From a virus: a DNA stretch of 31,760 nt. The notes under the pieces are model-generated. The model made no database searches and was not told the DNA's origin. It saw only the letters and a program-made list of their open reading frames with translations. Of the stretch, positions 1 to 31,760 are shown piece by piece. The stretch is taken from positions 1-31,760 of the IMG/VR virus record IMGVR_UViG_3300006033_000079. One strand, 5' to 3'. A program made the translations under genes and the position numbers. Each line of letters begins with the position of its first letter. Position 1 is the stretch's first letter.

Positions 1-36
1 GGGTCGGCCATCAGTGATGGGGGCACTGGCCGACCC
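1..36 (-). terminator. Hairpin after the leftward gene, probable terminator
   Basis: Bases 1-10 (GGGTCGGCCA) are perfectly complementary to 27-36 (TGGCCGACCC), giving a 10-bp GC-rich stem with a 16-base loop. It lies a few bases beyond the stop of the leftward gene ending at 44, where a rho-independent terminator would be expected. Any T-tract on the minus strand would fall outside the window, so terminator function is inferred from stem and position only. Confidence 0.5.
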
Positions 37-43
37 GTCCGAG

Positions 44-772
44 TTAACCGATCATCGAAAAGAACATGTCCCATTTGTCGGCATGGTCTTTCAGATCCTT
101 GAATGCCGCGACACCGACGACACCGGCCATCTCATTCAGTTCCGCATAGGTCTTGCCGTGTTTGGCGACCGCCGCGACGAAGGACGCGAAGTCGGCAAAC
201 TGCCCCCCGCTCGTCTGGGCTTCACCAGCGACCGGCGCACTTGCCGCAGGCGCGGGATCCGAAGGCGTTTCCTCCGTGGGGGCAGGCGGCGCCGGAACCT
301 GCTCGTCGTTTCCCTCCGGTTCGTCCGCGGGGGGCGGCGGGGGCGCGTCGTCCTGCTCGTCATCGCCCGCTGCGGTCAGTTCGGCCATGACGCTCGTGAA
401 CAGTTCGTCCGACACGCCGCGCCGTTTGCGCCATGAACCGTCGGCAACGGTCGCTTTGCTCTCGCTATGAATGCGGGCATCCCACGGCGTGCCTTTCGAG
501 TCGACGGCGGGCGGCTCGGGGGCGTCGGTCTGATCGTCTGCCGGAGCGCCTTCGTCCTGATCGTCGCTGGCGGCAACCCCGAGCGGCGGACCACGGCGGC
601 CCTGATTGACTTCGGCATGTTCGGCAACGCGACGGCTTTCGTCGGTCACGTCGATATCGACGACAAAGTGCGTGCCGCCAGACGGCAGTCGGCCGCCGAG
701 CGATGCGAGCAGCGCGATCAGTGCCGTCAGTTCGTCCGCGGACGACTCGGCCGTGTTGAGCGTGATTTGCAT
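44..772 (-). CDS. Acidic phage protein with a PWDARIH motif, function unknown
   Basis: A 242-residue leftward gene. The middle carries a motif typical of a phage protein family of unknown role: G-x-PWDARIH, then DGSWRKRRGV (about residues 94-120). It is followed by a long Asp/Glu/Pro/Ala-rich low-complexity linker (about 135-188) and a short helical C-terminus (about 190-242). In other phages as I recall, proteins with this motif sit near recombination or replication genes; here it is divergent from the early operon. The ATG at 772 follows GAGAGG, a plausible ribosome site, and a TTGACC/TAGGTA promoter lies just upstream. The linker suggests two folded segments joined flexibly. No enzymatic motif was seen, so no function is assigned. 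Confidence 0.8.
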   Translation of the reverse strand: MQITLNTAESSADELTALIALLASLGGRLPSGGTHFVVDIDVTDESRRVAEHAEVNQGRRGPPLGVAASDDQDEGAPADDQTDAPEPPAVDSKGTPWDARIHSESKATVADGSWRKRRGVSDELFTSVMAELTAAGDDEQDDAPPPPPADEPEGNDEQVPAPPAPTEETPSDPAPAASAPVAGEAQTSGGQFADFASFVAAVAKHGKTYAELNEMAGVVGVAAFKDLKDHADKWDMFFSMIG

Positions 773-794
773 AATTAAAAGCCTCTCTGTGGTG

Positions 795-823
795 TTGACG
801 ACCTGCTACCTAACGGCTAGTGA
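795..823 (+). promoter_or_regulatory. Rightward early promoter P1
   Basis: TTGACG (795-800) is separated by 17 bases from TAGTGA (818-823). The arrangement matches the other phage promoters in this window (TTGAC[C/G], 17 bases, then TA). It would drive the operon starting at 858, with a transcript start near 830. It overlaps the leftward promoter at 807-835. Confidence 0.6.
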
Positions 824-835
824 CGGGTTGGTCAA
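807..835 (-). promoter_or_regulatory. Leftward promoter and operator-like palindrome
   Basis: On the minus strand TTGACC (835-830) is followed after 17 bases by TAGGTA (812-807), facing the gene that starts at 772. The -35 is half of the imperfect palindrome GTGAC-GGGTTG-GTCAA (plus strand 820-835), one base off the TTGAC-N6-GTCAA element found at five other sites. The two divergent promoters interleave here, so one bound protein could switch between them. Confidence 0.6.
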
Positions 836-857
836 TACCGCAGGGAGAAAATTCGTC

Positions 858-1340
858 ATGCCCCGAAAGCACGTATATCGCGTCGGCGATACGATTCGGA
901 TCGTCCAACCGCTATTTGTCGAACGGGTCGGCTATCCGAAAGTTTGGACGTCCTATTTCGAAAAATATAAGACCCATCCGAAACTGATCGAAGCGATGGA
1001 ACTGCTCGACTTGCCAAACCCCGGCGGTCGCGCCCAACGTGAATTTGCCGAGGGCGCGGCCCGTGCGGCTAATCGACTCGCTGGGTTTGGCGGACGTGAA
1101 CGCGCGATCCATCATTTTACTTATGACGGCTATGACTACCGCGGCGAGGTATGCGAGGTTCTGGCCAAGCGAGTGGTCCGTACCGGCACGTACTACCCCC
1201 CGAGCGGCGGCAAGACGTGGACCGATTACGGGTACGAATATGATTATGAAAATGGCGGTCTGGACGATGCGAAAAGCCATGTCCTGCTTTGCACGCGGTT
1301 CGGCGAGATCGAGGCGTGCAACGTGGAGCCGGCCGAATGA
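858..1340 (+). CDS. Phage protein of unknown function
   Basis: A 160-residue protein, first gene of the rightward early operon. The ATG at 858 is preceded by AGGGAG and follows the P1 promoter. The protein opens with a basic, KOW/SH3-like stretch (YRVGDTIRI..P.F..RVGYP). A later segment (HHFTYDGYDYRGEVCEVLAKRVVRTGTYYPP) resembles a small beta barrel. The C-terminus is acidic. No catalytic motif is visible. Its stop overlaps the next start (ATGA at 1337), so the two are probably translationally coupled. The SH3-like reading is inference from sequence character only. Confidence 0.8.
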   Translation: MPRKHVYRVGDTIRIVQPLFVERVGYPKVWTSYFEKYKTHPKLIEAMELLDLPNPGGRAQREFAEGAARAANRLAGFGGRERAIHHFTYDGYDYRGEVCEVLAKRVVRTGTYYPPSGGKTWTDYGYEYDYENGGLDDAKSHVLLCTRFGEIEACNVEPAE

Positions 1341-1690
1341 CCATCAAACGAACCTTCCATCACGATTGGGCGCCCGGTTCCCGCCGCCGCGAATATGACG
1401 GCTGGGCGATCAGCGCCGACAGTCCCTTTACGGTCTTCAAGGACCAGTCGGACGGTCGGTGGACGGTCGGTCACGATCGGTCGGGGCTCGCCGTCAATAA
1501 GCTGATCCCGCCGAAGCTCATGCGGTCAAAATTGCGGCTGCTCATGTGGCTGGAAGACATGGCGCGCGACTTGCCGCTCGAGGTCGCCATGCTCGGTCTG
1601 GTCGAGTCGTCGGGGATGCTGTTCGGCGACGAGTTCCACGAATACGCGCAGTCTTTGCTGGACTGGTCGGGGCGGTACGAGTGCATATGA
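1337..1690 (+). CDS. Phage protein of unknown function
   Basis: A 117-residue protein linked by ATGA overlaps to the gene before (1337) and to the methyltransferase after it (1687). The N-terminal half is rich in aromatic and charged residues (HHDWAPGSRRREYDGWAISADSPFTVFKD), the C-terminal half is helical and acidic. No known motif was recognised. The position inside a tightly packed operon argues that it is a real gene. Confidence 0.75.
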   Translation: MTIKRTFHHDWAPGSRRREYDGWAISADSPFTVFKDQSDGRWTVGHDRSGLAVNKLIPPKLMRSKLRLLMWLEDMARDLPLEVAMLGLVESSGMLFGDEFHEYAQSLLDWSGRYECI

Positions 1691-2598
1691 CCAGTCACGA
1701 CATACACGTCATGGATTGCCGACTCGCAATGTCCATGCTGATCGAACCGAAGTCCGTCCATACGGTCGTCACGTCCCCGCCATATTTCGGGCTGCGCGAT
1801 TATGGCCATGACGGGCAGATCGGACTCGAGCCGACTCCGGAGGAATTTGTCGCCGCATTGGTCGAAGTGTTTCGCGAGGTTCGGCGCGTGCTGCGCGATG
1901 ACGGCACGGTCTGGCTAAACTTGGGGGATTCGTACGCGACTCAAGGGGGCGACCGTAAAAACCATCAAAATCAAACCGGTTTTGGCGGCGGGAAAAAGAC
2001 CCAAATCGAAGCGAACGTGGCGCGACGGACTAAAGATATCGCGGCCAAGCAACTTATGGGCATCCCGTGGCGGGTCGCCTTCGCGCTCCAGGCGGACGGC
2101 TGGTATTTGCGGCAGGATATTATCTGGCACAAACCGAACCCGATGCCCGAGTCGGTCAGGGATCGCTGCACAAAGGCGCACGAATATATTTTCATGCTGT
2201 CGAAGTCACAGCGCTATTATTTTGACGCAGATTCCATTGCCGAACCTGTTGCGGCCGACAGCATCGCCCGAAATAGGCGTCATAAAACTATCGGTCGAGT
2301 TCCCGACCGTGCCGATGCGGGCGGTTTCTGCGGCACCCCCAAGGACACGCGCAACAAACGATCGGTCTGGACCGTCACGGCCAAGCCGTTCAAAGGCAAG
2401 CATTTCGCAACGTTCCCGCCCGATCTGATCGAGCCTTGCGTGTTGGCAGGCTGTCCCGAGGGCGGCACGGTTTTGGATCCGTTCGGCGGCGCCGGGACGA
2501 CCGGACTTGTCGCCAAGCGGACGGGCCGCAACAGCATACTATGCGAACTGAACGCCGAGTATGCGGCCATGGCGCGCGCTCGGATCGATGCGGCATGA
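1687..2598 (+). CDS. DNA methyltransferase, beta class (TSPPY)
   Basis: A 303-residue site-specific amino-methyltransferase of the N6-adenine/N4-cytosine family. The catalytic motif IV, TSPPY, is at residues 29-33, and the AdoMet-binding motif, DPFGGAGTTG, at 264-273. Motif IV preceding motif I is the beta-class order. Between them are NLGDSYA and IIWHKPNPMP, typical of the family; the target-recognition region is probably about 85-240. An S-P-P-Y motif is common in N4-cytosine enzymes but also occurs in adenine enzymes, so the modified base is open. No cognate restriction enzyme is adjacent, so protection of phage DNA against host restriction is the likely role. The ATG at 1687 overlaps the previous stop. 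Confidence 0.93.
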   Translation: MTSHDIHVMDCRLAMSMLIEPKSVHTVVTSPPYFGLRDYGHDGQIGLEPTPEEFVAALVEVFREVRRVLRDDGTVWLNLGDSYATQGGDRKNHQNQTGFGGGKKTQIEANVARRTKDIAAKQLMGIPWRVAFALQADGWYLRQDIIWHKPNPMPESVRDRCTKAHEYIFMLSKSQRYYFDADSIAEPVAADSIARNRRHKTIGRVPDRADAGGFCGTPKDTRNKRSVWTVTAKPFKGKHFATFPPDLIEPCVLAGCPEGGTVLDPFGGAGTTGLVAKRTGRNSILCELNAEYAAMARARIDAA

Positions 2599-4358
2599 TC
2601 CTCCGCCCGTACCAACAAGACATTACGAGCGAAGTCCGCCTATGGTGGCAACTCGGACACCCTGTCGTCTGCGTCCAGCTGTCGACCGGCGGCGGCAAGA
2701 CCCCGATCCTGGCCGACCTGATCAACGGTCACGGTGGGTTCGTCTGCGCGGTCGCGCATAGAGACAAGCTATGCGAACAGATTAGTTTGACGCTCGCCCG
2801 CGCGGGCATTCGGCACGACCTGATCTGCAGCGACAAGACCAAGCGCCTCATAGCGAAGAAACACGTCCGCAAGCTCGGTCAGTGCTTTTACGTCCCCGGC
2901 GCCCGTTGCCGGGTCGCCTCGATCGACACGCTGGTCCGCGCCAAAGGTATCGACAAATGGGCCGCACAGGTCACCCTATGGGTTGTCGACGAGGCGCACC
3001 ATCTGCTCCGCGCGAACAAGTGGGGCCGCGGGCTCGAGCATTTTACCCATCCCCAATGTCATGGCCTGATGCTGACCGCTACGCCTGGACGGCCCGATCG
3101 GAAAGGACTCGGCCGGCACCGCAAGGGCTGCAATGGCGGCCCGTGCGAGGGGTGCGGCGATGGGCTGGCCGACGCGCTGGTTATCGGTCCGCCTATGCGC
3201 TGGCTGATCGACGAGGGCTATCTGTGCGACTATGACGTGGTTTGCCCGCCGACCGACCTTGTGGCGGCCGAAGCGCCGCGCGGGTCCGATGGTGACCTGA
3301 CGCGCGATCAGGTCCGCGAGGCCGAACGCGCCAGCCATATCGTCGGCGACATTCCGTCCCACTATCTCGAATGGGCGAAGGGTCTGTCGGGCGTTACGTT
3401 CGTCGGGTCGATCGAGACGGCAACGGACGTCGTGCGGTCGTTCAGGGAGCGGGGCGTACCGGCGGAACTGATAACCGGCGATACCGACCCGACCGTTCGC
3501 GACCATATTTTTGAGAAAGCCGAAAGCGGCGAGATCCTGCAAATTGTGGCGGTCGATGTGATCAGCGAAGGCGTGGACATTCCCGCCCTGCAAGTCGGTT
3601 CGTTCGGGCGGTTGACCTGCTCGCATATCGTCTGGCTGCAGCAGCTGGGTCGTTTATTGCGGCCGATATATGCGCCGGGGTTCGATCTGGCGACTCGTAT
3701 GGGCCGACTGGCCGCTATTGCCGCGAGCAAGAAACCGAAGGCGCTATTAATCGACCATATCGGCGGGTTCTGCAATCCTTCGCTCGGGCCGCCGGACAAG
3801 CCCCGTAGCTGGTCGCTCGAGCCGGGCGAGTCGCGCCAGGCGGCGGCCGATCCGGACGACATACCGAACCGCGTATGCCTCAATCCCGACCCGTTACCGA
3901 GCGGCCGGCGGTGCTTCGCGCCCTATCCGCGCACAATGCGGCGGTGCCCGAAGTGCGGCTGGCACCCCGAACCGGTCAGTCGGGCCGCTCCCGAGCATGT
4001 TGACGGCGACCTGCAATTGATGGACCCCGACGCGCTGGCAATCCTGCAGGGGCGGGTCATCCCGACGGATATGGACCGGACGACGCACGACGCGCAGCAA
4101 CTGGCCAAGGGAGCGCGGCCCGAATGGCTCGGGCGCCACTGGCGGAATTATGAGGCGACCAGTGCGGCACAATTGGCGCTGCGCGATTCGATGGATCGTT
4201 GGGCGGGCCGACTGCACGCTGCCGGACGGGCGGACTATGAAATTCAACGGCTGTTCTATCTGAAATATGACGTGGACGTCGTGAGCGCGCAGGCCCTGAA
4301 TGCGGCTGACGCGACGGCTCTTAAATTGCGTATTGACGGTTCGGTCAATGGTCGCTAG
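2595..4358 (+). CDS. SF2 DEAD/DEAH-box DNA helicase
   Basis: A 587-residue superfamily 2 helicase. Visible motifs: Q-like RPYQQ (4-8), Walker A STGGGKT (30-36), DEAH (132-135), motif III TATP (161-164), motif VI QQLGRLLRP (349-357). Two cysteine clusters stand out: C179/C184/C187 just after motif III, and C440/C451/C454 near the C-terminus (CPKCGWH), both possible zinc sites. The family includes phage UvsW-like and type III restriction-type helicases acting in recombination-dependent replication and branch migration. It starts inside the methyltransferase stop (ATGA at 2595). Its last codons are also the palindromic promoter at 4333-4361, and its TAG stop begins that promoter's -10. Confidence 0.93.
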   Translation: MILRPYQQDITSEVRLWWQLGHPVVCVQLSTGGGKTPILADLINGHGGFVCAVAHRDKLCEQISLTLARAGIRHDLICSDKTKRLIAKKHVRKLGQCFYVPGARCRVASIDTLVRAKGIDKWAAQVTLWVVDEAHHLLRANKWGRGLEHFTHPQCHGLMLTATPGRPDRKGLGRHRKGCNGGPCEGCGDGLADALVIGPPMRWLIDEGYLCDYDVVCPPTDLVAAEAPRGSDGDLTRDQVREAERASHIVGDIPSHYLEWAKGLSGVTFVGSIETATDVVRSFRERGVPAELITGDTDPTVRDHIFEKAESGEILQIVAVDVISEGVDIPALQVGSFGRLTCSHIVWLQQLGRLLRPIYAPGFDLATRMGRLAAIAASKKPKALLIDHIGGFCNPSLGPPDKPRSWSLEPGESRQAAADPDDIPNRVCLNPDPLPSGRRCFAPYPRTMRRCPKCGWHPEPVSRAAPEHVDGDLQLMDPDALAILQGRVIPTDMDRTTHDAQQLAKGARPEWLGRHWRNYEATSAAQLALRDSMDRWAGRLHAAGRADYEIQRLFYLKYDVDVVSAQALNAADATALKLRIDGSVNGR

Positions 4359-4361
4359 GGC
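4333..4361 (+). promoter_or_regulatory. Palindromic promoter P2 (TTGAC-N6-GTCAA)
   Basis: TTGACG (4333-4338), 17-base spacer, TAGGGC (4356-4361). The -35 forms the left half of the perfect inverted repeat ATTGAC-GGTTCG-GTCAAT (4332-4349). The element lies in the last codons of the helicase gene (V-N-G-R-stop), and the stop TAG begins the -10. It would drive the genes from 4385 on. It closely matches the element at 6978-7007. Confidence 0.65.
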
Positions 4362-4384
4362 TGATCGTATTAGGAGAGTGAGCG

Positions 4385-4639
4385 ATGAAAAAATCTGTTG
4401 TTCGAACCGTCTCGTTTAACGACGTGACTCCGGAAGAATTGGCGTTTTTGTTCTGCGATATGTGCGGGGACGAACAGGCCGCTTTTTTCGATGCAGTCGG
4501 TGCGATAGCTGCAACGTGGCCGGGCGCCGGTATGTGCCAGCAAGCGGGCGATATTGCCCTGCATCTTAGCAGTCAGGGTCGTTCGGTCATTGAACGACTG
4601 GCCGACCATGCAGGGCTTATCCCCGAGGTGTCGGCATGA
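4385..4639 (+). CDS. Small phage protein of unknown function
   Basis: An 84-residue, mostly helical protein with a strong ribosome site (AGGAGAGTG) before the ATG at 4385, first in the operon driven from P2. The sequence begins with a basic MKKSVVR, followed by FNDVTPEELAFLFCDMCGDEQAAFFDAVGAIAATWPG. The pattern (E-E-x-A, M-C-G-D-E-Q-A-x-F-F) recalls small phage proteins of unknown role found near replication genes. Its stop overlaps the next start at 4636. Confidence 0.8.
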   Translation: MKKSVVRTVSFNDVTPEELAFLFCDMCGDEQAAFFDAVGAIAATWPGAGMCQQAGDIALHLSSQGRSVIERLADHAGLIPEVSA

Positions 4640-4836
4640 GCCGCGAATTTATGGTCCTGATCGTCCCCGAGCCTTCGGAATTGATGATCGACGTGGAGGA
4701 CTCGCCCGCCCGGATTTTCATGCGGTTTACCGAACAGCCCAGCGACGACTTTCTGGGTCGACTGGCCGACGAAAATCCCGGTCACCGCATTTACTGCCTG
4801 ATGGGTGCGTCCTCTTGGTACTCGGGGCGGACATGA
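4636..4836 (+). CDS. Small phage protein of unknown function
   Basis: A 66-residue protein coupled to both neighbours by ATGA overlaps (4636 and 4833). It is predicted to be mixed alpha/beta with an acidic N-terminal half (REFMVLIVPEPSELMIDVEDS). No motif was recognised. Support comes from the tight operon context. Confidence 0.65.
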   Translation: MSREFMVLIVPEPSELMIDVEDSPARIFMRFTEQPSDDFLGRLADENPGHRIYCLMGASSWYSGRT

Positions 4837-5057
4837 TGAAAGCCGCCATCAAAGACGCGTATATCGCCAAGCTCCAACAGCATTATCCGACGCTCTATCT
4901 GCCGGGTTCCCGTCCGCTCGATCTGGCCGTAATGGCCGCCGACCAAGCACTGCGCGGACAACTGGCTTTGCGGGGCGAATGTTGGTCGGCCGCCGTGACG
5001 GACGTTACGGGCCTGACGCGCTGGACGATGGCCGACCTTGCGGGATTGCCGGAATGA
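4833..5057 (+). CDS. Small phage protein of unknown function
   Basis: A 74-residue helical protein. The start at 4833 (ATGATG) overlaps the previous stop; the second ATG at 4836 is an equally good start. The central DLAVMAADQALRGQLALRGECW and the final LTRWTMADLAGLPE are amphipathic. No known domain is visible. It belongs to the 4385-7004 operon, ending in an ATGA junction at 5054. Confidence 0.65.
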   Translation: MMKAAIKDAYIAKLQQHYPTLYLPGSRPLDLAVMAADQALRGQLALRGECWSAAVTDVTGLTRWTMADLAGLPE

Positions 5058-5236
5058 CGTTCGACAAGTTCGTATGGGGGCCGCCGGGCGGGTCCTCTGG
5101 CGCACGAGTGCGGATCGACGAGTACGGCCGAATTACCCTTCGCGCTCAAAATGATTTTAGCGAGACGCTTTTGGTTCTCGATAAATCGACCGCCTTGGAC
5201 GTAGCCGAAGCCTTGATCGAAGCGGCCGAACAATGA
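5054..5236 (+). CDS. Small phage protein of unknown function
   Basis: A 60-residue protein: a glycine-rich start (WGPPGGSSGARVRIDEYGRITL) that looks like a beta hairpin, then a single helix (STALDVAEALIEAAEQ). It overlaps its neighbours by four bases on each side (5054, 5233), which supports its being translated. No family was recognised. Confidence 0.6.
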   Translation: MTFDKFVWGPPGGSSGARVRIDEYGRITLRAQNDFSETLLVLDKSTALDVAEALIEAAEQ

Positions 5237-5649
5237 GCGAGTCAGCCAATCAAAATCACATTCGCCGCGTCCAGCACGACAAGGGCGATCGGTTGTTCCG
5301 CAATAATCGTGGCGCCCTGCTCGACAAGCGCGACAAGCCCGTCCGCTTCGGTCTGGCGAACGATACGGTCGCAGAGGGCGAGCAGTTAAAGTCGGGCGAC
5401 CTGATCGGCTGGGAGACGCGGCTAATAACCCCCGATATGGTCGGCACGCATGTTGCCGTCTTCAAGTCGATCGAAGTCAAGCCGGACGGCTGGAAACCGC
5501 CGGGCGTCGGGCCTGTCAAAGACGCGCGCGGCAAGCTGACTGCCTACGGGCATTTTCTCGGTCAGAAAGCATGGGCGGACTTAGTGAACGACGAGGGCGG
5601 CGTGGCTGGCTTTATGATCGATCCGGATAGAGGGTTTGAGGACGTATGA
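5233..5649 (+). CDS. VRR-NUC-like nuclease
   Basis: A 138-residue protein with the layout of phage VRR-NUC (PD-(D/E)XK) nucleases: a basic RLFRNNRGALLD segment (20-31), then RPVRFGL-like KPVRFGL, the GDLIGW motif (55-60, usually S-D-L-I-G-W), the strand with the catalytic E-V-K (IEVK, 80-83) and a downstream Q111 before the helix Q-K-A-W-A-D-L-V, ending in GGVAGF. Such enzymes act on branched DNA, for instance Holliday-junction resolution, which fits between the helicase and methyltransferase genes. It lacks an HTH or other extra domain. Starts and ends are coupled by ATGA overlaps. The assignment is from motifs; substrate is inferred. Confidence 0.75.
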   Translation: MSESANQNHIRRVQHDKGDRLFRNNRGALLDKRDKPVRFGLANDTVAEGEQLKSGDLIGWETRLITPDMVGTHVAVFKSIEVKPDGWKPPGVGPVKDARGKLTAYGHFLGQKAWADLVNDEGGVAGFMIDPDRGFEDV

Positions 5650-7004
5650 CGACGACTTGGGAACTGCACGAAATGGACTGTCGGCTCGCTATGGGAATGC
5701 TGATGGACGCCGATAGCGTCGACAGTATCGTCTGCGACCCGCCGTACGGTCTGTCGAAGGAGCCCGACATGGCCGAGGTCTTGACGCACTGGCTGGCGGG
5801 CGACGACTATACGCACGGCGGAAACGGCTTTATGGGACGTAGCTGGGACTCGTTCGTCCCTGGTCCGTCGGTATGGCGCGAAGCCTATCGTGTTCTGAAG
5901 CCCGGCGGTCATCTGGTCGCGTTTTTCGGGACGCGCACTTACGATCTGGGCGTGTTGGCCCTGCGGCTGGCGGGGTTCGAAATTCGTGATCAGCTTGCAT
6001 GGGTTTTTGGATCGGGGTTCCCTAAGTCGCATGACGCCGCTCAGTCCATCGAAAAACTGCTGACTACCGGAAAAGCCCGCCGTCCCGATCGGGACTTAGG
6101 GGGTTTGCCGCGAAATCGTTTTTCCGGTTCCGAAGAAGGGAATTTGATCGCAAATACGGGCGGTTCCCTCCCCTTGACGACCCCCGAAGCCGCCCAATGG
6201 CAAGGATGGGGAACGGCGCTCAAACCGGCATACGAACCGATCGTCCTTGCCCGCAAGCCGCTGGTCGGGACGGTCGCGCGGAACGTTCTGTCGCATGGTA
6301 CGGGGGCGCTTAATATCGATGGGTGCCGAGTAGGGACGGAAGGCGAGGTCATTACTGCAACACGAAATATTGCCCTAGGTTCGTCTGGGTCGGGGGTATT
6401 TGGCGCAGCGACCGTACCGGGGGTTTACGAGCAGAAAGCGGGCGGAAGATGGCCCGCAAACCTAGCGCACGACGGGTCGCCGGAAGTGCTGGCGGAATTT
6501 CCGAATACCGCCGCGTCCAAGCGTGCGACCGTGACGAGCAAACCCGGAGAGGTTTACGGGGGCGGGCAAGGTCTGCCCGCCCATACCGGCGAATACGGCT
6601 ATGACGAGCCGGCGGGGAGTGCCGCGCGCTATTTTTACTGCGCCAAAGCGAGCAAGTCCGACCGTAACGAAGGGCTCGACGATCTGCCCGAGCAGCCCAG
6701 CGCCGCCAGTGAGTTTCGCCCTAACCATACCGAAGGCGCGGCGGCCGGCGAGGATGGCAATCCCTATGGTCGCTGGTCGCCCGTGCGCAACACGCATCCG
6801 ACGGTCAAACCGACGGCGCTGATGCAATGGCTCGTACGGCTGGTCACGCCGCCGGGCGGCCTCGTACTCGACCCGTTCACGGGTTCGGGCAGCACCGGCA
6901 AAGCGGCCATGCTCGAGGGCTTTTCGTTTGTCGGGTGCGAGATGGACCCGGATTATGCGAGGATTGCGCGACTGCGAATTGACCATGCCGTCAATAGCCG
7001 CTAA
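5646..7004 (+). CDS. DNA methyltransferase, beta class (DPPY), probably N6-adenine
   Basis: A 452-residue DNA amino-methyltransferase. Catalytic DPPY is at 31-34 and the AdoMet motif DPFTGSGSTG at 409-418; motif IV before motif I marks the beta class. DPPY is typical of N6-adenine enzymes. Other family features are FFGTRTYD, FGSGFPKSHD and NTHPTVKP. The 130-330 region is glycine-rich and probably carries target recognition. It is the last gene of the 4385-7004 operon and differs clearly from the 1687 enzyme, so the two probably modify different sequences. Its last codons (V-N-S-R-stop) contain the palindromic promoter at 6978-7007. Confidence 0.92.
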   Translation: MTTTWELHEMDCRLAMGMLMDADSVDSIVCDPPYGLSKEPDMAEVLTHWLAGDDYTHGGNGFMGRSWDSFVPGPSVWREAYRVLKPGGHLVAFFGTRTYDLGVLALRLAGFEIRDQLAWVFGSGFPKSHDAAQSIEKLLTTGKARRPDRDLGGLPRNRFSGSEEGNLIANTGGSLPLTTPEAAQWQGWGTALKPAYEPIVLARKPLVGTVARNVLSHGTGALNIDGCRVGTEGEVITATRNIALGSSGSGVFGAATVPGVYEQKAGGRWPANLAHDGSPEVLAEFPNTAASKRATVTSKPGEVYGGGQGLPAHTGEYGYDEPAGSAARYFYCAKASKSDRNEGLDDLPEQPSAASEFRPNHTEGAAAGEDGNPYGRWSPVRNTHPTVKPTALMQWLVRLVTPPGGLVLDPFTGSGSTGKAAMLEGFSFVGCEMDPDYARIARLRIDHAVNSR

Positions 7005-7007
7005 GTC
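6979..7007 (+). promoter_or_regulatory. Palindromic promoter P3 (TTGAC-N6-GTCAA)
   Basis: TTGACC (6979-6984), 17-base spacer, TAAGTC (7002-7007), with perfect inverted repeat ATTGAC-CATGCC-GTCAAT at 6978-6995. As in P2, the promoter is embedded in the end of the upstream gene and the stop codon (TAA) begins the -10. It would transcribe the TetR-like gene at 7033, which may therefore be self-regulated. Confidence 0.65.
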
Positions 7008-7032
7008 TGCGCGAACCAACGGAGGCCAGACC

Positions 7033-7380
7033 ATGACGATGCAACCCGATATTGACCCCCGCAATCACGAGCGGGACGCGGCGATCCTTGACGGTGCGCG
7101 CCGCCTTATCCGCAAGGAAGGACTCGATCAGTTGCGGCGGGCCAAGCTCGCCAAATACGCCGGGATCAGTCCGACCAGCGTCAATAATTTCGGACGGACC
7201 AGCCTGTCCAGCACGACGGCCAACCCTGCCGACGGCGGCTATCGCTCGCGGATCCTCAAAGTCCTGATGAAACAGGCCGTGGCCGATCGCGATATCGTCC
7301 TGATCGGCGCGGGGCTGGTCGACGGTTGTCTCTCGCCGGACGAACTGGACGGCGAGTTGCGCGCTATTATGGGGGTTTAA
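7033..7380 (+). CDS. Small TetR-like helix-turn-helix regulator
   Basis: A 115-residue protein with GGAGG before the ATG at 7033. Residues about 14-54 fit a TetR-type DNA-binding domain: D-A-A-I-L-D-G-A-R-R-L-I-R-K-E-G-L, then L-A-K-Y-A-G-I-S-P-T-S-V-N-N-F-G, with the usual A-G-I-S turn and a recognition helix ending N-N-F. Only about 60 residues follow, too few for a normal TetR ligand-binding domain, so it is a minimal phage version, possibly with constitutive binding. It lies directly downstream of a TTGAC-N6-GTCAA promoter and is the best candidate in the window for its binding protein. DNA-binding is strongly suggested; target and sign of regulation are inferred. Confidence 0.75.
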   Translation: MTMQPDIDPRNHERDAAILDGARRLIRKEGLDQLRRAKLAKYAGISPTSVNNFGRTSLSSTTANPADGGYRSRILKVLMKQAVADRDIVLIGAGLVDGCLSPDELDGELRAIMGV

Positions 7381-7495
7381 CGGGGCGACCCGACTAGGTT
7401 CCCCCGGTCCAAAGTCGCCCCGATCGACCGCGCACCAGGAAGACCATGCGGGCCGACTGACCGAGACCTACCGCACGCGGTGCGCGTTTGCAAGA
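7381..7495. other. Non-coding gap with inverted repeat and a GGTTCC box
   Basis: This stretch has no convincing gene. CGGGGCGAC (7381-7389) pairs with GTCGCCCCG (7414-7422) across a 24-base loop; no T-tract follows, so a standard terminator is not indicated. The loop holds CTAGGTTCCCCC (7394-7405), related to the repeats in 10148-10407 on the other side of the primase gene. Confidence 0.45.
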
Positions 7496-7524
7496 TTGAC
7501 CGTCGGCGCTGATGGTGGCTAATA
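7496..7524 (+). promoter_or_regulatory. Promoter for the primase operon
   Basis: TTGACC (7496-7501), 17-base spacer, CTAATA (7519-7524); an 18-base spacing gives TAATAG. There is no GTCAA half-site, so it may escape the palindrome-based control. The following leader (7524-7566) contains AGGGCGG and its complement CCGCCCT, a possible hairpin before the GTG start at 7595. Confidence 0.55.
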
Positions 7525-7594
7525 GGGCGGGCGGGGCGAGATGTGACGCGTCTCTGCCGCCGCCCTAACCAACTACGTATATGAAGGATACGCC

Positions 7595-7837
7595 GTGGCT
7601 GACTTTTCTTTACAGGCTCAATTCCCCCGTTGCAATAGTTGCCGGTTTTGGGCTGTCCTGCTGTCCGATTATGATAATGTAGCCGAATGCCGTCGAGACG
7701 CCCCGACTCCGGTCGCCGGAAAAATGGTTTTGGGCATCCGCGGTAAGTCGCGGATAGGCTCTCTGGTTGGTCCGCGCGGTCTATGGCCTTTAACCTATCA
7801 GACGGACGGCTGCGGCCGGCACGAGCCGCACGCGTGA
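7595..7837 (+). CDS. Small cysteine-rich, probably zinc-binding protein
   Basis: An 80-residue protein starting at GTG 7595, 7 bases after GAAGGA. The cysteines fit a zinc-ribbon-like pattern: C-x-x-C-R-F-W (about 14-20), a third cysteine in A-E-C-R-R-D-A-P (about 32), and a last one in W-P-L-T-Y-Q-T-D-G-C-G (about 73). Small proteins with C-x-x-C-R-F-W ... C-R-R ... W-P are common beside phage primase or replication genes. Its stop overlaps the next start (GTGA at 7834), implying coupled translation with the primase-helicase. Function is otherwise unknown. Confidence 0.75.
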   Translation: MADFSLQAQFPRCNSCRFWAVLLSDYDNVAECRRDAPTPVAGKMVLGIRGKSRIGSLVGPRGLWPLTYQTDGCGRHEPHA

Positions 7838-10071
7838 CCCTCCCCGCACCGCTCGCACCGCTTGCCAATATCCGCCAATGGGTCACCTATCGGCTGATGC
7901 CGAACGACAAAGGCAAGACCGATAAACTGCCGTGCAACTGGCAGACCGGCGAGATATCGAGCGCCCATGAGCCCGGCAACTGGACCACGTACGATCAGGC
8001 GATCAGTATGTCGGTGCTGGCCGACCGCGGGCATGGCCATGGCGCGGGGTTTGTCCTGTCGCCGGGCGACGACTTTTGGTTTGTGGACATTGATAATTGT
8101 CTGACCGCCGAGCGCAAATGGTCGCCGCTCGCCCTCGAGCTTTGTTCGCGGCTGGCGGGCGCGGCTATCGAGGTTAGCCAGTCCGGCAAGGGCTTGCATA
8201 TTATCGGTACGGGCGCCGTCCCGCACCATCGCTGCAAGAATATTCCGCTCGGCCTCGAGCTTTATACCGAACGCCGGTTCATTGCGATTACCGGCACTGC
8301 GGCGCGCGGTGACGTGTCGGCCGACCTGTCCGGACCGCTTGCGGGTGTTATCGCCGAGTATTTCACACCGAAAGCCGACTCGGGCTCGGGACCGCTCGAC
8401 GACTGGACCAGCCAGCCCTGCGAAGGGTGGGTCGGGTCGGCCGATGATGACGATCTGATACGGCGGGCCCGCAAGCAAAAACCGAAGCCGTCAGCTGCGG
8501 CGGCCCTGCGACCGGGATCCGAAGAGTCGGTCAGCTTTGACGACCTATGGACCGGCAATGTCGAAGCCCTCGCGCGCCAGTGGCCGCCCGACTCCAGTTC
8601 GAACAGTCCTTACGATGCGAGCAGCGCCGATATGAGCCTGGCCATGCGGCTGGCTTTCTGGACCGGCCGCGACTGCGAGCGTATCGAACGTCTTATGCGC
8701 ATGTCGGGTATCATGCGTGATAAATACGAGCGGCGCGATTATATCGAACGCACGATCATGCTGGCCGCCGGGAGTGTTACCGACGTCTGTAAGGACAAAA
8801 CGCCCGAGCCGGTACCTGTCGGGCCGCCGATCGAGGTCAAGGCGCCTGACGGTACGCTGCGGATGCTTCAGGCGACGGACGACAAGAACAGCCTGCAGAA
8901 TGTCGAAGCGCATCTGGCCCTAGCCGGTCGGTCGGTCGCCTATGACGAGTTTGCCGATCGGATCCTGCTCGACGGCGAGCCTCTGAACGATCGAACCGAA
9001 TTGCTCGCCCGCGCCGATATGGCCGAAACCTATTTCATCAAATTTTCCAAAGAGACGTTCGCCGACGGACTGCGCGCCGCGGCGTATCGCAACACACGGC
9101 ATCCGCTTCGCGAATGGCTCGACGCGACCGAACCGACATGGGACGGCGTGCCGCGCCTGGACCGCTGGCTGACGACATATCTGGGCGTCGAGTCGACCCC
9201 CTATACCGATGCGGTCGGCGCTATTTTTCTGACCGCCGCCGTCCGCCGCGCCCGCCAGCCGGGTTGCAAGTTCGACGAACTGATGATCCTCGAGGGGCCG
9301 CAAGGCATCGAAAAATCAACCGCCGTTGCGACTCTCTGTCCCGATCGCGGCTGGTTTTCCGAAGACTTCACCGTAAAAATGGACAGCAAGGAATTGCTCG
9401 AGGCCACGCACGGCAAATGGCTGGTCGAAGCGCCCGAACTGTCGAAACTGACGGGCGCCGAGGTTGAACACGTCAAGCATTTGCTATCCCGCCAGTGGGA
9501 CCGGGCGCGCATGGCGTACGAACGGACGCCGACCGATCGCGGGCGCCAATGGGTCGGCTTCGGGACGGTCAATCCGACGAACGACGGGTATCTGTCCGAC
9601 CCGACAGGCAACCGGCGCTTCTGGCCCGTGCGGTGCGGCGTGGTCGACGTCAAGGGGATCGAACGTGACCGCGGGCAACTATGGGCCGAAGCCGCCCAGC
9701 GCGAGTCGGCCGGCGCGTCGATCCGTTTGCCCGAGGCGCTATGGGCGCTCGCCGCGATTGAACAGGAAGCCCGCGTCGTTGTCGACCCGCTGATGGAAAT
9801 TCTGGTCGAGGCGTTGGGCGGTTTCGAGAACGGACGAATCACCACGTCGGCGATCTGGGATCTGCTGCGTATCCCACCTGATCGACGTTCGTCGGCCGGT
9901 CGCAAGGTCGGCGACATTATGAAGCGGATGGGTTGGACACGGCGCCGCGTTAAGGTCGATGGCGGTCTGTCCTATTCGTATTTTAAAGGCAATGAGGTTG
10001 CGGAAATTATATGGGACGTGACGACCCATAAATTTATAACCGATCGGCCGAAATTACAGACCGTTCCCTAA
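7834..10071 (+). CDS. Primase-polymerase / VapE-like helicase replication protein
   Basis: A 745-residue two-part replication protein when started at GTG 7834, which overlaps the preceding stop; an ATG at 7783 is possible but overlaps far more. N-terminal AEP-type PrimPol features: DKLPCNW (30-36), metal-binding VDIDN (84-88), SQSGKGLHIIG (115-125), ELYTERRFIAITG (142-154). The C-terminal part is VapE/VirE-like P-loop ATPase: GPQGIEKS (488-495), acidic WLVEAPEL with E532, and TGNRRFWPV (591-599) supplying an arginine finger-like segment. The P-loop has Glu where most have Gly. It would prime and unwind phage DNA. A terminator follows. Confidence 0.9.
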   Translation: MTLPAPLAPLANIRQWVTYRLMPNDKGKTDKLPCNWQTGEISSAHEPGNWTTYDQAISMSVLADRGHGHGAGFVLSPGDDFWFVDIDNCLTAERKWSPLALELCSRLAGAAIEVSQSGKGLHIIGTGAVPHHRCKNIPLGLELYTERRFIAITGTAARGDVSADLSGPLAGVIAEYFTPKADSGSGPLDDWTSQPCEGWVGSADDDDLIRRARKQKPKPSAAAALRPGSEESVSFDDLWTGNVEALARQWPPDSSSNSPYDASSADMSLAMRLAFWTGRDCERIERLMRMSGIMRDKYERRDYIERTIMLAAGSVTDVCKDKTPEPVPVGPPIEVKAPDGTLRMLQATDDKNSLQNVEAHLALAGRSVAYDEFADRILLDGEPLNDRTELLARADMAETYFIKFSKETFADGLRAAAYRNTRHPLREWLDATEPTWDGVPRLDRWLTTYLGVESTPYTDAVGAIFLTAAVRRARQPGCKFDELMILEGPQGIEKSTAVATLCPDRGWFSEDFTVKMDSKELLEATHGKWLVEAPELSKLTGAEVEHVKHLLSRQWDRARMAYERTPTDRGRQWVGFGTVNPTNDGYLSDPTGNRRFWPVRCGVVDVKGIERDRGQLWAEAAQRESAGASIRLPEALWALAAIEQEARVVVDPLMEILVEALGGFENGRITTSAIWDLLRIPPDRRSSAGRKVGDIMKRMGWTRRRVKVDGGLSYSYFKGNEVAEIIWDVTTHKFITDRPKLQTVP

Positions 10072-10100
10072 TTACTATATTTTCAGCGAGGCCAGTGTGG
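10072..10100. other. Short AT-rich spacer
   Basis: Bases between the primase-helicase stop and the terminator hairpin; AT-rich (ATTACTATATTTTCAG) and without a recognised signal. Confidence 0.4.
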
Positions 10101-10139
10101 AGGCGTTCGGTATAATTACCGGGCGCCTTTTATATTTTA
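10101..10139 (+). terminator. Rho-independent terminator after the replication gene
   Basis: GGCGTTCGGTA (10102-10112) and TACCGGGCGCC (10117-10127) form an 11-bp stem (two G-U pairs) closed by the four-base loop TAAT and extended by an A-T pair. It is followed directly by TTTTATATTTT. This is the clearest intrinsic terminator in the window and separates the early/replication block from the packaging block. Confidence 0.85.
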
Positions 10140-10558
10140 AGGGCGGCCGGTTCCCCCTTTCGAACAGCCGAAGGGGGCACCGCGTTTTCCGCAGTTTTCT
10201 GCGGGTTTCAGAGGGGTCGGTTCCCCCGTTTCCCCGGTTCCCGGTAACTTCCCTACATGGGTAGTTTTTACCGTTACGGGCCGTATGGCTATCACCCTAT
10301 TTTCCTTTAGTCTTTAGACTCTACTAGGAACCTAGGAACCTAGGAACTATATAGATTAAGAACCGCAGAAAACCTGGAATTTTTAGGGTTCCCATATCGG
10401 TTCCCCCTTCGTTCGGGACGGGATTGTGAATTACGGGTAGGTTCGGTCCGGATTAAGGATGCTACCGGCGATTGGGCGGACGAACCCGCAAGCCCGCCAA
10501 CTTCGCGCGTGAACCGATCCCCTTGCCCCGGCCAGCCCCGGCCCGTATATTGACCGGC
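10140..10558. other. Non-coding region with GGTTCC-type repeats; candidate origin or control region
   Basis: About 420 bases without a gene. CGGTTCCCCC occurs three times exactly (10148-10157, 10218-10227, 10398-10407), with shorter GGTTCCC copies at 10236 and 10388. Three perfect tandem copies of CTAGGAAC lie at 10324-10347; their GGAACC is the reverse complement of GGTTCC. AGTCT-TT-AGACT (10309-10320) is a small palindrome beside them. The 10260-10390 part is AT-richer than the surroundings. Iterons plus an AT-rich stretch right after the primase-helicase gene suggest a replication origin; a complex operator is the alternative. Nothing else was seen. Confidence 0.55.
10324..10347. repeat. 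Three tandem copies of CTAGGAAC
   Basis: Perfect 8-base tandem repeats at 10324-10331, 10332-10339 and 10340-10347, creating CCTAGG palindromes at the joins and running into TATATAG. They lie in the AT-rich centre of the non-coding region and share the GGAACC/GGTTCC core with the CGGTTCCCCC repeats. Confidence 0.85.
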
Positions 10559-10566
10559 ATGTCAAA
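10549..10566. promoter_or_regulatory. TTGAC-N6-GTCAA palindrome over the terminase small subunit start
   Basis: ATTGAC-CGGCAT-GTCAA, same half-sites and spacing as P2 and P3. The ATG of terminase small subunit (10559-10561) lies inside it. A -10 after 17 bases would be CGATTA, which is poor, so this copy looks more like an operator than a promoter. Confidence 0.45.
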
Positions 10567-10981
10567 GACCGACGATTACGGCGACACCCTCGAGGCTCAA
10601 ATGCTGGCGGACTTTGTGACCGACGGCATGACGATGATTGACGCTTGCGCGACGATGGGGATCCCCCTGCGGACGGCCTACGATCGCCTGAAAGCCAATC
10701 CGAAATTTGCCGCACTGATGGACGAGGCGCGCGCGGCAGGCTTCGACGCGATTGCGAACGGCATCCGGAAAGTCACCCGCGGCGAGGCGGGCCATTCGTC
10801 CGGCGACGTGAAGCGCGACCGACTGATCGCCGAGATGGACGCGAAGCTCCTGGCCAAATGGCACCCCAAAAAATACGGCGAGAAGCTCGAGATCGAACAG
10901 AAGTCGGCCAATGTGTCGATCCCCGTCGGTAACGACCCGATCGCTGCGCAACGCGCGTACGAGCAACTTCTTAAGGGTTGA
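10559..10981 (+). CDS. terS: Terminase small subunit
   Basis: A 140-residue DNA-recognition subunit of the packaging motor. The N-terminal part contains an HTH-like segment (GMTMIDACATMGIPLRTAYDRLKANPKFAALMDEARAAG, about 22-60). The later KRDRLIAEMDAKLLAKWHPKKYGEK (about 87-111) is the typical terminase small subunit ending, in which a K-W-x-x-x-K-Y-G motif is common. The ATG at 10559 lacks an obvious ribosome site and lies within the TTGAC-N6-GTCAA palindrome; an upstream TTG at 10472 is possible but adds a Pro/Arg-rich stretch of poor quality. The large subunit is far away, at 15734. Confidence 0.85.
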   Translation: MSKTDDYGDTLEAQMLADFVTDGMTMIDACATMGIPLRTAYDRLKANPKFAALMDEARAAGFDAIANGIRKVTRGEAGHSSGDVKRDRLIAEMDAKLLAKWHPKKYGEKLEIEQKSANVSIPVGNDPIAAQRAYEQLLKG

Positions 10982-11006
10982 CGGCGCGGTCAATACTCGC
11001 TAGCCC
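10978..11006 (+). promoter_or_regulatory. Palindromic promoter P4 (TTGAC-N6-GTCAA)
   Basis: TTGACG (10978-10983), 17-base spacer, TAGCCC (11001-11006), with TTGAC-GGCGCG-GTCAA at 10978-10993 overlapping the end of the terminase small subunit gene. The -10 ends only six bases before the next ATG (11013), so the predicted transcript would begin at or next to the start codon. Confidence 0.65.
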
Positions 11007-11012
11007 CGTCGC

Positions 11013-11408
11013 ATGATCAGTGACGAGGACCTTCGCGACCATTTCGAACGCCAATACGCGCAGGGCGGCCCGACGGCCGATATTGCCCGCGCCGTGCTGG
11101 AACTGATCGACCGGGCCGACTCGTTCGACGAGGAATTGGAAGTCCTCGGAGACTACACGCCTGCCGAAGCCGCCAAGGAACTGGAAAAATACGACTCGCT
11201 GGTCGTCTGGGCCGAGCAAGACATCACGTTCAAAGAGTTTGGCGATCTGGACGAGGAATCGCTAGAGCGGTTCGCCCGAGCGTACGACAGGTACGAACAG
11301 CGATCGGACGACGTGTCGACGCTCGCGATCGAAGCGGGGTTGCTGCCCCTGCGAGACTACGAAACCGACCCGTTACCGCTAATTCGCATGTTCTTGCCGG
11401 TCGACTAA
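11013..11408 (+). CDS. Acidic phage protein of unknown function
   Basis: A 131-residue, very acidic, helical protein (many Glu/Asp, e.g. DSFDEELEVLGDYTPAEAAKELEKYDSL). No domain was recognised. The ATG at 11013 has no Shine-Dalgarno sequence (preceding bases TAGCCCCGTCGC) and sits at the position expected for the start of transcription from P4, so it may be translated from a leaderless mRNA. Confidence 0.75.
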   Translation: MISDEDLRDHFERQYAQGGPTADIARAVLELIDRADSFDEELEVLGDYTPAEAAKELEKYDSLVVWAEQDITFKEFGDLDEESLERFARAYDRYEQRSDDVSTLAIEAGLLPLRDYETDPLPLIRMFLPVD

Positions 11409-11421
11409 GGGAGACTGACCG

Positions 11422-11553
11422 ATGTTTTGCATATCGTTCGGACCGATCGTGTTCCTCCGCATTGGGCGCGTCTGGTCGCTCGACCTGACCGCAACGTTCG
11501 GTATTTTCGGGATCGGCTGGCGCTTTGTGCGCTGCCGGAGGATCAAACCATGA
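11422..11553 (+). CDS. Short hydrophobic peptide, unknown
   Basis: A 43-residue reading frame (start MFCISFGPIVFLRIGRVWSL) after AGGGAGA at 11408-11414. It is hydrophobic and aromatic with basic ends (C-terminus CRRIKP) and could be membrane-associated. It ends in an ATGA overlap with the next gene (11550), which supports its being translated. Function unknown. Confidence 0.6.
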   Translation: MFCISFGPIVFLRIGRVWSLDLTATFGIFGIGWRFVRCRRIKP

Positions 11554-11780
11554 CCGTAACCGAAAAACAACGTGCTGCACGAGCCGCCGCATGGCGCAAG
11601 GCGCGCGAAAAGCTCGCGCCGTCTCTTTGGGTGCGCGCGGCGATTGATGGTCATCTTCAGGGCCGCTCGCCTATGGGCGTCGATCTGGCGCGCCTCAACC
11701 CCCACCGTCAGCAACGGCAAGGCGACGAGATTGCATGTTCGTGCGGGCGCCGTTGGCCCGTCGGGGAGAACCACCCATGA
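11550..11780 (+). CDS. Small basic phage protein of unknown function
   Basis: A 76-residue basic protein: an Ala/Arg/Lys-rich helix (KQRAARAAAWRKAREKLAPSLW), then a short C-terminal piece with C-S-C-G-R-R-W-P that could be half of a zinc site. It is coupled by ATGA to both neighbours (11550, 11777). Nucleic-acid binding is possible from its charge, nothing more. Confidence 0.65.
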   Translation: MTVTEKQRAARAAAWRKAREKLAPSLWVRAAIDGHLQGRSPMGVDLARLNPHRQQRQGDEIACSCGRRWPVGENHP

Positions 11781-12172
11781 CCGACCTATCAGGACTTATC
11801 GAAAGGGTGGAGGCGGCGGGCGAAGGTTCGCGGGAATTGGATGCTGACATTGCCCGCGCGATCGGTCGAATCCCGCCCCATGCTGGATACGCCGCAATGG
11901 ATGACGTCGCTTGGGATCGGGGCCTTGGATACAGCGTCCCCGCATATACCACATCACTCGACGCTGCGATGACGCTTAAGCCCTCCGGCGAGGGACATTG
12001 GCCGCAGCTTATAATGACGGGCACCAATCCGAACAACTCGCGCAGGCAGCGGGATCGCGCGGAGATATGGACGAAGAACGGTGGGAAGCCGTTCCGAGGA
12101 CATGCCGCCACCCCCGCCCTCGCAATCGTCGCCGCCTCTCTCCGCGCTCAAAAGGAACAAGCAAATGGATGA
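11777..12172 (+). CDS. Accessory phage protein of a common unknown family
   Basis: A 131-residue protein starting MTDLSGLIERVEAAGEGSRELDADIARAIG, then Y-T-T-S-L-D-A-A-M-T-L and a final H-A-A-T-P-A-L-A-I-V-A-A-S-L-R-A. The same order of motifs (E-G-S-R-E-L-D, YT-x-SLDAAM, ATPALA-x-x-AA-LRA) is frequent in alphaproteobacterial phages and prophages, with no known function. It starts at an ATGA overlap (11777) and opens a group of small accessory genes between the terminase small subunit and the structural genes. Confidence 0.8.
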   Translation: MTDLSGLIERVEAAGEGSRELDADIARAIGRIPPHAGYAAMDDVAWDRGLGYSVPAYTTSLDAAMTLKPSGEGHWPQLIMTGTNPNNSRRQRDRAEIWTKNGGKPFRGHAATPALAIVAASLRAQKEQANG

Positions 12173-12410
12173 CGAAGCGATTTGGGCGATGGCCGAAAGG
12201 ATCGTGCGGCAATGCTATCCAGAAACGGACATGGCTTGCGCTGGCGATCTTCTCAAGGTCGCCCGCGCCGCGATCATCGAGACGCGGGAGCAAATAGCCG
12301 CGTGGCTTGAGCAATACCCCTCACCGATGGACGACTTGGACATAGCGATGCGCATTCGGGAGATTTGCGCCGCAATCCGCTTTGGTCAGCAATTCAGGAA
12401 GGACGTGTGA
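12165..12410 (+). CDS. Small phage protein of unknown function
   Basis: An 81-residue helical protein with AAAGGA before the ATG at 12165. It begins MDDEAIWAMAERIVRQCYPE and has the look of small alphaproteobacterial phage accessory proteins. Overlap of four bases or more with both neighbours. No function can be assigned. Confidence 0.7.
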   Translation: MDDEAIWAMAERIVRQCYPETDMACAGDLLKVARAAIIETREQIAAWLEQYPSPMDDLDIAMRIREICAAIRFGQQFRKDV

Positions 12411-12637
12411 TGAACATCGAGGACGAATGCTGCTGCGGTGAGCCGGACTATGGCGTTTTTGGAGACGCTAACCAGTGCCCGCGCTGTCGGGGGTTGCCGC
12501 TGTCATATCAGCGCGATCCGAAACGCGAGGCGGAAGCGGCTCGGCAGCGCAAGCGTGATGATGAACGCCAGCGCATCTCGCGCGATTTCAACTCGCACAT
12601 GATCCATCTTTATAACGAAGCGAGGAAACGCCCATGA
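12410..12637 (+). CDS. Small cysteine-rich protein, zinc-ribbon-like
   Basis: A 75-residue protein. The N-terminus carries E-C-C-C-G and C-P-R-C (about residues 6-26), a likely zinc ribbon; the rest is a highly charged Arg/Glu-rich helix (PKREAEAARQRKRDDERQRISRDF). The ATG at 12410 overlaps the previous TGA. Binding of nucleic acid is plausible but unproven. Confidence 0.7.
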   Translation: MNIEDECCCGEPDYGVFGDANQCPRCRGLPLSYQRDPKREAEAARQRKRDDERQRISRDFNSHMIHLYNEARKRP

Positions 12638-12903
12638 CTGACACCAACAACACGGATGGGACGGATCTCGATTATCCGGTTGCCGCGCCCTCAGACGTCG
12701 ATCCGGTCATCTACCGATCGCAGATCATCCAAGCGATGGCCGCGCGTTATCAGCAGGCTGTGCCCGACCTTTCGAACGAAGAGGCCCACGATTCCGCGAT
12801 GTCCACTTGGGGCACGGACTGGGATACCGACCCCGCGCCGCGCACGATCGAAGCATCCTACGACGAGGTTGATGCCGACCTGTCCTATTGGGGAGAAGAA
12901 TGA
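12634..12903 (+). CDS. Small acidic phage protein of unknown function
   Basis: An 89-residue acidic protein with a repeated-start feature: its first codons (M-T-D-T-N-N-T-D-G) share 19 identical bases with the start of the next gene. The middle holds a helix (PVIYRSQIIQAMAARYQQAVPDLSNEEA) and the end is rich in Asp/Trp/Tyr. No family was recognised. It overlaps the neighbours at 12634 and 12900. Confidence 0.65.
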   Translation: MTDTNNTDGTDLDYPVAAPSDVDPVIYRSQIIQAMAARYQQAVPDLSNEEAHDSAMSTWGTDWDTDPAPRTIEASYDEVDADLSYWGEE

Positions 12904-13535
12904 TGACCACCAACAACACGGATGGGGCGGCGCTTTTGCCGGTGACGCTCAAGCCATGCCCTTTCACCGGGCAGGTCGCGAAAGGCCCAACTCCGCAAGC
13001 AAATGGCTATTGGCGAATTTATGGCGGGAGCTATTTCATCGAGCGGCCCACGGAGGCGCTTGCCATCGCCGCATGGAACACCCGCGCGCCCCTCCCCGCC
13101 ACACAGGAGGATGCCGAGCGTTCCGGGATGGGCCTGTTCGATATTGAGCCGAACCTTGCAGAGTCGTCGCGAGAGCCGTCACTGCGACGAATAGTGAGAA
13201 AATATTACAACGACCATTTCAACGCGGTTCGGGCAGAAGAACTTACCACGGCGTATTTCAAAGCCCTCTCCACCCCCGCAATGTCAGACCGGCAGGAATA
13301 TGACGGGGAGGCGGTGCGGGAGGCGCTGGAACGGATCGAAGCGACTATCGAAGCTGCCGAGCGCTGCATGAACGCATCGCCGTTCTGGGATGACAACTCG
13401 CGATACGCTGGCAAAGCATTGCTCGACTATCCGCGCGCTCAGATCGCACATGAGCGCGCCGCGCTCGCTCATCCAGCGCAAGCCCGCGATGAGATGCGAG
13501 AGGGACAGAGCCAGTTGCCCATCCGTCAGCCATAG
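12900..13535 (+). CDS. Lar-like protein with degenerate zinc ribbon
   Basis: A 211-residue protein. Residues about 17-64 follow the Lar (restriction alleviation) family: L-K-P-C-P-F-x-G, an aromatic Y-W-R-I-Y, then E-A-L-A-I-A-A-W-N-T-R. Of the family's cysteine pairs only one Cys remains (C-P-F-T-G instead of C-P-F-C-G), so zinc binding is probably lost. The remaining 150 residues are helical (EALERIEATIEAAERCMN) and of unknown role. The start is ATGATG at 12900/12903. A Lar fold without metal may have a different function, or be decaying. Confidence 0.65.
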   Translation: MMTTNNTDGAALLPVTLKPCPFTGQVAKGPTPQANGYWRIYGGSYFIERPTEALAIAAWNTRAPLPATQEDAERSGMGLFDIEPNLAESSREPSLRRIVRKYYNDHFNAVRAEELTTAYFKALSTPAMSDRQEYDGEAVREALERIEATIEAAERCMNASPFWDDNSRYAGKALLDYPRAQIAHERAALAHPAQARDEMREGQSQLPIRQP

Positions 13536-13571
13536 GCTATCGTAAGCACTCACCGTATCGAGGATCCATCC

Positions 13572-13979
13572 ATGGCTTTCCAATTTTCAACAGCGGGCCG
13601 TAACGCTTCGCTTGATGAACTTTTCGCAACGATCGGCGCAAGTGCGGTTCTCAAGATCCGCACGGGCGCGGTCCCGGCGAACTGTGCGGCGGCCGATAGC
13701 GGCACGGTCCTGGCAACCCTCAATCTCCCCTCGACGTACATGGCCGCCGCTTCGGGCGGATCGAAAAGCAAGACCGGGACGTGGGAAGACCTGTCCGCCG
13801 ATGCGGCCGGCACTGCCGGACACTTCCGGCTCTATCGGTCGGACGGAACGACTTGCGAACAGCAAGGCACGATCACCGCGACAGGCGACGGCGGGGACAT
13901 GACGCTCGACAACGTGGTCATTGCGGTCGGCCAGGCCATCACCATTACCGGCTATACGGTCACTGCCGGCGGCGCATAA
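13572..13979 (+). CDS. Phage structural-type protein (virion-associated, role unknown)
   Basis: A 135-residue beta-rich protein beginning MAFQFSTAGRNASLDELFATIG. The features A-V-L-K-I-R-T-G-A-x-P-A-N-C-A-A, G-T-V-L-A-T-L-N-L-P and D-G-G-D-M-T-L-D-N belong to a very common phage family of unknown function encoded among head/tail genes. The gene begins the structural block, after a 36-base gap. It may be a decoration or tail-associated protein; that is inference. Confidence 0.8.
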   Translation: MAFQFSTAGRNASLDELFATIGASAVLKIRTGAVPANCAAADSGTVLATLNLPSTYMAAASGGSKSKTGTWEDLSADAAGTAGHFRLYRSDGTTCEQQGTITATGDGGDMTLDNVVIAVGQAITITGYTVTAGGA

Positions 13980-14006
13980 TTCCCCATGACGGGCGGGAGA
14001 TAGCCC

Positions 14007-15737
14007 GTGGCCTTTGGCAATATCGGTAACGCGGGAACGGCGGTAGGCTCAACGTCCGCCTCGTCTTTCACGCTCACCACGACCAGCAACAGTTTCAATG
14101 CGGCCAGCGGTCGCTTTGGGATATTGCGGGTTGCCATCGATAATATCTCGACGACGGACGGGCCTTCAAACGACGTTGTCAGCGTCACCGGGGGCAACGG
14201 GACGTGGACGAAGCTGGGGGAATATACCAACGCTAACGCGGGCGGCGGAAACGGGGTCACGGTCGCGCTTTGGGTATTCAATCCGGATGCCAACAACGCG
14301 GTCGGCACGGTTTTCACGATCAACCTGTCGGGCAATACGGTTGATAAGTCGGCCCGTTTCTGGATTCACAGCTGCACGGTCGGTCAAAGCGTCCGAGACG
14401 CGGCCTCCCCGGTTTATAATTCGGTCGATGCGTCGAACGACTTTGGCTCTTGCGCGATTTCAGGTCTGACCAGCAAGGAATATCTGTTCGTCTCCGCGCT
14501 GGGCAAGGAGGCCAACACCACCACGACGATTACACCGTCATCGGGATTCGTCGCGGTCGCTACGCTCCGGTCGCGCAACAATGCGTCTGCGGTCGTTTCG
14601 GCGGGTGAGTACGACATTCTCACCGCGACAGGAGCGACGTCGAACCCGACGCTTGCGGTGTCCGGCGATGCGGTCAACGTCTTTGTCGCGCTCGAGGAAT
14701 ACACGCCGAGCAGCGGCATTTCGGGCAGTGCCAGCGGCGATCTTCCGCTAACGGGCAGCGCGGTCGGTACCGCAAGCGTGTCGGGCTCGGCCAGCGGCAC
14801 TTTCGATATCACCGGCTCGTCGACGGCAACCGCCCTTATCGTGGGCCTAAGCAGCGGCTCGCTCCCCCTATCCGGCAATGCGACGGGATCCGTCGGTTCG
14901 ACCATAACGGGCAGTGCTGCCGGCACGCTGCCGTTAGCGGGCAGTGCGGCCGCAACCGTCAGCATCGCGGGACTCGCCGCAGGTTCGTTGCCGCTGACCG
15001 GCTCGGCCGTTGCGTCGATGATCGTGCGGGGGTTGGCCGACGGGGCGTTCCCCCTGTCTGGCAGTGCGAGCGGCAACGTTCAAGTCGCGGGGACGGCCGA
15101 CGGAACTTTGCCGCTGACGGGCTCGTCGACGACCATATCCACCATTACGGGTAGCGCGGCCGGCACATTGTCCCTAACCGGAGCGTCGAGCGCGATCGTC
15201 GTCGTATACGGGCAGGCTGACGGGATCTTGCCGCTGACGGGCGAGGCGACCGGCGGGGGCAGTACGCCCGTCCCTATCCCCGCGGCCCGCATCATCACGC
15301 CGTCGGCTCAACAGACCGTCTTGACCCTCGAGGCGATCGAACGGTTCGTCATCCCGACCCAGCAATCGACCATCGTGACGCCCGACGCGCAATCGGTTAT
15401 TGTGACGCCGCCGCAGCGATGCTGCACGATCATCCTGGCCGGTTACGAGGAAGTGAACATGAGCAGCGAATATTTCCAATGGCCGGACAAGCTGGCGCCC
15501 GCCGTCATTTTTTATGGGATCGATTGGGTGAACCGACTCGGCGAAGCGACGATCGTCTCGCATGATTTCGAACTGGTCAGCGGGGGCGTAACCCTCACCC
15601 CGCGGTCGGCCAGCGGCACGGAAACGAGCGTATCGATTGCAGGCGGCGCGGCGGGATCGATCGCCGTCATCATTGCCAGCGTGGTCGCCAGTGACGGCGA
15701 AACGCACGCCATCCGGGTATCGATTGATATTGCATGA
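14007..15737 (+). CDS. Repeat-rich structural protein with fibre-adaptor-like C-terminus
   Basis: A 576-residue protein starting at GTG 14007. Residues 1-230 form a Thr/Ser/Asn-rich beta domain. Residues about 240-420 are nine repeats of about 20 residues (consensus G-S-A-x-G-x-L-P-L-T-G-S-A), likely a beta solenoid or fibrous stalk. A short ITP/IVTP-rich linker follows (430-470). Residues 485-576 (FQWPDKLAPAVIFYGIDWVN...) resemble small phage fibre-tail adaptor proteins. An internal ATG at 15459 (residue 485) after GAGGA could make this part separately. It ends at an ATGA overlap with terminase large subunit. Tail-fibre or virion decoration role is inferred. Confidence 0.8.
   Translation: MAFGNIGNAGTAVGSTSASSFTLTTTSNSFNAASGRFGILRVAIDNISTTDGPSNDVVSVTGGNGTWTKLGEYTNANAGGGNGVTVALWVFNPDANNAVGTVFTINLSGNTVDKSARFWIHSCTVGQSVRDAASPVYNSVDASNDFGSCAISGLTSKEYLFVSALGKEANTTTTITPSSGFVAVATLRSRNNASAVVSAGEYDILTATGATSNPTLAVSGDAVNVFVALEEYTPSSGISGSASGDLPLTGSAVGTASVSGSASGTFDITGSSTATALIVGLSSGSLPLSGNATGSVGSTITGSAAGTLPLAGSAAATVSIAGLAAGSLPLTGSAVASMIVRGLADGAFPLSGSASGNVQVAGTADGTLPLTGSSTTISTITGSAAGTLSLTGASSAIVVVYGQADGILPLTGEATGGGSTPVPIPAARIITPSAQQTVLTLEAIERFVIPTQQSTIVTPDAQSVIVTPPQRCCTIILAGYEEVNMSSEYFQWPDKLAPAVIFYGIDWVNRLGEATIVSHDFELVSGGVTLTPRSASGTETSVSIAGGAAGSIAVIIASVVASDGETHAIRVSIDIA
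14724..15266 (+). repeat. Nine 60-base coding repeats
   Basis: Within the 14007 gene, codons about 240-420 encode nine tandem units of 20 (once 21) residues based on G-S-A-x-G-x-L-P-L-T-G-S-A followed by a variable hydrophobic half. The units diverge in sequence at DNA level, so the repeats are old and kept by selection on the protein. Confidence 0.8.
15459..15737 (+). CDS. Possible internally initiated fibre-adaptor protein
   Basis: In frame with the 14007 gene, ATG 15459 is preceded by GAGGA with 7-base spacing, and would give a 92-residue protein (MSSEYFQWPDKLAPAVIFYG...) the size of free-standing phage fibre-tail adaptor proteins. It has a D-W near the start and a G-G-x-x-G turn late, as these have. 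Whether it is made separately, as a fused domain, or both, cannot be told from the sequence. Confidence 0.45.
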   Translation: MSSEYFQWPDKLAPAVIFYGIDWVNRLGEATIVSHDFELVSGGVTLTPRSASGTETSVSIAGGAAGSIAVIIASVVASDGETHAIRVSIDIA

Positions 15738-17329
15738 CGCCCGGTAATTTCGACTGGAAACACCCCGAGTACGGGCCGATTATCGTTGAGCGGTTCCGGC
15801 GGCTTCAGCATATCCGCGAAAACCCCGAGATGCTGCCAGACCTGAAACGCTATTATCGCGATCAGCCCTGGCAGTTCCTGACCGATTGGGGCTGGACAGC
15901 CGATCCCCGCAACGTCGAAGTCGGTCTGCCCGTCCTCGTGCCATTCATCCTGTTCCCTAAACAGATCGAACTGGCCAAATGGGTCGTCGACCGATGGAAA
16001 GCCCGCGAGCCCGGCGCCGCCGGCAAAAGTCGCGAAGTTGGCGCGACTTGGGTTATCGGCAGTTTGGCCGCCACTATGTGCGCGCTCAATGATGATCTGG
16101 CGATCGGCGTCGGGTCGCGAAAGCTCGAGCTTGTCGATTCGCTGGACGACCCAAAAGCGATCATGCCGAAAATCCGGCAGTTCCTGACGTACTGCCCGCG
16201 CGAGTTTATCGGCGAATGGAGCAGCCGCGAAAAATTGATCCGCTTCGCGAACGGTTCGACGATCGCAGGCGAAGGTGGCGACGATATTGGCCGCGGCGGC
16301 CGAACCGCGTGGTATTTGCTCGACGAAGCCGCCTTCGTGCAGCATCCAGAAACGATCGATGCGGCCCTGTCGGCCAACACGAACTGCCGAATCTATCTGT
16401 CCACGCCGAACGGCTCGGCCAACCCGTTCGCGCAAAAGTTTCTCGGTTGGCCAGATCACCGCACGTTCAAACTGCACTGGCGGGATGACCCGCGCAAAGA
16501 CGAGGCGTGGTACCAAAAACAGAAAGACGAACTGGACCCGGTTATTCTCGCGCAGGAAGTCGATATGGACTTCAGTGCCTCGGTCGAAGGGATCATTATT
16601 CCGTCGGCATGGGTTCAGGCGGCAATCGACGCGCATATTCATCTCAATATCCAGCCGACCGGCGAGCGGCTATTGGCGCTGGACATTGCCGACCGCGGCA
16701 AGGATTTGAACGCTGTCGCCGCCTGTCACGGCGTCCTGATCGACCATATCGACCAGTGGAGCGGCAAGGACGGCGATATTTATGCGTCGGTCGTCAAGGC
16801 GTTCGCACGGTGCGACGATCTGGATATTGTCGATCTGTTATACGATGCGGACGGCATGGGCGCGGGCGTGCGGGGGGATGCGCGCATGATCAACGAAGCG
16901 CGGCGAAAAGACGGATTTGAAACGGCCTCCGTTCCCCGCTTAATCAATGCCCGCGGTTTTCACGGCAGCGGCAAGGTCGAGAAGCCCGATACGAAAATCT
17001 ATCCCGGCGCGAACCGAACGAACGCCGACTATTACAAGAACCTCAAAGCGCAAAGCTGGGGTAACCTTCGCCGCCTGTTCCGCGAGACTTTCCGCGCGCG
17101 CAGCGAACCAGGGTATAACTATGATCCGTCTCAGATCATCAGCCTTTGCAGCAAAATGCCGCTGCTCAACAAGCTGACGACCGAACTGTCGCAACCGACG
17201 TGGGAGCCTGACAATACCGGCAAGATGGTCGTCAACAAACAGCCCGACGATAGTAAATCGCCAAACCTTGCCGACGCTGTTATGATGGTCAAAAGCGGTG
17301 CGCGTCGTCGCATGATTATCAATCGTTAG
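15734..17329 (+). CDS. terL: Terminase large subunit
   Basis: A 531-residue DNA-packaging ATPase/nuclease. The ATPase has a deviant Walker A, S-R-E-V-G-A-T-W (99-106), Walker B YLLDEAAF (194-201) and motif III S-T-P-N-G-S (223-228). The RNase H-fold nuclease starts at LALDIADRGKD, with D317 as first metal ligand, then L-L-Y-D-A-D-G-M-G-A-G (369-378), and a final S-P-N-L-A-D-A-V-M-M (about 511) carrying the last acidic residue. It cuts concatemeric DNA and pumps it into the prohead with the small subunit and portal. The start overlaps the preceding stop. Unusually, about 4.7 kb separate it from the small subunit. Confidence 0.93.
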   Translation: MTPGNFDWKHPEYGPIIVERFRRLQHIRENPEMLPDLKRYYRDQPWQFLTDWGWTADPRNVEVGLPVLVPFILFPKQIELAKWVVDRWKAREPGAAGKSREVGATWVIGSLAATMCALNDDLAIGVGSRKLELVDSLDDPKAIMPKIRQFLTYCPREFIGEWSSREKLIRFANGSTIAGEGGDDIGRGGRTAWYLLDEAAFVQHPETIDAALSANTNCRIYLSTPNGSANPFAQKFLGWPDHRTFKLHWRDDPRKDEAWYQKQKDELDPVILAQEVDMDFSASVEGIIIPSAWVQAAIDAHIHLNIQPTGERLLALDIADRGKDLNAVAACHGVLIDHIDQWSGKDGDIYASVVKAFARCDDLDIVDLLYDADGMGAGVRGDARMINEARRKDGFETASVPRLINARGFHGSGKVEKPDTKIYPGANRTNADYYKNLKAQSWGNLRRLFRETFRARSEPGYNYDPSQIISLCSKMPLLNKLTTELSQPTWEPDNTGKMVVNKQPDDSKSPNLADAVMMVKSGARRRMIINR

Positions 17330-17337
17330 GGGCCGAG

Positions 17338-18903
17338 ATGCTCGACAAAATCAAAGCGTGGCTGAAGGCATCCCCGGCGCCAGTCGTCGAGTCGGCACCC
17401 GTCCGCCCGCCCATGCAGATCAGCGAAGGGAAACTGGCGCTTGCTCGCGGTCGATCGGCGCCAAGCAAACCCGACCCGCTGAACCGGCCGCCCGAAGAAG
17501 TCTACGCGCCCTACGCCTACCCCACGACGGTCCAGCCTGCCGAGATGGCGATGGACCACGCGGGCCCGTCGCCCGTCGGGATGCTGACCAATTGGGCCGC
17601 GAGCGCGCTATTCCACGAGGGTCAGGGGTTCTTCGGATTCCCGTATCTGGCCGAACTATTGCAGCGGGCCGAATACCGTCATGCCGCCGAAATCTGGTCG
17701 GAACACGCCGTCCGTAAATGGATCAAACTGACCGGCGGGTCGGCCGCCCAGCGCAAGGCGATCGAAGAAGAATTTGACCGGCTGGACGTGCGGACCGTCG
17801 TCGAGACATGGGCCTATCACGACCAGGCTTTCGGCCGCGGTCAGATATTCATGGACTTTGGCGATGCGGACCGCCCTGCCGAACTGGCGACCCCGTTGCG
17901 CCTGATCGACACGAAGGTTAGTCCGCGCCGCCCGCTCAAGGCGCTCAAGGCGATCGAACCGGTCTGGTCGGCGCCGGGCGTCTATGAGACGAGCAATCCG
18001 CTCAAGCAGGATTTTTACAAGCCGTACGACTGGATCGTTTACGGCAAGCGCGTCCATCACTCGCGAATGTTGACCATGACGAGCCGCCCGCTGTCGGACA
18101 TGCTGAAGCCGTCCTATGCGTTCGCCGGCCTGTCGCTCGTGCAGATGATGAAACCGTACGTCGATAACTGGCTGCGCACGCGGCAAGCCGTGTCGGATAT
18201 GGTCAACAGTTATTCGATCCTGAACCTCAAGACCGACATGTCGTCGACTCTGTCCGGCGGCGATTGCGCTGACGTATTCCGCCGTGCCGATCTGGCCAAT
18301 GAAACGCGCGACAACCGCGGGTTGTGGCTGACCGACAAGGATATGGAGGAACTGGAAAATATCGCCGTTCCACTGTCCGGCCTGCACGAGTTGCAACAGC
18401 AAGCCCAGGAGCAGTTGGCGAGCGTCTCGCGGATCCCGCTGTCGATCTATCTGCAAATCTCGCCGACCGGCCTGAACGCGAACAGCGACGGCGAGACGCG
18501 CAATTTTTACGCCGACGTCCATTCGATGCAGGAAAAGAACATGCGGCCGGGGCTGGTCACAATCTTGCAGGCCGTCCAGTTGTCCCTATTTGGCAAGCTG
18601 ATCGACGGGCTGACTTTCGAGTTCCTGCCGCTTTGGGAGATGGACGACAAGGACAAGGCCGAGATGCGCAAGGCCGATGCCGATGCCGATAATGGTTATG
18701 TGGCGAACGGCATTATCAGCCCCGAGGAAGTCCGCGAGCGCCTGTCGAACGACGAGTCGAGCCTTTACCACGGGGTCGATCTGACCGACCCGCCGCCCGA
18801 CATGGGGAACGATGACGATGGCCCCGCGTCTGATAGTCCGACGGGTGCGGAGGACGCGGACCTGTTGAAGCAACTTGGACTCGATAAGGACGGAAACCCA
18901 TGA
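17338..18903 (+). CDS. Portal protein (DUF1073-type)
   Basis: A 521-residue portal protein, placed immediately after terminase large subunit as expected. Typical DUF1073-family segments are GFFGFPYLAELLQRAEYRHAAEIWSEH (about 101-127), DVRTVVETWAYHDQAFGRG, IDTKVSPRRPL and SRIPLSIYLQISPTGLNANSDGETRNFY (about 365-392). The portal dodecamer is the channel at the unique capsid vertex through which DNA is packaged and ejected. The C-terminus is acidic and Asp/Pro-rich. It begins at 17338 after GGGGCCGAG and ends with ATGA into the small membrane gene. Confidence 0.9.
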   Translation: MLDKIKAWLKASPAPVVESAPVRPPMQISEGKLALARGRSAPSKPDPLNRPPEEVYAPYAYPTTVQPAEMAMDHAGPSPVGMLTNWAASALFHEGQGFFGFPYLAELLQRAEYRHAAEIWSEHAVRKWIKLTGGSAAQRKAIEEEFDRLDVRTVVETWAYHDQAFGRGQIFMDFGDADRPAELATPLRLIDTKVSPRRPLKALKAIEPVWSAPGVYETSNPLKQDFYKPYDWIVYGKRVHHSRMLTMTSRPLSDMLKPSYAFAGLSLVQMMKPYVDNWLRTRQAVSDMVNSYSILNLKTDMSSTLSGGDCADVFRRADLANETRDNRGLWLTDKDMEELENIAVPLSGLHELQQQAQEQLASVSRIPLSIYLQISPTGLNANSDGETRNFYADVHSMQEKNMRPGLVTILQAVQLSLFGKLIDGLTFEFLPLWEMDDKDKAEMRKADADADNGYVANGIISPEEVRERLSNDESSLYHGVDLTDPPPDMGNDDDGPASDSPTGAEDADLLKQLGLDKDGNP

Positions 18904-19052
18904 CCCTCGCCATCATAATTCTCGTCGTCGCCATCCTGCTCGTGCTGCTCGTTAACGAGGCCGGACTCGATGGCACATCGGCCCGCGTCCTGCGGATCAT
19001 CATTATTGCCGCCGCGCTCATATTCGTGGCCGCGAAGTTCCTGCCGGGCTGA
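18900..19052 (+). CDS. Small membrane protein with two predicted helices
   Basis: A 50-residue peptide with two strongly hydrophobic stretches, about 3-18 (LAIIILVVAILLVLLV) and 32-45 (RIIIIAAALIFVAA), separated by NEAGLDGTSARVL. It is coupled to the portal gene (ATGA at 18900) and to the next gene (TGATG at 19050). A two-helix peptide in this place is not typical of head genes; possibilities include a role in ejection or the host membrane, but nothing is certain. Confidence 0.7.
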   Translation: MTLAIIILVVAILLVLLVNEAGLDGTSARVLRIIIIAAALIFVAAKFLPG

Positions 19053-19846
19053 TGGCCAAGCGCCCCGCCCCCGTCACGCTGCCGGCAATCCGGCCAGCCG
19101 CGCCAACGCGCATCGCCTATCAGCGCCGCGTGGACGCGCTGATCGACGAAATGTCGGACAGCCTGCTGTACTGGCTGCGCGCCGCGTACCGCGCGGACGA
19201 ACCGGCAACGGTCGCGCTGGACGCCTCGCCGTTGCAGAACGCTTTCGACAAGCTGGCGCGCCGCTGGCTCCGTCGGTTCGACACGCTTTCCGAGCAACTG
19301 TCCGAATGGTTCGCCACGACCGTCGAAGGCCGCTGCGATCGGACCATGCGCGCCAACCTGCGGAAAGCGGGGTTTACCGTCAAATTCCAACAAACCGCCG
19401 CCATGCGCGAAGCCGTCGAAGCGGTCATTTCCGAAAACGTGGCGCTTATCCGTAGTATAGGCGCGCAGCATCTCGAGGGCGTGCAGGTCACGCTGTCGCA
19501 GTCGATCGCGACGGGCCGTGACCTTGGATCGCTGACCGACCATCTGACCAAGCGCGTCGGCATTACCAAGCGTCGGGCCGCACTGATCGCCCGCGACCAA
19601 AATAATCGCGCGACCGCTATTTTGGTCAGGACAAGAGCGTTAGAAAATGGCATAACCCAAGCGCGCTGGCAGCACAGCGCAGGCGGGAAGACTCCCCGTC
19701 CCGAACATGTTCAAGCCAGCCGCGATCGAATGATTTTCAATCTCGCGGAAGGTCACGACTTTGAGAATGGCGAGGGAATCGTATGGCCGGGAACGGCGAT
19801 CAACTGCAGATGCGTGGCGATCCCCGTAATTCCGGGGTTCAATTAA
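19052..19846 (+). CDS. Mu F-like minor head / head morphogenesis protein
   Basis: A 264-residue minor capsid protein of the SPP1 gp7/Mu gpF group. Diagnostic segments: A-R-D-Q-N-N-R-A-T-A (180-189), W-Q-H-S (206-209), P-R-P-E-H (215-219), W-P-G-T-A-I-N-C-R-C (245-254). The long helical N-terminus is usual. Such proteins sit near the portal and take part in head assembly or DNA entry. The 3' end of the gene overlaps the HNH gene by up to 64 bases. Confidence 0.9.
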   Translation: MAKRPAPVTLPAIRPAAPTRIAYQRRVDALIDEMSDSLLYWLRAAYRADEPATVALDASPLQNAFDKLARRWLRRFDTLSEQLSEWFATTVEGRCDRTMRANLRKAGFTVKFQQTAAMREAVEAVISENVALIRSIGAQHLEGVQVTLSQSIATGRDLGSLTDHLTKRVGITKRRAALIARDQNNRATAILVRTRALENGITQARWQHSAGGKTPRPEHVQASRDRMIFNLAEGHDFENGEGIVWPGTAINCRCVAIPVIPGFN

Positions 19847-20415
19847 AAACATGTTTTAACTGCCGAGTTGAGAAGCCGACGATCGCCTTTGCCAAAGATA
19901 AAGCTCGAAAAGACGGCTTATCGCATCGTTGCCGCGAATGCCGCAGGGCCGTCCACTTAAGAGATACCGGAAGCGCGGAAAGATCCCGTCGCTATATCGA
20001 AGCCCACCACGAGCACATTAAGAAACGGAACTTGGCGTATTATCACGCCAACAAAGGCCGCCGTTCAAAGAAAATGGCCGAATGGTATCTGCGAAACAAA
20101 ACTCGAGTTGCAGAAAACGTCGTCACTTTTCGAAAAGCTAACCCCGGTTGGATGGCAAAAAGGCAGGCCGCACGACGCGCAACGGTAAAGCAAGCCGTCC
20201 CCGCGTGGGCCGACCTAAATAAAATCGCCGAGATTTACGCGACGTGCGCATGGTTGACCCTAACAAGCGGCGAGCCTTGGCACGTCGACCATATCGTCCC
20301 GCTTCAAGGCAAGACAGTTTGCGGACTTCATTGCGAGGCGAATTTGACGCTCCTGCCCGCATCCGAAAATATCGCCAAGTCGAACCGGTACTGGCCGAAT
20401 ATGTGGGACGACTAG
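19783..20415 (+). CDS. HNH endonuclease
   Basis: A 210-residue nuclease. Two cysteine pairs, C-F-N-C (24-27) and C-R-E-C (50-53), form an N-terminal zinc ribbon; a basic helical middle follows; the HNH core is H-V-D-H-I-V-P-L (167-174), G-L-H (181-183), N-L-T-L-L-P (187-192) and N-I-A-K-S-N-R (196-202). This is typical of free-standing phage homing-type HNH enzymes. The gene is visibly less GC-rich than its neighbours and starts inside the head gene (ATG 19783; ATG 19810 also possible), consistent with a later insertion. Whether it is a homing nuclease or takes part in packaging is open. Confidence 0.88.
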   Translation: MAGNGDQLQMRGDPRNSGVQLKTCFNCRVEKPTIAFAKDKARKDGLSHRCRECRRAVHLRDTGSAERSRRYIEAHHEHIKKRNLAYYHANKGRRSKKMAEWYLRNKTRVAENVVTFRKANPGWMAKRQAARRATVKQAVPAWADLNKIAEIYATCAWLTLTSGEPWHVDHIVPLQGKTVCGLHCEANLTLLPASENIAKSNRYWPNMWDD

Positions 20416-20425
20416 TCGGCCCCTA

Positions 20426-20454
20426 TCGACAGCCCGCCCGTCCTACCGTATGGT
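20426..20454 (+). promoter_or_regulatory. Probable promoter for the tailspike gene
   Basis: TCGACA (20426-20431), 17-base spacer, TATGGT (20449-20454). The -10 is better than in the palindromic promoters, the -35 poorer, and there is no GTCAA half-site. The transcript would start near 20461, before AGGGG at 20471-20475 and the ATG at 20481. Confidence 0.45.
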
Positions 20455-20480
20455 GAGCCGTCTAATTTTTAGGGGTTCCC

Positions 20481-22553
20481 ATGCCTGACTCTTCCACTCT
20501 CGTCGATCGCGTTAAAATTTTCGTCGAATCGAGCGGAACCGGCCCGTTCCAGTTGGGCAACGCGCTCCCCTCATTTCGCGGATCCGAAGCCTTGGTCGAC
20601 GGGCTGACCTATAGTTATGCGGTCGAAAGCGGCTCGGACTACGAGGTCGGCCAGGGCGTCTATGTATTGGCCGTCGACCAGCTTATCCGCTCGCCCACGT
20701 TGTCGAGCAATGGCGGGGCGCCTGTTGCCTTCCCGGCGAACGTCGCGGTCAATTTTACCGCACTGGCGGCCGACCTGACCGCCGGACTGGCGGGCAGCGG
20801 CACGGTTACGAGCGTTCAAGGCAGCGGCGGGACGACCGGACTGACCCTGACGGGCGGCCCAATCACGGGTGCCGGTACGTTGACGCTTGGCGGAACGCTC
20901 GGTCTGGCAAACGGCGGCACGGGCGGTACTGATGGAGCGACCGCGCGGGCAGGCATCGGGCTCGGCAATGTTGATAATACGAGCGATGCGGATAAACCGA
21001 TCAGCACGGCAACGCAGACCGCCTTGGACGCAAAGGTCGCCACAACGACCCTAAGTGCGCCGGGCGGCGCCGCGCAGGTTGGAACCGCGGACGGCGGGAC
21101 CGCTCAAGATTTTATCGACGGCATCAATCTTTTCGAACTGACGACCTACGGCCTGACTACCGGGACCGACCCCGCGGATTGGGCGGCCAACGACGCCGCG
21201 CTGCAGGCGGCCCTCAACGCCATCAGTGCGGCAGGCGGCGGCGTGCTGAATATCCCGGCTGGTCGCTATTATTTCCAAGCGGGCGCGTCGATCGACTATG
21301 GAACATTGCCCGATCCCCTGTTCGGGCGGGTCAGCATTCGTGGCGCGGGTTCGGGCGCCACGGAGTTGGCGTTTCCAGTTTCGATCACCGAGGCAACGCT
21401 GCTCACCATTACGGGCGGAACTTGGGGGACCGCCGAGACTGGCGCCGATATTTTTATCGAGGGCCTCCGTTTTCGGGGCGGCTACGCGAACCCGGCGCCG
21501 ACCGGAGGAAACACCGGCATTCACTTGCAAAGCATATCGCGTTTTTCCACCGAAGACGTCGAGTTTGTCGAATTTACTTACGCGACCCGTTTTGAGGACG
21601 TGCTGAATTATCAAGCCACCCGGACGCGATGGAATTTCAACAACTACGGACTTTATGCGGACGGACCTAACGCGCCGTTGCTGGGTTCCGATCCGAATAT
21701 CTACACGTTCGTTCATTGCACCGGCGTCGGCAATCGTCAGTATGCCCACCGCTTCGTAAAAGGCGGCAATCTGGTTTATTTGGGAGGCTCTTTCGAGGGC
21801 AACTCCCATACCGGAGCATGGACCAGCGACACCAACCGGGCCACTATTTTTCTCGACCAGATGGGGGTTAACGCCGCAACCGCCGTTTCTATTCTCGGCA
21901 CGCATTTCGAGAACAACGCGGGTGATGCCGACATCGTGATCAATCACGACCAGCGCCCGTGCAACTATCAGATCGACGGCGCAGATTTTTTCCGAAACGG
22001 AGCGGTCGGTGCGCAAAACGCGGACCATCACATTCTGTTCAACACGACAGGTGCCGCGAAGGCCCGCGTCAAGGTCCGCGCGGGTTTTGGTTCCGTCAAT
22101 GGCTATGTAGGATCGACGTCTACCCGCGTAATCGAGGAAGGCACCATAACCGGCACGCCTATTCATACGTGGGACTTGGAGGGCTGCACCTACGAAGACC
22201 TGACCGAGAAACCAAGCCTGCCAGGCGCGAACAATGTGGCGGAATCGCGGGCATCGGCTTGGGTCAATTTCAACGGCTCGGACGTCGCGATCAATTCAGA
22301 GTTTAACGTCGAAAGCGTGACGAAAGATTCCACGGGAATTTATACGATCAATTTTAAGCGGGCGATGAAAAACCCGGTTTTTGCCATATCCACCAGTAAA
22401 GCAGCGCCCGGCTGCGTCTACAAGATCGGGCAGTCCGCAATGATGGTTCAGGTTGCCTCGCGGGCGGCGGATGCGGTTGGTGGGGTCGGGACGTTGGAAG
22501 ACGCTAACGAAACGACGGTTATTGTATATGGTGGCGGCGAGAATGCCGATTGA
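20481..22553 (+). CDS. Tail fibre/tailspike protein, probable beta-helix
   Basis: A 690-residue receptor-binding-type protein. The N-terminal 130 residues resemble virion-attachment regions of phage fibres (DRVKIFVESSGTGPFQLG...). A Gly/Thr-rich stretch (about 110-200, with GLANGGTGGTDGATARAGIGLGNVDNT) is the common fibre-shaft motif. From about 220 (NDAALQAALNAISAAGGGVLNIPAGRYYF) it has the entry typical of pectate-lyase-like right-handed beta helices found in tailspikes. The C-terminus (about 610-690) is a separate domain, possibly for trimerisation. Enzymatic activity on surface glycans is plausible but no catalytic residues can be named. The ribosome site AGGGG precedes the ATG. Confidence 0.85.
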   Translation: MPDSSTLVDRVKIFVESSGTGPFQLGNALPSFRGSEALVDGLTYSYAVESGSDYEVGQGVYVLAVDQLIRSPTLSSNGGAPVAFPANVAVNFTALAADLTAGLAGSGTVTSVQGSGGTTGLTLTGGPITGAGTLTLGGTLGLANGGTGGTDGATARAGIGLGNVDNTSDADKPISTATQTALDAKVATTTLSAPGGAAQVGTADGGTAQDFIDGINLFELTTYGLTTGTDPADWAANDAALQAALNAISAAGGGVLNIPAGRYYFQAGASIDYGTLPDPLFGRVSIRGAGSGATELAFPVSITEATLLTITGGTWGTAETGADIFIEGLRFRGGYANPAPTGGNTGIHLQSISRFSTEDVEFVEFTYATRFEDVLNYQATRTRWNFNNYGLYADGPNAPLLGSDPNIYTFVHCTGVGNRQYAHRFVKGGNLVYLGGSFEGNSHTGAWTSDTNRATIFLDQMGVNAATAVSILGTHFENNAGDADIVINHDQRPCNYQIDGADFFRNGAVGAQNADHHILFNTTGAAKARVKVRAGFGSVNGYVGSTSTRVIEEGTITGTPIHTWDLEGCTYEDLTEKPSLPGANNVAESRASAWVNFNGSDVAINSEFNVESVTKDSTGIYTINFKRAMKNPVFAISTSKAAPGCVYKIGQSAMMVQVASRAADAVGGVGTLEDANETTVIVYGGGENAD

Positions 22554-22569
22554 TAGTAAAGGCCGCAAA

Positions 22570-23832
22570 ATGATTCTTCTCGCAATGGACCGCGCGCCAA
22601 GTGTCCGCAGCTTCGATGCGGACGGCCGGCTGCACGTCGCGCGCAGCAATATCAGCAAGGCGAACGTCTGCCCGTACCTTGGCCGTGAGATACCGGGCTG
22701 GGAGACGCTCGGGCTTGACGGCGACTCAGTCTATCAGTTGCTGCGCGATCCGGAGGAACTGGCGCGCGCCGCCCCGACCTTCAATAATTTGCAGGTGCTT
22801 TCAGAGCATGTCCCGGTAACCAGCTGGGACGACGAAAGCCATATGGCGGAAATTACCGTCGGTTCGACCGGCACGGACGCGACGTTCGTTGACGGCTATT
22901 TGACCAACAGTCTGGTCGTCTGGGCGCGTCGTTCGATCGACGGGATCGAGCGCGACGAACAGCGTGAACTGTCGTCGGCTTATCGGTATCGGGCAGATAT
23001 GACGCCCGGCGAATATAATGGCGTTGCATATGACGGAATTATGCGCGATATTATCGGCAACCATGTGGCGCTTGTTTTTGAGGGTCGCGCGGGACCGGAC
23101 GTTCTAGTTGGAGACGAACAACCCATGGCCTTCAAGTCAAAACGGGCGCTGATGGTGGCGGGGAGCCTTAGCGGCCTTCTTCGTCCGCATCTTGCCGCAG
23201 ACGCCAAGCTCGATATTTCGGGCGCCCTCGCCGGTCTGACCGACCAGACGATCAAAAAGGACGGGGCCGTTAAGGCACTGGCCGATAAGGTCTTCGGTCT
23301 GGTCCAGCCGCAACTGGCCGCGGACGCCGCGCTGACCGTCGCTGACGTGACGATCGCGATTGATGCCGCTTCGGACATGCCGCTCGGCGAGGACGAAGAC
23401 CCCGACGTCGCGGAAGACGAAGACCCCGACGTTGCCGAGGATGAAGATCCGGACGTCGCGGAAGACGAAGACCCCGACGCCACGCCCGCCATGGACGCGG
23501 CGACCGTCAAAGCGCTGGTCGAAAAAGGCCGCAAGGCGGCACTCGCCGATGCCGCCGCGATCCGCACCGCCGAACGCGAAGTCACGCCCGTGACCGGCGA
23601 ACTGGCGGTTGCTTTCGACAGCGCCGCGGACGTCTATCAGGAAGGCCTGAAGGCGCTCGGCGTCGATCTGACCGGCTTGCCCCGTTCGTCGTTCGCCGCG
23701 ACCTTCCGCGCCGTCCACGCCAGCCGCTCGGCCGCTCCGAAGGTCGCGCAGGACGCGGCGACGGTCAGCACGGCTCGCGATAATTTCAACAAGCGGTTCC
23801 CCAATCGCGCGACGATCCTGAAAGGGGTTTAA
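22570..23832 (+). CDS. Prohead protease / scaffold, DUF2213-type
   Basis: A 420-residue protein. The first 200 residues match the DUF2213 family (RSFDADGRLHVARSNISKANVCPYLGREIP..., YRADMTPGEYNGVAYDGIMRDIIGNHVALV), thought to be capsid-maturation proteases encoded before the capsid genes; H at NHVAL and a preceding Ser are possible catalytic residues. Residues 274-305 are four EDEDPDVA units, an acidic linker. The helical C-terminal part (about 310-420) is scaffold-like. The ATG at 22570 follows AAAGG; ATG 22543 overlapping the tailspike stop is an alternative. Function is by family and position. Confidence 0.82.
   Translation: MILLAMDRAPSVRSFDADGRLHVARSNISKANVCPYLGREIPGWETLGLDGDSVYQLLRDPEELARAAPTFNNLQVLSEHVPVTSWDDESHMAEITVGSTGTDATFVDGYLTNSLVVWARRSIDGIERDEQRELSSAYRYRADMTPGEYNGVAYDGIMRDIIGNHVALVFEGRAGPDVLVGDEQPMAFKSKRALMVAGSLSGLLRPHLAADAKLDISGALAGLTDQTIKKDGAVKALADKVFGLVQPQLAADAALTVADVTIAIDAASDMPLGEDEDPDVAEDEDPDVAEDEDPDVAEDEDPDATPAMDAATVKALVEKGRKAALADAAAIRTAEREVTPVTGELAVAFDSAADVYQEGLKALGVDLTGLPRSSFAATFRAVHASRSAAPKVAQDAATVSTARDNFNKRFPNRATILKGV
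23389..23484 (+). repeat. Four tandem 24-base coding repeats (EDEDPDVA)
   Basis: Units at 23389-23412, 23413-23436, 23437-23460 and 23461-23484, nearly identical (consensus GARGACGAAGACCCCGACGT plus four bases), in the 22570 gene. The near identity suggests recent duplication. They encode a very acidic linker between the protease-like and scaffold-like parts. Confidence 0.9.
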
Positions 23833-23835
23833 GAC

Positions 23836-24582
23836 ATGCCGTTCCAGACCGAAGTTAACCGCTATCTCGCCCCTGGCGTAAAGGGTGGCTGGGCGTCGGC
23901 TAATCCGCACGCCTCGCTGCTCCAGTCGAACAATGGCGATCTGACCGAAACCGCCTCCCCGATCGCCGTTTGGATGGTCGGTGCGGCGGGGGTCATCGTC
24001 GGCCAGTTCGCTTTCGCGGACACCGTGACCGGCGAAGTGACGTCCTCGTCGCCCGGCGGCGCGCTGATGACCGACACGACCGCGGGAACGGTCCGTGTCG
24101 GCTTCGTGCAGCGCGATCAGTTCGCGCTCATCACGCCGTACATGGCCGGAACCGGCGTGACGCTGTTCGAAGGTCAGCCCGTGACGCTGCTCGCCGAGGG
24201 CGACGTCTGGGCCGAGTTCGCAGGCGGCGCGGCAATGGGTTCGTTCGTGTTTGCCAGCTATGCCGACGGGTCGGCTGTCGCAGGCGCCACGTCCACGCCA
24301 CCGACCACGACCTTCAGCGTCACGACTGCCAGCGGTTCACCGAACCTGACGGCGGTCGGTGCGGGCGCAGTCGCAGGCCAGCCGATTACCGGCACGGGCA
24401 TTCCCGCCGGGGCGCGCCTCATCTCGGTCGATACGGTTGCCGGTACGGCAGTCCTGTCGGCCAACGCCACCGCGACGGGCACCGTCACCGCAACCGCAAC
24501 CACGGCTGCACCCACTGGTTACCGCGCAGTCAGCGTGGCGGCCGCCGGCGATATTGCCAAAATCTCCGTTCAGGGGGCTTAA
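23836..24582 (+). CDS. Structural cement/decoration protein (Gp24-like)
   Basis: A 248-residue beta-rich protein lying between protease and major capsid protein. The start (MPFQTEVNRYLAPGVKGGWASANP) and the pattern F-A-F-A-D..., V-G-F-V-Q-R-D-Q-F-A-L-I-T, G-x-P-V-T-L-L-A-E-G-D-V-W are those of phage structural cement proteins that stabilise the capsid. A Gly/Thr/Ala-rich insertion (about 148-235, with PNLTAVGAGAVAGQPITGTGI) resembles an Ig- or beta-helix-like add-on. The gene starts four bases after the previous stop. Confidence 0.8.
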   Translation: MPFQTEVNRYLAPGVKGGWASANPHASLLQSNNGDLTETASPIAVWMVGAAGVIVGQFAFADTVTGEVTSSSPGGALMTDTTAGTVRVGFVQRDQFALITPYMAGTGVTLFEGQPVTLLAEGDVWAEFAGGAAMGSFVFASYADGSAVAGATSTPPTTTFSVTTASGSPNLTAVGAGAVAGQPITGTGIPAGARLISVDTVAGTAVLSANATATGTVTATATTAAPTGYRAVSVAAAGDIAKISVQGA

Positions 24583-24586
24583 TACA

Positions 24587-25615
24587 ATGCGTGATATTAC
24601 CGAACGGCGACTCCTGGCAGAAAATGGCGTCATCATGCTCGACACCGCAGTTTACGCGGCGGACGGCTGGGGCAGCGATTATAATCTGGCAATGGACGCC
24701 CAGCCGCAGCTGGTGACGGCGCTCAATCAGGGCATTCCGGCATTTCTCGCCCAGATCGTCGATCCGACGGTTATCGAGGCGGTCCTCGAGCCGATCCGTA
24801 TCGCCGACGTGGCGGGCGGCGAGGTCCAGAAGGGCGACTGGCTCACGCAGTCGATGCTGATGCCGCTCGCCGAATCGACCGGCCACGTCGTCACCTATGG
24901 TGATTACGACATGGGCGGCACGGTCGACTTCAACGTCGAATGGGTGTCGCGCCAGCCGTGGCACTTCCAGACGATCAAACGGACGGGCGAAAAGCAGATC
25001 GGCCATTGGGGCCTTGCGGCGATCGACGCGAACGCCCGCATGGACCGTAGCGTCGTCCAGACGTTCAACCGCATCCGCAACCGCTCCTATGCGTACGGCG
25101 TGCTCGGCCTGCAGAACTATGGGATCCTCAACGACCCGTCGCTCTCGACGCCGATCGTTCCGAACACCAAGGCGGGCGGCGGCACGTCGTGGGCCAATGC
25201 GACGGCCATCGAAATTTATAACGATGTGCTGAAGCTGTTCACGGCGCTGCAAGTCCAGATGGGCGGCAACATCACGCGGAGCGATCCGCTGGTACTCGCC
25301 CTGTCGCCGGCCAAGGAAGCGGCCCTGTCGAACGTGTCGCCGTTCAACGTGCCCACCCGCCAGACCCTTATGGAAAACTTCCCCGGCCTGCGGATCGAGC
25401 CGGTCCCCGAGTACGACACGGCTGCGGGCGAGATCATGCAGCTGATGGTCCCGCAGTACGAAGGCGAGCAGACCGTCTGGACCGCGTTTACCGAAAAGAT
25501 GCGCGCCCATCCGGTCGTGCAGGAACTGTCGGCCTGGTCGCAGAAGTTCTCGGGCGGCACGTGGGGGGCGATCATCCGTCGCCCGATCGCCGTCGCGCAG
25601 ATGCTCGGCATCTAA
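24587..25615 (+). CDS. Major capsid protein (DUF2184-type)
   Basis: A 342-residue HK97-fold capsid protein of the DUF2184 group: N-terminal LDTAVYAADGWGSDYNLAMDAQPQLVTALNQGIPAFLAQIVDP, then K-G-D-W-L-T-Q-S-M..., R-T-G-E-K-Q-I-G-H-W-G-L, Y-G-V-L-G-L-Q-N-Y-G-I-L-N-D-P (about 161-178), and the C-terminal W-G-A-I-I-R-R-P-I-A-V-A-Q-M-L-G-I. The major head protein forms the hexamers and pentamers of the shell. Its place after protease and cement proteins is the standard order. The start is ATG 24587, four bases past the previous stop; the ribosome site is weak. A stem-loop follows at 25650. Confidence 0.92.
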   Translation: MRDITERRLLAENGVIMLDTAVYAADGWGSDYNLAMDAQPQLVTALNQGIPAFLAQIVDPTVIEAVLEPIRIADVAGGEVQKGDWLTQSMLMPLAESTGHVVTYGDYDMGGTVDFNVEWVSRQPWHFQTIKRTGEKQIGHWGLAAIDANARMDRSVVQTFNRIRNRSYAYGVLGLQNYGILNDPSLSTPIVPNTKAGGGTSWANATAIEIYNDVLKLFTALQVQMGGNITRSDPLVLALSPAKEAALSNVSPFNVPTRQTLMENFPGLRIEPVPEYDTAAGEIMQLMVPQYEGEQTVWTAFTEKMRAHPVVQELSAWSQKFSGGTWGAIIRRPIAVAQMLGI

Positions 25616-25649
25616 TTTATTGGGCGGGCGTTAATCCTGTATCCCAATA

Positions 25650-25683
25650 GCCCCGACGGTGTTTTTCCTCTCGCCGTCGGGGC
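25650..25683 (+). terminator. Stem-loop after the major capsid gene
   Basis: GCCCCGACGG (25650-25659) and CCGTCGGGGC (25674-25683) form a perfect 10-bp stem with a 14-base loop that contains TTTTT. No T-tract follows the stem, so a classical terminator is doubtful; it may stabilise or partly terminate the abundant capsid transcript. Confidence 0.4.
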
Positions 25684-25707
25684 GTTGATGAACCAGGAGA
25701 GTAACCA

Positions 25708-26118
25708 ATGTCTTTTTATGCTTGCAAACTTCCGTCGGGGCTCAAGGTCGAGCACGGCGGCCAGACTATCATTCTGCACGGCGCCAACATCGGCGAGGAA
25801 CTGGACAACCCCAGCAAGAACGGTTCGCCCCGTGAAAACCGCCAGCGCGTCTATGGTTTCGGCCTGACCGAACTGTCGAACTCGCAGACCGAAGCGTTCG
25901 AAGCGTGGCGCAAGGAAGTCACCACGCACAACGGCGAAAAGATCCGCGGCGGTTTCATCGCCTTCGAAAACGGATCGATCCTCGGCCCGTTCAAGTCGCG
26001 CGCCGATGCCGAGAAGGAATGCGCCGCAGTCAGTTCGATTGTGCAGACCGGGACCGAGGGCGTGGATCCCGAGGTCGAAGCGAAGAAAAAGGGCGGCGTT
26101 AAGACCCGCGAGGATTAA
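25708..26118 (+). CDS. Phage head-region protein of unknown function
   Basis: A 136-residue protein with AGGAGA before ATG 25708. Its first part (MSFYACKLPSGLKVEHGGQTIILHGANIGEELDN) is beta-rich and its C-terminus basic (AKKKGGVKTRED). The middle, KEVTTHNGEKIRGGFIAFENGSILGPFKS, resembles a conserved phage protein encoded between capsid and connector genes. Role unknown; head completion is possible. Confidence 0.75.
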   Translation: MSFYACKLPSGLKVEHGGQTIILHGANIGEELDNPSKNGSPRENRQRVYGFGLTELSNSQTEAFEAWRKEVTTHNGEKIRGGFIAFENGSILGPFKSRADAEKECAAVSSIVQTGTEGVDPEVEAKKKGGVKTRED

Positions 26119-26129
26119 GGGAAACAGAC

Positions 26130-26324
26130 ATGACCACCAAAGTAACTGTCGACGCCCATGCCGGCTGGCCGGTGGAAGTCACTCTCCGTCACGGCGAGCC
26201 CGACTATCCGAAGAGCGCCGTGATCGAAGTCGTCGAGCCGAACACGACTCGCGATTTTTACATTCACAGCGGACTTGAAATTCTCGGGGTTCGCGAAATG
26301 AAGCGGCCAGCGGCTGCGGATTAA
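26130..26324 (+). CDS. Small phage protein of unknown function
   Basis: A 64-residue, beta-rich protein (MTTKVTVDAHAGWPVEVTLRH... NTTRDFYIHSGLEILGVREM). Such small sandwiches are common just before DUF4054 connector genes. It has its own ribosome site (GGGAAA before ATG 26130). No further assignment. Confidence 0.7.
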   Translation: MTTKVTVDAHAGWPVEVTLRHGEPDYPKSAVIEVVEPNTTRDFYIHSGLEILGVREMKRPAAAD

Positions 26325-26335
26325 GGGAAACGGAC

Positions 26336-26788
26336 ATGGCGGTCGCCGTATTTGACTATGCGAAATGGACCGCCATGTTCCCCTATATGGCCGCGGTTCC
26401 CGAGCCCGTAACGGCGGGATTTTTCACCGTTGCCGAGTTGCTGTTCGCGAACGATGATTGCAGCCCGATCGCCGATACCGACAAGCGACTCGTTTTCCTG
26501 AATTACATCGTTGCCCATCTTGCGCGACTCGCCGGGTATCCGTCGTCTGGCGGCGGCTCGACCGGTCCGGACGGCATGGTCGGCCGCATATCGAGCGCGA
26601 CCGAAGGCACGGTCAGCATCGATTCGGATTATGGCGCGGTTCGCGAGTCGCAAGCCTGGTGGATCCAGACGCCCGAGGGCGCGACATTCTGGCAGTTGAC
26701 GCGGCCTTTCCGCACCGCCCGCTATATCGCCCCGGCGCCTCGCTATTTCGGACCGGCTCGTCGCGGGTTCGGCATATGGCCACGATAA
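26336..26788 (+). CDS. Head-tail connector, DUF4054-type
   Basis: A 150-residue helical connector. Typical DUF4054 features are F-D-Y-A-K-W-T-A-M-F-P near the N-terminus, a helix ending N-Y-I-V-A-H-L-A-R-L (about 55-65), the G-R-I-S-S-A-T-E-G-T-V-S-I loop (about 82-95) and the W-x-x-T-P-x-G-x-x-F-W-Q-L segment. Family members form the head-completion ring under the portal. The gene overlaps the next by 13 bases (next start at 26776). Confidence 0.85.
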   Translation: MAVAVFDYAKWTAMFPYMAAVPEPVTAGFFTVAELLFANDDCSPIADTDKRLVFLNYIVAHLARLAGYPSSGGGSTGPDGMVGRISSATEGTVSIDSDYGAVRESQAWWIQTPEGATFWQLTRPFRTARYIAPAPRYFGPARRGFGIWPR

Positions 26789-27321
26789 CGCTGACCGGTG
26801 GCGAAAAGCTCGAGCGACGACTCGCCGCACTATCCCAATCGATCGCGAAAGGCGGCAAGCTCCGAGTCGGCTTCCTCGAGGGATCGACCTATCCGGACGG
26901 CACGCCCGTCGCGATGGTCGCGGCAACGCAAAATTTCGGCGCGCCCGGCGCAGGCATTCCGCCCCGCCCGTTCTTTAATAAATTCATCGCCGATAATGTG
27001 GACGAGTGGGGCGCGCAGCTTTCGCGGTTGCTTCAGGGCTCGAATTTCGACGTCGAAAAGTCGCTGAACATCATGGGCATGGGGATGGTCGGCCAGTTGC
27101 AGACCGCCATTATCGAGACGAACGACCCGCCGCTGTCGGACGTAACGTTGCTGCTCCGCTCGCGCTTCCCGACTGGCGATTACGAGGCGGCCGACGTATG
27201 GCAGGCCTTTGCGGACGTGGCGGCCGGCGAGACTGCGAGCGGCGGCAGTAGCAAGCCGCTCGTCTGGTCCGGCACGATGTTGAACGCGGTCGATTATGAA
27301 GTGGTGACAGACGATGGTTAA
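26776..27321 (+). CDS. Neck / tail-completion protein (HK97 gp10-like group)
   Basis: A 181-residue protein with the hallmark pattern K-L-R-V-G-F-L-E-G-S-T-Y-P-D-G-T-P-V-A (about 28-46), then Q-N-F-G-A-P...I-P-P-R-P-F-F (about 54-72). This pattern is found in phage virion-morphogenesis and tail-completion proteins that sit between connector and tail terminator genes, as here. The C-terminal half is helical and Gly/Ser-rich. Exact position in the neck is inferred. Confidence 0.78.
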   Translation: MATITLTGGEKLERRLAALSQSIAKGGKLRVGFLEGSTYPDGTPVAMVAATQNFGAPGAGIPPRPFFNKFIADNVDEWGAQLSRLLQGSNFDVEKSLNIMGMGMVGQLQTAIIETNDPPLSDVTLLLRSRFPTGDYEAADVWQAFADVAAGETASGGSSKPLVWSGTMLNAVDYEVVTDDG

Positions 27322-27697
27322 CTTGCGTTCCAGGGCAAACGTGCTGACCAGCCGGATCAATCCGAACTTGTCGATCGGCTATCGCCGCTATGCGGGCATT
27401 GCCGTCGGCGCCGACGGTACACAGACCCCGCAATACGACCCGCAGACGCCCGTCGTCGCGCAGGTCCAGTCGCTCGGCAAAAAAGAGGTCGACCATCTGT
27501 CATCGCTGCGGATCTCAAATTGCGAGCGAATGGTTTATGTGAACTTCCAGCTTCAGGCGACCGACCGAGTCGCGCAGACCGGCGGCGATCTGGTCGTGTT
27601 CGAAGGCGCGGTCTGGCAGGTCGAAGCGATTCTCGAGGGATGGAGTACGGCGGGCTGGTCGCGCGGGGCTGTCAGTAAGCAGATGGACGCTCCTTAG
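27314..27697 (+). CDS. Neck/collar-type phage protein
   Basis: A 127-residue beta-rich protein overlapping the previous gene by 8 bases. Sequence features (LSIGYRRYAGIAVGADGTQTPQYDP, then R-M-V-Y-V-N-F-Q-L-Q-A and GDLVVFEGAVWQVEAILEGWS) suggest a small barrel such as those in phage head-tail joining proteins. It is the last rightward gene before the leftward cassette, ending four bases inside it. Assignment rests on position. Confidence 0.65.
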   Translation: MVNLRSRANVLTSRINPNLSIGYRRYAGIAVGADGTQTPQYDPQTPVVAQVQSLGKKEVDHLSSLRISNCERMVYVNFQLQATDRVAQTGGDLVVFEGAVWQVEAILEGWSTAGWSRGAVSKQMDAP

Positions 27698-28161
27698 CCG
27701 CTGCGGATATCCCAAAGCACCCGTTCGACCCCGCCGTTCCCGACGGCATCGCGCATTGCTCGCTTTTCTGGATCTCCCGTACTTTCGGCCCAGCTTTTTC
27801 GAGCAGCCCTGCTAGCTACTTGCCGCCAGCCAACCGCCCGTAGGGACGCCCCGGTTTCGTCGGCTTGCGTGTACGTCAAGCAACGTCGATAGCCCATCGC
27901 CTTAGCGGCCCGCCAGATCGCGCCGTAAAGCATCGAATTGGCGTTCATTGTGCCGTCCGTGCAGGTTCGGTTTACCTCGAGCGTCAGACCGTCATCAAAA
28001 TGACGAGCGATCGGACGGCCTGCGCAAGCGACACCGACCAGCGTTTCGCCGTCGTATATAGCCACGCTAAACTTGTGACCGCGCGGCGGCTTGTTATGGC
28101 GGTGATGGTCGGCAATGAACGCGCAGGCGGCGCGAAGCGTGATGGGCCGAATCTCTAGCAC
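27694..28161 (-). CDS. GNAT-like acetyltransferase, XF1762-type
   Basis: A 155-residue leftward protein of the XF1762 group, related to GNAT acetyltransferases. Conserved blocks: L-R-A-A-C-A-F-I-A-D-H-H-R-H-N-K-P-P-R-G-H-K-F (about 9-31), G-V-A-C-A-G-R-P-I-A-R-H-F-D-D-G (about 43-58), L-E-V-N-R-T-C-T-D-G-T, N-S-M-L-Y-G-A-I-W-R-A-A-K-A-M-G-Y-R-R (about 74-93) and G-A-S-L-R-A-V-G-W-R. These are common as accessory genes in phages. It overlaps the C2H2 gene by 7 bases (start 28161). The acetyl-acceptor is unknown; modifying a host or defence protein is only speculation. Confidence 0.82.
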   Translation of the reverse strand: MLEIRPITLRAACAFIADHHRHNKPPRGHKFSVAIYDGETLVGVACAGRPIARHFDDGLTLEVNRTCTDGTMNANSMLYGAIWRAAKAMGYRRCLTYTQADETGASLRAVGWRQVASRAARKSWAESTGDPEKRAMRDAVGNGGVERVLWDIRSG

Positions 28162-28319
28162 GGCTTATCGCTCTTAGTTACGGGACGTCGTCTAGCAGCA
28201 CGCGCCGACCGCTGGCGCTCCCGGTCCGCCTCGTGACGGACAATATGATTGGTTGCGAGCGATAACGTATTGCTCGAATAGCGACAGCCTTTGACCGTGC
28301 AGCGGTATTTATCGAACAT
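28155..28319 (-). CDS. C2H2 zinc-finger-like protein
   Basis: A 54-residue leftward protein. Residues about 5-29 have a C2H2 finger pattern: Y-R-C-x4-C, then 12 residues and H-x3-H (C7, C12, H25, H29; the C7-C12 spacing is C-x4-C). The remainder is strongly basic (ERQRSARAARRRPVTKSDK). The start chosen is ATG 28319, 4 bases after GGGGGA and overlapping the previous TGA. A longer reading upstream is possible but has no ribosome site. It may bind DNA or RNA; C2H2 fingers are known in alphaproteobacterial Ros/MucR proteins. Function is inferred from the motif only. Confidence 0.7.
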   Translation of the reverse strand: MFDKYRCTVKGCRYSSNTLSLATNHIVRHEADRERQRSARAARRRPVTKSDKPC

Positions 28320-28561
28320 CAATCCCCCAAAGCGGCCAGAACCGCAGCACCATATGTCGTAAGACCGAAAGTCCGCCATCCTTCCGAACTACGGGGCCCT
28401 TCGCACGTCAAAGGTGGGCGGGTCTTGGTGCCAGAAAGCAACCTGACCGCGGTAGGCTCCCCGCAACCGAGAAACCTCCATTCTTCACGACAAAGTGACC
28501 GAAGGGTCGATTGTTGCCCCCGAGTGAGTAGGACGGCGGTTTCAGCGGGAGTTCGGAACAT
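28319..28561 (-). CDS. Small basic protein of unknown function
   Basis: An 80-residue leftward protein, first of the cassette. ATG 28561 is preceded by AGGAGA with 7-base spacing, a strong ribosome site. The helical N-terminus (ETAVLLTRGQQSTLRSLCREEW) and the C-terminal R-T-F-G-L-T-T-Y-G-A-A-V-L-A-A-L suggest a winged-helix-like fold: the latter resembles the end helix of small phage HTH proteins (L-T-x-x-G-x-x-x-L). DNA binding is therefore possible. The stop overlaps the C2H2 start. Confidence 0.65.
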   Translation of the reverse strand: MFRTPAETAVLLTRGQQSTLRSLCREEWRFLGCGEPTAVRLLSGTKTRPPLTCEGPRSSEGWRTFGLTTYGAAVLAALGD

Positions 28562-28593
28562 AGAGCGTCTCCTAAAGGCGTTTCGTTGCGGCC

Positions 28594-28621
28594 ACCTTAC
28601 GCATATTGACCGTCCCGTCAA
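28594..28621 (-). promoter_or_regulatory. Leftward promoter of the three-gene cassette
   Basis: On the minus strand TTGACG (28621-28616), 16-base spacer, TAAGGT (28599-28594). The -35 is the right half of ATTGAC-CGTCCC-GTCAAT (28605-28622). It faces the gene starting at 28561. The same palindrome supplies the -35 of the rightward promoter, so the two are controlled together. Confidence 0.6.
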
Positions 28622-28634
28622 TACCTATTTTTAC
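28606..28634 (+). promoter_or_regulatory. Rightward promoter for the tail operon
   Basis: TTGACC (28606-28611), then 17 bases and TTTTAC (28629-28634), or 15 bases and TATTTT (28627-28632). The -10 is less clear than in the other promoters, but the palindrome ATTGAC-CGTCCC-GTCAAT (28605-28622) is perfect. It would transcribe the genes from 28661 on. Confidence 0.5.
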
Positions 28635-28660
28635 CCCGCGTCTTGTCGTATGCTCGCGAT

Positions 28661-29191
28661 ATGCCCGCAACGATCGACCTTACCGAGCAAGCCGTTTTTA
28701 TCGGCCTGCGCGCGTTCGTTCTCGACGTGCTGCCGGTCGGCCCGACCAACGTCGTCAAGGGCCAAGCGAACCGCGTGCCGATGCCGGTCGGGCCGGACTT
28801 CGTGGTCTTGACGCCGACGGGCCGCGCGCGCCTCGCCACCAACGCCCGAACCTACGTCCCGTCCGACGACCCGGCGCCCGCAGACGGCACGCGCCTGACG
28901 CAACAGCAAACCCGGCTCGACGTGCAGATCGACGTGTACGGGCCGGCGGCGGCCGAAAACGTGCAGATTGTCAGCACGTTGCTTCGCGATGCCTACGGCT
29001 GCGATTATCTAAGGCCCCATCTGGTCCAGCCGCTCTATCTGGGCGACCCTCGGCAATTGCCGCTCGTCACGGGCGAACAGCAATACTTGGCGCGGTGGAT
29101 GCTCGGCGCGACCTTGCAATTCAATCCTACGGTATCGACAAGCCAACAGTTTGCCGATATTGTGGACGTCACTCTCGTGGAGGCGGATTAA
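28661..29191 (+). CDS. Tail terminator / neck protein (LIC_12616-like)
   Basis: A 176-residue protein. The start chosen is ATG 28661. The typical pattern (LRAFVLDVLPVGPTNVVKGQANRVPMPVGPDFVVLTP, RLDVQIDVYGPAAAENVQIVSTLLRDAYGCDYL) is that of phage neck-terminator proteins encoded just before a DUF3383 sheath. Such proteins close the end of the tail tube for head joining. The family assignment is fairly clear from the pattern. Confidence 0.8.
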   Translation: MPATIDLTEQAVFIGLRAFVLDVLPVGPTNVVKGQANRVPMPVGPDFVVLTPTGRARLATNARTYVPSDDPAPADGTRLTQQQTRLDVQIDVYGPAAAENVQIVSTLLRDAYGCDYLRPHLVQPLYLGDPRQLPLVTGEQQYLARWMLGATLQFNPTVSTSQQFADIVDVTLVEAD

Positions 29192-29192
29192 A

Positions 29193-30677
29193 ATGGCGAA
29201 TAGCATCCCGGCGAAAGATATCGTCAATGTCGTGCCGGGTGTCGTAAGCCCCGGCGGAACCGGCCTCGACATGACCGGCCTGATCCTGACCGAGTCCGAG
29301 CGCGCCCCCGTCGGCCAAGTCCTGACATTCCCGACCGCGCGCGCCGTGTCCGACTATTTCGGGCCGACCAGTGCCGAGGCGCTCGCCGCGACCGTCTATT
29401 TCAACGGCTATATCGGCGCGACCAGCATTCCCGCCTTCCTGCTATTTTCGGCCCACGTCCTGACCGCACGTGCGGGCTGGATCCGCGGCGGCGCGCTCGG
29501 CCTGACGCTCGCCGAACTGCAAGCCCTGACCGGTACGCTGACGATCAATTTTGGCGGGACCGCCCTGACCAGTTCGACGATCAACCTGACCAGCGCGACC
29601 AGCTTTTCGAACGCGGCGACGATCATTGCGGCGGCCTTCACGTCGCCCGACTTCGCCGTCACCTATGACGCGATTGCCGGGGCGTTTCTGTTCACGAGCA
29701 CCGCAACCGGCGACACGGCGACGATCGTCTATGCGACCGGCACGCTGGCCGAGGGGTTGCGACTGACCGCCGCGACCGGCGCGGTCTTGTCGCAAGGTGC
29801 CGACGCGCAGACCGCCGCCGAGACGATGCAGACAGTCACCGACCAGACGCAGAATTTTGTCAGCTTCACCCATCTGGACGAACTGACCGACGACGAGATT
29901 GTCGAGTTCGCCACGTGGAACGGCACGCAGGACGACCGGTTCCTGTTCGTCGCCTGGACCGACGCCGCCGAGGCGATCACGAACAGCGACACGACCAGCC
30001 CCGCCGTGCGGATCGCCGCACTCGAATTGTCCGGCACGGCGTGCATTTACGCCCCGACGCCCGACAAGGCGGTCTTTGTTCTCGGTTACGCCGGGTCGAT
30101 CGATTTCAACCGCGACAATGGCCGGACGGTCGCCGCGTTCCGTCGGGGTTCAGGGCTGTCGGCCGATGTGACGAACCAGACAGTCGCCAACAACTTGCTG
30201 GCGAACGGCTACAGCTTCTATGGGTCTTACGCGACGGCCAACGACGAGTTCACTTGGCTGTATAACGGCACGGTCAGCGGCCCGTTCGCCTTCATCGACA
30301 GCTATATCAATCAGGTCTGGCTGAACAATGCGTTCCAGCTGTCGCTGATGACGCTGCTCGGCGCGGTCGGCCAAATCCCGTACAATGACGATGGGTACGA
30401 ACTGATCGCCGCCGGCCTGACGACTGACATTAACAACGCGGTCGACTTCGGCGCGATCCGGTCGGGCGTCGTCCTGTCCGAAGCGCAGCGGATTATTCTG
30501 ACCGGGCTCGCGGGACAGGACATTTCCGAAACGATTTTCGTCCGCGGCTGGGAACTGACGATCGTCGACCCCGGCCCGACCGTCCGCGCCGAACGCGGCT
30601 CGCCGATCTGCACGTTCTTTTATACCGACGGGCAATCGGTGCAGCGAATCAACCTCTCCAGCCTCATGGTGCAATAA
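29193..30677 (+). CDS. Tail sheath-like protein (DUF3383)
   Basis: A 494-residue protein of the DUF3383 group, which acts as the sheath in many contractile tails. The N-terminus is IVNVVPGVVSPGGTGLDMTGLILTE, followed by a beta domain with Thr/Ala repeats (about 90-215), then the conserved V-S-F-T-H-L-D-E, D-R-F-L-F-V-A-W-T-D, N-R-D-N-G-R-T-V-A-A-F-R-R, Y-S-F-Y-G-S-Y-A-T-A and Y-I-N-Q-V-W-L-N-N-A-F-Q (about 370-382). The start at ATG 29193 follows GGAGG (29179-29183). This gene is the main evidence for a contractile tail. Confidence 0.9.
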   Translation: MANSIPAKDIVNVVPGVVSPGGTGLDMTGLILTESERAPVGQVLTFPTARAVSDYFGPTSAEALAATVYFNGYIGATSIPAFLLFSAHVLTARAGWIRGGALGLTLAELQALTGTLTINFGGTALTSSTINLTSATSFSNAATIIAAAFTSPDFAVTYDAIAGAFLFTSTATGDTATIVYATGTLAEGLRLTAATGAVLSQGADAQTAAETMQTVTDQTQNFVSFTHLDELTDDEIVEFATWNGTQDDRFLFVAWTDAAEAITNSDTTSPAVRIAALELSGTACIYAPTPDKAVFVLGYAGSIDFNRDNGRTVAAFRRGSGLSADVTNQTVANNLLANGYSFYGSYATANDEFTWLYNGTVSGPFAFIDSYINQVWLNNAFQLSLMTLLGAVGQIPYNDDGYELIAAGLTTDINNAVDFGAIRSGVVLSEAQRIILTGLAGQDISETIFVRGWELTIVDPGPTVRAERGSPICTFFYTDGQSVQRINLSSLMVQ

Positions 30678-30680
30678 GAT

Positions 30681-31121
30681 ATGGCTAATAATCGGACACT
30701 GACCGCCGCGAATGCCATCATCATGATCGGCGTCCAGGGGCTTTACGATACGCCCCGCCGCCTTCAGGGCTTCGCGGCGGATAACGTCACGACGGTTGAC
30801 CCCGTGACCAACGCCGAAACGAGCATGGGGATCGACGGTCGGCTGTCGGCGGGCTTCGTCCATAATCCGATCCAACAGACGATCACGCTCCAGGCGGATA
30901 GCGAATCGGTCGATATGTTTGAGTTCTGGACGTCCTCGCAGCGCCAGCGCCGCGAAACCTATTGGGCGTTCGGCTCGATCCTGCTCCGCGCGACGGGCAA
31001 ACGGTACGTCATGAACCGCGGCGTTCTGACCGCGGCCAGCCTGATCCCCGCCATCAACAAGACGCTGCAGCCCCGCCAGTTCACGCTGGTTTGGCAGGAC
31101 GTGACGCCCGGTCCGGTTTAA
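30681..31121 (+). CDS. Tail tube-like protein (DUF3277)
   Basis: A 146-residue protein immediately downstream of the sheath gene, the usual place of the tube gene. It begins MANNRTLTAANAIIMIGVQGLYDTPRRLQGFAADNV, has the phage tube-like G-I-D-G-R-L-S-A-G-F-V-H-N-P-I-Q-Q-T-I-T-L-Q-A-D-S-E-S, and ends in a beta-rich stretch. DUF3277 proteins are considered tail tube subunits. A terminator follows (31146-31180). Confidence 0.87.
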   Translation: MANNRTLTAANAIIMIGVQGLYDTPRRLQGFAADNVTTVDPVTNAETSMGIDGRLSAGFVHNPIQQTITLQADSESVDMFEFWTSSQRQRRETYWAFGSILLRATGKRYVMNRGVLTAASLIPAINKTLQPRQFTLVWQDVTPGPV

Positions 31122-31145
31122 GAGGTCCCTCCCTGGGTCGCAAGG

Positions 31146-31180
31146 AACCCCCGGTAGCTTTCGGGCCGCCGGGGGTTTTT
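31146..31180 (+). terminator. Rho-independent terminator after the tail tube gene
   Basis: AACCCCCGG (31146-31154) and CCGGGGGTT (31169-31177) make a 9-bp stem with a 14-base loop, continuing into TTTTT at 31176-31180. It lies 24 bases after the tube stop and 3 bases before the next promoter, so it separates abundant structural transcripts from the chaperone operon. Confidence 0.85.
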
Positions 31181-31182
31181 CG

Positions 31183-31211
31183 TTGACCGTACGGCGCGCA
31201 CAGTCCTATTG
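31183..31211 (+). promoter_or_regulatory. Promoter for the tail chaperone operon
   Basis: TTGACC (31183-31188), 17-base spacer, CTATTG (31206-31211). The -35 again begins with TTGAC, and a GTCAA half-site lies at 31220-31224, near the expected start of transcription, so the two half-sites are 32 bases apart rather than six. AGGGAG and the ATG at 31238 follow. Confidence 0.6.
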
Positions 31212-31237
31212 TCCGGACCGTCAACCAGGGAGTATTT

Positions 31238-31747
31238 ATGGCACGCAAGACCAAGCTGATCACCATCCCGAAGGCGGAAGGCAACCGCGACTCGGGCAAG
31301 ACGTTCCTGATCACCGAAATGTCAGCCGCGCAGTCCGAAAAATGGGCGCTCCGCGCGCTCGGCGCCATCGCGAACAGCGGCATGGAAATACCGCCCGACG
31401 TGATACGACTCGGCATGGGAACGCTCGTCGCGGTCGGCTTCAAGGGTCTGTTGACCATGCAGTTCGACGAAGCCGAACCGCTGTTGGACGAAATGATGGA
31501 ATGCGTCGTCATCGTGCCGGACCCGAAAAACCCCAACGTCGTCCGGCCTGTCGACGACGAGGATATTGAGGACGTAACGACCCGGCTGACTTTGCGTTCG
31601 GAGGTTTTCGAGTTGCACACGGGTTTTTCGCCGGCCGCCTTCCTCTCGAAATTAGGGACGGCGGCGAACCAGACCCCGGATACCTCGGATTCGTCAATGT
31701 CCCCCAAACCATCGGAAACGCCGTCGCCAGCGGACGGGCAACCCTGA
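31238..31747 (+). CDS. Tail assembly chaperone, unshifted form
   Basis: A 169-residue protein with AGGGAG before ATG 31238. It lies directly after sheath and tube, where contractile and siphovirus tails encode assembly chaperones. The N-terminal part (KTKLITIPKAEGNRDSGKTFLITEMSAAQSEKWALRALGAI) has the pattern common in these proteins. The end of this frame (about 130-169) is low-complexity Ser/Pro/Thr and looks over-printed. GGGTTTT at 31621-31627 is a canonical -1 slippery site, and the -1 frame is open to the window end, so a longer product is expected. Confidence 0.82.
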   Translation: MARKTKLITIPKAEGNRDSGKTFLITEMSAAQSEKWALRALGAIANSGMEIPPDVIRLGMGTLVAVGFKGLLTMQFDEAEPLLDEMMECVVIVPDPKNPNVVRPVDDEDIEDVTTRLTLRSEVFELHTGFSPAAFLSKLGTAANQTPDTSDSSMSPKPSETPSPADGQP

Positions 31748-31760
31748 TCGAACTGCAAAC
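31238..31760 (+). CDS. Tail assembly chaperone, -1 frameshift product (partial)
   Basis: Predicted to be made from the gene at 31238 by a -1 shift at GGGTTTT (31621-31627; zero-frame codons GGT TTT). After the shift reading continues TTC-GCC-GGC-CGC from 31627, giving F-A-G-R-L-P-L-E-I-R-D-G-G..., V-P-Q-T-I-G-N-A-V-A-S-G-R-A-T-L-I-E-L-Q to the window end without a stop. The ending (G-R-A-T-L-I-E-L) resembles the C-terminal extension of phage tail chaperones, in which G-x-A-T-L-x-E-L is frequent. The rest lies outside the window. Frameshifting is inferred. Confidence 0.6.

Follow-up and report, generated by a model that had tools for sequence, protein, structure and literature searches.

A probable moron cassette with a Mom-like gene behind a putative palindromic promoter in the neck operon of a tailed phage

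The Mom protein of phage Mu modifies adenines in DNA, the product being a carbamoylmethyl modification, and Com is the translational activator of mom in the same phage. Accessory genes of tailed phages have been described as morons, or 'units of more DNA' (PMC4378225). Here we analysed a stretch of viral DNA, referred to as the window, which is a complete virus record in IMG/VR (31,760 bases). Judged against its closest relative (IMGVR_UViG_3300028809_000019, hereafter G001; 50,088 bases, 82% DNA identity), the window represents an incomplete tailed-phage genome, in which genes for a contractile tail (DUF3383 sheath) are found. Three genes on the minus strand interrupt its neck operon at the junction of the collar and terminator genes (Table 1), exactly where the initial annotation had placed them. 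We consider it probable that these genes make up an interchangeable moron cassette with a shared palindromic promoter, and that in this phage the cassette delivers anti-restriction DNA modification. Outside this region, two features of the window were recorded: a 24-nt tandem repeat at 23388-23503 that encodes an acidic repeat of the EDPDVAED type, and an open reading frame of 576 aa (14007-15737, plus strand) directly 5' of the terminase gene, for which there was no PHROG match.

Table 1. Features at the collar-terminator junction of the window.
Feature	Position	Strand	Remarks
Left flank, head/collar protein gene	27314..27697	+	phrog_1912, PF22755, E217_gp28
Gene 3, predicted XF1762-family/Mom-like DNA modification protein	27694..28161	-	155 aa; GTG start
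Gene 2, C2H2-type finger with basic tail	28155..28319	-	54 aa; ATG at 28319
Gene 1	28319..28561	-	80 aa; ATG at 28561; AGGAG at 28569-28573, 7 nt 5' of the ATG
Putative leftward promoter/operator element, GGTATTGACGGGACGGTCAAT	28605..28625	-	21 bp; identical copies in four other viral contigs
Control region between cassette and terminator gene	28605..28656	.	52 bp; 81% identity to another cassette site of G001
Right flank, neck terminator gene	28661..29191	+	PF23961 (95.5 bits), phrog_1876

The three genes are closely packed. Genes 1 and 2 overlap in the sequence TGATG and genes 2 and 3 in GTGCTAG. At the other end of the cassette, the collar gene and gene 3 converge, with their stop codons (TAG and TAA, respectively) overlapping tail to tail in TTAG, and a terminator scan gave no intrinsic terminator at the cassette end near 27694. 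The GC content at third codon positions is 0.53-0.65 in the cassette genes, compared to 0.72-0.83 in the flanking genes.

The collar-terminator junction was compared with that of related phages. In 16 relatives, all of them more distant than G001, the two genes are separated by little or no insert (-6 to 68 bp in 15 of them, 205 bp in the other), whereas the gap measures about 1 kb in both the window and G001. The junction in G001 likewise carries an antisense cassette behind the same promoter-like element, consisting of a phrog_16527 gene (144 aa) in the place of gene 1, the finger gene, and a phrog_9995 gene (133 aa) that replaces gene 3; no Mom-like gene was detected in this phage. Inside the cassette, the finger gene (28186-28327) is the only part with DNA similarity between the two phages; beyond it, similarity resumes at 28588 with the control region. 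The small gap in the 16 relatives and the different cargo in G001 therefore show that DNA was inserted in one lineage and that its cargo has been exchanged.

Gene 3 scored 199.9 bits against the NCBIfam model of XF1762 (NF045478; cut-off 50) and matched PHROG 1384, 'Mom-like DNA modification protein' (phrog_1384), with an E value of 2.3e-42. The match to the Pfam family Mom (PF25680) remained under the cut-off of 27.1 (23.9 bits, E 3.9e-5). Relatives of gene 3 are present in 33 phage records and in 24 viral contigs (56-79% identity in the contigs), and the XF1762-family relatives that were retrieved share 52-79% identity across nearly the full length. These many homologues make a very strong case that gene 3 is coding. 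When searching host genomes, one match was found among the genomes scanned, in Streptomyces. An AlphaFold model based on 17 family members reached a pLDDT of 86.2, and its top Foldseek match in the PDB was Mom of phage Mu (8bv8, E 7e-9, TM 0.74), with RimI and other GNAT acetyltransferases ranking behind it. The model points to a GNAT fold of the Mom type. As we read the alignment, the acetyl-CoA loop R/QxxGxG/A after the E-x-N-R strand is absent in both Mom and the gene 3 family, and a sequence containing N-S is found where this loop usually lies. The invariant S76 of gene 3 aligns with S122 of Mu Mom when the alignment is extended without gaps from E-x-N-R, in which a shift of two residues is possible; the residue that is altered in the inactive structure of Mu Mom is S124. 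Similarity between gene 3 and Mu Mom at the sequence level is weak (hhalign probability 22%), and the family profile gave no meaningful match to PDB sequences; the link to Mom was drawn from the folds and from PHROG and Pfam.

Based on the family scores, the fold and the absence of the loop, the best reading of gene 3 would be a Mom-like, DNA-modifying protein with an anti-restriction role. Its chemistry we can only infer, because the Pfam Mom match is below the cut-off and the sequence match to Mu Mom is weak. In place of the undefined GNAT-like enzyme of the initial annotation we find a named family with a Mom-like structure; the suggested anti-defence role gains support from this predicted enzyme. 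Two DNA methyltransferase genes (phrog_67) are found elsewhere in the window, at 1546-2598 and 5646-7004 on the plus strand, so that a Mom-like gene would extend a DNA-modification set already present in the phage.

Alternatively, gene 3 could be an ordinary GNAT acetyltransferase that acts on a protein or a small molecule (such as a toxin or a host factor) and not on DNA. The GNAT fold, the many acetyltransferases among the structural matches at E values of about 1e-7, and the fact that several annotators label homologues as acetyltransferases are all in line with this. However, the best structural match is Mu Mom, PHROG 1384 is Mom-like, the acetyl-CoA loop motif is absent, and DNA methyltransferases are encoded in other cassettes under the same control element. 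We therefore regard an ordinary acetyltransferase as unlikely.

The 21-bp element in front of the cassette reads on the minus strand from 28625 to 28605 and contains the palindrome TTGAC-N6-GTCAA at 28606-28621. A -35-like TTGACG lies inside the element, and a possible -10-like TAAGGT is located at 28594-28599 with a spacing of 16. The cassette element was not listed in a sigma-70 scan, and the leftward -10 is weak. When 2.9 million viral contigs were searched, the exact 21-mer was found in only four others, at seven places; variants of the element were present three more times in one phage (G002) and once in a fifth phage. The copies and variants head short cassettes. Where the flanking genes were mapped (G001, G002 and G004, but not the fifth phage), the cassettes run antisense and have the element immediately in front of the structural gene that follows. 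The sites are the collar-terminator junction, the junction of the tape measure gene with its downstream neighbour, two more junctions of tail genes and a position before a gp25-like gene. A cassette with a C5 cytosine methyltransferase gene is found behind the element in all five of these phages (the four contigs with the exact element and the fifth phage). In G002 (L060), four antisense cassettes occupy successive tail-gene junctions, at 1563, 3328, 4640 and 6466, each headed by the palindrome; one of them encodes a C5 cytosine methyltransferase and the rest small proteins, and those scanned matched no PHROG.

Within the window, the exact palindrome TTGAC-N6-GTCAA occurs five times (4333, 6979, 10550, 10978 and 28606), against an expectation of 0.7 even with one mismatch tolerated. 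The first four copies lie in the half of the window with the replication genes, several of them just 5' of genes and with a -35-like half, and G001 has counterparts of four of the five at corresponding positions. We infer from these sequences that the element acts throughout the phage as a promoter whose -35 box is overlapped by an operator; if so, the cassettes may be expressed together with non-structural genes. As the element is short, nearly unique and easily searched, it could help to locate more accessory genes, possibly with roles in counter-defence.

In the moron reading that we favour, about 960 bp of accessory DNA separate the collar gene from the terminator gene as an antisense insertion. 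Transcription would run leftward from the cassette's own control element and end tail to tail with the collar gene, and the overlap of promoter and operator would keep expression of the cassette separate from that of the late structural operon. Gene 3 would modify the DNA of the phage, as Mu Mom does with adenines, and restriction enzymes would thereby be blocked. Genes 1 and 2 would be small accessory proteins that are co-expressed and translated by coupling. This reading builds on the observed insertion, the swap of cargo at the same site, the presence of the element at other antisense cassettes, and the family of gene 3 with Mom as its nearest fold. The unnamed trio becomes in this way a testable anti-restriction cassette, and related phages are seen to swap such cargo at one and the same site, downstream of a common control element. 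A more far-reaching proposal, which we put forward as speculative and rather doubtful, is that the element-headed antisense cassettes in the late neck and tail operon form a distributed regulon under one palindromic switch. DNA-modification enzymes would then be made on a schedule unlike that of the structural genes, and the finger would be a constant regulator or partner for the enzyme gene that follows it at one site.

In the finger protein encoded by gene 2, the ligands C7-X4-C12-X12-H25-X3-H29 have the C2H2 spacing CX2-4CX12HX3-5H (PF00096). The probability of this motif is 4e-4 in composition-shuffled copies of the peptide, and it is present in one of 470 frames of the window. The Pfam model PF00096 did not match the finger of the window and gave 13.3 bits for the G001 copy, below the gathering score of 25.2. 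The usual hydrophobic core is not kept, the core F and L positions being S16 and A22, and a model from two sequences had a pLDDT of only 62.5, which is too poor for use. A longer reading of 74 aa from 28379 does not have a conserved start. Protein, flank and pattern searches recovered the finger in one other phage, G001, and no relatives were found among phage records and plasmids.

A tiny zinc-binding protein gene that precedes and overlaps a Mom-like gene is the order seen in com-mom, and the finger could accordingly be a translational activator of the downstream gene 3. We hold this to be quite improbable. The finger is C2H2-like and Com has CCCC ligands, and homology was rejected since the two proteins show no sequence similarity (BLASTP E 2.9). 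Moreover, the finger of G001 precedes the phrog_9995 gene, and a search of that phage did not reveal a Mom-like gene. Shuffled copies of the start region of gene 3 fold at least as well as the original (z +1.05), which argues against a regulated or inhibitory RNA structure, and zinc-like reading frames directly 5' of Mom-like genes are not enriched (2 of 22, against a background of 8%). As a separate observation, genes for small or larger proteins with Cys-rich, zinc-ribbon-like motifs immediately precede or overlap Mom-like genes in three contigs (L017, 4714-5004; L047, 2364-2492; L010, 4036-4998), and these are worth a look as Com-like candidates.

Over its first 45 residues, the finger protein is identical to that of G001 at 44 positions, and the DNA of the stretch shared with G001 is 93% identical. 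Six codons differ, five of them silently (dN 0.035, dS 0.18), and the probability that six random substitutions in the finger would all be silent is 3.5e-4. Because the changes are almost all silent, the finger is very probably translated. This coding-gene-like pattern, together with the ligand spacing, confirms the small C2H2-type protein of the initial annotation. For the flanking genes, dS is higher than for the finger (0.43-0.56), which over only 45 codons is suggestive of an exchange more recent than that of the backbone. Since it was retained where gene 3 was exchanged, the finger is probably an accessory nucleic-acid-binding protein without a specific tie to gene 3. A finger gene that is kept amid replaced neighbours poses a clean question, namely what role a eukaryote-like finger has in a phage.

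The same comparison bears on another explanation, according to which genes 1 and 2 are non-functional and the conserved finger DNA serves the cargo only as an anchor for recombination or as a leader. The finger DNA is indeed more similar than the 82% identical backbone and has unrelated DNA on both sides, and for gene 1 no homologues were found in viral contigs, phages or plasmids. However, almost exclusively silent changes fit selection on the protein, and we judge the anchor explanation very unlikely. For gene 1 itself, the case for a coding gene is a positional one, namely the ribosome site, the coupling to gene 2 and the distance from the promoter; its earlier label as 'HTH-like' found no confirmation, as no domain library recognised a helix-turn-helix.

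In none of the 24 viral contigs that carry a Mom-like relative was the finger seen, and the trio was not found together in any relative. The Mom-like gene is thus widespread without the finger, and outside the window the finger was found only in G001, beside other genes. Judged from these searches, the three genes do not form a conserved unit. The dedicated three-gene complex for host takeover or anti-defence that was first proposed would suit the operon-like overlaps and the common promoter-like element, but with no co-occurrence of the trio and with the genes on either side of the finger exchanged, it is hardly credible. What holds from that first interpretation is the antisense insertion, the plausibility of an anti-defence role and the C2H2-type protein, but not the single unit.

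When the locus is set beside described systems, gene 3 is by score a full member of the XF1762 family and PHROG 1384. It differs from the relatives examined in lying antisense in a neck operon beside a C2H2 finger, which those relatives do not have. With com-mom of phage Mu, the cassette shares a gene for a small zinc-binding protein that overlaps the start of a Mom-like gene and a presumed anti-restriction output. In contrast to com-mom, the finger is unrelated to Com and not specific to the Mom-like gene, and no inhibitory RNA structure was seen. The cassette resembles the morons of tailed phages (PMC4378225) in being inserted between genes that are adjacent in relatives, in a composition unlike that of its neighbours and in having an apparent promoter of its own, the -35-like palindromic element shared 5' of such cassettes. 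Unlike these morons, it is multi-gene and antisense, and no intrinsic terminator was found. Moreover, the accessory regions studied there had no common flanking sequence (PMC4378225), whereas here a single control element recurs at several cassettes located at different sites. The kind of system is known, but this arrangement is new to us.
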